Origin: Pseudidiomarina halophila
GTDB lineage: Bacteria > Pseudomonadota > Gammaproteobacteria > Enterobacterales > Alteromonadaceae
Direction: 5' to 3'
Assembly (NCBI RefSeq): GCF_003987215.1
Contig: NZ_PIPW01000002.1
Location: 558,001-622,000 of the forward strand
DNA: 64,000 nucleotides
This document shows positions 1 through 64,000 of the stretch, one piece after another. The position numbers and the translations under genes are program-made. The first letter of the stretch is position 1; every line of letters begins with the position of its first letter. Below the pieces are notes generated by a model. It had not been told where the DNA came from. It was given only the letters and a program-made list of their open reading frames with translations, and ran no database searches.

Positions 1-52
1 TGATGATTTCGACGACGACGATTCCGACGTCGAAGTGATTTATCAGAAGTAA
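1..52 (+). CDS. C-terminal end of an unidentified protein (partial)
   Basis: An open frame enters from the left edge (codons from position 2) and stops at TAA 50-52. It encodes the very acidic tail DDFDDDDSDVEVIYQK. Only 16 residues are visible, so no function can be assigned. It is followed by a long palindromic repeat and then folA on the same strand. Confidence 0.55.
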   Translation, partial: DDFDDDDSDVEVIYQK

Positions 53-60
53 AAAACAAA

Positions 61-139
61 AGCGTTATTTGATATCGGATATTAGTTATTGAGCAAGGCA
101 GCGTGTCACCAATAACTGATAACTAATATCGGGTAACGC
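61..139. repeat. Long AT-rich imperfect palindrome, family 3, copy 1
   Basis: The left arm (61-91) begins AGCGTTAT and continues through GGATATTAGTTATTG. The right arm (about 110-139) is its approximate reverse complement, running CAATAACTGATAACTAATAT to GTAACGC. It fills the gap directly upstream of folA, so any transcript crossing it could fold into a long hairpin ending about 13 nt before the folA start. Related copies lie at 7930, 33444, 33848, 35572 and 42406. Confidence 0.75.
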
Positions 140-152
140 ACTGGGGTTTTTT

Positions 153-659
153 ATGCGGATTGCTTTGATTGCGGCGATGGCTCGTGACCGTGTTATCGGT
201 AAGAACGGTGACATGCCGTGGCACCTGCCAGCCGAACTTCAACACTTTAAACGTATTACTATGGGCAAGCCGGTAGTGATGGGGCGTACCACCTTTGAGT
301 CCATCGGTCGCCCGCTGCCTGGTCGCACGAATATCGTGCTGACGCGCAGTTGCCAGCAACCGTATACCGATGAGCAGGGTGTTATCTGGGTGAGCGATAC
401 CGAGCAGGCAGTTAACGCCGCCGGTGAAGCGGAGGAGCTCATGGTGATTGGCGGTGGCCAGGTTTATCAGGAATTTCTGCCGCATGCCGGACGTTTGTAC
501 CTGACCCAGATTGATACCGAGGTTGAAGGCGACACCTGGTTTCCAGATTTCCAGGTGTTAGGCGAGTGGGAATTGCGCGAGCAAGTGGAGCATCCAGCTG
601 ACTCACAGAACCCTCATGCCTTTACAACACAAGTATTTGAGCGCGTAAATAATTTGTAA
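153..659 (+). CDS. folA: Dihydrofolate reductase
   Basis: Type I chromosomal DHFR of 168 residues, a normal length. It reduces dihydrofolate to tetrahydrofolate with NADPH in the cytosol, regenerating the cofactor oxidised by thymidylate synthase (thyA lies at 22.5 kb). Visible family motifs are the N-terminal strand MRIALIAAMA, the Met20-type loop with GDMPWHLPAEL (residues 19-29), the NADPH-binding GRTTFESIGRPLPGR, and IGGGQVYQEFLP near residue 100. The catalytic acid is Glu28 where E. coli has Asp27; Glu at this site is known in other DHFRs. It stands alone, preceded by a palindromic repeat. Confidence 0.97.
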   Translation: MRIALIAAMARDRVIGKNGDMPWHLPAELQHFKRITMGKPVVMGRTTFESIGRPLPGRTNIVLTRSCQQPYTDEQGVIWVSDTEQAVNAAGEAEELMVIGGGQVYQEFLPHAGRLYLTQIDTEVEGDTWFPDFQVLGEWELREQVEHPADSQNPHAFTTQVFERVNNL

Positions 660-750
660 ATACGCGTCACGTTGTTAACAATTTATTCCGTTGTAAGGCC
701 TGGTTTTGCAGGGTAGGATTAATCTCAATAAGATGAATTGGGGTTTGCCG

Positions 751-1146
751 ATGTTGAAAACGGTTACATCATGGCTTGCTGCGACGACTGCAGCCTTTGT
801 CCTGATCCCGCTCATGCAGCCGGTCGCCGCGCAGTCGTACGTCGAGTCAGAGGAAGTCGCACTGATTTTCTGTTCTTATGTGCGCGACAACCATACAGTG
901 CGCCTGCAGCGCAAACTCCGTGATCTGCGCATTCGCTTACGCGATGTATACGCCCATATCCGCTGTAATGACGCCACCCTGATTCAATTCGCAGTAAAAA
1001 ATAATGCCAATGATATCGGTAGTTTTATCGCCCGCAGTGTGAGCGCTGACGTTATTGAGAAAGCCGGGGATTACCGATGGTTACGCGAACAGAATCTGCT
1101 GCAAACTCCCATCGGTGAAGCTTTGGCTCCGCGTTTCCAGAATTAG
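751..1146 (+). CDS. Small secreted protein, DUF3718-like
   Basis: Encodes about 131 residues from ATG 751; ATG 733 in the same frame would add six residues, and neither start has a good ribosome-binding site. The N-terminus is a clear Sec signal peptide (MLKTVTSWLAATTAAF, then a hydrophobic run ending PVAAQ), so the mature protein is periplasmic. The rest is basic and alpha-helical, with two cysteines in FCSYVRD and HIRCNDA. The pattern C...RL.RKLRDLRIRLRDVY..I.CN resembles the Alteromonadales DUF3718 family, recalled from memory. No function is known. Its neighbours give no clear pathway. Confidence 0.6.
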   Translation: MLKTVTSWLAATTAAFVLIPLMQPVAAQSYVESEEVALIFCSYVRDNHTVRLQRKLRDLRIRLRDVYAHIRCNDATLIQFAVKNNANDIGSFIARSVSADVIEKAGDYRWLREQNLLQTPIGEALAPRFQN

Positions 1147-1241
1147 CTGCGGTATGCCACATTTCTTTACAGTTTTCCCTCTTTCAGAAGTATCCCCGAA
1201 CGTTTAGACTGACTGCATTCGTTACAAATGGATAACAATGC

Positions 1242-2708
1242 ATGAAAACCTTGATCGCACCTTTTATTTTGGCTCTCGGCTGCGCCAGTTTCGTTGCCCA
1301 GGGACAAGATAAGTCGATAGCTGACAGCGCACCCAAAGTTGAACTTGAACAGTGCTATCTAAAAGGTATCGCCGAGCAATTACGTTGCGGCACTCTGCAG
1401 GTTCCGGAAAATTATGACGAACCTGATGGCAAAACCATCGGGATAAACTTTGCCGTGTTACCTGCGGTGCGTGAAAATAAGCAGAACGATCCTCTGTTGA
1501 TTCTCGCTGGAGGACCGGGGCAGGCAGCGACGGAATTGGCGAACATGATCGATCGGACCTTTCAAAGCGTCCGTCAGCAGCGTGATATTCTGTTAATTGA
1601 TCAGCGTGGCACAGGCGATTCACATCCGCTTAGCTGTGCTATGAGCCATGTTGAAGAGCTGGTAAAAACCGATGAGGCAATAGATCTCGCTGAAGTTGCC
1701 GAACAGTGTTTAGCCAAATTCGAAGACACGGACCTAACGCAGTACCACACTGTCAACGCGATTCGTGATTTTGAAACCGTCCGCCAGGCGCTTGGCTACA
1801 ACCAGGTGAATCTCTATGGAGGCTCTTACGGATCACGGGCTGGCCTGGTCTATATGCGTGAGGCACCGGATTCAGTTCGTGCGGCAGTATTGGATGCAGT
1901 GGCACCGGTGCAGGTTGTGGTGGGCCCATTCGGCTTACATGGTGCCGAATCGTTTAGCAAATTGCTCGAGCGTTGCGCCGCATCAGAGGTTTGTAGCAGC
2001 ACTTTCCCGAATCTGGGCGCGACCTACACTGATCTCATGGCACAACTGCAAGCCAATCCAGTCCCTTTGACTGTTCGTGACCCACTGACGAATGAGCCGG
2101 TCGAGATTTTAGTTACCGCCGGGCGCTTCAGTTCAGTGATGCGGGTCGGACTCTATCATCCCACTACGCGGCAAATGCTGCCTTATGTCATTGAACGCAC
2201 AGCTAATGGGGATTACATCCCATTAACCGGTCTGTTCGGCAGCACTATGGCCCAGTCAGAGCTGTATATGGGCCTGACCCTTAGCGTCCTATGTAGTGAA
2301 GACTTACCCCGTGCTACACCCGAGTTATTGGCTGCTGATGGCGATAATACCTTTATTGGCAGCCGCACCGCTGATGCCTTTATTGAGATGTGTTCGGTCT
2401 GGCCGCAGGAACAACGCCCGGACGAATGGTTTGAGCCGGTAACAAGCGCGATTCCGACCTTATTGCTATCGGGGGAACTTGACCCGGTGACGCCACCCGC
2501 CTGGGGCGAAATAGCTGCTGCGACGTTAAGCAATAGCCGCCATCTGATTGCTCCGCAGGGTGCGCACACCATTGTCAGCCATACCTGTGCGAATAAATTG
2601 GTCAGCCAGTTTATTAAAGATTTAGATCTTGCCGCACTAGATGCCAGCTGCCTTACAGAACAGCGGCCACAACCTTTCATTCTTAATAGTAACGGTAAAG
2701 GATTATAA
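1242..2708 (+). CDS. Secreted alpha/beta hydrolase, TAP/prolyl aminopeptidase-like
   Basis: A 488-residue protein with a signal peptide (MKTLIAPFILALGCASFVAQ), so probably periplasmic or exported. The alpha/beta hydrolase core shows the oxyanion-hole motif GGPGQ (about 90-94), DQRGTGDS (120-127), the nucleophile elbow GGSYG with Ser195, a late Asp in SGELDPVTPP, and a His in GAHTIV. Four or more cysteines suggest disulfides. The pattern matches the S33 peptidase/TAP-like C-terminal family, which cleave N-terminal residues from peptides or hydrolyse esters; the substrate is unknown. The stop is 10 nt before the ABC ATPase gene, so co-transcription with the exporter is likely. Confidence 0.85.
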   Translation: MKTLIAPFILALGCASFVAQGQDKSIADSAPKVELEQCYLKGIAEQLRCGTLQVPENYDEPDGKTIGINFAVLPAVRENKQNDPLLILAGGPGQAATELANMIDRTFQSVRQQRDILLIDQRGTGDSHPLSCAMSHVEELVKTDEAIDLAEVAEQCLAKFEDTDLTQYHTVNAIRDFETVRQALGYNQVNLYGGSYGSRAGLVYMREAPDSVRAAVLDAVAPVQVVVGPFGLHGAESFSKLLERCAASEVCSSTFPNLGATYTDLMAQLQANPVPLTVRDPLTNEPVEILVTAGRFSSVMRVGLYHPTTRQMLPYVIERTANGDYIPLTGLFGSTMAQSELYMGLTLSVLCSEDLPRATPELLAADGDNTFIGSRTADAFIEMCSVWPQEQRPDEWFEPVTSAIPTLLLSGELDPVTPPAWGEIAAATLSNSRHLIAPQGAHTIVSHTCANKLVSQFIKDLDLAALDASCLTEQRPQPFILNSNGKGL

Positions 2709-2718
2709 GAGAGCCACT

Positions 2719-3453
2719 ATGATCGAAGTAAAATCATTACAAAAATCCTTCGGCAAAGTGACGGCTCTAAATGGTCTGACATTTAGTGCGCCGGAAGGGC
2801 AGATTACCGGACTTCTAGGTCCCAATGGAGCGGGCAAAACCACCTGCTTACGAACCATTTATGGCTTGTTGAAAGCAGATACCGGAGAAGCCTTGATTGA
2901 TGGCATAGATGCTAATATCAACCCGCTTGAGGTACGCCGGAAAATTGGTATTTTTCCTGATAAGTTTGGGCTTTATGAACGTTTAACGGCGCGTGAGCAA
3001 ATCGCTTACTTTGCAACCCTGCATGGCCTTGACGGTGAAGCTGGAGCTGCAGCGGTTGAAAATGTGATTTCACGACTGGGTATGGATGCCATCGCTGATC
3101 GCCGGGCGACCGGCTTTTCACAGGGACAACGAATGAAAGTGGCGTTGGCTCAGGCCATCGTGCATCGGCCCAAGCACCTTATTCTGGATGAGCCAAGTCG
3201 CGGTCTCGACGTCATGAGCACGCGCATTTTACGGGATTTATTGCGCGAGTTGCGTGATCAAGGCACCAGTATCTTATTTTCAAGTCATGTGATGCAAGAA
3301 GTCGCCGCGCTGTGTGACCAGGTGGTGGTTGTGGCATCGGGTAAAGTTGCTGCGCAAGGTACCCCGACGGAACTCTGTGAGCAAACCGGCGAAACTGCAT
3401 TAGAAGAAGCATTCGTTAAAATCATCGGCACCGACGAGGGTATTGCGGCATGA
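2719..3453 (+). CDS. ABC transporter ATP-binding protein, NatA-like
   Basis: A 244-residue ATPase subunit. The start is taken at ATG 2719 (MIEVKSLQKSFGKV), because an upstream in-frame ATG would overlap the hydrolase gene. Walker A is GPNGAGKTT, the ABC signature is FSQGQ, Walker B is LILDEPSRGLDV, and the switch His is in FSSHVMQE. It overlaps the permease gene by ATGA, indicating translational coupling. Known NatA proteins drive sodium extrusion with NatB; similarity in architecture suggests a two-component ABC-2 exporter here, but the substrate cannot be read from the sequence. Confidence 0.9.
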   Translation: MIEVKSLQKSFGKVTALNGLTFSAPEGQITGLLGPNGAGKTTCLRTIYGLLKADTGEALIDGIDANINPLEVRRKIGIFPDKFGLYERLTAREQIAYFATLHGLDGEAGAAAVENVISRLGMDAIADRRATGFSQGQRMKVALAQAIVHRPKHLILDEPSRGLDVMSTRILRDLLRELRDQGTSILFSSHVMQEVAALCDQVVVVASGKVAAQGTPTELCEQTGETALEEAFVKIIGTDEGIAA

Positions 3454-4598
3454 GATCACCGATAACTATAGTGATGCGTAAGGAACTCAAAGACGCGTTA
3501 CGTGATAAACGCTCGGTCATGGCCGCTATGTCGTACGCATTCTTTGGACCTCTGCTGATGGCAGTGGCTTTCTATGTGTTGATTAGCCAGCTTACTGACA
3601 CCAGTGATGTGAAGATTGATATTGAAGGTGCTGAGTACGCGCCGGCTTTTGTCGCTCATCTTGAGCGGCAGGGTATTGCCGAACGTGACGAGCCCTGGCC
3701 AGCCGGACAGCAGCCGATTACTTTGGCTATAGCGCCGGATTGGGCAGAGTCGATCGCGACGGCACAACCGGCAAAGGTGACCCTGACTGCCGACTTTTCG
3801 TCACAGAAGCAACGTACGGATATCCGCCGGGTTGAAAGCGCCGTTGAGGGCTACACAGCGCAGCTTAGCTATATTCGCCTGCAAATGCGCGGTATCGACC
3901 CACGGGTTACGCAAGGCATTGATTTGGTCAAGCACGATACTGCTACCAAAGGCTCACGCGCCGCTATCCTCCTCGGTAGTGTACTGATCTTTATCCTCCT
4001 GTCGGTGTTCTTCTCTGGCATGAATGTCGCTATCGATACCAGTGCGGGTGAGCGCGAACGGAATTCCCTCGAACTGCTATTATCGCAGCCACTGACCACC
4101 AACCAACTGGTATGGGGCAAAGCGCTGGCTGCATCGGCCTTTGCTATGTTCGGCGGCTTTTTGAGTGCAATACTTATTCCGTTTATTTTCAAACTGCTGC
4201 CGTTGCATGAGATTGGTATCAGCATTGCGCTGGCGTGGCCGATGATACTGCTTATCGTTGCGCTGCTGGTGCCGTTAGCGCTGCTGGCTACCGCCTTACA
4301 ACTTTTCGTATCCTTCCGGGCCAAAAGCTTTAAAGAGGCGCAAACCTACATCTCTTTGCTGCTGATGGCGCCAATGCTGGTGGTGTTTGGCGTTGAGTTT
4401 GCGCGGGTGAAGAATCAGATCCTGTATTACTTGCCATTGACTGGGCAGCATCAGGCGTTGCTGGACATTATCAAAGGTGAGTCATTACAGTGGGGTGCGA
4501 TGGCGATAAGTGCTATTGCAACTGTGCTGGTTTCAATGCTGTTGCTGCGCCTCATCAGCCGCATGCTAAGTAGTGAAAAAGTGGTGTTCGGTCTATAA
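3450..4598 (+). CDS. ABC-2 type permease, NatB-like
   Basis: A 382-residue membrane protein. It has one N-terminal transmembrane segment (about residues 26-46), a periplasmic domain of roughly 120 residues, then five or so hydrophobic helices from about residue 172 to the end, with ERERNSLELLLSQPLT in the cytoplasmic coupling region typical of ABC-2 permeases. The start overlaps the ATPase stop by 4 nt. It should pair with that ATPase as an exporter, perhaps of sodium as in NatAB. The gene ends 10 nt from the convergent flavoprotein gene, with no obvious terminator between them. Confidence 0.87.
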   Translation: MRSPITIVMRKELKDALRDKRSVMAAMSYAFFGPLLMAVAFYVLISQLTDTSDVKIDIEGAEYAPAFVAHLERQGIAERDEPWPAGQQPITLAIAPDWAESIATAQPAKVTLTADFSSQKQRTDIRRVESAVEGYTAQLSYIRLQMRGIDPRVTQGIDLVKHDTATKGSRAAILLGSVLIFILLSVFFSGMNVAIDTSAGERERNSLELLLSQPLTTNQLVWGKALAASAFAMFGGFLSAILIPFIFKLLPLHEIGISIALAWPMILLIVALLVPLALLATALQLFVSFRAKSFKEAQTYISLLLMAPMLVVFGVEFARVKNQILYYLPLTGQHQALLDIIKGESLQWGAMAISAIATVLVSMLLLRLISRMLSSEKVVFGL

Positions 4599-4608
4599 AG
4601 CCAGGCTG

Positions 4609-5940
4609 TTACAAGCTGCGCCATCGGGCCAGCTGGTAGAAGGCCCATTGGCCGAGGCGGCGAAAATGGGGTAAAGGAAATCTGGGTAACGGCGATTGAT
4701 AAAACGGAAGTGGCGGTAACTCTTCTCCCATCGCCAGCTCTGCCAGTCGTTGCCCGGCAATTTGAGTAAAGGTCACACCAGCACCGCAATACCCCATACT
4801 GGTGTAGACCCCCTCAGCAGGACTATAAATTCTCGGATAATCGTCCAGGGCGACGCTGACCCAGCCACTCCAGTAATAATCTGCAGGCTCACTCGTCAAT
4901 TGCCTTAATGCTGGGAAACTGCCCCGTAGCGCTTGCAGTAAGTGCCTTGCATAGCGTGGGTGTTGCGCGTCTTTGCCACGAATCGCCCCGCGTCCGCCAA
5001 ATAGCAAACGGCCATCGGGCAGTAACCGATAGTAGTATTTCAAGGTGCGGGTATCCATTACCAGCTCGGTAGTGGCAACGCCAATGGCCTGACGTTCATC
5101 AGCGGTTAATGGGCGGGTGACAATAACGCTCGAGAGCACCGGCAGTGAACGGCCATGAATACTCGGATGTAAATGGTTTGGGGTATAACCATTGCTGGCG
5201 ATAATAACTTTAGGCGCACAAATACGGCCTTTACCGGTATGCAGTCGGTGCGCTCCGCCAACCTGGTCCCAGCGCTGCACCGGGGCGTTCTCGACTAAAG
5301 TTACTCCTGCCTTACTTGCCTGACGGGCGATACTGGCAGTTAACAGCAGCGGATTTAAGCCGAAACTCTGTGGATAATGAATAGCCGCATGTGCTTGTGG
5401 GCTGTGAATGCGCGCCTGGGTGGCATCTGCATCAAGCCAGCGTGTGTCCGGCTCATATTTCTTCAATGTTTCATAAGTGCTGTGAAGCGCTTCCACAGCA
5501 CTGGGCTGGTGGGCTATTTTCAGATAGCCACCGCGCTGCACCTGCAGCTGCTGTGGGCACTGTTGCAGATGGTGTTCGAGTTTCTCGAAGGCGCGTTGAT
5601 ATTCCGCCTGAATCGCCCGCGTTACCTCGTCGCCAACGTACTTCTGCCAATCCGCGTAGCCGCGCCGACCGGTTCCTGGCATCGCAAATCCGGCATTGCG
5701 CGTAGAACACCCCCAACCAATACGGTTCGCCTCCACCAGGGTCACATGTTGATCGAAACGTTGGGCAAGCTCGAGTGCAGTATTGAGTCCGGTGTAGCCG
5801 GAGCCAATGACAATACAGTCGGCACGTTCCGGGAGAATAGCGGAGGGTGTGGGTAAATCAACCTGCGTCGTCGCTTGCCAATAACTGCGAGCATGCGGTT
5901 GCGCAGGGCCAGGGCAGTTATCAACAAGCGGATCGTACAT
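4609..5940 (-). CDS. FAD-dependent amine oxidase/dehydrogenase (DAO family, PuuB-like)
   Basis: A 443-residue flavoprotein starting at MYDPLVDNCPGPAQ (ATG 5940); further in-frame ATGs upstream run into the GNAT gene and were rejected. The Rossmann dinucleotide-binding motif CIVIGSGYTGLNTALEL lies near residue 50, and the C-terminal FAD contact is GYCGAGVTFTQIAGQ. The sequence NRIGWGCSTRNAGFA after the FAD motif is typical of gamma-glutamylputrescine oxidase and related DAO enzymes. It probably oxidises an amino acid or polyamine derivative. It is last in a minus-strand run ahcY-GNAT-oxidoreductase, 19 nt after the GNAT stop. Confidence 0.85.
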   Translation of the reverse strand: MYDPLVDNCPGPAQPHARSYWQATTQVDLPTPSAILPERADCIVIGSGYTGLNTALELAQRFDQHVTLVEANRIGWGCSTRNAGFAMPGTGRRGYADWQKYVGDEVTRAIQAEYQRAFEKLEHHLQQCPQQLQVQRGGYLKIAHQPSAVEALHSTYETLKKYEPDTRWLDADATQARIHSPQAHAAIHYPQSFGLNPLLLTASIARQASKAGVTLVENAPVQRWDQVGGAHRLHTGKGRICAPKVIIASNGYTPNHLHPSIHGRSLPVLSSVIVTRPLTADERQAIGVATTELVMDTRTLKYYYRLLPDGRLLFGGRGAIRGKDAQHPRYARHLLQALRGSFPALRQLTSEPADYYWSGWVSVALDDYPRIYSPAEGVYTSMGYCGAGVTFTQIAGQRLAELAMGEELPPLPFYQSPLPRFPLPHFRRLGQWAFYQLARWRSL

Positions 5941-5959
5941 AAAGTTAGGTCTGTTTGAG

Positions 5960-6553
5960 TTAGCGATCGAAGCGCAGGACCATTTCTCCGGCGGTGCAAT
6001 GACAAATACCATCGCACACGGGGCAATGGTAGCCACCATGGATCGAGAGTTCATACCAGCGTCCGGGGTGCTCCTGAATCATCTCACCGCCGCAACGCGT
6101 AAAATAAGAGTATGCACTATTATTCGGACTTTGCATCCAAATGTGTGCCAGCCCAGCTTTGCAGCCAAGTTTCTGTGCAGCGGCCGTGGACCGTTCTAAC
6201 AAGCCCCGACCTATGCCTAAACCACGGCTGATTTCCGCTACCGCAGAACATTTAAAATAGCACATGTTTTCTTTGGCTACGGGCCAGGCTTCTGGCGTGC
6301 AATAATCATCGATCTCCCACTGTCCGGGCGCAAAGGTCAGACGAATTCCAGCCAGTTCATCATCGACGAACGCCAGCCAGTTGAGATTCACTCCGTCCTT
6401 CTGGCCACGTTGCATGTAGTCGGCCAAATTCTCGTCGGTTAAATAGTTTTCGCCATGAACCCTATTACCTAATTCAATAACGGCCGCGTGATCGGCGGCC
6501 GTTAGTTCGCGGTAGGTGACTACCGGTTGTTTCTGCGTCATAGAAGACACCAT
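5960..6553 (-). CDS. GNAT-family N-acetyltransferase with C-terminal cysteine cluster
   Basis: A 197-residue acyltransferase. The acetyl-CoA-binding region ISRGLGIGRGLLERS fits the GNAT motif A pattern R/Q-x-x-G-x-G/A. After YFTRCGGE, the C-terminus carries YHCPVCDGICHCTAGE, a C-x2-C-x3-C-x-C cluster that could bind zinc or iron; it is unusual for simple GNATs. The ATG at 6553 overlaps the ahcY stop as TAATG, suggesting coupled translation; ATG 6541 (MTQKQ) is the alternative. The substrate is unknown; its place between ahcY and a flavin amine oxidase hints at amine or amino-acid metabolism. Confidence 0.8.
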   Translation of the reverse strand: MVSSMTQKQPVVTYRELTAADHAAVIELGNRVHGENYLTDENLADYMQRGQKDGVNLNWLAFVDDELAGIRLTFAPGQWEIDDYCTPEAWPVAKENMCYFKCSAVAEISRGLGIGRGLLERSTAAAQKLGCKAGLAHIWMQSPNNSAYSYFTRCGGEMIQEHPGRWYELSIHGGYHCPVCDGICHCTAGEMVLRFDR

Positions 6554-7917
6554 TAGTAGCGGTATTCGTCGGTTTTGTAGGGGCCGTCGACGTCTACATG
6601 AATGTAATCAGCCTGCTGCTGAGTCAGTTTGGTCATAACACCACCAAAACCTTGCACCATGTAGCGCGCAACTTCTTCATCAAGTTGTTTGGGCAGCACT
6701 TCGACACGTAGCTTGGCAGTTTTTTCAGACGCTGACAAGTCGGCAAACTTCTCGCCAAACAAATGTAATTGCGCCAATACCTGGTTGGCAAAAGAACCGT
6801 CCATGATACGGCTTGGGTGACCAGTTGCATTGCCGAGGTTGACCAGGCGGCCTTCAGACAGCAACAGCAAGTAATCGTGCTCATCATCGCTGCGATGAAT
6901 TTTGTGTACTTGCGGCTTCACTTCGTCCCAACGCCAGTTTTTACGCATAAATGCCGTATCGATTTCGTTATCGAAATGACCGATATTACAAACCACCGCC
7001 GTAGATTTAAGCGCTGTCAGCATGTGCTGATCGCAGACGTTGACATTACCTGTGGTGGTGACGATCAGGTCGATAGTTTGCAGCAAGTCTTTGTTGATAC
7101 CACCAGCTTCACCGGTGTTGACACCGTTAAGGTAAGGCGATACCACTTCGTAGCCGTCCATACAGGCCTGCATCGCACAGATTGGGTCAATCTCGGCGAT
7201 ACGCACGATCATGCCTTCCTGACGCAAACTTGCAGCCGAACCTTTACCGACATCGCCATAGCCGATAACCAGGGCTTTCTTGCCTGATAAAAGGTGGTCA
7301 GTGGCGCGCTTGATGGCATCGTTTAACGAGTGACGGCAACCGTACTTATTGTCATTCTTAGACTTGGTTACTGAGTCATTGACGTTAATGGCAGGCACTT
7401 TCAGGGTACCGTGTTTCAGCATTTCCAGCAGGCGGTGTACACCGGTTGTAGTTTCTTCGGTGATGCCGTGTACCTTATCCAGCATTTGTGGGTACTTGTC
7501 GTGAATTAACAAGGTCAAGTCACCGCCATCATCAAGAATCATATTGGCATCCCATAACTCACCGTCTTTATGACAAGTTTGCTCGAGACACCATTCGTAT
7601 TCTTCTTCAGTTTCGCCTTTCCAGGCAAATACCGGAACGCCTGCGGCGGCCATTGCAGCTGCGGCGTGATCCTGAGTTGAGAATATATTGCACGATGACC
7701 AGCGCACTTCGGCACCAAGTTCAAGCAAGGTTTCGATCAGCACTGCCGTCTGAATGGTCATGTGAATACAGCCAATGATACGGGCGCCTTGCAGCGGCTT
7801 TTCCTCTGCGTATTTACGGCGAATGGTCATCAATGCCGGCATTTCTGATTCGGCAATGGAAATTTCTTTACGGCCCCAGTCGGCCAGGCTGATATCTGCA
7901 ACTTTGTAATCTGTCAT
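6553..7917 (-). CDS. ahcY: Adenosylhomocysteinase
   Basis: A 454-residue NAD-dependent S-adenosylhomocysteine hydrolase, splitting SAH into adenosine and homocysteine. Family features are [34 protein letters not shown] (substrate and lysine region), the NAD-binding [10 protein letters not shown], and the C-terminal [10 protein letters not shown] with the conserved Lys-Tyr that closes the NAD site in the tetramer. It lies downstream of adenosine kinase on the same strand, so adenosine made here can be removed at once, which pulls the reversible reaction forward. A 100-bp gap containing a long palindrome separates the two genes. Confidence 0.97.
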
Positions 7918-7929
7918 AAAAACCTCAAT

Positions 7930-8009
7930 GCGTTATAGGTTATTAGCTACTGGTTATTGGTTGAGGACGTTTCCTGCTCTGATAACTAGTATCTGGCATC
8001 CAATAACGT
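7930..8009. repeat. Long AT-rich imperfect palindrome, family 3, copy 2
   Basis: The left part GCGTTATAGGTTATTAG ... GGTTATTGG is mirrored by GATAACTAGTATCTGG ... CCAATAACG at the right. It occupies the intergenic space between the kinase gene and ahcY, within the presumed transcript. Arms are less perfect than in the 33.8 kb copy. Confidence 0.65.
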
Positions 8010-8017
8010 TTTTGTAG

Positions 8018-9031
8018 TTAATTGAATTCGGGTTCGTGCTGTAGCTTGATCAGTAACTGCTGTTGCTGATCGAGACTCAAACGTGGGCCGAAGCTTGCAA
8101 CTACCTCTGCCGCCGCGTGACTTGCTAACAACCCACAGGCTGCCAACGAGTAACCACGAGTCAGACCGAACATCATTGCGCCAGCGAACATATCGCCAGC
8201 ACCATTGGTGTCGATTGCTTTCACCGGGATGCCCGGTACTGCAACCTGGCGGACACCGTCACCAACCAGTGCACCATCTTTACCGAGTGTAATAGCTACC
8301 AGTTTGGCGTGGCGTTGCAGTTGTTGCAATGCCGCTTGTACGTCATCAGTACCGGTTAAGATCCGTGCTTCTTCCTGATTACAGAACATGACGTCGACGC
8401 CACCGGCAAGAATCTCATCCACGCCTTCGCGGAAGTACTTCACCATGGCCGGATCCGAACAGGTCATGGCGATTTTGGTATTATTGGCACGGGCAACTTC
8501 TTTGGCGCGTGCAATCGCCTCCCGGGCAACGGGCGAAGTCACTAAATACCCTTCAATATAAAGATAGTCGGCACGTGCGATAGCGTCTTCATCCAGTTCG
8601 GCGCTACTCAAGTCGGCGGTGATACCAAGATAGGTGCGCATAGTGCGCTCAGCATCAGGCGTGACCATTACCAGACAACGGCCGGTTTTGCCTTCGTGTT
8701 TCTGATTACCGGTATTCGTGGTAATGCCAACGCGTTCCATATCGTCGCAGTAGAACTGGCCAGCCTGATCGTCCGCAACTTTACAGCAATAAAACGCTTT
8801 GCCGCCAAACTGACTAAAGCCCACCAGCGAGTTCGCTGCAGAACCGCCGCCAGATTGTTTCTTAAGTTCACCGCGCTTGCTGAGCTCGGTGATCAGGCGT
8901 TCTTGTTCCGCATCTTCGATTAAGGTCATCATGCCTTTCTCGATTTTATGCTGCTGTAAAAATTGGTCCGTGACTTCAAACTCTTGGTCGACCAGCGCAT
9001 TGCCGATGCCAACGATATCAATTGAATCCAT
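8018..9031 (-). CDS. Adenosine kinase (PfkB-family carbohydrate kinase)
   Basis: A 337-residue PfkB-family kinase. The N-terminal signature GGGSAANSLVGFSQFGG and the catalytic C-terminal DTNGAGDMFAGAMMFG (anion hole plus catalytic Asp) are both intact. The N-terminus DIVGIGNALVDQEF matches adenosine-kinase-type members that are common in marine Gammaproteobacteria. It phosphorylates adenosine to AMP, or possibly a related nucleoside or sugar. Position immediately upstream of ahcY strongly supports a role in recycling adenosine from SAH. No gene symbol is given because bacterial naming varies. Confidence 0.85.
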   Translation of the reverse strand: MDSIDIVGIGNALVDQEFEVTDQFLQQHKIEKGMMTLIEDAEQERLITELSKRGELKKQSGGGSAANSLVGFSQFGGKAFYCCKVADDQAGQFYCDDMERVGITTNTGNQKHEGKTGRCLVMVTPDAERTMRTYLGITADLSSAELDEDAIARADYLYIEGYLVTSPVAREAIARAKEVARANNTKIAMTCSDPAMVKYFREGVDEILAGGVDVMFCNQEEARILTGTDDVQAALQQLQRHAKLVAITLGKDGALVGDGVRQVAVPGIPVKAIDTNGAGDMFAGAMMFGLTRGYSLAACGLLASHAAAEVVASFGPRLSLDQQQQLLIKLQHEPEFN

Positions 9032-9057
9032 GTGATACTCGGGTAGTAGTTTCTAAA

Positions 9058-9095
9058 ACAAAAAAATCCGGCCGCTTAGTATACAGCAGCCGGAT
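9058..9095 (-). terminator. Rho-independent terminator after folE2
   Basis: Read on the minus strand, ATCCGGC-T-GC and GC-G-GCCGGAT form a stem of about nine pairs around an AT-rich loop, followed by TTTTTT. It lies just past the folE2 stop and ahead of the kinase gene. Confidence 0.8.
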
Positions 9096-9110
9096 CTTGA
9101 GGTCGATTAA

Positions 9111-10049
9111 TTAGGCCTGAAAGCCGCCAGAAACGCCTTTGGTAGTGATACTTACTGCGTCATGGGCGTGCAGTGACTCATAATGGTTTACGCGCACCCA
9201 GAAGTCGGAAAACACCGGCTGCTGGTTGAGCGCGTGCTGTAACCGGCGTGCTGCATCTTCACAGAACATCAGGTTCTGACCATTTAAGCGGGCGAATTCT
9301 TGTTCATCTTCGCGCTTCACAGCTGCCTGTACTGGTGTTTGCAGGGCATCTTCGATGGAATCGATTAAGGCAATGATCGGCAGCTCAGAGATTTGTTCGC
9401 CCATCACAACTTTCACTTCAGCAATCGAGCGCTGACTGTGAGGTGTGGCTACAATACCCTGAGTAGTACCTAACCAGCGGTGCACCAGCTCGGCATCAAC
9501 GTCTGCGTCGGTGCCAAACTGATTTGCAAAGGCCTCTTGAATCAACTGGCGTGCCAGAGCTGCTGAACAAGGACAAGTCGACGAATAGGGCACATCGACC
9601 GCTAACTGCAGATAAAGTTTGCCGTGATCATAACGGCCGATAACAGTCACCGGATAAGATTTCCAGCCCGGCTTTTTGCTGATTAATGCCTTACGACGGA
9701 GATGGTAATCAAAACTAAACTTAACATAAGCTTGATCTGACAGGCCTTCATGGCTATCAATAAAGTCATGTAATAGTTTACTGAGAGACTGATGCGACAA
9801 CACGTTATTATTGGATAAATCTTCCAGCAATAAATAGAGTCGCGACATGTGAATGCCTTTGGCTTTCGGATCTTTCAGGTTCACGAAAGCATCGACCCGC
9901 GCGCTGACTGGGCGCTCAGGTTCATTGGCTGCGCCAACAACCAATGGCATCTCAATGTTACTCATGCCGACCCAATCGAGAGCGCCTTCGGTTTGCGCTT
10001 TGGTTTGATTGGCGATATCTGGCATCATTGTCGGTGTAGCTGTTGGCAT
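9111..10049 (-). CDS. folE2: GTP cyclohydrolase I, type IB
   Basis: A 312-residue FolE2 starting at [11 protein letters not shown] (ATG 10049, with GGAG about 11 nt upstream); in-frame ATGs further out are unlikely. The enzyme converts GTP to dihydroneopterin triphosphate, the first step of folate synthesis, and unlike FolE can use metals other than zinc. The metal-binding Cys region reads [15 protein letters not shown] (about residues 160-175); [20 protein letters not shown] and GVSGGFQA at the C-terminus are also typical. It is a single gene with its own terminator. It is divergent from the Hpt gene; a TATACT -10-like sequence on the minus strand lies near 10115. I saw no clear Zur box. Confidence 0.95.
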
Positions 10050-10220
10050 GCGATTACGGCTCCAAACATTGCAGTTAGTACTAAAAAGTACAGATGTACC
10101 CAAAAATGGGGCGATAGTATACAAGATTTAACCTGATTACGGTAGTTTGCCATAACAGGTTCAGTTTCGAAGGAAAGTTTTTCGATTGCCCCTATCGATT
10201 CAGCACAAGGAAAGCAGGTT

Positions 10221-10562
10221 ATGCTAAATAAAAAGCTACTGGAAGAATACGCAGAGCTGATGGGCGCCGATGGAGTGCAGGAAATGTACACGACCTTTGC
10301 GGATAACATCAATGGTTATCTGAACCATTTAGAGTGGTTAATAAAGGAGCGTAAGGAACAAGAAGTTCGCAATCAGGCACATCGCATTAAAGGAGCGTGT
10401 CGCTCAGTCGGCTTACAGCAACTGGCAGAAGGCATGGAGCGTCTTGAACGCGACCCGTGGCAATGGGATGAAGCGATTGAAGAGGTGGTGCAGTGGAAAG
10501 CTGAGCTTCCCATGCACCAACATCAAATCGAGGCGTGGTTAAACGCTCGGCGAATTCAGTGA
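10221..10562 (+). CDS. Free-standing histidine phosphotransfer (Hpt) protein
   Basis: A 113-residue, mostly helical protein with the Hpt signature AHRIKGACRSVG: His54 is the expected phospho-acceptor, followed by the conserved K-G two residues on. It has no kinase, receiver or membrane part, so it should shuttle phosphate between a receiver and another receiver. Its 3' end overlaps the convergent ArcA-like regulator gene by 24 bp. ArcB carries its Hpt as a C-terminal domain; here a separate Hpt beside an ArcA-like regulator suggests a split relay, but the partner hybrid kinase is not in the window. Confidence 0.88.
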   Translation: MLNKKLLEEYAELMGADGVQEMYTTFADNINGYLNHLEWLIKERKEQEVRNQAHRIKGACRSVGLQQLAEGMERLERDPWQWDEAIEEVVQWKAELPMHQHQIEAWLNARRIQ

Positions 10563-11294
10563 CGGTTGATCGAGGTGACGGACATTGACGTCGCCGACAA
10601 AGCGGTAGCCTTCACCATGGATGGTGGTAATCAGATTCGGTGACTGGCTGTCTGCTTCAAAATGACGACGGATACGGCGAATGGCAACATCTACGGTACG
10701 GTCATTCGGGCGTAAGTCGCGGTCGAGCATTTTCTTGACCAGCGTCTCACGGTCAAGGATCTTGCCGGGGTTGGTCAGGAACAATTCCATCGCGCGGTAT
10801 TCACTTTTTGGCAAACGGAACATTTTACCATTTGGTGAAAACAGGCAACGGCTGTCGCTTTCTAAGCGCCAGTTATTGAATTCGTAAACAATGCTGTCGT
10901 GCCCCACGGCTTTTTGCTGACTCTTGATCGCTTCGATGCGGCGATAAAGATTGCGCACACGCATCAACAACTCTTTCGGGTTGTAAGGCTTAATAATATA
11001 GTCGTCAGCGCCAAGTTCCAGGGCGAGTAATCGGTCTTCTTCAGCATCTCGACCAGTTAAGAAGATTAAACCTACATTTTCGTTCTCACGAAAACTTTCT
11101 GCAAGTTCAATACCGCTCTTACCCGGGAGATTGACATCCATGATAACCAAGTCGACTTGCTGACGCGCCATGATACGTTGCATTTGCATGCCATCAGCCG
11201 CATCGTAGACGTCGTAGCCTTCCTGTTGAAACAGCCGCGTAAGAGTATTACGGGTGACGACTTCATCTTCTACGATTAGTAATCTAGCGCTCAT
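10539..11294 (-). CDS. ArcA-like OmpR-family response regulator
   Basis: Starts at MSARLLIVEDEVVTRNTL (ATG 11294) and has 251 residues. The receiver domain has the acidic pair near residues 10-11, phospho-acceptor Asp53 in VIMDVNLPGKSG, and the conserved Lys in DDYIIKPYNPKEL. The winged-helix domain includes LPKSEYRAMELFL and DRTVDVAIRRIRRHFE, ending THGEGYRFVGDV. This combination is closest to ArcA among regulators I know, closer than to TorR. It lies downstream of a histidine kinase gene on the same strand, with a 115-nt gap, so that kinase is the obvious partner. No symbol is assigned because orthology was not tested. Confidence 0.85.
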   Translation of the reverse strand: MSARLLIVEDEVVTRNTLTRLFQQEGYDVYDAADGMQMQRIMARQQVDLVIMDVNLPGKSGIELAESFRENENVGLIFLTGRDAEEDRLLALELGADDYIIKPYNPKELLMRVRNLYRRIEAIKSQQKAVGHDSIVYEFNNWRLESDSRCLFSPNGKMFRLPKSEYRAMELFLTNPGKILDRETLVKKMLDRDLRPNDRTVDVAIRRIRRHFEADSQSPNLITTIHGEGYRFVGDVNVRHLDQPSLNSPSV

Positions 11295-11409
11295 ATTGGT
11301 TGATCCGTTCGTCGTTAACATATGTTGAAATCTGGTGTTCACCGGAAGTGTAGCACGAGATTCTAATAAGTGCGTAAAAATCCTGCAAGCCTTGTCGACG
11401 GTTTTTACA

Positions 11410-13020
11410 TTAAGCCGCGATATTTATAAGAAATTCGGTATAGCGCCCCGATTTTGAATGCACTTCGATACTGCCGCCCAAGGCCTGGGTCACTAAATTG
11501 TAAACCAGATGTAACCCCAGACCTGTAGAACCTTGTCGACGTCGACTGGTAATAAAAGGATCGAAGATCCGCCGGCCAAGTTGCTCAGGAATACCACTCC
11601 CATTGTCATGGTAGTGAATTTGGACGCGCTGATCGGTGATTCGTTCCACCTTAATCGTAATTTTGCCATGCACTTTTTCAGCAAAGCCATGAATGGCGGA
11701 GTTTTGAAGCAGTTGAGTCAATACGTGTAGCAACGGGCCGGAGCGGCAAGTGATGTGCAAGTCCCGCGGGCAGTCGAGATGAATTTCGATCGACGCAAGT
11801 TCGGGAAAGCGATTCTGTGCTGCCTTGACTGTCGATTCGCAAAAATCGTAAATGGCGATATCCCGGGTTTCTTCGGCGAATTGGTCCATCGCCAGCTGGC
11901 GGAACTGGTTAATCAGATCGGCGGTGCGTTCAATATTGCGCTGGATCAGGCTCAGGTTATCATCGCTGGCTTCCATGAAGCGCTCAAAATCTTGCCGCGA
12001 CATGGTGCTGTTTTCGAATTTCTCCTGCATGAATTCAAGCTTATCCTGCAGGATCGAGGTGGAGGTAATCACTAAACCGACTGGGGTATTTATCTCGTGC
12101 GCGACCCCGGCAATGAGATCGCCCAGTGACGACATCTTTTCGCTTTCAATAAGCTGGCGCTGGAACTGGTGCAACTTTTCCAGCGTCGCCATCAGTTCTT
12201 CATTCGATTCACGTAGTGCATTGGTGCGCTGCTGCACCTGGCGTTCAAGTTCAACGTTCAATTCATTGGCTTGCCGCTCTGCCTGTTGCTGCCGTTCGAG
12301 ATGCTGTTCGACGCGGCCAAGCATAGTATTAAATGCGATTCCGAGTTGTTGCAGTTCGAGCAAGTTCGATTCTGGCAGCTGCATCGAATAGTCACGGTTG
12401 CGACTGATCCTTTGGATAGTGCCGACAGCTTTGTCCAACTGTCGCATTAACCGACTACGAACGCGAATGGATACCAGCCATGCAAACAGCCCTGCGACGA
12501 CGATAATGACGCTGGCAGTGACAAATAGTTTCCAGGTGTTGGAGATGATTGTGGCGCGGCTGATTCGTAAATAGACCACCCCCAGAACTTCATCGTCGAT
12601 GGTCACCGGTTGCGCGACCTCGACATAGGTTGAGCGGCTGCGAACGCCGCTGAATTCATCCAGTAATTCTGTCCGTGCCGGAATAGGCGCTAAACCTTCA
12701 CGATTATAGCTGGCAAAGTAACGCAAACGGACATTGTCAGCGACTGTGTTGCGTTCATAGACGTGCACATGCTGTAGGAAGGGCGTCAGTTTGAAATAAT
12801 TCAGGTAGTTGCGCAGACCTTCGGGATCATCAAACAGTAAGTACCGACTGGTCGCCTCGGCGATCACTTTGGCGACATCCTGAGCGCGGGTCTCGGCGTT
12901 TTCATTCATTTGCTTGACGTAAGTTAAGCTTAAAATGAGCGCCGTGAAAACACAGAGCAACACCGAAACACTGACGACCAGCCAGGTGATGCCCTGCCGA
13001 ATAGACCCGGTGCGAATCAT
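11410..13020 (-). CDS. Membrane sensor histidine kinase
   Basis: A 536-residue kinase: TM1 about 12-34, a periplasmic sensing domain to about 160, TM2 about 163-184, a HAMP domain, a glutamine-rich coiled coil (240-290), then the H-box LIAGVAHEINTPVG with His308, and an ATPase domain with LLQNSAIHGF (N box), DNGSGIP (G1), GSTGLGLHLV (G2). There is no receiver or Hpt domain. The start overlaps the rsmC stop by ATGA, so it is translated with the rimB-rimK-AstE-rsmC operon. The likely target is the downstream ArcA-like regulator. The signal is unknown. Confidence 0.9.
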   Translation of the reverse strand: MIRTGSIRQGITWLVVSVSVLLCVFTALILSLTYVKQMNENAETRAQDVAKVIAEATSRYLLFDDPEGLRNYLNYFKLTPFLQHVHVYERNTVADNVRLRYFASYNREGLAPIPARTELLDEFSGVRSRSTYVEVAQPVTIDDEVLGVVYLRISRATIISNTWKLFVTASVIIVVAGLFAWLVSIRVRSRLMRQLDKAVGTIQRISRNRDYSMQLPESNLLELQQLGIAFNTMLGRVEQHLERQQQAERQANELNVELERQVQQRTNALRESNEELMATLEKLHQFQRQLIESEKMSSLGDLIAGVAHEINTPVGLVITSTSILQDKLEFMQEKFENSTMSRQDFERFMEASDDNLSLIQRNIERTADLINQFRQLAMDQFAEETRDIAIYDFCESTVKAAQNRFPELASIEIHLDCPRDLHITCRSGPLLHVLTQLLQNSAIHGFAEKVHGKITIKVERITDQRVQIHYHDNGSGIPEQLGRRIFDPFITSRRRQGSTGLGLHLVYNLVTQALGGSIEVHSKSGRYTEFLINIAA

Positions 13021-14099
13021 CTACGGCGGCCCCGTTTTTTTGGCGCACGTTGCACGGTGTTAACGGCACGATAAACGGCGAATTTATTGTCGGTAAAAAC
13101 CCGCTCACAGTGCCCGAAACTTTCTTCGACGAGCTCCGGCCAGGCTAGAAAGCGATTGGCAACCAGCCACAACTCGCCATTTGGTGTTAAATGTTCGCGC
13201 GCATTGCGCAGGAATTGCTGGCCGATACTGTAGTCGGTCGCTTGCCCGGTATGAAACGGTGGATGGCTGACAATGTAGTCATACTTGGGCAACTCAGCGC
13301 CAAGGTGATCTTCGGCAATAATTGTGCCCTGTAAACCATTCAGCTCAAGGGTAGCTGCACACGCAGCTAATGCCATGGCGCTGACATCAAGATACGTCAT
13401 CTTCAAATCAGGCTGTTGCAGCTGTAAAGATACCCCGAGTACGCCATTGCCACAGGCAAAGTCGAGCACCGAGCCACGTTTGAACGAGGGGAGATGTGCC
13501 AACAGCATAGTACTCCCCAGATCAATTTTCGGATAGGCAAACACCCCCGGATAGGTGACGATTTGCGCTGCGGTAGCACCCTCTGCAGAGAGGGGCTGCC
13601 CCTCCTGCGGAGGCGTAAAAACGTGTCGGTAATCGTCGAGTTGGCATGTCTCCGCCGGCTCGGTCAGAGTAGTAACAATCAGCGTTGAATGACTGCCATT
13701 GGCAACTTTCTGGGCGGGGCTGTACCCCTCGCCAAGTTGTTTATGAATGCTTTTAATACCACTGCGATTATCGCCGACGAGCCATACGGGCGCGCCTTTT
13801 GGCAGGCAGGTAGCGAGTTGACGAAGAATGTAATCGGTCAGTTTTTTCTCTTTCGGTAGCCAAATCAGCGCGCCATCATACTCACCGCGCGGCGGAGTGG
13901 TACCAAACTGATGCTCGCTGCCGAGTTGGCTCCAGCCGCGGAACCAGCCTGCGTGCAGATGCCAGCCAGCGACAACAGGAAACTCATGTCGCCATTCATG
14001 ATCCGGTGGATTGACCACCAGTAGGGCCTGACTGTTAATTTGGTCGGCCTGTCGGACAACAAGTTGTGAGGGAGGACTAAGAGTTTTTAATGACTTCAT
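13017..14099 (-). CDS. rsmC: 16S rRNA m2G1207 methyltransferase, RsmC
   Basis: A 360-residue two-domain methyltransferase: a degenerate N-terminal half and a C-terminal SAM-binding half with VLDFACGNGVLGV (motif I) and YPGVFAYPKIDLGS before it, as in RsmC. It methylates guanine 1207 of 16S rRNA in the assembled small subunit. Motif IV reads VSHPPFHTG, where E. coli RsmC has VSNPPFH, so the usual Asn is His. The linker near residues 162-173 contains a GC-rich palindrome that belongs to a dispersed repeat family. It is in an operon with rimB, rimK and a kinase; the start abuts the previous stop. Confidence 0.87.
   Translation of the reverse strand: MKSLKTLSPPSQLVVRQADQINSQALLVVNPPDHEWRHEFPVVAGWHLHAGWFRGWSQLGSEHQFGTTPPRGEYDGALIWLPKEKKLTDYILRQLATCLPKGAPVWLVGDNRSGIKSIHKQLGEGYSPAQKVANGSHSTLIVTTLTEPAETCQLDDYRHVFTPPQEGQPLSAEGATAAQIVTYPGVFAYPKIDLGSTMLLAHLPSFKRGSVLDFACGNGVLGVSLQLQQPDLKMTYLDVSAMALAACAATLELNGLQGTIIAEDHLGAELPKYDYIVSHPPFHTGQATDYSIGQQFLRNAREHLTPNGELWLVANRFLAWPELVEESFGHCERVFTDNKFAVYRAVNTVQRAPKKRGRRR
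13581..13613. repeat. Palindrome cluster inside rsmC (family 2 copy)
   Basis: Three back-to-back palindromes lie within the coding sequence: CTCTGCAGAG, GAGGGGCTGCCCCTC and CCTCC-TGC-GGAGG. On the rsmC coding strand the 16-mer AGGAGGGGCAGCCCCT is identical to the intergenic copy at 41837. It encodes PPQEGQPLSAEG in the region between the two halves of RsmC. Confidence 0.7.
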
Positions 14100-15125
14100 T
14101 TAGACTGGTTTACCATCGTAGGCTTCACTGAATACATCAACACTAGATGAGGCTTCACCGAACACGTCATCATCATATTGCGCCACATTAAATAAGGCTT
14201 CACCCTCGTTAGCGACGGGAATATTACTAATCCCGATCACAATGCCGTTATGGGGGCTGCGTAATGGGTACAGAATATCACCGTGAGGGTTTACCGTCTG
14301 GGCGATCACCTGACCTTTTTGAATGGTTTCGCCAAGCTGCACCTGCGGCACGACCAGACCGTCATGTTCATTGCGGATCCAGGCACTGCGGTGGGCAACC
14401 ACGGGTGTAACTTTTTTACGGGTACGCCGGCCTTTGAGCATCTTTAAACGCTTCATGACATTCTGTACGCCAATCACACCCGACTTGATGGCGGCATAAT
14501 CAAACCGTAAAGCTTCACCTGCTTCGTAAAGGATCAGCGGAATACCGAGCTCAGTCGCGAGCGACCGTAATGAGCCATCACGTTCTTTGGAATGCAAAAT
14601 CACCGGTGAGTTAAAGGCGTGGGCCATTTCCAGCGCTTCAGCGTTATCGGTATCCACACGAATTTGCGGCAGATTACTGCGGTGGATCGCGCCGGTATGC
14701 AAATCGATAATGTGGGTTGCATTTTGCACTAAGGTTTCACTGAACAGAAAGGCCAGGCGGCTGCCTAATGCGCCCCGCTCCGAGCCAGGAAAACAGCGGT
14801 TCAGGTCGCGACGGTCAGGCAGGTAGCGTGATTGCTGGATGAAGCCGAAGACGTTAACGACAGGGACAACAATTAGTGTACCGCTTAGCTCATCCGGATC
14901 GGTCTGGCTGATTAAACGTCGACAAATTTCAATACCATTGAGTTCATCGCCGTGGATTGCAGCACACACCAGCAACACGGGGCCGGGCTTTAGGCCGTGA
15001 AAGACTTCGGCATGAAGATCCATCGGTGTATCGTTGTACAGCCGTGCTGCAGGGATCTTTATACTGTGCCGTGAGCCTGGGGCGATCTTCTGCCCCGCGA
15101 GTTTAAATGAAACTGGTTTCTTCAC
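14100..15125 (-). CDS. Succinylglutamate desuccinylase/aspartoacylase family protein
   Basis: A 341-residue zinc carboxypeptidase-like hydrolase. The zinc ligands are visible in AAIHGDELNG (H-x2-E, about residues 57-62) and in IIDLHTGA (His about 140). The catalytic Glu is probably in ILYEAGEALRFD. A C-terminal beta-rich part (about 245-325) ends in a barrel-sandwich-like segment with LRSPHNGIVIG. The gene is 2 nt from rimK and directly abuts rsmC. AstE- and AspA-like enzymes remove acyl groups from amino acids. In this rim operon a role in trimming or supplying glutamate-type substrates is conceivable but unproved. Confidence 0.85.
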   Translation of the reverse strand: MKKPVSFKLAGQKIAPGSRHSIKIPAARLYNDTPMDLHAEVFHGLKPGPVLLVCAAIHGDELNGIEICRRLISQTDPDELSGTLIVVPVVNVFGFIQQSRYLPDRRDLNRCFPGSERGALGSRLAFLFSETLVQNATHIIDLHTGAIHRSNLPQIRVDTDNAEALEMAHAFNSPVILHSKERDGSLRSLATELGIPLILYEAGEALRFDYAAIKSGVIGVQNVMKRLKMLKGRRTRKKVTPVVAHRSAWIRNEHDGLVVPQVQLGETIQKGQVIAQTVNPHGDILYPLRSPHNGIVIGISNIPVANEGEALFNVAQYDDDVFGEASSSVDVFSEAYDGKPV

Positions 15126-15127
15126 CC

Positions 15128-16033
15128 TTAACCTTTTCCTTTCGTCCGTGTGCGATGGGCTTTTGCTGTGTTCTCAATAAAGCTGATAATTTGACTGGCT
15201 ACATCTTTCTCGGTCGCCAGTTCAATACCTTCCAGACCTGGCGATGAATTTACCTCCATCACCAGCGGACCATGATTGGAGCGCAGAATATCAACACCTG
15301 CGACATTCAGACCCATAGTTTTAGCAGCTTTTATCGCTGTCGCACGTTCTGCTGGTGTTAATTTCACTAATCGAGCCGAGCCGCCACGGTGCAAGTTCGA
15401 TCGGAACTCGCCTGGCTTGGCCTGGCGTTTCATGGCCGCGATAACCTTATCGCCAATGACCAGACAGCGAATATCAGCGCCACCAGCTTCTTTAATAAAT
15501 TCCTGTACCATAATATGTGACTTGAGTCCCATAAAGGCTTCAATGACGCTCTCTGCAGCCTGTCTGGTTTCGGCAAGCACCACACCAATGCCCTGGGTCC
15601 CTTCCAGCAACTTGATTACCAGGGGGGCGCCGCCGACCATCTCAATCAGATCAGGAACGTCATGCGGCTGACTGGCAAAGCCGGTAATTGGCAAGCCAAT
15701 ACCTTTGCGACTGAGTAGCTGTAACGAGCGCAGTTTGTCACGGCTACGGGATATCGCTACGGACTCATTTAGCGGGTATGTTCCAATCATCTCGAATTGG
15801 CGTAATACGGCGGTGCCGAAGAAAGTAATCGAAGCGCCAATACGCGGAATCACCGCATCGTAAAACGGTAAAACCTTACCTTTCATGTGAATCGAAGACT
15901 CACGCGCATTAATGTTCATGTAGCAGCGCAAGGGATCCAGCACATCTACGCTATGGCCACGAGACTCAGCCGCTTCAATTAAACGACGCGTGGAGTAGAG
16001 TTTTGCATTACGCGACAGAATCGCAATTTTCAT
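15128..16033 (-). CDS. rimK: Ribosomal protein S6 glutamate ligase, RimK
   Basis: A 301-residue ATP-grasp ligase that adds glutamate residues to the C-terminus of ribosomal protein S6. Recognisable regions are the N-terminal [18 protein letters not shown], the ATP-grasp lid [34 protein letters not shown], and the magnesium-binding [14 protein letters not shown]. Length and motifs fit the E. coli enzyme (300 residues). It overlaps the upstream rimB-like gene by ATGA. The pair matches the rimB-rimK arrangement known from Pseudomonas, where RimB modulates RimK activity. Confidence 0.95.
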
Positions 16034-16476
16034 GAGCTGACTCCTTTAGATTCAGGTTGCTGATGACCCAACAGATAAGACGCGTCAGGATCGACTAAAA
16101 AATGCCGGCGCATAGCCTGGCGGCCGAGTAGCATGCGAAACTTCATGCTATCGCGGTTGGTTAAGGTCAACTCAACAGCTTGTTCGAACTCGCCTACCAC
16201 CAGCTTACTTTTGATCACATAACGCAGTTCGGTATGACCGCCTGAATCGGTGACTTCGCGTTGGTCATGGATTTTGGTTTCGCAAACATGCTCGCGCATC
16301 GAATCCTGTTCAGGATGGATCCAAATACGCAACCAGTCTTCCCCATTACGTTCAAATGGCTCAAGTTTGAAAGCGTGGAGACAAGAGGTTCTTGCGCCCG
16401 TATCGACTTTCATTTTAATCGCTTCAATGCCGAGCTCGGGGAGTGCACCCCATTCGCGCCAGCCAAGTGTTTGCAT
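16030..16476 (-). CDS. RimB-like ATP-dependent zinc protease (retropepsin-like) family protein
   Basis: A 148-residue protein of the family often annotated ATP-dependent zinc protease. The pepsin-like active-site motif is [13 protein letters not shown] (Asp26), with a flap-like middle and the second hydrophobic motif RMLLGRQAM near residue 120. In Pseudomonas the RimB protein of this family acts with RimK on ribosomal protein S6. The first gene of the rim operon; translation begins at ATG 16476 and the stop overlaps rimK by 4 nt. The downstream gap of 72 bp to the DUF2982 gene stop holds nothing recognisable. Confidence 0.85.
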
Positions 16477-16548
16477 GGGCAGTTATGCTCCAATTATAAA
16501 GAATTTATACCCTTCAAGAATATAGACGCAGCAGTGAAACAGCAAGCG

Positions 16549-17235
16549 TTACAGCTGGTCGACGTTGTGCCGGTGGCTTTCGACTTGGTGCAGCCACTGA
16601 CAAAATTCGTCCAGTGGGCGATCAAGTGCACTGGAAGGCACATAGAGGTCGTAACCAAGAAGCTGGCGCAGTTGCTCACAGCGTACCGCGAATAGCGCTT
16701 GCACACCGCGATAAACTTTGCCGCTTGCGGTCTTGTAGCTGGTTGGGATGTCATAATAGGGAGTGTAATCGCCGCCTGACGCCAGCTCGCGGCGCAACGC
16801 GGCAGCCAACAGGTGGCGCTGCTCGCTGACCAGGTGCACCGCCAGACGCGGCGAAATGGTATCCAGCACCGGCTCAATATCTTTCAGGCGAAAGCCGATG
16901 TAAGGCAGCTCTTCTAATTCAGCACCGCGATGAACGCGGGGGATATCGAACCGGATTACATTTTCCCAATCAATGTGCCAAGTGCCACGACGGTGCTCGT
17001 AGCGGATCTCGCGCGGTGAAATCATCAGGCTTATCGGCGGCTCGATCAGCTTCGCTACGCCAAGAAAGAACAGCGCAGCGCTGGCAATATACATTAAGCC
17101 CCAGACGGCCTGATGGAGCTCAAACCCGGAGAGATAAAGGAATACATTTACCGCAAACACCAGCACTCCGAAAACACAGAAGGTAAGCGCGTCACGTCGT
17201 GTGCTTGGTTGAACGCTAAGTTGTTGGTCTGTCAT
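16549..17235 (-). CDS. Inner-membrane protein, DUF2982-like
   Basis: A 228-residue protein with two N-terminal transmembrane helices (about 18-37 and 44-63, the second with AALFFLGVAKLI), then a soluble domain that begins SLMISPREIRYEHRRGTWHIDWENV. This PH-like start and the overall length resemble the DUF2982 family of Alteromonadales, from memory. Function unknown. It follows mutH by 31 nt on the same strand and is probably co-transcribed with it. Confidence 0.65.
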   Translation of the reverse strand: MTDQQLSVQPSTRRDALTFCVFGVLVFAVNVFLYLSGFELHQAVWGLMYIASAALFFLGVAKLIEPPISLMISPREIRYEHRRGTWHIDWENVIRFDIPRVHRGAELEELPYIGFRLKDIEPVLDTISPRLAVHLVSEQRHLLAAALRRELASGGDYTPYYDIPTSYKTASGKVYRGVQALFAVRCEQLRQLLGYDLYVPSSALDRPLDEFCQWLHQVESHRHNVDQL

Positions 17236-17266
17236 GTTAATCCCGAAGTTGCTTCGTTATAGGTTG

Positions 17267-17935
17267 CTAGTTGCTGTCGGCCAGGTCAAAGGTGCGCTTG
17301 ATAATGGCCCAGGTAAACCCGGTCTTCAGGTAGAAGCCCCGCGGCAGGGTCTGGATGATCTCACCCCCGGGCCCGACAGCTTCGGTTAATACCCGGCTAT
17401 TTGCTGCCTTGGGCCGCAATTGCAAAACTTCGCCCTGATGCGCAGTGATTTGCTCAACCTGTCCCAGCGCAATTTTGTCCATGTGCTCCTGCCAATCTGC
17501 TTTAAGCTGCGCTTCCTCAGCCGCACTGGGCTGCCATAAAAAAGCAGTACCGACGGTACGTTGTGCCAGGGCAATTTCCCGGCGGCCGTCAATTGGTATC
17601 CATAATACACATTGTAACTTATTACGTACGTTACTAGCTTCCCAGTTCAGTCCGGTAACATCAAGTAATGGGGTGGTGCAGACAAATGTGGTCTCAAGTG
17701 GACGACCGCGGGCATCCAGCGGGATGGTTTTAAGTTCAACGCCAAGCTCCGGAAAGTCCTGTAAAGCTTGTGAGCCGGCACTGGCGCCTAAAGCTGCTTC
17801 CAGTAGCTGCCCAACCCAGCCCTTGTGACGGCGTAAATCAGCAGGAACTGACATTCCCTGCGCGTCAGCAAGCTCGGCAAAACTCTGCCCGGCAAGGGCG
17901 CTGGCAGCGTCAAAAAGAGTGCGCAAGTCGCTCAT
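17267..17935 (-). CDS. mutH: DNA mismatch repair endonuclease MutH
   Basis: A 222-residue endonuclease that nicks the unmethylated strand at hemimethylated GATC during mismatch repair, activated by MutS and MutL. The catalytic triad of the family appears in the stretch [13 protein letters not shown], which supplies the D...E-x-K residues; [13 protein letters not shown] and [12 protein letters not shown] also match. Its presence implies the organism has Dam methylation. The gene is divergent from rppH with an 88-nt gap. Confidence 0.95.
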
Positions 17936-18023
17936 GAAACTCCTTAATAGTGGACAGTACTTTCTTTCAGGCGTCGATTATGGAAAAATCGACGACAGAA
18001 GTCGAATTTAAGAGGATGCCCGC

Positions 18024-18557
18024 GTGATAGACGCAGAAGGATTCCGCGCAAATGTTGGAATCATTATCTGTAATGATCAGGGACAAGTATTTTGGGCGCG
18101 TCGATTTGGGCAACATAGCTGGCAATTTCCGCAGGGTGGTATTGATGATGGTGAGACGCCAGAACAAACCATGTACCGGGAGTTGTGGGAAGAGGTCGGG
18201 CTGAAGCCCGAACAAGTGGAGATCGTTTACACCAGTCGCCACTGGTTCCGTTACCGCTTGCCGAAACGTCTCGTTCGACGCGAACAGCGTCCCACGTGTA
18301 TTGGTCAGAAACAGAAATGGTTTTTGCTGCGCTTAACGTGCAAAGAACAGGATGTGAATGTTCTTTGTTCGTCGCATCCGGAGTTTGATGACTGGCGTTG
18401 GGTCAGTTATTGGTATCCGGTGCGGCAAGTCGTGTCGTTTAAAAAGGACGTTTACCGACGCGTAATGAAAGAGTTTGCGCCAATAGTGATGCCGACCAAC
18501 ACCCCACAAGGGCGTTCCGGCGGCAAACGACAGCGCGGACCACGACGGAAACGTTAA
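18024..18557 (+). CDS. rppH: RNA pyrophosphohydrolase
   Basis: A 177-residue Nudix hydrolase that removes pyrophosphate from mRNA 5' ends and so starts RNaseE-dependent decay. The start codon is GTG at 18024 with AAGAGG about eight nt upstream, giving [17 protein letters not shown]. The Nudix box is [22 protein letters not shown]. The basic tail [10 protein letters not shown] is likely RNA-binding. The stop is 1 nt from ptsP, an arrangement shared with E. coli, indicating an operon. Confidence 0.96.
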
Positions 18558-18558
18558 T

Positions 18559-20832
18559 ATGCTGCGAGTTTTGCAACGCATTGTCGAAGCTGTGAATCAG
18601 GCGCCAGATTTCGAGCTGGCGCTACAGACCATGGTGCGGCAAGTTAAAGAAGCGTTGCAGACGGATTCCTGTACAGTCTATCTCGCAGACCACGAACAAA
18701 AGCAGTTCGCCCTGGCGGCAACCGATGGGCTAAAACTCAACTCCGATCAACCGATTCACGTGCCCTTTGGCGAGGGCGTGATCTCTCTGGCTGCGCAACG
18801 CGAAGAGCCGTTGAATATTGCCAATGCAAGTTCACATCCGAAATTTTTGAAACTCGATGAAGTGGACGAAGAGCGCTATAACGCCATGTTAGCCGCGCCG
18901 GTCATACATCGGCGCCGGGTGCTTGGTGTATTGGCAGTGCAGCAAGAGCATACGCGTGCCTTTACCCGCGATGAAGAAGCCTTTGTGGTGACCTTAGCGG
19001 CACAGCTGGCGGTGGTCATCGCGCATGCTGAAGCTAAGGGCTTTTTACGTACCACCAAGCAGTCGCCCTGGCTGCAAACAATTAAAGGTCTTGCGGCAGC
19101 GCCTGGCGTGGCCATCGGCCAGGCTTACGTAGTGAAACCACGGGCGCGCTTAAGTGAAGTGACACCGAAGAAGTCCGACAAGCCGGAGCATGAAATTCGC
19201 AGGTTCCGCTCGGCAGTGGCGCGCACCAGACAAGAGTTACTTGATTTAAGTGAAAGCATGAAAGGTCAGATTGCCGACGAAACACTGGCGATTTTTGACG
19301 TTTATCACGCTATGCTCGATTCAACCAACCTGGGTCAGGAAGTCGAGCAAACCATCAACGACGGCTGGCGCGCGCAAACCGCGTTAAAACTGGTGGTGGA
19401 GAACCTGGTCAATCAGTTTGAGAATCTGGACGACGAGTACATCCGTGAGCGCGCCAGTGATGTGCGCGATCTCGGACAACGGATATTATCTCATCTGAAA
19501 GATAAAGCGCGGCAGCAACTCGAGCCGCCGGCGGAATGTATTCTGGTCGCGCATGAAGTGACCGCAACCATGCTCGCTGAACTACCCAATACAGAGATTC
19601 TGGGCATGGTATCGGTGCGCGGTTCGGGCAGCTCTCATGCGGCCATTATGGCGCGCAGCATGGGAATTCCCGCGGTACTGGGCGCCGACGATATTGAGCT
19701 GAATGAGCTTGATGGCGAGACGGTTATTGTCGATGGTTACAATGGTGATGTGTTCGTTGATCCGCCATTGCAAGTCGAAAATGAGTACCGCCAGTTAGCC
19801 GAAGAAGAACTTGAACTGCGGGCAAAAGTCGAGCAGGCGCGGGGGAAACCCGTAGAAACATTAGACAGCGTACGGCTGACATTACAGCTCAATGTAGGGC
19901 TTAACACCGAGCGTGACTGGCTCAAAGAACTCGACATTCAGAGTGTTGGCCTCTACCGCTCGGAAATACCCTTTATGATGCGCGAACGGCTGCCCACTGA
20001 AGATGAGCAGGTTGAGCTGTATACGCAAATCCTTGAGCAGTTTCGGGCTGGCACGGTGGTGATGCGTACCCTTGATGTCGGCGGCGACAAACCCCTGCCG
20101 TACTTACCCATGTCAGAAGAGAATCCTTTTCTTGGCTGGCGCGGTATCCGCTTAACACTTGATCACCCGGAGATTTTCCTGGTGCAAATCCGCGCCATGT
20201 TGCGTGCTGCGGTGGGGCGCAACAACCTGCACATTCTGTTGCCGATGATCACCAGTGCCGACGAGGTCGATGAAGCTGCGCGGATGGTAAAACAGGCGTA
20301 TCATGAGGTAGCCGAAGAATCGAACGGACACGATCGCACGCAACTGGTACCGCCAAAGCTTGGCGTGATGATCGAAGTTCCAGCGATGGTGTATCATATG
20401 CATACCATTGTCGATAAGGTCGATTTCTTCTCTGTTGGCAGCAATGATTTGACCCAGTATATGTTGGCGGTCGATCGCAACAATCAACGGGTAGCCGCCC
20501 TGTACGATGCGTTTCATCCAGCGGTACTGCATGCTTTACAACAAATTATCCATCGCGCTAATGAGTTGGATAAGCCGGTGTCTGTATGCGGCGAGCTCGC
20601 AGGTGAGCCGGGCGGCGCATTGTTGTTACTGGCCATGGGCTACCGGACCCTGAGCATGAACAGCTACAATATCGATCGGATACGCTGGATTATCCGGCAT
20701 GTTAAAGCTGCAGACCTTGATGCGATGCTGGCGAAAGCCCTGCAAGCGCGCTCGCCACAAGAGGTAAGAAAAATCGTCACCATGACCCTGGAAGAAGCGG
20801 GTCTGGGTGGTTTCGTTCGTGCCGGTGGTTAA
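18559..20832 (+). CDS. ptsP: Phosphoenolpyruvate-protein phosphotransferase PtsP (enzyme I-Ntr)
   Basis: A 757-residue enzyme that starts the nitrogen-related phosphotransfer chain PtsP-NPr-EIIA-Ntr. Domains in order: N-terminal GAF (about 1-165), the enzyme I N-terminal domain from AAPGVAIGQAYV, the swivelling phospho-His domain with RGSGSSHAAIMARSMG, and the PEP-binding TIM barrel with LDVGGDKPLPY, GWRGIR and SVGSNDLTQYMLAVDR, plus the catalytic Cys in SVCGELAGEPG. The GAF domain distinguishes it from PtsI. It is translationally linked to rppH. Confidence 0.96.
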   Translation: MLRVLQRIVEAVNQAPDFELALQTMVRQVKEALQTDSCTVYLADHEQKQFALAATDGLKLNSDQPIHVPFGEGVISLAAQREEPLNIANASSHPKFLKLDEVDEERYNAMLAAPVIHRRRVLGVLAVQQEHTRAFTRDEEAFVVTLAAQLAVVIAHAEAKGFLRTTKQSPWLQTIKGLAAAPGVAIGQAYVVKPRARLSEVTPKKSDKPEHEIRRFRSAVARTRQELLDLSESMKGQIADETLAIFDVYHAMLDSTNLGQEVEQTINDGWRAQTALKLVVENLVNQFENLDDEYIRERASDVRDLGQRILSHLKDKARQQLEPPAECILVAHEVTATMLAELPNTEILGMVSVRGSGSSHAAIMARSMGIPAVLGADDIELNELDGETVIVDGYNGDVFVDPPLQVENEYRQLAEEELELRAKVEQARGKPVETLDSVRLTLQLNVGLNTERDWLKELDIQSVGLYRSEIPFMMRERLPTEDEQVELYTQILEQFRAGTVVMRTLDVGGDKPLPYLPMSEENPFLGWRGIRLTLDHPEIFLVQIRAMLRAAVGRNNLHILLPMITSADEVDEAARMVKQAYHEVAEESNGHDRTQLVPPKLGVMIEVPAMVYHMHTIVDKVDFFSVGSNDLTQYMLAVDRNNQRVAALYDAFHPAVLHALQQIIHRANELDKPVSVCGELAGEPGGALLLLAMGYRTLSMNSYNIDRIRWIIRHVKAADLDAMLAKALQARSPQEVRKIVTMTLEEAGLGGFVRAGG

Positions 20833-20871
20833 GAGCCGGAACAATTCTACTTGGTAAACTAAGGAGTCAGG

Positions 20872-21663
20872 GTGCTCATCACAGGCTGGTTATGGTGTTT
20901 AGCCGGAGGCGTGATTGCTGGCCTGTTGGCCGGCATGTTAGGTATTGGTGGCGGCCTGGTTATTGTTCCCTTACTGATTTACTTATTGCCATTGCTTGGG
21001 GTGCCACCTGAGTTAGTGGTTCAGATGGCGGTCGCTACCAGTTTGGCCACCATTGTCATGACCACGCTTAGTTCCGCCCGCTCGCACTACCGACATGGGC
21101 AGATCAGCTGGTTCTGGGTACGGCGCCTGATTCCCGGTCTGATGCTGGGGGCAATCTTTGGTGCCTGGCTGGCGACCCAGCTTAAACCCGAATGGCTGCA
21201 ACGTATTTTTTCCGCCGTACTCTTGATACTATCCATTCGAATGCTGGTACCGCAGCGTACGGGCGAGCCAATAACGGATGTGTCAAAGCGCCTGATGGCT
21301 GTTATCAGTGCCTTTGTCGGAAGCTTATCAGCGTTGGTCGGCATCGGCGGCGGATCGCTGACAGTACCTTTGTTACAACGTCTGCGGGTGCCCATCCGGC
21401 AGGCGATTGCGGTATCCTCGGTGGGAAGTCTGAGCATCGGCATCAGCGCCGTGCTGGCGTTTATTGTATTAGGTCAACAAATGGAATCGAATGAAGGCCT
21501 GTTTGGCTACGTCCATGGTCCTGCCTGGGTGGCGATTTCAATTACTTCAGTTCTTTGTGCACCCTTAGGGGCTGCTTTGACGCAGCGGATACCGGTCAAA
21601 CGCTTGCAACAGGGTTTTGCGACTTTTTTAGTGCTGGTGTCTATCGAATTGTTCATAGGATAA
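20872..21663 (+). CDS. TSUP-family membrane transporter (TauE/SafE-like)
   Basis: A 263-residue protein of about eight hydrophobic helices starting at GTG 20872, with AAGGAGT 8 nt upstream as ribosome-binding site. The two internal repeats each carry the family glycine-rich motif: GMLGIGGGLVIVPLL in the first half and VGIGGGSLTVPLL in the second. TSUP proteins move sulfite, sulfonates or other small anions across the inner membrane; the substrate here is unknown. It sits between ptsP and lgt, 3 nt before lgt. Confidence 0.9.
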   Translation: MLITGWLWCLAGGVIAGLLAGMLGIGGGLVIVPLLIYLLPLLGVPPELVVQMAVATSLATIVMTTLSSARSHYRHGQISWFWVRRLIPGLMLGAIFGAWLATQLKPEWLQRIFSAVLLILSIRMLVPQRTGEPITDVSKRLMAVISAFVGSLSALVGIGGGSLTVPLLQRLRVPIRQAIAVSSVGSLSIGISAVLAFIVLGQQMESNEGLFGYVHGPAWVAISITSVLCAPLGAALTQRIPVKRLQQGFATFLVLVSIELFIG

Positions 21664-21666
21664 AAC

Positions 21667-22491
21667 ATGCAAACTGAGTTCATGATGCACCCGAGCATCG
21701 ACCCGGTGATTTTCAGTATTGGGCCACTGGCGTTGCGCTGGTACGGTTTGATGTACTTGTTGGGGCTGGCGTTCGCCTATTTTTGGGGTAAACGGCAGTG
21801 CCAGATGCCGCATTATGCGGCTGTGGGTTGGACCGAAAAGCGCTTCAGCGACCTGCTTTTCTGGGGTTTCATGGGGGTTATTCTCGGTGGCCGCATCGGC
21901 TACGTGCTGTTTTATCAGTTTGAGTATTTTAGTGAAAACCCGTTGTACTTATTTGATATGAGCAGCGGGGGTATGTCATTTCATGGCGGGTTACTGGGCG
22001 TCATTACCGTCCTGGCCATCTTCTCTCGCACCACCAAGATTAATTTCTTACAGGTAGGCGACTTTGTTGCCCCCTTGGTGCCGATGGGGTTGTGCTTCGG
22101 CCGTATCGGTAATTTCCTGAATGGTGAACTATGGGGTCGCGTCACTGATGTGCCCTGGGCGATGATTTTCCCTGCCGCCGGACCGGATCCACGCCATCCG
22201 TCGCAACTCTACCAAGCGGCGCTGGAAGGGCTGTTGCTATTTATTGTGTTGGCGTTATTCAGCCGCAAACCACGACCAATGGGCGCTGTCAGCGGGCTGT
22301 TTTTAGTCGGTTATGGTGTGGCGCGCTTTGTCGTTGAGTTCTTCCGTGAACCTGATGCGCATCTGGGGTTACTTGGTATGGGCTGGTCGATGGGCCAGTG
22401 GCTGTCGGCGCCTATGGTGCTGGCGGGTATTCTGTTAATGCTCTGGGCCTACAAATCTAACTCTGCAGCCGGCAAAGGAGGCACCGCATGA
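21667..22491 (+). CDS. lgt: Prolipoprotein diacylglyceryl transferase
   Basis: A 274-residue seven-helix inner-membrane enzyme that attaches diacylglycerol to the lipobox cysteine of prolipoproteins (BamB and PilW in this window are substrates by prediction). The signature [14 protein letters not shown] and the essential HGG in [10 protein letters not shown] are present. The C-terminus has [15 protein letters not shown]. The stop overlaps thyA by ATGA, as in E. coli. Confidence 0.96.
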
Positions 22492-23339
22492 ACCAGTATT
22501 TAGAGCTTTGTCAGCGCATTGTCGATGAGGGTGTCTGGGTCACCAATGAACGTACCGGTAAACGGTGCTTAACGGTAATCAATGCTGACCTTGAATACGA
22601 TGTGGCGGGCAATGCGTTTCCGTTGATTACAACTCGTAAAAGCTATTGGAAGGCGGCGATTGCCGAATTCCTAGGTTACATTCGCGGTTACGACAGCGCC
22701 GCGGACTTTCGTGCACTGGGTTGCAAGACCTGGGATGCCAACGCCAACCTGAATGAAGCCTGGTTACAGAATCCGCACCGCAAGGGTGAAGACGATATGG
22801 GCCGGGTTTACGGAGTGCAGGGAAGAAGCTGGGCGAAGCCTGATGGCGGTCATGTCGATCAATTGCGCAAGGTGGTTGATAATTTATCCCGTGGCGTTGA
22901 TGACCGTGGTGAAATCATTAGTTTTTATAACCCGGGCGAGTTTCACATGGGTTGTCTGCGGCCGTGCATGCATACGCATAATTTTTCTCTGCTTGGCGAT
23001 ACCCTACACCTGACAAGTTACCAACGTTCATGCGATGTGCCGCTGGGGCTGAACTTTAATCAGGTGCAGGTGTTTACCTTTTTGGCGTTGATGGCACAAA
23101 TCACGGGGCATAAAGCGGGTAAGGCGTATCACAAGATAGTGAATGCTCACATTTACGAAGACCAGCTGGAATTAATGCGCGATGTACAGCTCAAACGCGA
23201 GCCTTTTGATGCGCCGGAGCTGGAAATTAACCCTGCGATCAAATCGCTGGAAGATCTGGAAACCTGGGTGACGCTCGACGACTTCAAAGTCCACAACTAC
23301 CAGCACCACGATCCGATCGCCTATCCCTTTAGCGTTTAG
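22488..23339 (+). CDS. thyA: Thymidylate synthase
   Basis: A 283-residue ThyA. It methylates dUMP using methylene-tetrahydrofolate, producing the dihydrofolate that FolA reduces. The nucleophile Cys is in [12 protein letters not shown], followed by [16 protein letters not shown] (dUMP phosphate and folate contacts) and the [10 protein letters not shown] region. It is somewhat longer than the 264-residue E. coli enzyme. It overlaps lgt by 4 nt and is 12 nt ahead of tcdA. Confidence 0.97.
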
Positions 23340-23351
23340 GTACTTGATGTT

Positions 23352-24119
23352 ATGGCAGACGAACGATTTTCAGGTGTGGAGCGCGTGTATGGCGCGCATG
23401 AATTTAGTCGCTTTCAGCAGCATCATGTGGCCGTGATTGGTCTTGGTGGCGTGGGCTCGTGGGCGGTGGAGGCGTTGGCGCGTTCGGGCGTGGGCGGAAT
23501 TACACTGATCGATCTCGACGATGTTTGCCTGACTAATATTAACCGGCAACTACCGGCGATGACGAGTACTGTTGGGCAGCTGAAAACTGAAGTGCTGGCG
23601 CAGCGGGTGCGGGATATTCATCCTGATTGTCAGGTGCGGGTGATTGACGATTTTCTGGCGCGGGAAAATCTGGATGATTATCTGGGTGAGCCGGTGACGG
23701 CGGTGCTGGATGCGGTGGATAGTGTGCAGGTTAAAGCTGCGTTGATTGCCTGGTGTAAGCGCCGTAAATTGCCGCTGGTCACCTGCGGTGGTGCAGGCGG
23801 TCAGGTTGATCCGGGCAAGGTGACGTCTGCGGACCTTGCTAAAGCGTCGCAAGACCCATTGCTTGCCAAAGTGCGCTCAATGCTGCGGCGGGATTATAAT
23901 TTTTCGCGTAATCCGAGCCGTAACTTTGGCGTAAAAGCGGTGTACTCAACAGAGCAGTTGCGTTATCCGGTGGGTGACGGCACCTGGGATCACGCAAAAC
24001 CTGGAGCTGGCTCCATGCGTATGGATTGCAGCACCGGATTCGGCGCGGCGATGCCGGTGACCTGTACCTTTGCGATGCACGCGGTGGCGCTGTTATTAGA
24101 AAAACTGGAACGTAAATGA
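23352..24119 (+). CDS. tcdA: tRNA threonylcarbamoyladenosine dehydratase TcdA (CsdL)
   Basis: A 255-residue E1-like enzyme that dehydrates t6A37 of tRNA to its cyclic form. The nucleotide-binding VIGLGGVGSWAVEALARSG and the adenylation motif DLDDVCLTNINRQ are present, with CGGAGGQVDPGKV toward the middle. In E. coli the gene is linked to csdA and csdE, which deliver sulfur; here a csdE-like gene is 0.5 kb away on the opposite strand. The stop overlaps the DUF1543 gene by ATGA. Confidence 0.95.
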   Translation: MADERFSGVERVYGAHEFSRFQQHHVAVIGLGGVGSWAVEALARSGVGGITLIDLDDVCLTNINRQLPAMTSTVGQLKTEVLAQRVRDIHPDCQVRVIDDFLARENLDDYLGEPVTAVLDAVDSVQVKAALIAWCKRRKLPLVTCGGAGGQVDPGKVTSADLAKASQDPLLAKVRSMLRRDYNFSRNPSRNFGVKAVYSTEQLRYPVGDGTWDHAKPGAGSMRMDCSTGFGAAMPVTCTFAMHAVALLLEKLERK

Positions 24120-24616
24120 AACTCTATATGTTTTACATTGGCGGCTCGGCGCCAGGCGCGAATATTGAAGTACATGATGTTCGTTTTGTCGCTGGCGCAT
24201 CGGTTGAGGACTGCTACCCGGCGCTTCGTAAAAGCTGGTATGGCACTTTACGGGGCTTGCACCTGGATAGCTACGTGCAGGTGCATCATGTCGACGGCTA
24301 TCGCGTTGAATTACAACAGCAACCGCGTGCCCAGGCGGAGAAGCTGTGGTTTGTTAATTTCGGCGGGTATTACCCGGGGCGTCTGGCGGAGTTTCATGAT
24401 TTCACTCTGACGGTTGCGAAAAGTGCCGACGAAGCCAAGCGTGTTGGCTATCAGCGGCTGCTCACCGATAGCATCGAACCGCACAAGGATGATCTTTACG
24501 ATGTTGATAATTGCCTGAACGTCGATTTATTAGAAGGCTGGTACGTGCATCTGGTGAAAGATGGCGAGCAACAACCTTTGGTACCTGACTGGTCAGGCTA
24601 CGAGGTGATTGCTTAG
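24116..24616 (+). CDS. DUF1543 family protein
   Basis: A 166-residue soluble protein starting MKLYMFYIGGSAPGANIEVHDVRFV. The same GGSAPGANIE...HDV pattern appears twice in weak form (LWFVNFGGYYPGRLAEFHDF), which suggests two repeats of one fold, as in DUF1543. Function unknown. It is translationally coupled to tcdA by a 4-nt overlap. Confidence 0.8.
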   Translation: MKLYMFYIGGSAPGANIEVHDVRFVAGASVEDCYPALRKSWYGTLRGLHLDSYVQVHHVDGYRVELQQQPRAQAEKLWFVNFGGYYPGRLAEFHDFTLTVAKSADEAKRVGYQRLLTDSIEPHKDDLYDVDNCLNVDLLEGWYVHLVKDGEQQPLVPDWSGYEVIA

Positions 24617-24634
24617 ATTTGCTTTAGGCAAGTG

Positions 24635-25033
24635 CTAAGGCTTGATTGCGGCTACCACGGCGCGCAGGCCATTACGGCGTGAGACGCTGACGAGGTCCTG
24701 CAAGCCGAGCGCTTGTAACAAGGCGTCCAGGTCAAAATTGGCGACCTGATCAACTGAAGCGTGATGCAAGGCCTGGTAAATTAACGCCAGCAGACCTTTT
24801 ACCACGCGAGACGCGGAATCCAACTGCAGTTCCAGTCGACCGTCCTGCCAGTATGACAGCAGCCAGACTTTGGCTTCGCAGCCGTGGACTTCGTTTTCCG
24901 GCACGCGCGCATCAGCGGGGAACGCGGGCAACTGGGCGGCTTGCTCAATCAGAAACTTAAGTCGCTGTGGCTGTTGCTGAGCCTGGTGCTGTAATGCTGA
25001 CAGATCAGCTTCAGCTAATTTTCCGTACACCAT
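24635..25033 (-). CDS. csdE: SufE-family sulfur acceptor, CsdE-like
   Basis: A 132-residue SufE/CsdE protein. The sulfur-accepting Cys lies in the conserved HGCEAKVWL (residue about 52), and the C-terminal RNGLRAVVAAIKP matches the family. CsdE takes persulfide sulfur from a cysteine desulfurase (CsdA in E. coli) and is associated with TcdA. It is convergent with DUF1543, near tcdA, but no csdA is next to it; a SufE role cannot be excluded. Confidence 0.85.
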   Translation of the reverse strand: MVYGKLAEADLSALQHQAQQQPQRLKFLIEQAAQLPAFPADARVPENEVHGCEAKVWLLSYWQDGRLELQLDSASRVVKGLLALIYQALHHASVDQVANFDLDALLQALGLQDLVSVSRRNGLRAVVAAIKP

Positions 25034-25176
25034 CGGTAGACACCATAAAAGCGCTGAAAATTGCGCCTGAACAAGGCAAAAGATGGGCGAATAGTATCAT
25101 TTTTGCTGCGAAAAATGTTAATCTTGGGCGGTCTAAGATAAAACGTGAATCCAAATAACGTAACAGGAACGACAAC

Positions 25177-25926
25177 ATGAAAATATTAGTGGCGGTCAAA
25201 CGCGTCATTGATTACAACGTCAAGGTCCGGGTCAAAGCCGACCAATCTGATGTTGATCTGGCCAACGTAAAAATGGCTCTGAACCCGTTCTGTGAAATCG
25301 CAGTTGAGGAAGCAGTACGACTGAAAGAGAAAGGCATTGCCGAAGAAGTGGTAGTGGTTTCTATCGGTCCGAAAGCGGTGCAGGAACAGCTTCGTACAGC
25401 CCTCGCGCTAGGCGCTGACCGGGCAATACAGGTCGAAACTGAAGACATGCCCGATTCGCTAGCGGTAGCTAAGCTGCTTAAAGGTGTGGTCGAGAAAGAA
25501 GAGCCGAACCTGGTGATTCTTGGTAAACAAGCTATCGATTCAGATAACAACCAAACCGGACAAATGCTGGGCGCGTTAACAGGTATGCCGCAAGGTACGT
25601 TTGCGTCAAAAGTTGATGTTGCTGACGGCAGTGTGAACGTCACCCGTGAAGTCGATGGTGGTCTGCAAACGGTGAAATTAAGCTTGCCAGCGATAGTAAC
25701 CACTGACTTACGTCTGAACGAGCCGCGTTATGCGTCGTTGCCAAATATCATGAAAGCCAAGCGTAAACCGCTTGATGTCACCTCAGCAGACGAGTTGGGC
25801 GTGAGTTTAAACCGCACCGTTAAGTTGCTCAAAGTTGAAGCGCCAGCGGAACGCAGTGCCGGCGTGAAAGTGGCAGACGTCGCGGAGTTAGTAGACAAAT
25901 TGAAAAACGAGGCAAAAGTGATATGA
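25177..25926 (+). CDS. etfB: Electron transfer flavoprotein beta subunit
   Basis: A 249-residue ETF beta subunit. It starts [19 protein letters not shown] and contains [25 protein letters not shown], the AMP-binding stretch typical of the subunit. With EtfA it takes electrons from acyl-CoA and other dehydrogenases and passes them to ETF:quinone oxidoreductase. It overlaps etfA by ATGA. The 143-bp divergent gap from csdE should hold the promoter. Confidence 0.96.
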
Positions 25927-26852
25927 GTATCTTAGTCATTGCCGAACACGACAATAATGAATTAAGTCCTGCAACTTTAAAGACCTTAGCGGCGGCCCAA
26001 CAAATGGGCGGCGACATTGAGGTATTGGTTGCCGGACACGATTGCCAGGCTGTTGCGGAAGAAGTTGCAAAAGCTGAAGGCGTAAGCAAGGTTCGCGTCG
26101 CCGATAATGCTGCTTATGGACATTTTCTGGCGGAAAATCTAGGCGCTTTAGTGGCCGAGCTGGGTAAGGATTACAGTCACATCGTTGCGCCTGCAACCAC
26201 CACCGGTAAGAACTTTATGCCGCGTGTGGCAGCGTTGCTTGATGTTGCCCAGGTTTCTGACATCATCGCCGTCGAAAGCGCAGATACTTTTAAGCGGCCG
26301 ATTTACGCCGGTAACGCCATTGCGACAGTTCAATCAGAAGATACGATTAAAGTGATCACGGTACGTGCCACAGCTTTTGATGCCGTCGCCGCAGAAGGTG
26401 GCAGCGCAGCAGTGGAAGCCGTTGATACTGTTATCGATAACGACAAATCAGAGTTTGTTGGTGAAGAGCTGGCAGAGTCTGAACGTCCTGATCTGACTTC
26501 GGCGCGGGTGGTGATTTCCGGCGGCCGCGGAATGCAAAATGGCGAGAACTTCCATTTGTTGGAAAAAGTTGCTGACAAGCTCGGCGCTGCCGTAGGCGCG
26601 TCACGTGCCGCAGTCGATGCAGGTTTCGTACCTAACGACATGCAGGTTGGACAAACCGGCAAGATTGTCGCACCTGAACTGTACATCGCGGTAGGTATCA
26701 GTGGCGCGATTCAGCATCTGGCAGGTATGAAAGACTCGAAAATTATCGTCGCTATCAACAAAGACGAAGAAGCACCAATTTTCCAGGTCGCTGACTATGG
26801 TTTAGTCGCTGATTTATTTGATGTGCTACCGGAGTTGGAAAAAGAGTTGTAA
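25923..26852 (+). CDS. etfA: Electron transfer flavoprotein alpha subunit
   Basis: A 309-residue ETF alpha subunit. It ends in the FAD-binding domain, with [36 protein letters not shown], and [33 protein letters not shown] near the C-terminus is also typical. It is the second gene of an etfBA operon that closes with a strong hairpin terminator. Confidence 0.97.
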
Positions 26853-26865
26853 TTTTTTATTCCCC

Positions 26866-26907
26866 TAAAAAAGGGCAGCCCTTACATTGTAAAGGCTGCC
26901 CTTTTTT
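26866..26907 (+). terminator. Terminator after etfA (family 2 palindrome)
   Basis: A perfect stem with arms AAAAAAGGGCAGCC and GGCTGCCCTTTTTT around CTTACATTGTAAA (itself partly paired), ending in T6. The inner GGGCAGCCCTTACA is shared with the hairpin after fdx at 41148. Confidence 0.9.
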
Positions 26908-26927
26908 GTGAGTTACCCACATATCCA

Positions 26928-26948
26928 CAGGGGGCTGCCCCTTCTTCG
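26928..26948. repeat. Short GC-rich palindrome, family 2
   Basis: CAGGGGGCTGCCCCTTCTTC lies in the gap between etfA and the DUF1302 gene. The reverse complement (GAAGAAGGGGCAGCCCC) resembles the start of the element after fdx. It has no T tract of its own. Confidence 0.6.
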
Positions 26949-27033
26949 ATTTTTCTCAATACACCACTTGCATATTTGCAACTCATCGGACATGATTGAG
27001 CTTATAACATCCTAGTGGGATTAGGTGGCTAAC

Positions 27034-28878
27034 ATGAAAAGAAGAACAACTATGCTTAAAAAATTACCTCTCGCTACAGCTATAGCGCTGGCATTCGCAG
27101 GAAGTGCAGGGGCCCACGCAGCAGAATTCGAAGTGGGTGATTTCCGCGTTAAGTTCGATTCAATTGTTTCTTACGGCGCCGCATGGCGTATGGAAGACCG
27201 TGATCTGAATTTAATCCATCCAGGCAATATGGATGGTGGCATGGGCCAGTCAGGTGTTGCCGATGATGGTAACCTGAACTATGACAACGGCGATTTGGTT
27301 TCGTCTGTGGTCAAAGGCGTTCATGACCTCAGCATTGACGGTGGTGACTACGGTGCGTTCGTACGCTTCAAGTATTGGTATGACGACGTAATCAAGAACA
27401 ACGAAGTGCCGCATGGCCACACGGCGACGAATTATTTCCCGGATGTAACCCTCAATAACGACGGACTAGATGATTTCTCAACCGGTTCAGGTTTTGAATT
27501 ACTTGATGCGTTCGTCTATGCCTATTTCGATCTAGGTGATATGCCCGTCAACTTACGGGTCGGTCGTCAGGTATTGAGCTGGGGCGAAAGCACCTTCATT
27601 TTTAATGGCATAAACTCTATCAACCCGATTGACGTGAATGCTGTGCGCCGTCCGGGTGTTGAAATTAAAGAAGCATTACTGCCGGTGGGTATGGTTAACC
27701 TTAATTTGGGTCTTACCAGCGAAACCAGTCTGGATATGTTCTATCAATACGAGTGGGACAACACCAAACTCGACGGTTGTGGTACGTTCTTCTCTACCGT
27801 TGATATTCTTGGAGGTCCCGGTTGTAACAAAGTAACTCTGAACCCGACGCTGGTAGCCGGCATGCCTTCAAGTAGCCTGAGCGACCGTGAATCGGTTGAG
27901 TTCGGTGCTTATCTAGATCGCTCAGCTAATATTGAGCCAGACGATGGCGGTCAATACGGTTTTGCGATGCGTCATTACGATATGGACCTCGATGTTGAGT
28001 TTGGTCTGTACTACATGAACATTCATAACCAAACACCAATCATTTCCGCTGTTAACTGGATTGAGCAGCCAAGCCCTGGTTTAAGTCACCCTGATGGCTA
28101 CCCAATTGCCGGGCCAAACTACTTGTTACAGTACCCGGAAGATCAAGAGATCATGGGTGCGAGTTTTAGTACCAACTTCGGACTTTGGTCAGTCGGTGGT
28201 GAATACAGTTTCCGTCCGGACTTAGCGGTTCAGATCAACACTACCGAAATTTTGACTGCTGGTTTGCGTGCAGGTGTCCCAAGCACTTTCGCAGACCGCA
28301 TCCGTCGTGACGAAACCGGAGCGATTACTAATTTAGGTGAATTGCAGGAAGGCTATGACGAGCTTGACGTGAGCCAGTTCCAGTTAACAGGTATTCGCTT
28401 CCTTGATAACGTGTTGGGCGCAAGCCGCTTAACCTTTATCGGTGAAATTGCGATGAATAAAGTTCACTCGCTACCGAGTCTAGATGAGCAACGCTATGGT
28501 CGTAACCCCGTTTACGGCAAGTGCCTGACAGTAGCCGATCAACGTGCTTTGGGTAACCCCTCACCATCAGCTGATATCAACTGTGAAGGCTTCGTCACAG
28601 CTTCTTCATGGGGCTATCGGACACGTTTTGTGGCGGAGTACAACAACGTGATTTCAGGTTGGAATTTGACTCCAACTCTGGCGTTTGGTCATGATGTGAA
28701 AGGCTATTCACCCAATAGCAACTTCATCGAAGGTCGTAAAACTATTGGTCTGAGTGTCGATGCCGGCTACTTGTCGACCTATAAGATTGGTGTTGGCTAC
28801 AATATCAACACCGGCGGTGATTACGAGCCAGCAAGTGACCGTGATTTCGCCTCGGTTAGCTTTAGTTACAGCTTCTAA
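27034..28878 (+). CDS. DUF1302 family outer-membrane protein
   Basis: Encodes about 614 residues from ATG 27034 (AGGTGG 5 nt upstream; a GTG at 27025 is less likely). A signal peptide ends at about AGAHAAEF. The mature protein is rich in aromatic-alternating strands (FSTNFGLWSVGGEYSFRP, VGYNINTGGDYEP) and ends with SVSFSYSF, whose terminal Phe is the typical outer-membrane barrel sorting signal. The RVGRQVLSWGESTFIFNGINSINP region is a DUF1302 hallmark. Function unknown. DUF1302 proteins often accompany lipid and hydrophobic-compound metabolism; here the only hint is the neighbouring etfBA. It has its own terminator. Confidence 0.85.
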   Translation: MKRRTTMLKKLPLATAIALAFAGSAGAHAAEFEVGDFRVKFDSIVSYGAAWRMEDRDLNLIHPGNMDGGMGQSGVADDGNLNYDNGDLVSSVVKGVHDLSIDGGDYGAFVRFKYWYDDVIKNNEVPHGHTATNYFPDVTLNNDGLDDFSTGSGFELLDAFVYAYFDLGDMPVNLRVGRQVLSWGESTFIFNGINSINPIDVNAVRRPGVEIKEALLPVGMVNLNLGLTSETSLDMFYQYEWDNTKLDGCGTFFSTVDILGGPGCNKVTLNPTLVAGMPSSSLSDRESVEFGAYLDRSANIEPDDGGQYGFAMRHYDMDLDVEFGLYYMNIHNQTPIISAVNWIEQPSPGLSHPDGYPIAGPNYLLQYPEDQEIMGASFSTNFGLWSVGGEYSFRPDLAVQINTTEILTAGLRAGVPSTFADRIRRDETGAITNLGELQEGYDELDVSQFQLTGIRFLDNVLGASRLTFIGEIAMNKVHSLPSLDEQRYGRNPVYGKCLTVADQRALGNPSPSADINCEGFVTASSWGYRTRFVAEYNNVISGWNLTPTLAFGHDVKGYSPNSNFIEGRKTIGLSVDAGYLSTYKIGVGYNINTGGDYEPASDRDFASVSFSYSF

Positions 28879-28895
28879 TCTTTGATTAGAAAAAG

Positions 28896-28921
28896 AAAAA
28901 CCCGCTTCGGCGGGTTTTTTT
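28896..28921 (+). terminator. Rho-independent terminator after the DUF1302 gene
   Basis: AAAAACCCGC-TTCG-GCGGGTTTTTTT: a stem with a stable TTCG tetraloop and a seven-T tail, 18 nt past the stop codon. Confidence 0.92.
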
Positions 28922-28957
28922 GTGCCATTCATCCCACTTCACTTGCCAAAAAGACCT

Positions 28958-28981
28958 GTAGCCCGTAGTTCTACTACGGGT
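28958..28981 (+). repeat. REP element (forward)
   Basis: GTAG followed by stem arms CCCGTAG and CTACGGG around loop TTCTA, then T. It is alone between the DUF1302 gene terminator and the S9 peptidase gene. It is the first of eleven copies in this window. Confidence 0.85.
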
Positions 28982-29051
28982 AAAACACAAAAAATTAGAC
29001 TATGGTGAATTGAATAAATAGTAATACTTCGGGTTACAAGAGGATCAAACT

Positions 29052-31085
29052 ATGAAAAAAATTCTTGCCTTATCGTTGGCGGTTTTAGCAACACCAACGC
29101 TGGCTGTAGAGAGCAACACCTTCCAGCCGGAAGACGTGTTTCAACTTGAGTACGCAAGTTCGCCAACCATTCATCCCAAAGGTGACTACACCGTATTTGT
29201 GCGTAATTACATGGACATCATGACGGATCGCAAATACGGCACTTTGTGGCGCGTCGACAATAAAGGCGAACTACGCCCGTTAATCGGTGGTGACGCCAAT
29301 GACCGCTCGCAGACATGGTCGCCTGATGGCAGTAAACTGGCATTTGTATCCAATCGCAGTGGCAGTAATCAAATTCACATGTATTGGACCGATACCCGGG
29401 ATCAGTCTCCAGTAACCCGTCTGACAGGTTCACCTAGTAATCTGAGCTGGTCACCGGATGGCAAATGGCTGGCGTTTACCATGTTCACCCCAGCACCTGA
29501 GAAGCCGCCGGTAAGCTTGCCTAAGCCTCCTAAAGGAGCTGATTGGGCAGAGCCTCCAAAGTATATCGACAAAGACAACTATCGCTATGACGGCGGTGGT
29601 TATGCTAAAGATGGCTTCACCCAGATTTACGTGATGCCAGCGAGTGGCGGCACTCCGCGCCAGCTTACCAGCGATGATTACAATCATGGCGGACAGCTCA
29701 CCTGGACCCACGATGGCGAGAGCATTATCTTCTCGGCTAACCGACGCGAGGATGCTTTTCATCAACCGGCTAACTCCGAGTTGTACAGTGTCGCTTTAGC
29801 TGACGGCGAAGTTACTCAGCTCACCGACCGTGTCGGTCCTGACCATTCGCCAGTTATCAGTCCTGATGGCAAGAAACTCGCATGGTTAGGTTACGACGAC
29901 GAAATGATGAGTCATCAGCTGACCCAGCTGTACGTAATGGATCTTGCCGGCGACGAACCGCGGCTATTAACCAGTGACCTCGATTATAGCGTTGATGATG
30001 TTCAATGGGCTGACGATAGTCGAGGGGTTTACTTTGCTTATGACCGTCACGGCGATGGCCACATCGTTTATCAGAACCTCAATGGCAAACGCACGCAACT
30101 GACCGATGAAATGGGCGGTTTAAGTTATGGTCGCCCGTATAGCGGTGGTGCTTTTGATGTACACGGTAACGGGCAGTTGGTTTATACGTTAGCGCATCCG
30201 CAGCGGCCAGCGGATCTGGTGCTGAAAGATAGTAAAATGAAGCGCCAACTGACCCACTTGAACGAAGATTTATTCGCTCATAAAGAATTGGGGCGCGTAG
30301 AAGAGATCTGGTACGACTCTAAGCACGGTGATTACAAAATTCAGGGCTGGATTGTTTACCCGCCAAATTTTGACCCGGAAGAGAAATATCCGCTGATTCT
30401 GGAAATTCACGGCGGACCTCATACTGCATATGCCGAAACGTTTTCTGCGGAAGTGCAGCTTATGGCCGCAGCGGGCAACGTGGTGTTGTATACCAACCCG
30501 CGCGGCAGCACCAGCTACGGCGAAGAGTTTGCACAGGAGATCCATCATAACTACCCGAGTCAGGATTACGATGACCTGATGGATGGTGTGGATGCGGTGA
30601 TCGAAAAAGGCTTCATCGATGAAGAGCGCTTATACGTAACCGGCGGCAGTGGCGGCGGCGTGTTGACGGCGTGGATTGTCGGCCATACGGATCGGTTTGC
30701 AGCAGCAGTGGTCGCCAAGCCGGTAATCAACTGGTACAGCTTTGTGTTGACTGCGGACATGTATAACTACTTCACCAAGTACTGGTTCCCGGGCCTACCG
30801 TGGGAGAACCCGGAGCACTACCTGAAGTATTCACCCATCACTTACGTCGGCAATGTAACCACACCAACGATGCTGTTGACGGGTGAGGCTGACTACCGCA
30901 CACCTATTTCTGAGTCTGAGCAATATTATCAGGCCCTAAAACTTGAAGGTGTGGACACAGCCATGGTTCGCGTGCCCGATGCCCCTCACGGCATCTACAG
31001 CCGCCCATCGAACCTGATCGGCAAAGTCGCTTACATCCTGCACTGGTTTGAAAAATACGGTGACGGGAAAAGCGAAAGCAAGTAA
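29052..31085 (+). CDS. Secreted S9-family prolyl oligopeptidase/acylaminoacyl peptidase
   Basis: A 677-residue protein with a signal peptide (MKKILALSLAVLATPTLA), so periplasmic. An N-terminal beta-propeller of TolB-like repeats (SPDGSKLAFVSNRSG, SPDGKWLAFTM, SPDGKKLAWLG) gates a C-terminal hydrolase. The catalytic Ser is in TGGSGGG, the Asp in LTGEADYRTP, and the His in DAPHGIYSR; oxyanion support is from EIHGGPHTAY. It probably degrades short or N-blocked peptides. It stands alone. Confidence 0.92.
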   Translation: MKKILALSLAVLATPTLAVESNTFQPEDVFQLEYASSPTIHPKGDYTVFVRNYMDIMTDRKYGTLWRVDNKGELRPLIGGDANDRSQTWSPDGSKLAFVSNRSGSNQIHMYWTDTRDQSPVTRLTGSPSNLSWSPDGKWLAFTMFTPAPEKPPVSLPKPPKGADWAEPPKYIDKDNYRYDGGGYAKDGFTQIYVMPASGGTPRQLTSDDYNHGGQLTWTHDGESIIFSANRREDAFHQPANSELYSVALADGEVTQLTDRVGPDHSPVISPDGKKLAWLGYDDEMMSHQLTQLYVMDLAGDEPRLLTSDLDYSVDDVQWADDSRGVYFAYDRHGDGHIVYQNLNGKRTQLTDEMGGLSYGRPYSGGAFDVHGNGQLVYTLAHPQRPADLVLKDSKMKRQLTHLNEDLFAHKELGRVEEIWYDSKHGDYKIQGWIVYPPNFDPEEKYPLILEIHGGPHTAYAETFSAEVQLMAAAGNVVLYTNPRGSTSYGEEFAQEIHHNYPSQDYDDLMDGVDAVIEKGFIDEERLYVTGGSGGGVLTAWIVGHTDRFAAAVVAKPVINWYSFVLTADMYNYFTKYWFPGLPWENPEHYLKYSPITYVGNVTTPTMLLTGEADYRTPISESEQYYQALKLEGVDTAMVRVPDAPHGIYSRPSNLIGKVAYILHWFEKYGDGKSESK

Positions 31086-31103
31086 TTGAGGCCGCGGGTC
31101 AGA

Positions 31104-31838
31104 TCACCATCTGGCCCGCAAACTATCCCAATAAAGCATGAGCTGATGTTTTACCCTTAATAGAGGCCGCTGTGGTTGTTTCCGCCGATCCCCCATAGCG
31201 AAAATATCGCTTCCATGTTGATGGCTGTTATCCACCGGGAACGGCATCAACCCTCGCACGACTAAACCCAGTTCTGTCTGCCACTGCAAATCAACATCCA
31301 CCGGGCGAAAAAACGGAGGCCGTTGCGCCAATAACTTAGCAGCGCCGGCGGCACTGACAACGTGACCACATGCTCCCATAGGCGGTTTTTTAAAACGCAC
31401 CGAGCGGAAGCCATCTAGTTGATTCAGTACATAGCTTTTTTGTTGCTTAAAAGGCGCTGCAATTTTAATTAAGTCCCATGCTTCGTCACACTGGACAATC
31501 ACCTTCGGAAGCAAGCGGAATTTGGCGTCTAGAACGACGTCGTCTTCTAGAACAATCGCATAATCCAGCTGTTGGTTTAAAATGGTTTGCCAGGCTTTCA
31601 GATGGGAAAGGTAGCAGCCAATTTCGCCGCGTGAGAGTTGGTAATGGTAATTGTGACGAGCTGCTTTACTATCGAAGACCTGAGCGATCTGCTCAGCGGT
31701 TAACGTATCGCCCGCGACGGCTTCAACTCGCTCATAAGGCAGGCCGCTTGCTTCAAGTTGCTCTACCATGGCATGCCAGCGCTGCGGTGAGCGCTCAAGG
31801 TTAATGACCAGAACTTTCCATTTCATGGTGTCAGCCAC
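31104..31838 (-). CDS. Family 25 glycosyltransferase (LPS biosynthesis)
   Basis: Encodes 244 residues from GTG 31838, chosen because a perfect AAGGAGGT lies 7 nt upstream; the in-frame ATG 31826 (MKWKVLVINLERS) is 22 nt from any such site. GT25 features are VLVINLERSPQRWHAM, LSRGEIGCYLSHLKAWQ and the acidic VLEDDVVLD (metal and donor-sugar binding). These enzymes add hexoses to lipooligosaccharide. It lies 52 nt downstream of the GT2 gene on the same strand. The acceptor and sugar are unknown. Confidence 0.85.
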   Translation of the reverse strand: MADTMKWKVLVINLERSPQRWHAMVEQLEASGLPYERVEAVAGDTLTAEQIAQVFDSKAARHNYHYQLSRGEIGCYLSHLKAWQTILNQQLDYAIVLEDDVVLDAKFRLLPKVIVQCDEAWDLIKIAAPFKQQKSYVLNQLDGFRSVRFKKPPMGACGHVVSAAGAAKLLAQRPPFFRPVDVDLQWQTELGLVVRGLMPFPVDNSHQHGSDIFAMGDRRKQPQRPLLRVKHQLMLYWDSLRARW

Positions 31839-31890
31839 AGACAGGACCTCCTTTTTGCCCCCTATGAACAGTGACAAAAAATTGAACTGC

Positions 31891-32676
31891 TTACTTCTTC
31901 TTTTGCTCGGCCTGCTTCCGACGATAGGCCATTTCATATAGTTTAGCTTCGGTGAGGAAAAAGTGGAACGCATCGATGTTAGCTTTTATAAAGCCGCGCC
32001 AACCCGACCAAATCATCTGTCGGCCAAGATAGAATTTTAAGAACATCAGCGGAAATATCAGTAACAGCCGTGGCAAGCTGCAGTGGCGGCCTTGTTGCTC
32101 ACGTTGCTTGGCTTTTAGCAGTGAGTAGGTGTTCAGTTTATCCATGTAACCGTGGGCGGTGTCATAGCCGTAATGTTTCAGGTAAATCGGCAAGTAGGCC
32201 AGTGGTGGCTCGACCTCAATATGCTCATGTACCAGCACGCTGGTATTCATGTGACACTTGTCTTTACGGTACACCCGACGGTACTTATGGTGGCGCGCTT
32301 TACGCAAACTTTGGCCCATAAAGATATCATCATGATGAATCCAGATACCGTTCACATCACCCACAGCGATACGCTCGCGGATCATTTGCAGGCCGCCTTC
32401 TGGCATCACTTCATCGCCATCCAGGTTTAAAATCCAATTATGCGTACATTGCGCAATGCCGAATTCTTTCTGCTTTGCATAGCCAGGCCAGTCGTTGTGT
32501 ACAACACGGGCGCCGTGCTGTGCGGCAATTTCCAGAGTACGATCCGTTGACCCCGAATCGATGATGACGATTTCATCTACGCCGCGCACGCTCTCAAGCA
32601 CTTCATCTAAGTGTGCTTCCTCGTTCAAGGTGATGACAAAGACACTCATTGGCGGGTAGTCGGTTTTTGCTGACAT
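31891..32676 (-). CDS. Family 2 glycosyltransferase, WaaE/KdtX-like
   Basis: A 261-residue protein. The GT-A fold begins [21 protein letters not shown], with nucleotide-sugar contacts in [14 protein letters not shown] and the metal-binding [25 protein letters not shown] and the C-terminal amphipathic helices resemble LPS-core glucosyltransferases of the WaaE type. The start is ATG 32676, or ATG 32649 by homology. With the following GT25 gene it probably forms a two-gene LPS-core operon. Confidence 0.85.
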
Positions 32677-32734
32677 GCAAAGCCTCGTGTTGTTACCATA
32701 AAGACAGCACTATCATACCGCAAAATGCGTCTTT

Positions 32735-32770
32735 CGACACAGCGACCGACACAGCGACCGACACAGCGAC
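32735..32770. repeat. Three perfect tandem copies of a 12-bp unit upstream of ung
   Basis: The unit CGACACAGCGAC occurs at 32735, 32747 and 32759 without a mismatch. It ends 13 nt before the ung start, and lies between the divergent glycosyltransferase and ung genes. Confidence 0.9.
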
Positions 32771-32783
32771 AACGGGACAACAA

Positions 32784-33431
32784 ATGGCACATAGTTCTTG
32801 GAGTGATCTGCTTGCTGAGGAAAAGCAGCAACCTTATTTTCAACAAGTAATGCAACGTGTCGAAGGTGAGCGCGAGCAAGGAAAGGTTATCTACCCGCCG
32901 AAGGATTTGGTGTTCAATGCGTTTAAACTAACTCCGCTCGATAAGTTAAAAGTGGTGATTCTGGGCCAGGATCCTTACCATGGCCCGGGACAGGCTCATG
33001 GTCTTTGTTTTTCGGTTCCAAAAGGTGTGGCTCCACCGCCGTCGCTGAAAAATATTTTCAAAGCCCTGCAACATGATTTTCCTGGTTATCAGCCACCTGA
33101 ACATGGCGATTTGAGCCATTGGGCAGAGCAGGGGGTATTGCTGTTGAATACGGTGTTAACTGTGGAGCAAGGGTTGGCAGGCTCCCACGCAAAATGGGGC
33201 TGGGAACGTTTCACCGACCATGTCATCGCGCAAATTAATGCGCATTGTGATGGGATTGTGTTTTTACTATGGGGCGCGCACGCTCAGAAAAAAGGCGCAC
33301 TGATTGATCGCGAGCGTCATCATGTACTGACCGCGGTGCACCCGTCACCGTTATCTGCACACAGAGGGTTTCTGACGTGCGGACACTTCAGACGTACCAA
33401 CGAACTGCTGGCCCAGCCAATAGATTGGTAG
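32784..33431 (+). CDS. ung: Uracil-DNA glycosylase
   Basis: A 215-residue family 1 UDG that excises uracil from DNA. The start is ATG 32784 ([14 protein letters not shown]), with GGGA about 8 nt upstream; a longer in-frame reading from 32649 would translate the tandem repeat and is rejected. The water-activating motif [13 protein letters not shown], uracil-binding [11 protein letters not shown] and the DNA-intercalating [11 protein letters not shown] are all present. Confidence 0.96.
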
Positions 33432-33443
33432 GACCTAAAAAGC

Positions 33444-33573
33444 AAAAGCGTTAGTCGTTACTCGTACGTTCGGCTGCGCCTCACTGTTCGTGCGCTCACC
33501 TTGTTCGCTGTTCGCAATAACGAACAACGAATAGCGAAGCGTACGAGCAGCGCAGCGTACGAATAACGTTTTT
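33444..33573. repeat. Long palindromic repeat, variant of family 3
   Basis: Begins AAAAGCGTTAGTCGTTACTCGTACG and ends CGTACGAATAACGTTTTT, so the outer arms match as inverted repeats. The interior, about 80 bp, holds further self-complementary stretches (TTCGCTGTTCG against CGAACAACGAA). It fills the gap between the convergent ung and DUF3545 genes, so it may act as a terminator in both directions. Confidence 0.6.
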
Positions 33574-33578
33574 CTGAT

Positions 33579-33749
33579 TTAGAATTCCAGCTCGTCGAGT
33601 TCGAGATCGAGGCCATGATCCATATCTTTTAGCTCGTCCCGCAACCGGTACTTTTCTTTAAGCGCTTCAATTTCCCGCCACTTGCGTTTACTACGACGTG
33701 ATTTGTTCTGTTTTGCTTCAACACCGTTTAGCTCTTCTGAATGATCCAT
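33579..33749 (-). CDS. Small DUF3545-like protein
   Basis: A 56-residue highly charged protein, MDHSEELNGVEAKQNK onward, with the core SKRKWREIEALKEKYRLRDELKDMD and an acidic C-terminus LDLELDELEF. A strong AGGAGG site lies 5 nt upstream. The R/K-rich helix followed by an acidic tail resembles DUF3545 proteins of Vibrio and Alteromonadales, from memory. Function unknown. Confidence 0.75.
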   Translation of the reverse strand: MDHSEELNGVEAKQNKSRRSKRKWREIEALKEKYRLRDELKDMDHGLDLELDELEF

Positions 33750-33847
33750 TGGATCCTCCTAGCTTATAGTTGTTATTTTAGGCATAGCGCAACACTTTAA
33801 TAACACCTGCAGGAATAAAATACAAGAGCGTTGTTCGCTCACAAAAT

Positions 33848-33935
33848 ACAAGAGCGTTATTTGCTAACAGGTATTAGTTATTGGAGAGCGGCCTTCAACC
33901 AATAACTAATATCTAATAACTAATAACGCCCTTGT
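33848..33935. repeat. Long AT-rich imperfect palindrome, family 3, copy 4
   Basis: The best-formed copy: ACAAGAGCGTTATTTG ... GTATTAGTTATTGG, mirrored by CCAATAACTAATAT ... ATAACGCCCTTGT. The left end follows a near-direct repeat of AAATACAAGAGCGTT (33817 and 33844). It lies between the DUF3545 gene and suhB, which diverge. Confidence 0.75.
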
Positions 33936-33957
33936 TTTTCCATATCCAATAACGGTT

Positions 33958-33986
33958 TTGCTTTTCACGAGCGAAGCGATTATAAT
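33958..33986 (+). promoter_or_regulatory. Sigma-70 promoter of suhB
   Basis: TTGCTT at 33958-33963 and TATAAT at 33981-33986 are separated by 17 bp. A transcript would begin about 37 nt before the suhB ATG. Confidence 0.65.
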
Positions 33987-34029
33987 CCGCCGCCATAAAA
34001 TCGTTCTTTTACAGCACAGGTAAATTGGT

Positions 34030-34830
34030 ATGCATCCCATGTTAAACATAGCGGTGCGCGCTGCGCGTGCGGCCGGTAAAATTTTGACCAAGAACTTCGG
34101 TGTCGAAGCAGATTTCAATGTTCAGGCCAAGACGCAAAATGATTTCGTAAGTGAAATCGATAAGTCGGCCGAGCAAGCGATCATTCGCACCATTCAGAAA
34201 ACCTTTCCTGACCACAGTTTCTTAGCTGAGGAAAGTGGTACGATCGATGGGGCTACACCTGAGCATCAGTGGATTATTGATCCCCTTGATGGCACCACCA
34301 ATTACCTGCGCGGTATCCCGCATTTCGCGATTTCCATTGCTTATCTTCACCGAGGTTCAGTGCAAGCTGCGGTCGTTTATGATCCTTTGCGCGAAGAACT
34401 GTTCTCGGCCACCAAAGGCGTTGGCGCACAACTCAACGGTAAGCGTTTGCGGGTAAAAGCCCAGCGCGACTTAAATGGTGCCCTGTTGGCAACCGGTTTT
34501 CCATTCAAACGTAAAGACTTACAAACCAACTACCAGGCGGTATTCGGTGCTTTGTTCGAGCATACCTCGGACATGCGGCGTGCAGGCTCGGCTGCGCTTG
34601 ACCTTGCTTATGTAGCTGCAGGCCGGTTCGATGGTTTCTGGGAATTCAGTCTGGAGCCGTGGGACATCGCTGCGGGCGGTTTAATTGTGCGTGAAGCTGG
34701 CGGCCTGGTTACCGATTTTGCCGGCGGCCATGAATTTATGCAAAGCGGCCACGTTGTCGCTGGCAACCCGAAAGTGGTACAACACCTGCTGACAAAAGCA
34801 CGGCCACATCTGCCGCAAAGCATGAAGTAA
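34030..34830 (+). CDS. suhB: Inositol-1-monophosphatase, SuhB
   Basis: A 266-residue lithium-sensitive type inositol phosphatase; in E. coli it also binds RNA polymerase and NusA in rRNA antitermination complexes. Metal-binding motifs are LAEESG, WIIDPLDGTTNYLRG and the C-terminal WDIAAGGLIVREAGG. The neighbour downstream is trmJ, 6 nt away, then iscR, the same genes as in E. coli around suhB. Confidence 0.96.
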   Translation: MHPMLNIAVRAARAAGKILTKNFGVEADFNVQAKTQNDFVSEIDKSAEQAIIRTIQKTFPDHSFLAEESGTIDGATPEHQWIIDPLDGTTNYLRGIPHFAISIAYLHRGSVQAAVVYDPLREELFSATKGVGAQLNGKRLRVKAQRDLNGALLATGFPFKRKDLQTNYQAVFGALFEHTSDMRRAGSAALDLAYVAAGRFDGFWEFSLEPWDIAAGGLIVREAGGLVTDFAGGHEFMQSGHVVAGNPKVVQHLLTKARPHLPQSMK

Positions 34831-34836
34831 ACCGTT

Positions 34837-35556
34837 ATGCTGGACAATATCCGTATCGTACTCGTCAATACCTCGCACACCGGCAACATAGGTTCGGTGG
34901 CGCGGGCTATGAAAACCATGGGACTGAGTCAGTTAACTCTGGTTGATCCGGTGCAGAAACCAGACAGCCACGCATCAGCACTGGCAGCTGGTGCCACGGA
35001 TGTCCTTCACGGCGCAACCATTGTCGACGACCTGAGTAGCGCCATCGCCGACTGTGGGTTGGTGATAGGCACCAGTGCGCGTAACCGAACACTGGATTGG
35101 CCGTTGCTAGGCCCGCGCGAAGCGGCCGGACAATTACTGGCGGAAAGCGCCAATTATAATGTGGCACTGGTATTTGGTCGCGAAAGCAGCGGGCTTACCA
35201 ATGAAGAGTTGCAGCAGTGCACGCATCATGTGCACATCCCTTCCAACCCCGAATATAGCTCACTGAATTTAGCCATGGCCGTACAAACCCTTGCTTACGA
35301 GGTTCGTATGCAATGGCTGGAAGCTAAAGAACATCCTGAGCAAGCTGTAAGTGAGTATCCACTTACTGACGACCTTGAGCGTTTTTACGGCCACCTAGAG
35401 CAGACGCTGACGGAGACTGGCTTTATCATTAAGCACCATCCGGGGCAGGTCATGGCGAAATTGCGACGTTTGTTTACCCGTGCTCGTCCGGAGACGAATG
35501 AGCTGAATATTTTGCGTGGCATCCTCGCCTCAATTGATAAACAGCAAAAACGTTAA
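34837..35556 (+). CDS. trmJ: tRNA (cytidine/uridine-2'-O-)-methyltransferase TrmJ
   Basis: A 239-residue SPOUT methyltransferase that modifies the 2'-O of residue 32 in tRNAs. The N-terminus [20 protein letters not shown] and the knotted SAM-binding part [17 protein letters not shown], then [17 protein letters not shown], are diagnostic. It follows suhB with little space, probably in one transcript, and ends at a palindromic repeat before iscR. Confidence 0.95.
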
Positions 35557-35571
35557 TTGATAAAGTACGAA

Positions 35572-35638
35572 AGCGTTATTGGTTACTGGATATTGGATAT
35601 TCGTAACCATTAACGAGTAACCAGTAACGAGTAACGCT
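35572..35638. repeat. Long imperfect palindrome, family 3, copy 5
   Basis: The arms AGCGTTATTGGTTACTGG and CCAGTAACGAGTAACGCT pair at 15 of 18 positions. It lies between trmJ and the IscR box, so it could end trmJ transcripts. Confidence 0.7.
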
Positions 35639-35651
35639 CTTGCTCTTGTGA

Positions 35652-35676
35652 ATACTTGACTAAAATACTCGGGAAT
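35652..35676 (+). promoter_or_regulatory. Type 1 IscR-binding site overlapping the isc promoter
   Basis: ATACTTGACTAAAATACTCG followed by GGAAT matches the known type 1 IscR box (ATASYYGACTRWWWYAGTCRRSTAT) at all but two positions. The TTGACT inside it is also a good -35 element; 17 bp later GAGAAT is a weak -10. Expected role: repression of the operon by [2Fe-2S]-IscR, as in E. coli. Confidence 0.85.
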
Positions 35677-35713
35677 GCGAGAATTACGGCATAAACGTGG
35701 AGGAAAACTAGCT

Positions 35714-36202
35714 ATGCGCTTAACCTCAAAAGGACGTTACGCCGTAACCGCAATGTTAGACGTAGCGCTGCATACAGAACAAGGTCCTGTGCCATTAGCC
35801 GATATTTCGGAACGGCAGGGGATTTCATTGAGTTATCTTGAACAATTATTCGCACGCTTACGTAAGCATGGTCTGGTAAGTAGTGTACGCGGCCCCGGCG
35901 GCGGTTACCGGCTGGGGTTCACGGCGCAGGAAATTTCAATTGGCGCAGTGATTCAGGCGGTGGATGAATCCATCGATGCCACACGTTGTGGTGGTAAAGG
36001 CGGGTGCCAGGGGGGCAGCCGTTGTTTGACCCACTCCCTGTGGTCAAATTTGAGTGATCGAATCGAAGACTTTCTCGCAAATATTAGCTTAGCCGAATTG
36101 GTGAAACAGCAAGACGTCAACGCAGTAGCGGAACGACAGAACAATGCCATCGCTGAGCAAAAGAAACGCGAACAACAAATTGCACTGAATTGTCAGTTGT
36201 AA
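35714..36202 (+). CDS. iscR: Iron-sulfur cluster regulator IscR
   Basis: A 162-residue Rrf2-family repressor starting at [20 protein letters not shown] (ATG 35714, with GGAGG 14 nt upstream). A helix-turn-helix region precedes [27 protein letters not shown]. The three cluster-binding Cys are in [14 protein letters not shown], followed by the conserved His of LTHSLW. First gene of a complete isc operon; autoregulated via the adjacent box. Confidence 0.96.
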
Positions 36203-36232
36203 GTAGCCTGACAACTTAAGGAGTAGCACTGA

Positions 36233-37447
36233 ATGAAACTACCAATTTATTTTGATTACGCAGCTACCACTCCGGTTGATCCGCGGGTAGCAGAGAAAAT
36301 GATGCAATTTTTAACGCCAGACGGCCAGTTTGGTAACCCTGCGTCACGTTCGCACCGCTTTGGTTGGCAGGCCGAAGAGGCAATTGATGTTGCGCGTAAC
36401 CAAATCGCAGAGTTAGTTAATGCTGACCCGCGCGAAATCGTTTTCACTTCAGGCGCTACCGAATCCGACAATCTCGGTATTAAAGGTGCGGCGGAGTTTT
36501 ATCAGAAAAAAGGTAAGCACATCATTACCGTCAAAACCGAGCACAAAGCTGTGCTGGATACCTGCCGTCAACTCGAGCGCGAAGGCTTCGAGGTGACATA
36601 TCTTGACGTAAAAGAAGATGGCTTATTGGATCTCGACGTGTTCAAAGCTGCATTGCGAGAAGACACCGTATTAGTAAGCGTTATGCATGTAAATAACGAA
36701 ATCGGTGTGATTCAGGACATCGAAACCATTGGCAATCTTTGCCGCGAAAATAAGACTATTTTCCATGTCGACGGTGCGCAGAGTGCTGGTAAAATTGACA
36801 TTGACTTGCAGAGTCTACCAGTTGATTTAATGAGCTTTTCTGGCCACAAAATGTATGGACCGAAAGGAATTGGCGCTTTATTTGTACGCCGTCGCCCACG
36901 CGTTCGTCTAAACGCACAGATGCACGGCGGTGGTCATGAGCGTGGTATGCGTTCAGGCACTTTGCCAACGCACCAGATCGTCGGTATGGGCGAAGCTGCG
37001 CGGATCGCCAAAGAAGAAATGGCCGCCGAAGGCGAACGTTTCCGGGCATTACGTGACCGCTTATGGAATGGCGTAAAAGATATCGAAGAGGTGTACATCA
37101 ACGGCAGCCAGGAACACGGTGTGCCACACATCTTCAACATTAGTTTCAACTTCGTCGAAGGCGAGAGCCTTATCATGGCGTTGAAAGATTTGGCGGTATC
37201 TTCGGGCTCAGCCTGTACTTCCGCAAGTCTTGAACCATCTTACGTATTGCGCGCTCTGGGCCGTAATGATGAACTTGCTCACAGCTCAATACGTTTTAGC
37301 TTCGGCCGTTTTACGACCGAAGAAGAAGTTGATCACGCGATAGAACAGATTCAGAAATCAATTGGTCGCTTGCGCGACATGTCGCCCCTATGGGAAATGT
37401 TCAAAGATGGCGTTGACTTAGACAGCGTCAAATGGGCGGCACACTAA
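36233..37447 (+). CDS. iscS: Cysteine desulfurase IscS
   Basis: A 404-residue PLP enzyme that supplies sulfur as persulfide to IscU and tRNA thiolation. The PLP Lys is in [12 protein letters not shown], the substrate-binding [12 protein letters not shown] is near residue 75, and the mobile-loop Cys is in [17 protein letters not shown]. Length and C-terminal KWAAH match E. coli IscS. Confidence 0.98.
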
Positions 37448-37462
37448 GAGAGGTAAAGTGTT

Positions 37463-37846
37463 ATGGCATACAGTGAAAAAGTAATCGACCATTATGAAAA
37501 CCCGCGTAACGTGGGTGCATTCGACAAGAATGATCCGTCGATCGCAACCGGTATGGTTGGCGCACCTGCCTGTGGTGACGTAATGAAGCTGCAATTGAAA
37601 ATCAGCGATACTGGCATCATCGAAGATGCGAAGTTCAAAACCTATGGCTGCGGCTCGGCAATTGCCTCAAGCTCGCTGGTCACGGAATGGGTAAAAGGCA
37701 AAACTGTAGAAGAAGCTTCGCAGTTGAAAAATACCCAGATCGCAGAGGAACTTGCGCTGCCACCAGTGAAAATTCACTGTTCGATTTTGGCCGAAGACGC
37801 CATCAAGGCAGCTCTTGAAGACTACAAGACAAGACACGCAGGTTAA
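37463..37846 (+). CDS. iscU: Iron-sulfur scaffold protein IscU
   Basis: A 127-residue scaffold on which [2Fe-2S] clusters form. The cluster ligands are visible: Cys in GAPACGDVM, Cys in YGCGSAIAS and Cys in VKIHCSILAED. The HscA-recognition motif LPPVK is just before the last one. Third in the isc operon. Confidence 0.98.
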   Translation: MAYSEKVIDHYENPRNVGAFDKNDPSIATGMVGAPACGDVMKLQLKISDTGIIEDAKFKTYGCGSAIASSSLVTEWVKGKTVEEASQLKNTQIAEELALPPVKIHCSILAEDAIKAALEDYKTRHAG

Positions 37847-37870
37847 GCTAACACAGCTAAAGGGTAAGTA

Positions 37871-38194
37871 ATGGCAATTACCATGACCGAAGCAGCGGCG
37901 CAACGTGCCCGCTCGTTTTTGGAACAGCGCGGTAAGGGTGAGGGCATCCGGTTAGGTGTAAAAACGACCGGATGTTCAGGCCTTGCCTATGTAATGGAGT
38001 TCGTCGATGAAGTCGACGACACCGATACTGTATTTGAAGAACGAGGTGTGAAAATCATCATCGATGGCAAGAGCCTTGTTTATCTTGATGGCACCGAGCT
38101 CGATTTCGTTAAAGAAGGCCTGAATGAAGGCTTTGAATTCAACAACCCAAATGCCAAGGGCGAATGCGGTTGCGGCGAGAGCTTTAACGTTTAA
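37871..38194 (+). CDS. iscA: A-type iron-sulfur carrier IscA
   Basis: A 107-residue carrier with the three conserved Cys: [13 protein letters not shown] and the C-terminal [11 protein letters not shown]. It carries iron or clusters from IscU to target proteins. It ends 2 nt before hscB. Confidence 0.97.
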
Positions 38195-38196
38195 CC

Positions 38197-38697
38197 ATGA
38201 ATCATTTCGAGCTGTTTGATATCAAACCAGACTACGCTCTTGACCTGGCCGACTTGCAGCAGCGCTACCGCAAGCTGCAACAGGCCATGCATCCCGATCG
38301 CTTTGCGAATGCAAGTTCGCGCGACAAGTTACTTGCCGTGCAGCGCACTTCGCAGTTAAATGACGCTTATCATACGTTACGTGAACCTTTGTCGCGGGCA
38401 GAATACATGCTCACGCTACGCGGCGTGGATATGCAGCATGAGCAGAAGACGTTGCAGGATCCTGAGTTCCTGATGGCGCAGATGGAATGGCGGGAGCGTG
38501 TTGAAGAGCTTAGCCCCGGCGATTTTGCTGCTATTGATACGGCGTTTCGTGACCTTGAGGGCGAAACCAAGCTGCTGCAGGACAAATTAGAGCAACAGCT
38601 GGCGGCGGATGCGAACGAAGAGGCGGCGGATACGATTCGAAAGCTCAAGTTTATGCATAAACTGGGTCGCGAACTCGAAGCGCTGGAAGATCAGTAG
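38197..38697 (+). CDS. hscB: Co-chaperone HscB (Hsc20)
   Basis: A 166-residue J-domain protein. YRKLQQAMHPDRF contains the HPD that triggers HscA ATPase; the C-terminal helical domain binds IscU. The native end is peculiar: the TAG stop (38695-38697) is the TAG of a REP element's GTAG, so the repeat defines where the protein terminates. Confidence 0.96.
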   Translation: MNHFELFDIKPDYALDLADLQQRYRKLQQAMHPDRFANASSRDKLLAVQRTSQLNDAYHTLREPLSRAEYMLTLRGVDMQHEQKTLQDPEFLMAQMEWRERVEELSPGDFAAIDTAFRDLEGETKLLQDKLEQQLAADANEEAADTIRKLKFMHKLGRELEALEDQ

Positions 38698-38826
38698 CCC
38701 GTAGTTCTACTACGGGTCAAGCCTGAACATAGCGCCATCGCCGGCAATAGCTGTAAAAGCGGCAGCACCATCGCCGCGACACCAGCGATATCAGCAGATT
38801 CAACCCGCAATAGAATTGCGGGCGAC
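38694..38826. repeat. REP pair (BIME-like) between hscB and hscA
   Basis: A forward REP (38694-38717, GTAG plus CCCGTAG-TTCTA-CTACGGG) and an inverted one (38803-38826, reverse-complement GTCG plus CCCGCAA-TTCTA-TTGCGGG) bound the hscB-hscA gap. The sequence between them, about 85 bp, is GC-rich, with no ORF. Stem changes in the second copy are compensatory. This is in the middle of an operon, so the mRNA should carry both hairpins. Confidence 0.85.
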
Positions 38827-38849
38827 AAAATTGGACAAAAGGTTAGTTC

Positions 38850-40715
38850 ATGGCATTACTCCAAATTGCAGAACCTGGGCAAAGCACCGCACCACATCAA
38901 CATCGACTGGCAGCAGGTATTGACCTGGGTACCACCAATTCATTGGTGGCGACTGTACGTAGCAGTGAATCCCAGGTTTTGAACGATGAACAGGGCCGCG
39001 CGATTTTGCCGTCGGTGGTTTATTACGGCGCAAACGAAGTCTTAACTGGCTACGAGGCATTAGAGAAACATTCCGATGAATCCATCGAAACCGAAAACAC
39101 CATTGTTTCGGTCAAACGTTTTATTGGCCGCACCGTTGCCGATGTAAAACGTAACTTTTCCAATTTACCCTATCGCATGAGCGAAACGGATAACGGGGTA
39201 CCGGTATTCCACACCGCTGCTGGGGACAAGAATGCCGTCGAAGTCTCGGCCGACATCCTGCGCACCCTGTCAGCGCGCGCTCAGGCAGCGCTTGGCGGCG
39301 AACTGACTGGTGTAGTGATAACCGTACCAGCGTATTTTGATGATGCTCAGCGGCAAAGCACCAAAGATGCCGCGCAACTGGCCGGCCTGAATGTGTTGCG
39401 ATTGCTGAATGAACCCACCGCAGCAGCTGTTGCTTACGGTCTGGATTCTGGTCAGGAAGGTCTTATTGGCGTCTACGATCTGGGCGGCGGAACCTTCGAT
39501 ATCTCGATCTTGCGTCTGCAAGGTGGCGTGTTTGAAGTTCTGGCAACTGGTGGTGATAGTGCGCTTGGTGGCGACGACTTTGATCAGCTGATTGTCAATT
39601 ATTTAAAAGCTGAATGGGACTTGCCTGGCGATGTTCCAGCCCGGCTCGAACGTGACCTCATCAATGCTGCCAAAGCGGCGAAAGAAGCGTTAACCGATGC
39701 TGATAGCACTGAAATTACCCTGCCTTCTACTGATTTGCGGGCGACCTTAACCCGGGCACAGCTCGACGAGCTGATTGAACCGCTGGTTCGCCGCACCCTG
39801 GTTAACTGCCGTCGTGCTTTGAAAGACGCTGGTGTCAGTGCTGATGAAATACTAGAGGTAGTCATGGTCGGTGGCTCGACGCGCGTGCCGCGTGTTCGGG
39901 AAGCCGTAGGCGAATTTTTTGGCCGTAAACCACTTACCTCCATCGATCCGGATCAAGTTGTAGCAATTGGTGCTGCGGTGCAGGCTGACATTTTGGCAGG
40001 TAATAAGCCCGATTCAGATATGCTGTTGCTTGATGTGATCCCACTTTCGTTGGGCCTGGAAACCATGGGTGGCCTGGTCGAAAAGGTGGTGGCGCGAAAC
40101 ACTACAATTCCCGTTGCCAAGGCGCAGGAATTCACTACCTTTAAAGACGGCCAAACGGCAATGATGATCCACGTCGTGCAGGGCGAGCGTGAGCTCGTCG
40201 ATGACTGCCGCTCGCTGGCGCGTTTCGTTTTGAGCGATATTCCGCCAATGGCTGCCGGCGCCGCGCACATCCGCGTTACCTTTCAGGTTGACGCGGACGG
40301 CTTGCTCAGCGTCGATGCGATGGAAAAATCCAGCGGCGTCAGTGCGTCGATCCAGGTTAAACCATCCTACGGACTGAATGACGAAGATATTTCCAGTATG
40401 ATCCAGTCTTCGATGAGCAATGCCAAAGAAGATATGGCAGCACGCATGTTGCGTGAGCAACAGGTGGAAGCCGACCGGGTGCTCGAGGCATTAAGCAGCG
40501 CACTCGCTGCCGATGGCGATTTACTCGATGAGCAGGAACGTGAACGTCTGGATAATGCGATGGCTGCACTGCGCGAAGCGCGTGCAGGCACTGATGCTGA
40601 AGCTATCGAGAAGGCCATTGAAGTGGTCGATAAAGCAAGTGATGACTTTGCCGCGCGCCGCATGGATGCAGGTATTCGAAAAGCTCTATCCGGTAGCAAC
40701 GTTAACGAACTTTAG
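38850..40715 (+). CDS. hscA: Hsp70-type chaperone HscA
   Basis: A 621-residue specialised Hsp70 that helps release clusters from IscU. The nucleotide-binding domain shows [59 protein letters not shown] and [13 protein letters not shown]. The substrate domain follows from about 390. The stop TAG (40713-40715) lies in a REP element, as for hscB. Confidence 0.97.
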
Positions 40716-40735
40716 CCCGTAGTCCTGTTACGGGT
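40712..40735 (+). repeat. Degenerate REP element at the hscA stop codon
   Basis: TTAG, then CCCGTAG-TCCTG-TTACGGG, T. The usual leading G is T and the stem has one mismatch, so this copy is partly decayed. Its TAG is the hscA stop codon. Confidence 0.75.
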
Positions 40736-40803
40736 GCAACTGGCCAGCGCCGCAATTCATGGGGCGCTGTCTGATTGAACTGAATTTTAAGTGAGGAATA
40801 GTA

Positions 40804-41142
40804 ATGCCAACAATCGTATTCTTACCGCACGAAGAGCTGTGTCCTGAAGGCACCGCCGTAGAAGCTAAAGATGGGGAAACCGTCCTGGATGTGGCACTAC
40901 GTAACGGCATTGGTATTGAACATGCCTGTGAAAAAGTCTGCGCCTGTACCACCTGTCATGTTTATGTGCGGGAAGGCTATGACTCGCTGCCGGAAATTAA
41001 CGATAACGAAGACGACATGCTCGATAAAGCCTGGGGCCTCGACCCCGATTCACGCCTGAGCTGTCAGGCTCGCCTCAACGGCGAAGACCTGGTCGTCGAA
41101 ATCCCCAAATACACCGTCAACATGGTCAAAGAAAACCATTAG
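40804..41142 (+). CDS. fdx: [2Fe-2S] ferredoxin of the isc operon
   Basis: A 112-residue adrenodoxin-type ferredoxin that feeds electrons to cluster assembly. The ligands are CEKVCACTTC (C-x5-C-x2-C by the family pattern) and the last Cys in SRLSCQARL. It is last in the isc operon as seen here; I found no iscX after it. A family 2 palindrome follows the stop. Confidence 0.97.
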   Translation: MPTIVFLPHEELCPEGTAVEAKDGETVLDVALRNGIGIEHACEKVCACTTCHVYVREGYDSLPEINDNEDDMLDKAWGLDPDSRLSCQARLNGEDLVVEIPKYTVNMVKENH

Positions 41143-41145
41143 AAG

Positions 41146-41205
41146 GGGCAGCCCTTACAATGTAAAGATGGTTTTCAAAGGGGGGCTGCCCCCCTTTACA
41201 ATTGT
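41146..41205. terminator. Double palindrome between fdx and msrA (family 2)
   Basis: AAGGGGCAGCCCTT is followed by ACAATGTAAAG and then AAAGGGGGG-CTG-CCCCCCTTT, a 9-bp stem with a 3-nt loop. The first part repeats the etfA terminator core. The two genes are convergent, so this may stop transcription from both sides; a long T tract is missing. Confidence 0.6.
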
Positions 41206-41214
41206 TATAACTGA

Positions 41215-41745
41215 TTATTCAAGTTTTTCGGCGAATGTGCGTTTGAATTTAGCCAGTTTTGGGCTTACTACAGCCTGGCAATAAGCATTTTGCGGGTTAC
41301 GCTCGACATAATTCTCATGATAGTCCTCTGCGGGCCAAAACTTCTCAAGCGGCTCAAGCTCGGTGACAATCTCGCCATCCCAGGTACCTTCCTCACGCAT
41401 TTCTGCAATAATATCTTCGGCCGCTAAACGTTGATCTTCCGACTGGTAAAAGATCGCCGAGCGGTACTGAGTTCCCACATCATTGCCTTGCCGATTCAAC
41501 TGTGTCGGATCATGCAAAGCGAAGAAGATTTCAAGCACTTCCCGTACTGAAAGTGCCTGCGGATCGAAGGTGACCTGCACAACTTCGGCATGGCCGGTTT
41601 CACCGGCACAAACCTGCTCATAAGTTGGGTTTTCTTGCTCGCCACCAGCGTAGCCAGATTCAGCTTTCAATACGCCGCGTACTTGCTTAAACGCGCCTTC
41701 GATACACCAGAAACAGCCACCCGCTAAGGTAATTTGTTGAGTCAT
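41215..41745 (-). CDS. msrA: Peptide methionine sulfoxide reductase MsrA
   Basis: A 176-residue enzyme reducing methionine-S-sulfoxide in proteins. The active-site motif is GGCFWCIEGAF (Cys near residue 11), with GYAGGEQENPTYEQVC and the C-terminal VSPKLAKFKRTF. It stands alone; upstream space to ndk is 196 bp and holds a family 2 palindrome and the ndk promoter region. Confidence 0.96.
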   Translation of the reverse strand: MTQQITLAGGCFWCIEGAFKQVRGVLKAESGYAGGEQENPTYEQVCAGETGHAEVVQVTFDPQALSVREVLEIFFALHDPTQLNRQGNDVGTQYRSAIFYQSEDQRLAAEDIIAEMREEGTWDGEIVTELEPLEKFWPAEDYHENYVERNPQNAYCQAVVSPKLAKFKRTFAEKLE

Positions 41746-41834
41746 ACGTTACTCCTAATAGACGTTTAGACATCTATACCATAATCACTGACTTCAGAGA
41801 AGAGCCCAGCTTGTATTTTACTATAACAAAACTC

Positions 41835-41854
41835 AAGGAGGGGCAGCCCCTTCT
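41835..41854. repeat. Short GC-rich palindrome, family 2
   Basis: AAGGAGGGGCAGCCCCTTCT between msrA and ndk. Sixteen of its bases are identical to the palindrome inside rsmC at 13590. Confidence 0.75.
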
Positions 41855-41884
41855 GGGGTGGTGGCTTGTGTGCTGAGGAACGTG

Positions 41885-41890
41885 TATAAT
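41885..41890 (+). promoter_or_regulatory. Probable -10 element of ndk
   Basis: Perfect TATAAT about 50 nt before the ndk start. No good -35 lies at 16-18 bp (TGGCTT is the nearest); the preceding TG may help. Confidence 0.45.
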
Positions 41891-41941
41891 CCGCGCGACT
41901 TCAATCTAAGCATCCAAACTTAAAGCAAAGCGGAGATAACC

Positions 41942-42373
41942 ATGGCTTTAGAACGTACTTTATCGATGATCAAACCTGACGCAGTTGGCAAAAACGTCAT
42001 CGGCGCAATCTACAACCGTTTCGAGACTTCAGGTCTGCGTATCGTTGCAGCGAAAATGATGCACTTGAGCAAAGAACAGGCTGAAGGCTTCTACGCTGAA
42101 CATAGCGAGCGTCCTTTCTTCGGCGCACTGGTTGATTTCATGACGTCTGGTCCAATCATGGTAAGCGTTTTAGAAGGCGAAAACGCAGTTCTACGTCACC
42201 GTGAAATCATGGGTGCAACGAACCCTGCAGAAGCACTGGCAGGAACTTTGCGCGCTGACTATGCTGAAACTATCGACGAGAACGCGGTACATGGTTCTGA
42301 CGCGGTAGAATCTGCGGCACGCGAAATCGCATACTTCTTCTCCGACGAAGAAATCTGCGCCCGCACCCGCTAA
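41942..42373 (+). CDS. ndk: Nucleoside diphosphate kinase
   Basis: A 143-residue kinase that balances nucleoside triphosphates. [18 protein letters not shown] opens it, and the phospho-histidine lies in [12 protein letters not shown]. Full length, with AGATAACC before the ATG. A GC-rich hairpin follows the stop. Confidence 0.97.
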
Positions 42374-42381
42374 TTAAATGA

Positions 42382-42407
42382 GCAAGGCTCGGATAGCCGA
42401 GCCTTGC
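42382..42407 (+). terminator. Hairpin after ndk
   Basis: GCAAGGCTCGG-ATAG-CCGAGCCTTGC: an 11-bp perfect stem with a 4-nt loop. There is no clear T tract, because a family 3 palindrome begins immediately; termination is probable but less certain. Confidence 0.65.
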
Positions 42408-42477
42408 GCTATTAGTTACTGGATATTAGTTATCAGTGGTTTTTCAACTAATAACTAATATCCATTATCCAATAACG
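42406..42477. repeat. Long AT-rich imperfect palindrome, family 3, copy 6
   Basis: GCGCTATTAGTTACTGGATA TTAGTTATCAGT is mirrored by ACTAATAACTAATATCC, ATTATCC, AATAACG. It lies between the ndk hairpin and rlmN. Confidence 0.7.
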
Positions 42478-42490
42478 AATTTAGGTTTAT

Positions 42491-43624
42491 ATGAACGCAG
42501 TTGACAAAAAAGTGAATCTCCTTGACCTGAATCGCCAGGCGATGCGCGAGTTCTTCCAGGAACTCGGCGAGAAGTCTTTCCGTGCCGATCAAGTCATGAA
42601 ATGGTTGTATCACTTCTGTGTCGACAACTTCGACGACATGACCAACCTCAACAAGGGCTTAAGAGAAAAGCTTAAGCAGATCGCCGAAATTCGTGCACCG
42701 GAAGTGCGTGAACAAAAGCAATCGAGCGATGGCACCATCAAGTTTGCCATGACCTTGTTCGACGGTCAGGACGTCGAAACCGTGTGGATCCCTGAAGCCG
42801 ACCGTGCCACATTGTGCGTAAGTTCACAGGTAGGTTGTGCGTTAGAATGCACCTTCTGCAGCACCGGCCAGCAAGGCTTTAACCGTAACCTACGGGTTGC
42901 CGAAATCATCGGTCAGGTGTGGCGGGTCAATAAGTTGCTCGGCGCCTATGGCGAAACCGGCATCAAAGCTGTTACCAACGTGGTCATGATGGGTATGGGC
43001 GAACCCCTGCTGAATCTGAAAAACGTGGTGCCAGCGATGGATCTGATGATGGACGATAATGCTTTCGGCCTCTCCAAACGTCGTGTGACCCTCAGTACCT
43101 CTGGCGTGGTTCCGGCACTTTATAAGCTGAAAGAAGAAATCGATGTGGCGCTGGCGATTAGTCTACATGCGCCTAACGACGAACTGCGCAATCAGATTGT
43201 TCCCATCAATAAAAAGTACAATATTGCTGAGTTTCTCGAAGCCAGCCGCCATTACATTGACGGCTCCAAAGCAAATAAGAACATCACAATTGAGTATGTT
43301 ATGCTCGATCATGTGAATGACTCGATGGATCAGGCCGCTGAGCTTGCAGAAACGTTGAAAGATACGCCGTGCAAAATCAACTTGATACCATTTAATCCAT
43401 TCCCAGGTAACGACCATGGCCGTTCCAGTAATTCGCGTATTGACCGATTCGCTAAGGTTCTGATAGAAAAGGGCTATATAGTAACGGTGCGGAAAACTCG
43501 CGGTGATGACATCGATGCCGCATGCGGCCAGTTGGTCGGCGATGTGGTAGACCGTACGAAACGTATCCTGAAGAAACAGCAAGCACAGCGTGGGGCTGAC
43601 GGAATCGACGTCAAGGTTTCGTAA
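42491..43624 (+). CDS. rlmN: Dual-specificity RNA methyltransferase RlmN
   Basis: A 377-residue radical-SAM enzyme that methylates C2 of A2503 in 23S rRNA and A37 in some tRNAs. The cluster motif is [15 protein letters not shown] (C-x3-C-x2-C), [12 protein letters not shown] binds SAM, and the C-terminal [12 protein letters not shown] holds the catalytic Cys. It opens the conserved block that runs to der. Confidence 0.97.
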
Positions 43625-43694
43625 ATATCCAGCAACGACGTAGGCAGGCGGGGTGGTTCAGGGTAGCATTGCGAATAACCTAAGAGGAACTGTA

Positions 43695-44483
43695 ATGCGA
43701 CGACTCCAACGATGTTTGCTAGTAGCCAGCTTAGCACTGTTGGCGGTAGGCTGTGTGAGTCAACGTACTGTTGATGGAAAAGACCAGCCCACGCAACAAT
43801 TTAATGCTGAAGAAGCTGCTGCTACACGGTTGGCGCTGGGTTTTCAGTATCTGCGATCGGGCAATTATCAACAGGCCCGGGCAAACCTGGAACGGGCACG
43901 CGATTACACTCCAAAAAATCCTTCGGTTCATACCGGCCTTGCGATTTATTATCAGCAAGTGAAAGAATACGATAAAGCGGAACGTTATTATCGCAACGCT
44001 ATCGATTTACAGCCCAGTAACGGCGATACCTATAACAACCTTGGCGCATTACTGTGTACGATGGGGCGCTATGATGAAGCCGATAGTTTATTTAACCAGG
44101 CGCTGCAAATTCCAGACTATGTGAAAGTCGCATCTACCTATGAAAATGCCGCACTATGTGCAGCGCAAGCAGGTAAGTTCGATAAAGCCGACAACTATTT
44201 TAATCGCGCCCTGAATCACAGTGCGCGAAATAGCACTATTCTTGAAAGTTACGCTGCGGTATTGTTAGACCAGCAGCGCATTCAGGAAGCAGCACAGATT
44301 TTAGCGCAACGAGCAAATTTACCGCAGTTATCACCGGAATATCTGCGGCTGGAAATTGAGCTCGCGCGCCAACAAAACAACAAAGTTCGGCAAGTAAGTT
44401 TTGGCGAGTTGTTATTATCGCGCTTCCCGGACTCACGCCAGGCGCGTGAGTACTTAGCGAAGATCTCAGAACCTAATTCCTAA
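43695..44483 (+). CDS. pilW: Type IV pilus biogenesis/stability lipoprotein PilW (PilF)
   Basis: Encodes 262 residues from ATG 43695, with AAGAGG 8 nt upstream. The lipobox LLAVGC (Cys about 20) makes it a lipoprotein. The mature part is TPR repeats (LALGFQYLRSGNYQQARANL, NPSVHTGLAIYYQQVKEYDKA, NGDTYNNLGALLCTMGRYDEA). PilW helps the PilQ secretin assemble. Same position as in E. coli, between rlmN and rodZ. Confidence 0.93.
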   Translation: MRRLQRCLLVASLALLAVGCVSQRTVDGKDQPTQQFNAEEAAATRLALGFQYLRSGNYQQARANLERARDYTPKNPSVHTGLAIYYQQVKEYDKAERYYRNAIDLQPSNGDTYNNLGALLCTMGRYDEADSLFNQALQIPDYVKVASTYENAALCAAQAGKFDKADNYFNRALNHSARNSTILESYAAVLLDQQRIQEAAQILAQRANLPQLSPEYLRLEIELARQQNNKVRQVSFGELLLSRFPDSRQAREYLAKISEPNS

Positions 44484-44495
44484 TTGAAGTAGCCC

Positions 44496-45572
44496 ATGAC
44501 CACGGATAACGACCTTTTTAACGATGCCCCGAACGAGTCTGAGAAACCAGATTCGATTTCACCCGGGCAACTACTCAAACAAGCCCGCGAAGCGAAGGGG
44601 TTAACCCAGCAGCAAGTGGCAGATAGCTTACGTTTGCGCGAAGTTGTGGTGCAATTTATTGAGAACGATGAGTTCGATAAATTGGCATCAGCCACTTTTG
44701 TGCGTGGCTATTTGCGCTCCATCGCCAGAGCGCTGGAGGTCGACGAGAATGAAGTTTTTGCCGCCTATCGCGCGCACGGTCATGAACAAGTCACTCCCAA
44801 CACGGTGCAGATGCAGAGTTTTTCGCGGCGCAAAGTGAAAGAACGTAATGACAATCGACTGATGTTGATGAGCTACGGCATTATTATTGTCGTCATTGCA
44901 TTGGTGTTGATTTGGTGGTGGCAGGAAAGCAATTTTAGCCTTAGTACCATCACCGGCAGTGAAGATGCGCCAACAGAACAGGAAGCTCAGCAGTCGCGAG
45001 AAAACGCCGCAAGTCTGCCGCAAGTTGTGCGCCCTAGCGCACACCGCGCCGAAGGTCGTCTAACCGAGGAGGAAGTTGCCGCAGGCGATACCTCAACGGT
45101 TTCGATCGAAGCAGAGCAGGCGCCTGATGTGCCACCAAATCTTGCGGAGCCCGAGGTTACCAGCCCAGAAGGGACTGACCCGGAGGGTGAGGCGGTACGG
45201 CCTATCGACGAAACGCAGGAACTGACTGACCTGACCGATGAGGAGGCAACTGAAATAGCTACAGATACACCACCAACAACTACCGAATCAGCCCCTGTGG
45301 TTACAGAACCAGTTACAGGTGCACCGGCTGCAGTCGATGAGCAACTGGTATTTACCTTCAACGAAGCCTGTTGGGTCAAAGTTGTTGATGCCACCGGCGA
45401 GGAATTAGCCGTAGGCGTAAAAGCTGCAGGTTATCGCATGCCGCTGACGGGCGAGCCTCCTTTTGATATCATCTTGTGCAGACCAGAATCAGTGGACATG
45501 ACCTACAACGGTGCCACTGTGAACTTAGACGATTACGTGCGTGGTAGAAGTGTAACTCTGACGCTCGATTGA
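44496..45572 (+). CDS. rodZ: Cytoskeleton protein RodZ
   Basis: A 358-residue protein: an N-terminal helix-turn-helix (SPGQLLKQAREAKGLTQQQV), a single transmembrane helix (about 124-149, LMLMSYGIIIVVIALVLIWW), a long Thr/Glu/Pro-rich periplasmic linker (about 155-280) and a C-terminal beta domain with FNEACWVKVVDATGEEL. It links MreB to the elongasome. 12 nt after pilW. Confidence 0.94.
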   Translation: MTTDNDLFNDAPNESEKPDSISPGQLLKQAREAKGLTQQQVADSLRLREVVVQFIENDEFDKLASATFVRGYLRSIARALEVDENEVFAAYRAHGHEQVTPNTVQMQSFSRRKVKERNDNRLMLMSYGIIIVVIALVLIWWWQESNFSLSTITGSEDAPTEQEAQQSRENAASLPQVVRPSAHRAEGRLTEEEVAAGDTSTVSIEAEQAPDVPPNLAEPEVTSPEGTDPEGEAVRPIDETQELTDLTDEEATEIATDTPPTTTESAPVVTEPVTGAPAAVDEQLVFTFNEACWVKVVDATGEELAVGVKAAGYRMPLTGEPPFDIILCRPESVDMTYNGATVNLDDYVRGRSVTLTLD

Positions 45573-45591
45573 CTGAAACGAAGTACCCAAA

Positions 45592-46704
45592 ATGATGCAT
45601 GAGAATCCAATAAAACGTCGTCCTTCACGACGCATCTATGTCGGTAATGTGCCGATAGGAGATGGTGCGCCGATCGCGGTGCAGTCGATGACCAACACCG
45701 AAACCACGGATATTGAAGCTACAGTTAAGCAGGTGAAAGCCATTGCCGCTGCTGGTGCTGATATCGTGCGGGTATCGGTACCCACCATGGATGCTGCCGA
45801 AGCTTTCAAATTTATTAAACAGCAAAGCCCGGTGCCATTAGTGGCCGATATCCATTTTGATTACCGCATTGCACTTAAAGTTGCTGAATACGGCGTCGAT
45901 TGTCTGCGTATCAACCCAGGCAATATTGGTAACGAGCAACGCATTCGTGCAGTGGTTGATGCCGCGCGCGATAAAAATATTCCGATCCGCATCGGCGTCA
46001 ACGGCGGCTCGTTAGAAAAAGAGATCCAGGAAAAATACGGTGAACCTAACCCTGCAGCGCTGGTTGAATCGGCGATGCGGCATGTCGATATTTTAGATCG
46101 GCTGAATTTCCTCGATTTTAAAGTTAGCGTAAAAGCGTCCGATGTATTTCTGGCGGTTGAGTCTTACCGCTTATTGGCGCGACAAATAGACCAGCCGTTA
46201 CACCTCGGGATCACCGAGGCTGGTGGCTTACGAAGTGGTTCGGTGAAATCATCGATCGGCTTAGGCATGTTATTGGCCGAGGGCATTGGTGATACCCTGC
46301 GCATCTCGTTGGCGGCTGATCCCGTGGAAGAAGTAAAAGTCGGTTTCGATATTTTGAAATCGCTACGTATCCGCAGCCGCGGCATAAACTTCATTGCCTG
46401 CCCAAGTTGTTCGCGACAGGAATTTGATGTGATCAACACAGTCAATGCACTGGAGCAACGCTTAGAAGACGTGACCACGGCGATGGACGTGTCGATTATT
46501 GGCTGTGTGGTGAATGGTCCAGGTGAGGCTCTGATTGCTGAAGTAGGCCTTGCCGGAGCGAAGAACAAGAGCGGTTTTTACATCGGCGGCGAGCGCCAGA
46601 AAGAACGACTCGACAACAATGATTTGGTCGATCAACTGGAACGCCACATCCGTGCCCGCGTAAAACTGCTCGAAGCCGAGCAGATTCCTGTGAAGCAAGC
46701 GTAA
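45592..46704 (+). CDS. ispG: 4-hydroxy-3-methylbut-2-en-1-yl diphosphate synthase
   Basis: A 370-residue [4Fe-4S] enzyme of the MEP isoprenoid pathway. Cluster ligands are in [12 protein letters not shown] and [13 protein letters not shown], with an E nearby. The N-terminal TIM barrel starts [23 protein letters not shown] 45592 or the adjacent 45595 could be the start. Confidence 0.96.
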
Positions 46705-46712
46705 AGCTGCGG

Positions 46713-46718
46713 TATACT
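46713..46718 (+). promoter_or_regulatory. Possible -10 element before hisS
   Basis: GGTATACTACCCGCC contains TATACT, 42 nt before the GTG start, in the 56-nt ispG-hisS gap. The -35 is poor, so this is a tentative internal promoter. Confidence 0.4.
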
Positions 46719-46760
46719 ACCCGCCATTTTTAGAATTTAAACGAAACGGTAAGTAAGCTC

Positions 46761-48014
46761 GTGGCAAAATCTATTCAAGCAATTCGTGGAATGAATGACA
46801 TCCTGCCGGGCCAAAGCCCGGCATGGCAGTATGTCGAGAGCGTGCTGCGCGACGTCGCGGCGGCCTATACCTACCAGGAAATCCGCATGCCGGTGCTGGA
46901 AAGTACCGATCTGTTTAAGCGCTCCATTGGCGAAGTCACCGATATCGTCGAAAAAGAGATGTATACCTTTGACGATCGCAATGGAGACAGCCTTACACTG
47001 CGTCCGGAAGGCACGGCGAGCTGTGTACGTGCGGGTAACGAGCATGGTCTGCTGTACAATCAAACTCCACGGTTGTGGTACATGGGTCCGATGTTCCGCC
47101 ACGAACGCCCGCAAAAAGGTCGCTACCGTCAGTTTCACCAGTTTGGTCTGGAAGCTTTCGGTATGGAAGGTCCGGAAATAGACGCTGAGGTGATTTTGTT
47201 TTCCGCGCGCTTGTGGCAAGCCTTTGGTATCAGTGAGCAAGTGCAACTGCAACTGAACTCGCTAGCCTCAAACGAAGCGCGTGCACGCTATCGCGAAGCC
47301 TTACGCGAGTTTTTACGCGAGCACGAAGCGCAGCTCGACGAAGATTCGAAGCGGCGGCTTGATACCAACGTGTTACGGGTACTCGATAGTAAATCAGCAG
47401 AAACCCAGGCCGTATTAGCCCATGCGCCGAAGCTTTCAGAATACTGGGATGATGCGTCCCGTGAACATTTCGACGGCTTATGCAAACGACTTGATGCTGC
47501 AGGTATAGACTACGTATTGAACGAACGTCTGGTGCGTGGCCTTGATTATTACAACCGCACGGTATTCGAATGGGTTACTACCGAGCTGGGGGCGCAGGGC
47601 ACTGTCTGTGCGGGTGGACGCTATGACGGCTTAGTCGAGCAACTGGGCGGCAAACCTACGCCGGCAGTTGGCTTTGCGATGGGCATTGAGCGACTGGTAT
47701 TGTTGCTGGAATCACAAGAGAAGATTCCGGTCACGCAGACCGTTGATGTCTATGTGATTGCCGTTGATGCCGACGCGGAACTAATCGCGCCTGCCGTTGC
47801 CGAAAAACTCCGTAGCCAGGCGCCCGGATTGAAAGTACAGTTGCACAGCGGCAGCCAGAATATGAAGAAAAAGCTTATCAAAGCAGACAAGTCAGGCGCG
47901 GATTATGCCCTGATTGTGCGCTCGGATGATTACGAAATTAAGCACCTGCGTGACCGCGAGCAAGAAGACCGTATCGTGACCACGATTGGTGATGTAGCAG
48001 CAGTATTAATTTGA
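46761..48014 (+). CDS. hisS: Histidyl-tRNA synthetase
   Basis: A 417-residue class II synthetase starting at GTG 46761 ([17 protein letters not shown]). Motif 2 is in [20 protein letters not shown], the histidine-specific motif is [15 protein letters not shown], and motif 3 is [15 protein letters not shown]. The C-terminal anticodon domain starts near 325. Conserved neighbour of ispG and yfgM. Confidence 0.97.
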
Positions 48015-48027
48015 GACAGAGGTCAAA

Positions 48028-48648
48028 ATGGAAACAGAAGAACAACAAATTGAGCAATTAAAAACCTTCTGGAAAGAGCATGGCAAAGGTATTGTAGCCG
48101 GCTTGGTTATAGGTTTTGGCTTGTTCTATGGTTGGCGCTATTACGATGCGCACACCCTTGCCGCACAAGAAGCGCAATCTGAACGGTACCAGCAACTGGT
48201 GGCTCAACTTGAAGCGGGCAACAGTGAAGCAATGGCTGCGGCGAAGCGGTTTGTCGAAAACGAAAAAGGCAGTGCTTACGCGACCTTAGCAGCTTTTGAG
48301 TTGGCCCAGGAGGCTATCGATCAGGGCGATTTGGAAACCGCTATTACTGCTTTGCAAACGGCTCGCGATAACGAAACTGGCGCACTTAAATTCGTTGCTG
48401 ATTTACGCCAGGCACGCTTACTTTTAGCGCAGGAACAATATGATGCGGCACTTGCGGCATTAACAGAAGTGAGCAACGCGGAAGGCTTTGCCAGTAAAGC
48501 AGCAGAGCTGCGTGGTGACGTGCTATTAGCGCAGGGCAATACTGCTGGCGCCCGCCAGGCTTATCAGGAAGCCATTGCAGCGGCAGAAGACGACGGTTCA
48601 ACAGTACTTGTTGAAACGAAACTCAACAGCATTCCGGCGGCATCATGA
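48028..48648 (+). CDS. yfgM: YfgM family periplasmic chaperone-like protein
   Basis: A 206-residue protein with a cytoplasmic N-terminus (EEQQIEQLKTFWKEHGKGIV), one transmembrane segment (about 22-40) and a TPR-like periplasmic domain (YDAALAALTEVSNAEGFASK). In E. coli YfgM associates with the SecYEG translocon and PpiD. The stop overlaps bamB by ATGA. Confidence 0.92.
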   Translation: METEEQQIEQLKTFWKEHGKGIVAGLVIGFGLFYGWRYYDAHTLAAQEAQSERYQQLVAQLEAGNSEAMAAAKRFVENEKGSAYATLAAFELAQEAIDQGDLETAITALQTARDNETGALKFVADLRQARLLLAQEQYDAALAALTEVSNAEGFASKAAELRGDVLLAQGNTAGARQAYQEAIAAAEDDGSTVLVETKLNSIPAAS

Positions 48649-49841
48649 AATCAATTAAGTATTTGCAGAGTGGTCTCCTCGCAGTTGTGGCGCTTAGCTT
48701 AAGCGGCTGCTCGATTTTTGGCGATGACGAGCTCACCTACAAAGAACTACAACCGTTTAATGCCACAGTGGCTCCGAGCGTAGCCTGGGATGCTTCAGTG
48801 GGCGGCGGTATTGGCGACTATTTCTCACGACTCAATCCAGTGGTAGTTGGCGACCTCGTGGTTGCGGCAGATCGTGAAGGTTTGGTCGTAGCGCACAACC
48901 GTGAATCAGGCAAGCGCGTATGGCGTCGTGACCTGCAAGCGGAATATGCCGTGCAAGGCGAGGGCTGGTTAGATGGCGCTGAGTCATTGCGCATCAGTGG
49001 TGGTTTAAGCGCGTATAACAACATGGTTGTGCTTGGCACTGAAAATGGCAACATCATCGCGCTTGATGGTACCGATGGCAGCGTAATCTGGCAGCAGACT
49101 GTAAATGCCGAAATCCTTGCCGACCCCGCAGTTGATGCCAGCGTGGTAGTGGTAGCAGCCGGTAACGGTGAGCTATTCGCATTTGATGCGGAAACCGGTG
49201 AACAACTCTGGAATCTGCCAACCGATGTTCCGGCGCTGAGCCTGCGTGGTACTGCCGCACCAACGCTTGCCGCCGGTGGTGCTATTTTCGGTACTGCCAC
49301 AGGTAAGCTGAGTGTTGTCGTGACCAGTAATGGTCAGCAAGCCTGGGAAGCACGGCTTGCGGTCCCGAAAGGCGCAACCGAATTGCAGCGCATGGTGGAT
49401 GTCGACAGCAATCCTCTGGTACGTGGTGGCACCATTTATAATGTCGCTTACAACGGCCAGTTGGCCGCAGTAGAAATCCGCACCGGCCGGGTGGTTTGGC
49501 AACGCGAGTACTCTTCCTTTCAGAATATTGAATTGCAGGGTAACACCTTGTTTGTGACAGACGTTGATGACCGTGTTTACGCAATCAATGTCGACGGTGG
49601 CATTGAAGAGTGGGTTAACAACGACCTTGAAGGTCGCGAAGTGACAGCTCCTGTTTATTTTGACGGCTACGTCGTGGTCGGCGATGACTTCGGCTACCTG
49701 CATTTTCTTGACGCCCAGACGGGCGAGATGGCTGGTCGTTTAGATGTTGATGACCCGGTGTATGTAGCACCGGTCGTTGCTGATGGTCAGCTTTATATTC
49801 AAACACGCGACGGCACATTACTCGCGGTAAGGACTAACTAA
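48645..49841 (+). CDS. bamB: Outer-membrane assembly lipoprotein BamB
   Basis: A 398-residue lipoprotein: lipobox LSLSGC with Cys about 22, then an eight-bladed propeller of PQQ-like repeats ([37 protein letters not shown]). It is part of the BamABCDE complex that inserts outer-membrane proteins, such as the DUF1302 protein and the GspD secretin here. It ends 2 nt before der. Confidence 0.95.
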
Positions 49842-49843
49842 GT

Positions 49844-51322
49844 ATGTTACCTGTTGTGGCCCTGGTCGGCCGCCCGAATGTGGGCAAATCCACCCTGTTT
49901 AACCGGCTCACCCGAACTCGGGACGCACTGGTAGCTGACTTTCCTGGTCTCACACGTGATCGTAAGTACGGTCGCGCCAATTACGATGGGTATCAGTTCA
50001 TCGTTATCGACACCGCGGGTGTGCATGGCGATGAAGAAGGTATCGACGCTGAAATGGCGTCGCAATCGTTACGTGCTATCGATGAAGCTGATGTTGTGCT
50101 CTTTATGGTTGATGCCCGTGACGGTATTACCAGCGCCGATATGGCCATTGCTAAGCATTTACGTAGTATCGGTAAAAAAGCCTACGTCGTGGCGAATAAA
50201 ATCGACGGCATTGACGCGGAAGCTGCGCAGGCTGATTTCTACGAACTTGGGCTGGGCGAAATCTATGGTATCGCTGCGGTTCACGGACGTGGTGTTGAGC
50301 AATTGCTCGATAAATGTTTTGCGCCGTTAATCCAAGACTATCCCGAAATGGCCGTCGCCCGCAGTTCTACTGCGGGGGATCCCGACGATGAGCAGAATGG
50401 CGTTGATGAACCCCCGCCAGATCTCGCCCACGACGAAATCGACTATGATGCGTTGCCATTAAAGCTTGCTATCGTCGGCCGCCCGAATGTTGGTAAATCT
50501 ACCTTGATTAACCGCATCCTTGGCGAAGAACGGGTGGTAGTTTTTGATATGCCCGGCACCACTCGTGATTCGATTTACATTCCGATGGAGCGGGATGGCC
50601 GTGAGTACATTCTGATTGATACCGCTGGTGTGCGTCGCCGTGGGAAAATCGATGAAACCGTTGAAAAATTCTCAGTTATCAAAACCCTGCAAGCGATCGA
50701 TGATGCCAACGTTGTCATCTGCGTGATCGATGCCCGGGAAACCATTTCTGATCAGGATTTAAACCTGATTGGATTTGCCCTGAATGCCGGACGTTCTATC
50801 GTTATCGCGGTCAACAAGTGGGATGGTTTGACAAATGACGACCGCGAAGAGATCAAACGTGAACTGGATCGCCGGCTTGGTTTCGTTGATTTTGCCCGTT
50901 TGCACTTTATCTCTGCGTTGCATGGCAGTGGCGTCGGTAATTTGTTCGAATCTGTGCTTGAAGCCTATGCCAGCGCGACCCAAAGGGTCAGTACCTCAAA
51001 GCTGACTAGAATTCTGGAAATGGCGGTCGACGAGCATCAACCACCGCTGGTGCGTGGACGCCGCGTGAAGCTGAAATATGCGCACGCCGGAGGCTACAAT
51101 CCACCGCGGATCATTATCCATGGTAACCAGGTGGAGGATCTGCCAGGCTCCTATCAGCGTTACCTGATTAACTATTTCCGTAAATCTTTAGGCGTTATGG
51201 GCACCCCGATCAAAGTCGAGTTCCGCGAGTCGGAAAATCCCTTTGCCGGGCGCAAAAACAAACTGACCATGACCCAGCAGCGCAAACGCAAGCGCCTCAT
51301 GCGCTTCATCAAAAAGCGCTAA
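49844..51322 (+). CDS. der: Ribosome assembly GTPase Der (EngA)
   Basis: A 492-residue protein with two tandem GTPase domains, each with GRPNVGKS (residues 8-15 and about 211-218), and a C-terminal KH-like domain ending in a basic tail ([17 protein letters not shown]). It is needed for 50S assembly. The acidic inter-domain linker (about residues 165-205) contains a REP sequence that encodes VARSSTAG. Translation starts 2 nt after bamB. Confidence 0.97.
50354..50377 (+). repeat. REP element in frame inside der
   Basis: GTCG followed by CCCGCAG-TTCTA-CTGCGGG, then G: same 24-bp length, same loop and an intact 7-bp stem compared with the intergenic REPs, with two paired base changes. Eight codons (171-178) are read through without a stop. 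Confidence 0.8.
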
Positions 51323-51337
51323 CCCCCTGTTGTAGTG

Positions 51338-51444
51338 GTAGCCCGTAGTTCTACTACGGGTCCAACCTACCGCATCAGCAATGCCGGCAGTTGCAGACAC
51401 AATCGCAAAGTTCCAATCTGATCCGTACTAGAAGTACGGGCTAC
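51338..51444. repeat. Left arm of the 107-bp inverted repeat (REP pair)
   Basis: A forward REP at 51338-51361 and an inverted REP at 51423-51444 enclose about 60 bp. The whole 107 bp is the reverse complement of 52464-52570 with about six mismatches. It lies between der and hslR, which converge. Confidence 0.92.
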
Positions 51445-51462
51445 AGCACATTCTCTGAACGC

Positions 51463-51837
51463 TTAGCGCTTCATCTTCATTAATTCGCGACGCTCTTTTT
51501 TATCCGGCTTGTGGTCCGGGTGCGGATTGTATAACGCGTTCATCTTACGCAATTCCGCTTCTTTTTCCCGACGCTCAACCGAATCGGAAGTCTCCGCATA
51601 AAGCTTCTGTGCCTCGGGCGCACCGCGCCGCTGATCGCTTAACTCCAGCACTTCAACTTCCATGATGTCGCTACCTTTGGCTAACTTTATCAGTTGCCCA
51701 ACGGTAATAGTCTTAGCCGGTTTCGCACGTTGGCCATCGACCTGCACTTTACCTGCTTGCACCTTTTCCCGTGCCAGCGACCGCGTCTTGTAAAAGCGTG
51801 CCGCCCATAACCATTTGTCCAGGCGTACATTTTCCAT
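51463..51837 (-). CDS. hslR: Ribosome-associated heat shock protein Hsp15
   Basis: A 124-residue S4-domain RNA-binding protein. It starts MENVRLDKWLWAARFYKTRS, with AGKVQVDGQRAKPAKTI as the core of the S4 fold and a basic C-terminal tail (PDKKERRELMKMKR). HslR binds stalled 50S subunits with nascent chain after heat shock. It is 12 nt downstream of rayT and separated by 0.95 kb from hslO, its usual neighbour. Confidence 0.93.
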   Translation of the reverse strand: MENVRLDKWLWAARFYKTRSLAREKVQAGKVQVDGQRAKPAKTITVGQLIKLAKGSDIMEVEVLELSDQRRGAPEAQKLYAETSDSVERREKEAELRKMNALYNPHPDHKPDKKERRELMKMKR

Positions 51838-51849
51838 ATTGAACCTTTG

Positions 51850-52404
51850 CTACTGTTCGTGGCTTCCGAAAACGTCATCAAGCCAGGTTGGATTTATATC
51901 TGCCCAATCGGCCGGGTATTTTCCGCTTGCCAAAAATGTATTAAGTGTTGAATAAGGCCATAACCGCGCATTTTCAACATAACCATGCTTAACCGGATTA
52001 TAGCAACAATAGAGAATATATAATTCGTATTCACGGTCGTTTCGGATGGTGTGTTCCCAGTATGAATGATGCCAAAGGGCGCCATTCCCGCGGCGATGGC
52101 GGGCGGTCGAATTCTTATGAGTTGCTGAAGCGTTCGTAAACTCCTTTAGTGCCTTGGTTGTAAGAGATTTAATTTTGCGCCAACGAATTGGGATATCCTC
52201 GTCATGCACGATCCAAACACAATGCATGTGGTCAGGTAAAACGACCCACGCCTCTATTTCAAAGGGATGAGTTTTCATCGTTGCGCGTATGGCATTGCGC
52301 AATGCGGCCATAAAAGTCTGGGTAGCAAAGAAAGGCTGGCGGCGGTAACTGGTTACTGTAAAGAAGTAATACCCGCCTTCGTAATAACGTCGTACGTTTC
52401 TCAT
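51850..52404 (-). CDS. rayT: REP-associated tyrosine transposase (RAYT)
   Basis: A 184-residue Y1-type (HUH-like) nuclease starting at ATG 52404 (MRNVRRYYEGGYYFFTVTSY). The metal-binding LPDHMHCVW gives His59 and His61; the likely catalytic Tyr is Tyr132 in LYCCYNPVKHGY; WHHSYWEHTIRND is also typical of TnpA-REP. All motifs are intact, so it is probably active. RAYTs cleave and copy REP hairpins rather than move as ordinary IS elements. REPs with the GTAG lead, and a tandem array, flank this gene. It lies 12 nt upstream of hslR and shares its transcription direction. Confidence 0.95.
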   Translation of the reverse strand: MRNVRRYYEGGYYFFTVTSYRRQPFFATQTFMAALRNAIRATMKTHPFEIEAWVVLPDHMHCVWIVHDEDIPIRWRKIKSLTTKALKEFTNASATHKNSTARHRRGNGALWHHSYWEHTIRNDREYELYILYCCYNPVKHGYVENARLWPYSTLNTFLASGKYPADWADINPTWLDDVFGSHEQ

Positions 52405-52463
52405 ACGCAAAGCATGCGCGACTGCGGCAAAATTTACGACCTTAAAAATTTGTAGGCAATCAC

Positions 52464-52570
52464 GTAGGCCGTACTTCTAGTACGGGTCAGATTGGAACTT
52501 TGCGATCGTGTCTGCAACTGCTGGCATTGCTGATGCGGCGGGTTGGACCCGTAGTAGAACTACGGGCTAC
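52464..52570. repeat. Right arm of the 107-bp inverted repeat (REP pair)
   Basis: A forward REP (52464-52487, GTAG, GCCGTAC-TTCTA-GTACGGG) and an inverted REP (52548-52570) around the same spacer as in the left arm. It begins 60 bp before the start of rayT on that gene's upstream side. The stretch 52405-52790 has no gene and consists almost entirely of this arm and the following tandem array. Confidence 0.92.
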
Positions 52571-52746
52571 CGATATGGATTCGAACGCTCCAGTAATGTC
52601 TGCAGCGGCTGGCATTGCTGATGCGGCGGGTTGGACCCGTAGTAGAACTACGGGCTACCGATATGTATTCGAACGTTCCAGTAATGTCTGCAGTGGCTGG
52701 CATTGCTGATGCGGTGGGTTGGACCCGTAGTAGAACTACGGGCTAC
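52571..52746. repeat. Tandem array of 88-bp REP-bearing units
   Basis: Two complete 88-bp units follow the right arm; inverted REPs lie at 52548, 52636 and 52724, exactly 88 bp apart. The units share CTGGCATTGCTGATGCGG and ATTCGAACG..CCAGTAATG with a few substitutions. Confidence 0.9.
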
Positions 52747-52790
52747 CCGATATGGATTCGGCCATTGCGATTATGTAGGAAGTAGACGTG

Positions 52791-53618
52791 TTACAGGTCG
52801 CCTTCGGTGAAGCGGTAGTCGGTGAGACAGTAGTCGCAGGTCATGACGATTTCGCCATCCTCCGCCAGCATGTCAGCGATTTCTTCCGGCGATACCGTGG
52901 CGAGCGCTGCAAGGGTGCGCTCACGTGAACAGCCGCAATGGAAATTAACGCGCTGGGCACCATAAAGCTCAACCCGCTCCTCGTGATACAAGCGGTGCAG
53001 AATTTCTTCGCCGTGCAGGGTAAAGAGCTCGTTCGCAGTCATGGTCGCGGTTAAGGTTTCTAAATGCTGAAACGCACTCAGGTCATTACCGGCTGCCGGT
53101 AAAACCTGCAACATCATACCGGCTGCATACTCACCATCAGCATGTAGCCAGATGCGCGTGTGTAGCTGCTCTGACTGCGCGAAGTAATTTTCCACTACCG
53201 TGGCCAGGCTATCCGCATTGGCATCAACCACGCCCTGATAGCGCTCGCCCTGTTCGGGAGTAATGGTGATCACCATCACCGCTTTGCCAAATAACGTCCG
53301 AAAATCATTTTCGTCGTCGGCAATTTCGGCGCGTACCCGCGCAAGTCCACGAAGGTCCTGTTCATGAGAACCATTCACGGCAATAAAGTTAATTGGCCCG
53401 TCACCCTGAACTTGTAGGTTGATGTGCCCCTCAAACTTCAGGGTCGCACTTAATAATGCCGTCGTCGCCATCAGTTCACCGAGCAGGCGCTGCACGGGAG
53501 CGGGGTAGTTGTGGCCTTGCAACATGCGTTGATAACTGGTACTTAATTGCACAAGTTCTCCGCGCACATCTTGCTCGGAAAAGGTGTATCTATAGAGTTG
53601 GTCGGTGGGGTAATTCAT
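52791..53618 (-). CDS. hslO: Redox-regulated chaperone Hsp33
   Basis: A 275-residue chaperone activated by oxidative unfolding. The C-terminal zinc centre is present: FHCGCSRER and MTCDYCLTDY (C-x-C and C-x2-C). The N-terminal domain contains YPAPVQRLLGELMATTALLSATLKFEG. It diverges from gspC. In relatives I know, hslR is adjacent; here the REP array and rayT lie between. Confidence 0.96.
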   Translation of the reverse strand: MNYPTDQLYRYTFSEQDVRGELVQLSTSYQRMLQGHNYPAPVQRLLGELMATTALLSATLKFEGHINLQVQGDGPINFIAVNGSHEQDLRGLARVRAEIADDENDFRTLFGKAVMVITITPEQGERYQGVVDANADSLATVVENYFAQSEQLHTRIWLHADGEYAAGMMLQVLPAAGNDLSAFQHLETLTATMTANELFTLHGEEILHRLYHEERVELYGAQRVNFHCGCSRERTLAALATVSPEEIADMLAEDGEIVMTCDYCLTDYRFTEGDL

Positions 53619-53750
53619 TTCACTTCATCACTATGTAATATTTTGTACGCATAATACCATATTCGCCCAATTTGATCTGTTCAGTTCGCAGTTAAGGGGT
53701 TAGAATGACTTTCAACTCTGTGTTGTCACAAAATTATAACGAAACCAAAC

Positions 53751-54671
53751 ATGCAGATTCAGAACCCACAATTAAAGCGCTTCACTTTTCTCGCTACTCA
53801 ACCGCGTATCGTACGCTTGGTGCTGTGGGTGCTGACCGCTATTTTTGCGATCTACGCAGTTTGGCTGCTGGCACAACTCACCTGGCAATTAGCCGCTCCG
53901 GCGAGTGCACCGGCAAGCGGACCTGTTGCAGTACAATTGCAGCAACAAAATACTGCGGCCAGCGGCTCGCTGCGAGGCCTTGCTGATCTCGAGCTGTTCG
54001 GGGCAACCCTGACCACCGCAGGCTCTGTACGCAACGCACCAAAAACCACTTTGAACGTCCGCTTATTAGGTGTTTCGGCCAGCACAGTGCCGGAACGTTC
54101 AGCGGCAGTTATTGAGCGAAATCGTAACCAGGATACTTACGTTATCGGCGACAAGATCACCGATACTCAGGTTTCTATTGAACAGATCTACGCCGACCGT
54201 GTCATTCTTAATAATAACGGGGCATTGGAGACACTTGAACTCGAAGGTATTGGCGAGCTGAGTCAGGGAGTAAATCTTACCCTGCCCAGTCAATTGCCAG
54301 AGCGCGGAACTGATGAAGAGCCGCTGATGTCCGATGAGGAACTGAAAGCCGTCTCTGAAGCGCAAAGTGCTTATCGCGAATTACGGCAGGGCGATACGAC
54401 TGCGTTGCTCGATTACATTCGTATTCGCCCCGAGATGTCAGGTCAAACCCTAACAGGATATCGCCTGAGCCCGGGCAAATACCCTGAAGTTTTTACCAAC
54501 GCCGGCTTTCAAGCAGGTGATATTGCCGTGGCAATAAACGGCCAGGATTTAACGGACATCGCCAGTGCCCAGGTGGCAATTGGTGAATTGCGCAACGCGC
54601 AGCAGATCATTGTGACTGTATTGCGCGGAGACGAATATCTCGATTTAGAACTAGCTGTTCCGAGCGAGTAA
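53751..54671 (+). CDS. gspC: Type II secretion protein GspC
   Basis: A 306-residue inner-membrane protein: cytoplasmic N-terminus, one transmembrane helix (about 22-46), a homology region domain (LADLELFGATLTTAG.. then VRLLGVSAS), and a C-terminal PDZ-like domain with FQAGDIAVAINGQDLTD. It connects the inner-membrane platform with the GspD secretin. First gene of the gsp operon; the divergent gap to hslO is 132 bp. Confidence 0.92.
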   Translation: MQIQNPQLKRFTFLATQPRIVRLVLWVLTAIFAIYAVWLLAQLTWQLAAPASAPASGPVAVQLQQQNTAASGSLRGLADLELFGATLTTAGSVRNAPKTTLNVRLLGVSASTVPERSAAVIERNRNQDTYVIGDKITDTQVSIEQIYADRVILNNNGALETLELEGIGELSQGVNLTLPSQLPERGTDEEPLMSDEELKAVSEAQSAYRELRQGDTTALLDYIRIRPEMSGQTLTGYRLSPGKYPEVFTNAGFQAGDIAVAINGQDLTDIASAQVAIGELRNAQQIIVTVLRGDEYLDLELAVPSE

Positions 54672-54698
54672 CCAGAACAACGATAAATAGGACCAACT

Positions 54699-56807
54699 AT
54701 GCGTATTTTGACCACCGCATCGATTTGGCTCACCAGCATGAGTCTGGCTTGCGCATTGGGTGTAAGCCCAACTGCCTTTGCCCAGCAGGCCGGCCAAGCA
54801 ACCAATTCAGAAGCTGTTGAATATACCGCAAGCTTCAAGAACACTGATATCACCGAGTTCATTCAGGTGGTTGGTCGTAATCTTGATAAGACCATGATCA
54901 TTGATCCAGATGTGCGCGGCACTATTGATGTGCGCAGCTACGATGTAATGACGCCGGAGCAGTACTGGCAATTCTTCCTGAACGTGCTGGAAGTTTACGG
55001 TTTTGCGACGGTTACTATGGAATCTGGTGTGGTCAAAGTGATGCGCGATAAAGATGCGCGTAACGGTGCAATTCCTGTGGTTGATGACAACTCACTTGCT
55101 GGTGATACCCTGGTGACCCGAGTTGTACCGGTCAACAATGTTAGTGTTCGTGAGCTGGCGCCACTGTTGCGCTTACTTGCCGACAGCAGTGGCGGCGGAA
55201 ACGTGGTCAGTTACGATCCATCCAATGTCATTATGATCACTGGTCGTAGTGAAACGGTACAACGGCTGACGGAAATTATCGAGCGGGTGGACCGGGCCGG
55301 TAACCAGGACGTCGATGTGGTAAAACTTGAGTACGCATCGGCATCGGAGCTTGTTCGCATTGCTTCAGCACTTTATGAAAAAGCCAACGAAGGTACGCCA
55401 CCACTATTAATTCCTAAAATTGTTGCGGATGAGCGCACGAACTCAGTCATCATCAGCGGCGAGCCGCGTGCGCGTAAACGGGTCGTCGACCTTATTAATC
55501 GCCTTGATCAAGACCTTAAAAGTGAAGGCAACACGCGGGTTTATTACTTAAAATACGCTAAGGCGAAAGAGCTGGTTGATGTACTGCAGGGTGTTAGCGA
55601 GAGCATTCAGGCAGATATGCAAAGTGCCGGAGCGCCCACCCAACAGGCGCGCATGACCCGCGGGGGTGCTGGTGGCGCAAATGGAGGGCAAATCAGTATT
55701 TCCGCCCATGAAGACAGCAACTCATTGGTGATTACAGCCCAGCCAGACCTGCTGGCGAATTTAGAAAATGTCATTCGGCAACTGGATATCCGCCGCGCAC
55801 AAGTACACGTTGAAGCTATTATCGTTGAGATCCTTGAAGGCGATGGCATTGACCTGGGCCTACAGTGGATTTCCGAAGACGGCGGCATGGTGCAGTACTC
55901 AAATGGCCGACAGGTTCCTATTGGTCCGCTGGCTGCTGCAGCTTATCAGGCACGTGAACGCGAAGGCCGCACCACGCAAACCATCGTTGATGGAAATTTG
56001 GTGACCACTACTGAGCCAGACGAGCCAGGCGACGTCAGTTTACTTGCCGAATTGCTTGGCAACGTTAACGGTATGATGATTGGCGTGGTGAAGAACGACT
56101 GGGGCGCAATTTTGCAGGCAGTGTCGACTACCACCAACTCGAATATTCTGGCAACCCCCAGCATTATGACCGTCGACAATGAAGAAGCTTCGTTCCTGGT
56201 CGGTCAGTCCGTACCTACCATTACCGGTGCCACGGCTGGCGATAATAACCAAAACCCGTTCCAGACCGTGGAGCGTGAAGACATTGGTATCAAGCTGAAC
56301 GTAACCCCACAAATTAATGAAGGCAATGCGGTTCAGTTGGTCATTGAGCAAGAAGTCTCAAGTTTGAGCGGCGCCACTGCGGTGGATATCACCATCAACA
56401 AACGCTCGTTGAAAACTACGGTGATGGCAGACGATGGTGAAACCATCGTGCTTGGTGGCTTGATTGATGAAGATGTACAGGAAAGTGAATCGAAAATTCC
56501 ATTGCTTGGTGACATACCTTTTGTCGGTGCCTTGTTCCGTAGTACTTCGACCACTCGTCAAAAGCGCAACCTGATGATTTTCCTGCGTCCGACTATTGTG
56601 CGTGATAATGAGACCGCGCAGGGCTTGAGCAGCCGCAAATACAACTACATGCGGGCGCAGCAACTGAAACGTCAGGATGAAGGTATTGCGTTGATGCCAA
56701 ATACTGATACCCCCGCACTGTCTGAGTTTGAAGATTCAGAGCTGGCGATTCCACCAGAATTACAGGAGTATCTCGATAAACACGCCGAGGGTAATGGCAA
56801 TGACTAA
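54699..56807 (+). CDS. gspD: Type II secretion secretin GspD
   Basis: A 702-residue outer-membrane secretin with a signal peptide ([25 protein letters not shown]). N0 and N1-N3 domains fill residues about 35-330, followed by a Gly/Gln-rich linker ([20 protein letters not shown]), then the secretin core with [13 protein letters not shown] and [18 protein letters not shown]. It ends in an S domain-like tail. 27 nt after gspC. Confidence 0.96.
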
Positions 56808-58275
56808 TGTTGCCGAAGTTGCAGCACGCATTGTGCCACGACGCCTGCCGTTTGGCTTTGCCAAACGCTTCGGCGTCGTGGTTGCCGACGTGCATGCCGA
56901 AGGCGAACAGGATGCGCATTGTACCGTGCATTGCCGTAAAGATGTCGAGCAAACGGTGTTACTTGAAGTACGGCGTGTACTGGGCATGCCATTTACCGTC
57001 ATTGAGCATGAGGCGGATGAGTTTGAAGCTATTTTAACGCAAGCCTATCAGCGTGATTCCTCAGAGGCGAAGCAGCTGATGGAAGATATCGGCAACGAAA
57101 GCAACCTGTTCTCATTGGCCGATGAGTTACCGCAAACGGAAGACCTGCTGGAGAGTGAAGATGACGCTCCGATTATCAAGCTAATCAATGCCATGCTCTC
57201 TGAAGCCATCAAAGAAGGCGCTTCAGATATCCATATCGAGACCTTTGAAAAAGACCTGTTGGTGCGGTTTCGTATCGACGGCGTGTTGCGCGAGGTGATT
57301 CGTCCTAACCGCAAACTGAGCTCGTTGCTGGTGTCACGGATCAAAGTTATGGCCCAACTCGATATCGCCGAAAAGCGCGTGCCGCAGGACGGTCGTATCA
57401 GCTTGTTGATTGCAGGACGTGCGGTCGACGTGCGGGTCTCAACCATGCCATCAAATCATGGTGAGCGGGTGGTGCTGCGGTTATTGGATAAAAATAATGC
57501 GCGCCTGAACCTGGAACAGCTGGGGATGACTGAAGCGAACCGGAATATTTTTGCGCAGCTTATCAAAAAGCCCCACGGCATTATTCTGGTAACGGGCCCC
57601 ACCGGCTCCGGTAAGTCGACTACCTTGTATGCCGGATTAACGGAAATTAACTCCCGCGATCGCAATATTCTGACCGTTGAAGACCCCATCGAATACGCGA
57701 TCGAAGGTATTGGTCAGATGCAGGTCAATCCGCGTGTGGATATGACCTTTGCCCGTGGTCTTCGGGCCATCTTGCGTCAGGATCCTGATGTGGTTATGGT
57801 CGGTGAGATCCGCGACGTGGAAACCGCGCAGATTGCAGTACAAGCGTCACTTACCGGTCACCTGGTGATGTCGACCTTGCACACTAACACCGCGGCTGGC
57901 GCCATCACCCGGCTGGAAGATATGGGCGTCGAGCCCTTCTTGTTGAGCTCATCGTTGCTTGCTGTGTTGTCACAACGGCTGGTGCGAACGCTGTGTGAAG
58001 AGTGTAAAGTGCCGTTGGCCGAAGGTAGTCAGGAATGCCGTGCCGTGGGTTGCGACAAGTGTAGTCATACCGGCTATCGCGGTCGGACCGGTATCCACGA
58101 GTTACTGATCGTTGATGAACATATCCGCGAACTGGTACATAACGGCCATGGCGAACAAGCCATCGAAAAATACGTACGTAAATCGACCCCTAGCATTCGC
58201 CAGGATGGCCTCGATAAAGTCATGCAAGGCATCACCACACGCGAAGAAGTGTTGCGTGTAACGCGTGAGGAGTAA
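56800..58275 (+). CDS. gspE: Type II secretion ATPase GspE
   Basis: A 491-residue ATPase starting at ATG 56800 ([20 protein letters not shown]); ATG 56794 is too close to the GAGGG site. Walker A is [15 protein letters not shown], the Asp box [15 protein letters not shown] precedes it, and Walker B is [13 protein letters not shown]. The zinc site has CEEC and CDKC, separated by 15 residues, a shorter loop than in Vibrio EpsE. It overlaps gspD by 8 nt. Confidence 0.96.
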
Positions 58276-58277
58276 TC

Positions 58278-59522
58278 ATGGGCGCGTTTTCCTATCATGC
58301 CTTAGATGCCAACGGGCGTAAGAAAACCGGTGTACTTGAAGGGGACACTGAACGGCAGGTACGGCAACTGTTACGTGATCAGGGCTTACTGCCGGTCAAT
58401 GTTGAAGTCGCTGAGCAAACTTCCAGCGCCGCAACTGCAGCAGAACGCGGTTTTAGTGGCTGGTGGGCACGGCAGAAGATCCGCAAAATCAGCTCCTCTG
58501 ATCTCGCCCTGATCACCCGTCAGCTGGCGACCCTGGTGGCTGCGGCCATGCCTATTGAACAGGCATTGCTGGCAGTCGCCGAACAAACCGAGAAGCCACG
58601 TCTGCAAAAACTAGTCATGGCGGTGCGGTCACGGGTGGTAGAAGGTTACTCCCTGGCGGTGGCAATGTCCGATTATCCGCATATTTTCGATAAACTTTTT
58701 ACCGCAATGGTCGCCGCTGGTGAGCGTTCCGGACACCTTGACGAAGTACTTAACCGGTTGGCCGATTACACCGAGCAGCGCAATCAGCTCAAAGGTCAGC
58801 TCACTCAGGCCCTGGTGTATCCCGCGGTGCTTACCTTTGTGGCTATTAGCGTCATCATATTCCTGCTGGTCTCGGTGGTGCCGCAAATTGTCGAGCAGTT
58901 TGGCAATATTGGTCAGGACCTGCCATTTATTACCCGTGCTTTGCTGGCAGTCAGTGAGTTCCTGCAGTTCTTCGGCCCCTTTATCCTGGTTGCCGCGCTG
59001 GTGCTGTTGATCGTTGGCGGGCAAATGTTGCGCGACGAAAAGAGACGCGACAAATTTCATGCCTGGCAACTGAAACTGCCGGTCATCGGTGGTGTCATAA
59101 AAGGGGTGAACACCGCTCGTTTTGCCCGCACCCTGAGTATTCTGACTGCTTCGGCAGTGCCCTTACTGGAAGGTTTGCAGATCACTGGCCGGGTGCTTGG
59201 CAATCGCGCTATGCAGATTGCTGTCAATGGCGCGGCCGATCGGGTTCGGGAAGGCTCATCCTTACGCGCGGCGCTCGCGCAAACGAAATTGTTCCCGCCA
59301 ATGATGCTGTATATGATCGCTGCCGGCGAAAAATCCGGACAACTTGAGCAAATGCTAGGGCGTGCGGCGGACAACCAGGATCGTGATTTTGAAAACACCA
59401 TGAATGTGGCGTTAAAAATATTCGAGCCGGCCCTGATCATTGTGATGGCTGCGGTGGTCTTAGTCATTGTGATGGCGATTATTCAGCCTATCTTGCAATT
59501 AAATCAGGCGGTCGGCCTGTAA
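58278..59522 (+). CDS. gspF: Type II secretion inner-membrane protein GspF
   Basis: A 414-residue polytopic protein, starting MGAFSYHALDANGRKKTGVLEG. Two cytoplasmic T2SSF domains (about 80-200 and 280-400) are separated by transmembrane helices at about 178-203 and 227-247, with a last helix at about 377-400. It is the platform for pseudopilus assembly by GspE. Confidence 0.96.
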   Translation: MGAFSYHALDANGRKKTGVLEGDTERQVRQLLRDQGLLPVNVEVAEQTSSAATAAERGFSGWWARQKIRKISSSDLALITRQLATLVAAAMPIEQALLAVAEQTEKPRLQKLVMAVRSRVVEGYSLAVAMSDYPHIFDKLFTAMVAAGERSGHLDEVLNRLADYTEQRNQLKGQLTQALVYPAVLTFVAISVIIFLLVSVVPQIVEQFGNIGQDLPFITRALLAVSEFLQFFGPFILVAALVLLIVGGQMLRDEKRRDKFHAWQLKLPVIGGVIKGVNTARFARTLSILTASAVPLLEGLQITGRVLGNRAMQIAVNGAADRVREGSSLRAALAQTKLFPPMMLYMIAAGEKSGQLEQMLGRAADNQDRDFENTMNVALKIFEPALIIVMAAVVLVIVMAIIQPILQLNQAVGL

Positions 59523-59534
59523 TCTGGAGGAAGT

Positions 59535-59957
59535 ATGACAAAAGCAAAAGGTTTTTCACTAATTGAAGTGATGGTGGTTATTGTCATTTTGGGCCTGTTG
59601 GCGACGATGATTCTACCTAACGTGTTAGGTTCGGCGGAGCAGGCCAACCGGCAGAAAGTGAAGTCCGATATTATTGCGCTGGAAAATGCCTTGTCACAGT
59701 ACAAACTTGATAACGGTATGTTCCCAACTACTGAGCAGGGGCTGGAAGCTTTACTGAACGAACCTACGGTCGAGCCGACCCCACGCAACTATCGTCGTGG
59801 CGGCTACATTCAGCGCTTACCACAGGATCCTTACGGTTCAGATTATTTGTTGCTGAGCCCTGGCGAGTACAGCGACATTGATATTTTCTCGGCTGGCGAA
59901 GATCGCCAACCAGGCACCGACGATGACATTGGCAACTGGAACCTTGAACAAAACTAA
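59535..59957 (+). CDS. gspG: Type II secretion major pseudopilin GspG
   Basis: A 140-residue pseudopilin. Leader MTKAKG, cleavage before FSLIEVMVVIVILGLLA, Glu at +5. The C-terminal half has the calcium-site region (YGSDYLLLSPGEYSDIDIFS and DRQPGTDDDIGNW). The sequence GGAGG lies 6 nt before the ATG. Its 3' end overlaps the gspH start. Confidence 0.97.
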   Translation: MTKAKGFSLIEVMVVIVILGLLATMILPNVLGSAEQANRQKVKSDIIALENALSQYKLDNGMFPTTEQGLEALLNEPTVEPTPRNYRRGGYIQRLPQDPYGSDYLLLSPGEYSDIDIFSAGEDRQPGTDDDIGNWNLEQN

Positions 59958-60498
59958 GGCGGGGTTCACCCTTGTCGAGATCATGGTGACCATTGCCATC
60001 ATTGCGGTGTTGGCGATGTCGGTCACCTTTGTCATTCCAGACGAGCAAGATGATCAGATTAATGAGACGGCAGAAGAGCTGGTACAGCGTATTCGCTACG
60101 CCCAGGAATATGCGCTGGTACGCCACGCAATATTAGGTTTACACCTGACCCCCGACGGTTATGAGTTTTTGCAATGGCGCGAACAGCAGTGGCAGCCGAT
60201 TGAGCAGCGCGGTCTGCGCGCGCAGAACTGGCCCGACGGTTTGGTTTGGGAAGTTGAGAGCGAGACGGAAGAACTGCTGGGTCAGGATGAAGACGCTGTG
60301 GAAGCATTTTTTGCGCCGCAAGAGGATGACAATGCGGAACCAGAAGATCAGCCCATGCCGCAAGTATGGATCTTAGGCAGTGGCGATATTTCCGTCTTTA
60401 CCCTGACACTGAGTTCCATTGATGTGTTTGCCAGTCGCAGCTGGCGCTTAGTTAGTGAAGACGGCTATGAAGTAACAGCTCAGGCGGTGAATGAATGA
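59923..60498 (+). CDS. gspH: Type II secretion minor pseudopilin GspH
   Basis: Encodes up to 191 residues from ATG 59923; TTG 59944 would give the more typical leader NKTKAG before FTLVEIMVTIAIIAVLA. Both starts lie inside gspG, so translation is coupled. A strongly acidic insertion, with ESETEELLGQDEDAVEAFFA and EDDNAEPEDQP, occupies the middle of the periplasmic domain. The stop overlaps gspI by ATGA. Confidence 0.9.
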   Translation: MTLATGTLNKTKAGFTLVEIMVTIAIIAVLAMSVTFVIPDEQDDQINETAEELVQRIRYAQEYALVRHAILGLHLTPDGYEFLQWREQQWQPIEQRGLRAQNWPDGLVWEVESETEELLGQDEDAVEAFFAPQEDDNAEPEDQPMPQVWILGSGDISVFTLTLSSIDVFASRSWRLVSEDGYEVTAQAVNE

Positions 60499-60860
60499 TG
60501 CGTACGCAGCACGGCTTCACGCTGATTGAGGTTATGGCGGCGCTGGCGATTTTCGCGATGGCCGCGCTTGCCGGTGTGGCAGCTGCCACCAACCATTTGA
60601 ACGACCTGTCTTACATGCAGGAGCGTACCCTGGCGCGCTACGCTGCAAGCAACGCACTGGCGCGCTTGTCATTGCAGGAAGAGCCACAGAAACTGACCGA
60701 AGGTGTGGAAATTGTCGGTGACCAGCAATGGCACTGGCGCGCGACCTTTACCGAAACCGTCACCGAAGCTGTGCTGTACGTTGAAGTGACCGTCAGACCA
60801 AGTGCCGACAGCACCGATTCCAATTACCGCCTGGGCCGCTACCTCGAGGTGTCGGAATGA
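60495..60860 (+). CDS. gspI: Type II secretion minor pseudopilin GspI
   Basis: A 121-residue pseudopilin: leader MMRTQHG, then FTLIEVMAALAIFAMAALAG. The start of the periplasmic part, TNHLNDLSYMQERTLARYAA, matches GspI. It interacts with GspJ and GspK at the pseudopilus tip. It overlaps both neighbours by 4 nt. Confidence 0.95.
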   Translation: MMRTQHGFTLIEVMAALAIFAMAALAGVAAATNHLNDLSYMQERTLARYAASNALARLSLQEEPQKLTEGVEIVGDQQWHWRATFTETVTEAVLYVEVTVRPSADSTDSNYRLGRYLEVSE

Positions 60861-61453
60861 GCACGCGCCGGTCTCAACGCGGCTTCACACTCGTCGAAGT
60901 GCTGGTGGCGATGGTGGTGTTTGCCATTATTGGCCTGGCGAGTGCCGCGGTCATCAACACCATGATGCGCACCAACGAGCAAAGTGCCGACGCACGCGAG
61001 AATTTATCTGAGCTGCAGCGCGCAATGTTTCTGTTGGAGCAAGACCTGCGACAAGCTGTGTCACGCCGAACGCCAGAGGGCGATTATTACGTGCGGGCAG
61101 GCTGGTTCAACCCGGGCAATTTACTGCCACGCAGCGAACTACAGCCCGTACGGTACCAAATCGACAGGGATAAAAACTTAGTTCGTCAGCATTACACCTA
61201 TGTCGATATGAGCAGCAGTCAGGAACCCACCGAGCGCATCGTCCTGCGGGGCGTGACCAGTTTTGAGGTCGAGCCGATAATTAAAGGACAGGAACGCGAC
61301 AGTATGTCGGCGCCGATGACGGCAGAAGACCAGGAAAGCGACTCTATGGCGATCCCGGATGGGGTAGAAGTGACACTGGAAACCGAACGATGGGGCACTA
61401 TCGTGCGTGTGTTCGTGCTTAACGGAGGCGATTTCAGTGAACCGGAAAGTTAA
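60857..61453 (+). CDS. gspJ: Type II secretion minor pseudopilin GspJ
   Basis: A 198-residue pseudopilin with leader MSTRRSQRG and then FTLVEVLVAMVVFAIIGLAS. Downstream, LSELQRAMFLLEQDLRQAVSR is the typical GspJ helix. The C-terminus includes VTLETERWGTIVRVFVL. It overlaps gspK by 17 nt. Confidence 0.95.
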   Translation: MSTRRSQRGFTLVEVLVAMVVFAIIGLASAAVINTMMRTNEQSADARENLSELQRAMFLLEQDLRQAVSRRTPEGDYYVRAGWFNPGNLLPRSELQPVRYQIDRDKNLVRQHYTYVDMSSSQEPTERIVLRGVTSFEVEPIIKGQERDSMSAPMTAEDQESDSMAIPDGVEVTLETERWGTIVRVFVLNGGDFSEPES

Positions 61454-62525
61454 GCTGAAGCAGCTTCATACAAGCCCGCCGCAACGGCAGCAGGGCGTGG
61501 CACTGATCATGGTGTTACTGGTTGTCGCTCTGGTGACCGTATTAGCGGTGCAGCTGAGCGAAAAGCTGCAGATGAACGTTGTCCGTACCATGAATTATCA
61601 GCAGACCGAGCAGGCGTACTGGTACATGCTGAGCGCCGAAGAAATTGCGCGGAATCTGTTGCAGGTGCAGTTAGACGAAAGCGATGGCGTGGTGCATCTT
61701 GACCAGGTGTGGCACGAGCAAACCGAAGAAGAACGGGTGTATCCGATTGAAGGCGGCGGCCTGGTGCGGGTTGGCATAAAAGATTTGTACAGTTGCTTTA
61801 ATCTGAACGCACTGAAAGGCGATGGGCTCAGCAATGAAGTTCTTGCACGGCGTAAAGTGCAGTTTCGCATGCTGCTACATGCCGTTATCGAGGATTTGGA
61901 CGCTTATACAGCAGACACTATCGTCGAGAGTCTTGCCGACTGGCTCGATAAGGACGATCAGCTGGCTAGCAGCTATGGTGCTGAGCGCGCCGATTACGAG
62001 AGTCTGGCGGTGCCTTATCAGGCGGCCAATGACTATTTTGTGCATGAAAGCGAGTTGCGCTTGATTCGCGGGGTCACCCAACCGATCTATCAGGAGCTGA
62101 AACCCTTTGTTTGTGTAGTGCCGAACAGCAATAAGCTGCGGCTTAACTTCAATACCGTTGCCCCTGAGCATGGTGAGTTGTTGCACGCAGTCAGCCTGGG
62201 TGGGCTAACTACCGATGCCGGCAATGCCGCGTTAAGTGAGCGGCCGGATGATGGCTACGAGCGCAGTGAAGACTTGCAGAACAACTCAATTTTGCAGCAG
62301 GCCAGCCAGCAAGTGATTCGTCCCAATTTTGGTGGTGTGCCGCAACCGAGTGGCGTTACTGCCGAAACCATCGGCGGAATGTTTGACGACCTGGTCGTAA
62401 AGAGTAATTATTTTGAACTGGATACCCATGTTAGCGTAGGTGATATGGTCTTACGCGGGCAAAGCAAACTCTACATCAGCACTGACGAAACCGTGGTGCT
62501 GATGCGTGGGTTAGGAGAACCTTAA
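61437..62525 (+). CDS. gspK: Type II secretion minor pseudopilin GspK
   Basis: Encodes 362 residues from GTG 61437, with GGAGG 8 nt upstream. The leader is basic (NRKVKLKQLHTSPPQRQQG), followed by VALIMVLLVVALVTVLAVQ; as usual for GspK there is no Glu at +5. It caps the pseudopilus tip. The last base of its stop is shared with gspL's ATG region (TAATG). Confidence 0.94.
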   Translation: MNRKVKLKQLHTSPPQRQQGVALIMVLLVVALVTVLAVQLSEKLQMNVVRTMNYQQTEQAYWYMLSAEEIARNLLQVQLDESDGVVHLDQVWHEQTEEERVYPIEGGGLVRVGIKDLYSCFNLNALKGDGLSNEVLARRKVQFRMLLHAVIEDLDAYTADTIVESLADWLDKDDQLASSYGAERADYESLAVPYQAANDYFVHESELRLIRGVTQPIYQELKPFVCVVPNSNKLRLNFNTVAPEHGELLHAVSLGGLTTDAGNAALSERPDDGYERSEDLQNNSILQQASQQVIRPNFGGVPQPSGVTAETIGGMFDDLVVKSNYFELDTHVSVGDMVLRGQSKLYISTDETVVLMRGLGEP

Positions 62526-63664
62526 TGGAACAGCTTTATATTCATTTGGCGCAGCCAGTGCAGTGGCTGATTTGGCATCCGGGCCAGCGTGAGGTGATTG
62601 CCAGCGGTGAATTGGCTGACGCCGGCGCACTGACACAACTTCAGGATCAGGCGCAGCGCTGCGAGATTACCGTGTTTGTTCCGGGTCAGGATGTGGTGTT
62701 GACCGAAGTTCGTCTGCCCTCAGGCTCGCAACGCTTGCTACCGCAGTTGATCCCCAATGCGCTGGAAGATGAGCTGGCGAGTGATATCGAAGCCCTGCAT
62801 TTTGCCTGGCCAGCAAACGCCAAGCCGGCTGGTATCGAACAGCCGATTCCGGTCGCAGTGGTCAACCGGGAAAGCCTGCAAAACTGGCTGACCGCGCTGG
62901 AAAAAGCCGGTCTGGAATGCGATGCGGTCTATCCGGATTACTTTATGCTGCCGGTGATGGAGCAGGGCTGCCAGCTGCAACTGGGGCACAGCACCTTAGT
63001 GCGCGAAAGCCAATGGAAAGCCTACAGCGTGGACCATCCACCGGTATTTACCATAACAGCAGAAGATATTACGGATCAGTTTGAAATACCGCTGCAAGTC
63101 GCAACACTCAATCACGCCGCAACCACTATTAATTTGCGGCAGGGCGAATTCCGGGTAATGCGCAAGCGCAGCAAGCAAAATGTTCAGTTGCCCTGGCGTC
63201 CAGCTGCCATCGCGGCGGGTATTGCTGTCGTAGCTCTGTTTGCCCAGCAACTGGTGACTTACGTGCAGCTTGGCCAGGAGAACCAGGCCTTAGACCAGGC
63301 GATTAATGAAACCTATCTGACCGTGTTTCCGAATGAGTCGCGGATTGTGAATGTCCGCAGTCAGTTACGCCAGCACCTTGTTGAAGTTGGCAGTGACACA
63401 AGTGCGACCAGCACGGATGGCGGGCAGGGGCTGACCCTGCTAGCGCAACTGGACCCGGCTTTTCGTGCCACCCCGCAGTTGCAGGTCGAGCTGTTGCGCT
63501 ACAGTAACGACGCGCTGACCTTGCAAGTGAATGCCGACAATTTTGATAGTTTGCAACGCTTTCAGGAAGCCGCCGGACAGGCAGGTTTAACCGTTAAACA
63601 AGGCCAGGTGACCAACCGCGATGGTGTAGTCACCGGCAATTTCGAAGTGCGAAAGGAGAGTTAA
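62525..63664 (+). CDS. gspL: Type II secretion assembly protein GspL
   Basis: A 379-residue bitopic protein. The N-terminal cytoplasmic domain (to about 225) is actin-like and recruits GspE; a transmembrane helix lies at about 226-246 (PAAIAAGIAVVALFAQQLV), and the C-terminus is a ferredoxin-like periplasmic domain. It overlaps gspK by one base (TAATG). Confidence 0.93.
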   Translation: MEQLYIHLAQPVQWLIWHPGQREVIASGELADAGALTQLQDQAQRCEITVFVPGQDVVLTEVRLPSGSQRLLPQLIPNALEDELASDIEALHFAWPANAKPAGIEQPIPVAVVNRESLQNWLTALEKAGLECDAVYPDYFMLPVMEQGCQLQLGHSTLVRESQWKAYSVDHPPVFTITAEDITDQFEIPLQVATLNHAATTINLRQGEFRVMRKRSKQNVQLPWRPAAIAAGIAVVALFAQQLVTYVQLGQENQALDQAINETYLTVFPNESRIVNVRSQLRQHLVEVGSDTSATSTDGGQGLTLLAQLDPAFRATPQLQVELLRYSNDALTLQVNADNFDSLQRFQEAAGQAGLTVKQGQVTNRDGVVTGNFEVRKES

Positions 63665-63667
63665 GCG

Positions 63668-64000
63668 ATGTTGCATGATCAATTGCAATTACGTTGGCAA
63701 CAACTCAATGGCCGCGAACGGCTATTGGTCAGTTTAGCTGGCATCGTACTGGCAATAAGTGTGGTGTATTTCGCACTCTGGCAACCACTGCAAAGTGGGA
63801 TTGAACAGCGCCAACTACAGCGCGACGCTCAATTGGAGACCCTTAGCTGGGTCCGTGAAAATACCGGTCGCTATTTAGCGCTGAAGCAGCAGTCGGGCCA
63901 GCCCCAAACTGGTTCAACACCGCGACGGGCTAACGAGTTGGGCGATATCCCACGGTTGGTCACTGAGTTTGCCAGCGCCCAGCAGCTTGCTGTGGGGCGT
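63668..64000 (+). CDS. gspM: Type II secretion protein GspM (N-terminal part)
   Basis: An open frame from ATG 63668 runs off the window end: 111 codons are seen. The N-terminus, MLHDQLQLRWQQLNGRERLL, is followed by a transmembrane helix (about 22-41, LAGIVLAISVVYFALW) and a coiled-coil-like stretch. Gene order (after gspL) and topology identify GspM, the partner of GspL. The 3' part, and gspN if present, lie outside. Confidence 0.88.
   Translation, partial: MLHDQLQLRWQQLNGRERLLVSLAGIVLAISVVYFALWQPLQSGIEQRQLQRDAQLETLSWVRENTGRYLALKQQSGQPQTGSTPRRANELGDIPRLVTEFASAQQLAVGR

Follow-up and report, generated by a model that had tools for sequence, protein, structure and literature searches.

REPs have mostly been treated as passive or regulatory repeats, and REP-associated tyrosine transposases (RAYTs) are, to our knowledge, maintained as single-copy genes without a recognized benefit. 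Invertons and shufflons are invertible DNA, in which a segment between inverted repeats occurs in both orientations. A RAYT gene flanked by inverted REPs is presented as the usual arrangement in passages of Nunvar et al. (PMC2817692), so the association of RAYTs with REPs, which the original prediction for this locus gave as known, is indeed published and that part alone is not unusual; exceptions, in which the gene is flanked by long terminal repeats or stands without REPs, appear in parts of two other papers (PMC3733652; PMC6006769). REPs can also recombine and cause rearrangements, according to a passage of PMC8450116. The inversion passages seen in PMC3390384 and PMC8450116 concern other matters, and in the titles and abstract openings of the open-licence papers listed for REP, BIME, REPIN and RAYT we found no description of the inversion of a RAYT locus.

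The locus described here lies in a window of 64,000 nucleotides (the whole stretch of DNA that was analysed) from a marine bacterium. It resembles a REPtron, as outlined in excerpts of PMC2817692, PMC6006769 and PMC3733652, in having a single-copy Y1 RAYT gene, inverted GTAG-headed REPs, a BIME-like array at one end and lineage-specific REP variants, but a host gene, hslR, lies within its REP boundaries, and in relatives the segment or hslR has turned round. As in the REPIN/BIME units described in part of PMC3116915, two inverted REPs with a spacer fold into a hairpin and units occur in tandem, whereas here two arms sharing a spacer are oppositely oriented about a gene pair. The likeness to the REP-REP recombination mentioned in PMC8450116, again in a single passage, lies in the REPs as rearrangement substrates, the difference being that here a gene-scale inversion recurs at one locus. 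When compared with invertons and shufflons, the segment between inverted repeats is likewise found in both orientations (among relatives), but it carries no site-specific recombinase and its inversion belongs to an evolutionary time scale. Inverted REPs on either side of rayT are nothing unusual; the enclosed host gene that turns is. A stress gene next to the RAYT appears to have been turned repeatedly by the RAYT's own repeats, amid about 37 kb in which no other mapped gene is turned in 13 relatives. The pattern suggests that, over evolutionary time, repeats of this type are able to invert the gene beside them, and the locus provides a concrete system for studying gene rearrangement by REPs and RAYTs and its possible dependence on RecA or the transposase.

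rayT and hslR between inverted REPIN arms

The features of the locus, in window coordinates, were the following.

49844..51322, plus strand: der (EngA GTPase), left flanking gene (open reading frame, profile)
51338..51444, plus strand: left REPIN arm (REP-spacer-REP), 107 nt (repeat search, BLAST, folding)
51338..51362, plus strand: REP, GTAG head and palindrome (repeat search, pattern scan, folding)
51420..51444, minus strand: inverted REP, variant palindrome (repeat search, pattern scan)
51463..51837, minus strand: hslR (Hsp15, ribosome-associated heat-shock protein), enclosed host gene (NF007673, 156.3 bits, cut-off 148)
51850..52410, minus strand: rayT, REP-associated tyrosine transposase (NF047646, 155.9 bits, cut-off 80)
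52464..52570, minus strand: right REPIN arm, inverted copy of 51338-51444 (94%)
52578..52665, minus strand: second 88-nt BIME-like unit, with a REP at 52634-52658 (89%)
52666..52753, minus strand: third 88-nt BIME-like unit, with a REP at 52722-52746 (80%)
52791..53618, minus strand: hslO (Hsp33), right flanking gene (open reading frame, profile)

The repeat search returned 51337-51444 against 52464-52571 as an inverted repeat of 108 nt, 94% complementary and with a gap of 1019 nt, and self-BLAST gave E = 2.2e-36. Both arms were built from two palindromes in opposite orientation, with a spacer between them and GTAG heads at the outer ends, and the two palindromes of the left arm (51338-51362 and 51420-51444) were 88% complementary to each other. 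Folding of the arms as single-stranded DNA yielded -23 and -25.1 kcal/mol (z scores of -5.60 and -5.23), beating 200 of 200 shuffles; both arms thus had the two inverted REPs, spacer and hairpin of a REPIN. As the original prediction had it, a 107-bp inverted repeat of REP-spacer-REP composition (51338-51444 and 52464-52570) is present, and solely rayT and hslR lie between its arms, as judged by open reading frames and profile matches. The same prediction spoke of a symmetrical inverted BIME pair, and this description had to be given up, since the left side is a lone REPIN and the right side a short BIME-like array with two further 88-nt units (52578-52753), which makes the arms unsymmetrical.

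The strict REP pattern occurred at 32 sites in the 2.62-Mb genome (15 on contig C1, 15 on C3 and 2 on C4), against 0 for the reversed-pattern control. Arms at unrelated sites had been named in advance as evidence against a special unit; the long arm was not found elsewhere in its own genome, where, the adjacent array aside, at most 52 of its 107 nt were covered among the 28 matches listed (E <= 0.001).

The rayT frame opens with TTG, followed by an ATG two codons downstream, and its stop is separated from the start of hslR by 12 nt. The product carries a Y1/IS200-like domain (PF01797, 28.4 bits, cut-off 23) and, together with the family profile and a single match in its own genome (single copy), this identifies the gene as a RAYT. 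Being bounded by inversely oriented GTAG-headed REPs, the gene also has the outline of a REPtron, its 3'-side REP lying beyond hslR. Eight RAYTs of the genus scored over the cut-off. Seven of these adjoin hslR as intact genes (in the window genome, G007, G021, G015, G004, G022 and G025), and all seven loci showed inverted matches outside the rayT-hslR pair on both outer sides; the eighth RAYT (G014, 52%) has no adjoining hslR. An eighth genome with rayT beside hslR is G010, in which the gene is reduced to a fragment; this 3' fragment (L060) stands with REPs next to hslR, and der and hslR are 2.4 kb apart. REP variants differed between rayT lineages. Where rayT is missing in other members of the genus, loss is a better reading than mobility. 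For vertical descent, the RAYT tree covered seven genus sequences, with support of 0.158 at their base, and 3 of 18 outside RAYTs.

Orientation of hslR among relatives

The genus sample comprised 26 genomes, the window genome included, with one genome per species. hslR was detected in 22 of the 25 relatives, with one match in each of 23 genomes. The three relatives in which no hslR was found were G020, which is incomplete, and G008 and G009 (L239, L240), each 99% complete, where about 60 nt separate der from hslO. The order der-hslR-hslO-gspC was kept in 21 comparable relatives, while hslR had the orientation of the window in 16 of them and was turned in five (G024, G022, G025, G005 and G019). 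Both orientations, as expected of an invertible element, are therefore present among relatives, and the fixed single orientation that would have spoken against the original prediction does not exist in the genus. In G014 (L241), hslO and hslR were turned jointly as a block, and der and hslO are about 3.8 kb apart.

Using bamB, der, hslO and gspC, we built trees with FastTree (22 taxa) and IQ-TREE (27 taxa), and on both of them the orientation of hslR required at least five changes by parsimony. The root state in the IQ-TREE tree was the window orientation, several deep nodes of this tree being weak (37-69%). Three clades with 100% support in IQ-TREE, namely G004/G025, G013/G024 and G022 with G012/G017, each held both orientations, indicating a separate change in each, given correct assemblies. 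No signal came from shuffling the orientations among the tips of the tree, every shuffle needing at most five changes, because five flipped tips can never require more than five. Outside the genus, hslR and hslO shared a strand, with hslR ahead, in 76 of 76 named loci that contain both genes, among the at least 80 loci listed; the remaining four of 80 comprised two without hslO and two from the genus itself. The order in Idiomarina (L112, L113) is der-hslO-hslR-gspC, which, compared with the order in the window genus, indicates that hslR switched sides of hslO on the way to the genus.

The key comparison was that of G004 with G025, in which the flanks were collinear on the plus strand at about 90% identity, while 1.4 kb with rayT and hslR aligned on the minus strand at 91%. 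From left to right, der and rayT point rightwards and hslR and hslO leftwards in G004, whereas in G025 der and hslR point rightwards and rayT and hslO leftwards. The plus- and minus-strand alignments overlapped inside the REP arms, so the exchange point must fall there, and the inverted arms measured 128 nt at 94% in G025 and 254 nt at 76% in G004. The original prediction of an invertible unit was thus supported on an evolutionary scale, in relatives rather than in the strain of the window (hslR in 5 of 21 relatives, the segment in G004/G025). No site-specific recombinase gene is present in the segment. Between G004 and G025, dS was 0.09 for rayT, 0.25 for hslR, 0.42 for hslO and 0.47 for der, and the value of rayT below those of its neighbours points to exchange of the segment between the two lineages, a secondary signal for which the counts in the Fisher test were back-calculated from rounded identities. 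In the comparison of G022 with G025, rayT (DNA identity 0.81) and its neighbours (0.78-0.82) were similarly diverged. The G004/G025 pair makes the question of gene rearrangement by REPs and RAYTs directly testable.

Proposed inversion between the arms, and REPs as possible bystanders

We consider it probable, at roughly 60%, that the locus is a REPtron that encloses the host gene hslR and is occasionally inverted by recombination between its arms. A single-copy RAYT gene would be bounded by inverted arrays of its own REPs, enclosing its neighbour hslR; local REPIN/BIME amplification around rayT would build long, similar arms in opposite orientations, and these may supply homology, or serve as fold-back or template-switch sites in replication, so that the enclosed segment would invert sporadically. 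Since the site lies between the converging der and hslO, hslR is tolerated in either direction, and a turned hslR moves from behind hslO to behind der, on the same strand in each case, which is predicted to give it a different transcription partner. The process looks sporadic and not programmed, and general recombination is more likely to be its cause than catalysis by the RAYT. With a length of 107 nt, the arms are short for an exchange that depends on RecA, and this counts against recombination between them. We tentatively suggest a further possibility, that REPIN arrays around a RAYT are an inversion hot spot at which the captured hslR has been repeatedly shuttled between the hslO and der units, a REPtron-driven swapping of operons that RAYT nicking might trigger.

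Whole-segment inversion as the sole process was rejected, since hslR also turns relative to rayT and in rayT-free genomes; inversion from arm to arm does not by itself account for every state (hslR versus rayT in G022 and G025). Compared with the window type, the group of G022, G025 and G004 has hslR turned with respect to rayT and no REP separating the two genes; REPs are present between rayT and hslR in G007 and G021. That this turn used intergenic REPs since lost is a guess.

To control for orientation, 46 window genes were followed in 13 of the 22 relatives, all five flipped ones included, resulting in 488 gene cells with the same orientation and 7 turned: hslR in 5 of 13, rayT in 1 of 5 and the gene at 23340-24116 in 1 of 4. 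Outside hslR and rayT, 1 of 477 gene cells was turned in these 13 relatives, no control gene standing between converging neighbours as hslR does, and the 36 genes mapped from 27025 to 64000 (about 37 kb; hslR and rayT excepted) were turned in 0 of the genomes in which they were located. Across about 230 kb aligned between G004 and G025 (pieces of at least 300 bp), there was one other inverted piece, of 737 bp at 74.6%. This piece (L278, G004:C9:413214-413945) lies among small open reading frames that are separated by non-GTAG palindromes in inverted orientation.

Intervals of 300-5000 bp bracketed by REPs numbered 20 in G004, 20 in G025 and 5 in G022. Between G004 and G025, all 20 and 20 were matched and one was inverted in each, the rayT-hslR interval, and when G022 was compared with G004, one of the five was inverted, again rayT-hslR. 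In G025 the arms of this interval reached 128 nt at 94%, against at most 45 nt at 80% or more, or otherwise at most 129 nt at 67%, in the other 19, and in G022 they reached 260 nt at 91%, against at most 50 nt in the other four. Those of G004 (187 nt at 71%) were the longest but not the most alike, others showing greater similarity over at most 46 nt. Three of the 20 intervals of G004 and 1 of the 20 of G025 gave no inverted arm match at all.

Canonical REPs occurred in the der-hslO interval of all six genomes with rayT (39 REPs in total) and of none of the eight without it, among 14 genomes covered over 60-64 kb each. In a scan for REP remnants, where gaps below 23 nt were unscorable (9 of 44 sides), longer gaps were trimmed to 900 nt and mononucleotide shuffles served as the control, clear REPs or remnants were present on both sides of hslR in G000, G021, G007, G010, G015, G004, G022, G025 and G024. 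One-sided traces were detected in G002 and, weakly, in G019 (2 of 100 shuffles), and none in the other 11 genomes scanned, some of their gaps being too short to score. By raw counts, flips were found in 3 of the 9 genomes with two-sided REPs and in 2 of the 13 without.

These results bear on a second explanation, namely that hslR, a small one-gene unit between converging genes, tolerates inversions of any origin, which survive with the REPs as bystanders. In agreement with this, G005 is flipped without a REP trace in the remnant scan and G019 with nearly none, flips were not associated with the presence of rayT (2 of 8 with it and 3 of 14 without; p = 1), and inversion without GTAG REPs also occurs elsewhere, in a 5.7-kb block of G022 (G022:C1, about 487798-493665) that is inverted relative to both G004 and G025. 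The 46-gene control is compatible with such tolerance, as none of its genes has a converging setting. On the other hand, the switch points of G004/G025 fall inside the REP arms, no other interval of G025 or of G022 has arms as good as those of the single inverted one, and in G024, which is flipped and lacks rayT, REP remnants flank hslR on both sides (0 of 100 mononucleotide shuffles each), so we regard REPs as bystanders as rather unlikely. By eye, the open reading frames in the block of G022 resemble a large transporter and a LysR-type regulator, and inverted repeats of about 96 nt (78%) flank the regulator-like one.

RAYT catalysis, switching and mobility as less likely readings

The frame of rayT is open, and its translation contains HMH and YNPVKHG stretches, which we take to be a putative HUH motif and the catalytic tyrosine. 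The product matches a solved TnpA-REP (PDB 4er8) with E = 2.5e-34, and dN/dS was low: of the window-type and G004/G025 pairs, the three that gave a usable value ranged from 0.04 to 0.11. The open frame, these stretches, the low dN/dS, the TnpA-REP match and arms carrying the enzyme's own REPs would all suit a mechanism in which TnpA-REP nicks REPs of the two arms while the DNA is single-stranded and then joins the segment back in reverse, and TnpA-REP does cleave and rejoin REPs, according to a passage of PMC6006769. However, an inversion made by a RAYT was not found in the titles and abstract openings of the open-licence papers listed, and the other 19 REP-bracketed intervals stay uninverted. 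Arm length seems to matter, which favours homology over RAYT catalysis, and we hold the latter to be improbable.

A programmed switch would flip the segment within populations and change hslR expression through transcripts from hslO or from der. The recurrence of both orientations would fit such a switch, as would the position of hslR close behind hslO (9-57 nt) in seven rayT-free loci (G003, G013, G016, G006, G012, G001 and G023), or 18 nt behind der on the same strand when turned, as in G005. Nevertheless, no invertase gene lies between the arms, no consensus promoter was found in 51300-53800 (sigma-70 type only; 0 against 2.8 in shuffles) and hslR was not found in G008 and G009, making a programmed switch quite improbable. 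Consensus terminators also numbered 0 in 51300-53800, against 2.5 in shuffles.

The original prediction also allowed for a mobile unit, that is, a composite REP-hslR-rayT-REP that transposes and carries hslR along. It would account for the move of hslR from one side of hslO to the other relative to Idiomarina and the remaining outgroups, for rayT being closer between G004 and G025 (dS 0.09) than der and hslO (0.47 and 0.42), and for the diverged hslR of G019 (75%, against 94% for der and hslO). Copies at other sites were sought and not found, for arm, rayT or hslR, in searches of its own genome and the genus, rayT instead standing beside hslR in seven genomes and as a fragment in an eighth; moreover, REPtrons are reported in a passage of PMC6006769 not to appear to transpose as a unit, and both the G004/G025 closeness and the G019 allele can be explained by ordinary recombination between strains. 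We therefore rejected mobility as very improbable.

The arms are inverted repeats of about 100-260 nt, on which assemblers could have turned the segment, but they differ by about 6% in G025, 9% in G022 and 24% in G004, and G005 (one contig) and G024 are turned without any inverted repeat reported around hslR, so the likelihood of an assembly error is very small.

The hslR of G019 (L070, 4594-4953), whose identity of 75% refers to the DNA of the G004 gene, seems to be an allele brought in from elsewhere, which would be another way of turning a gene.
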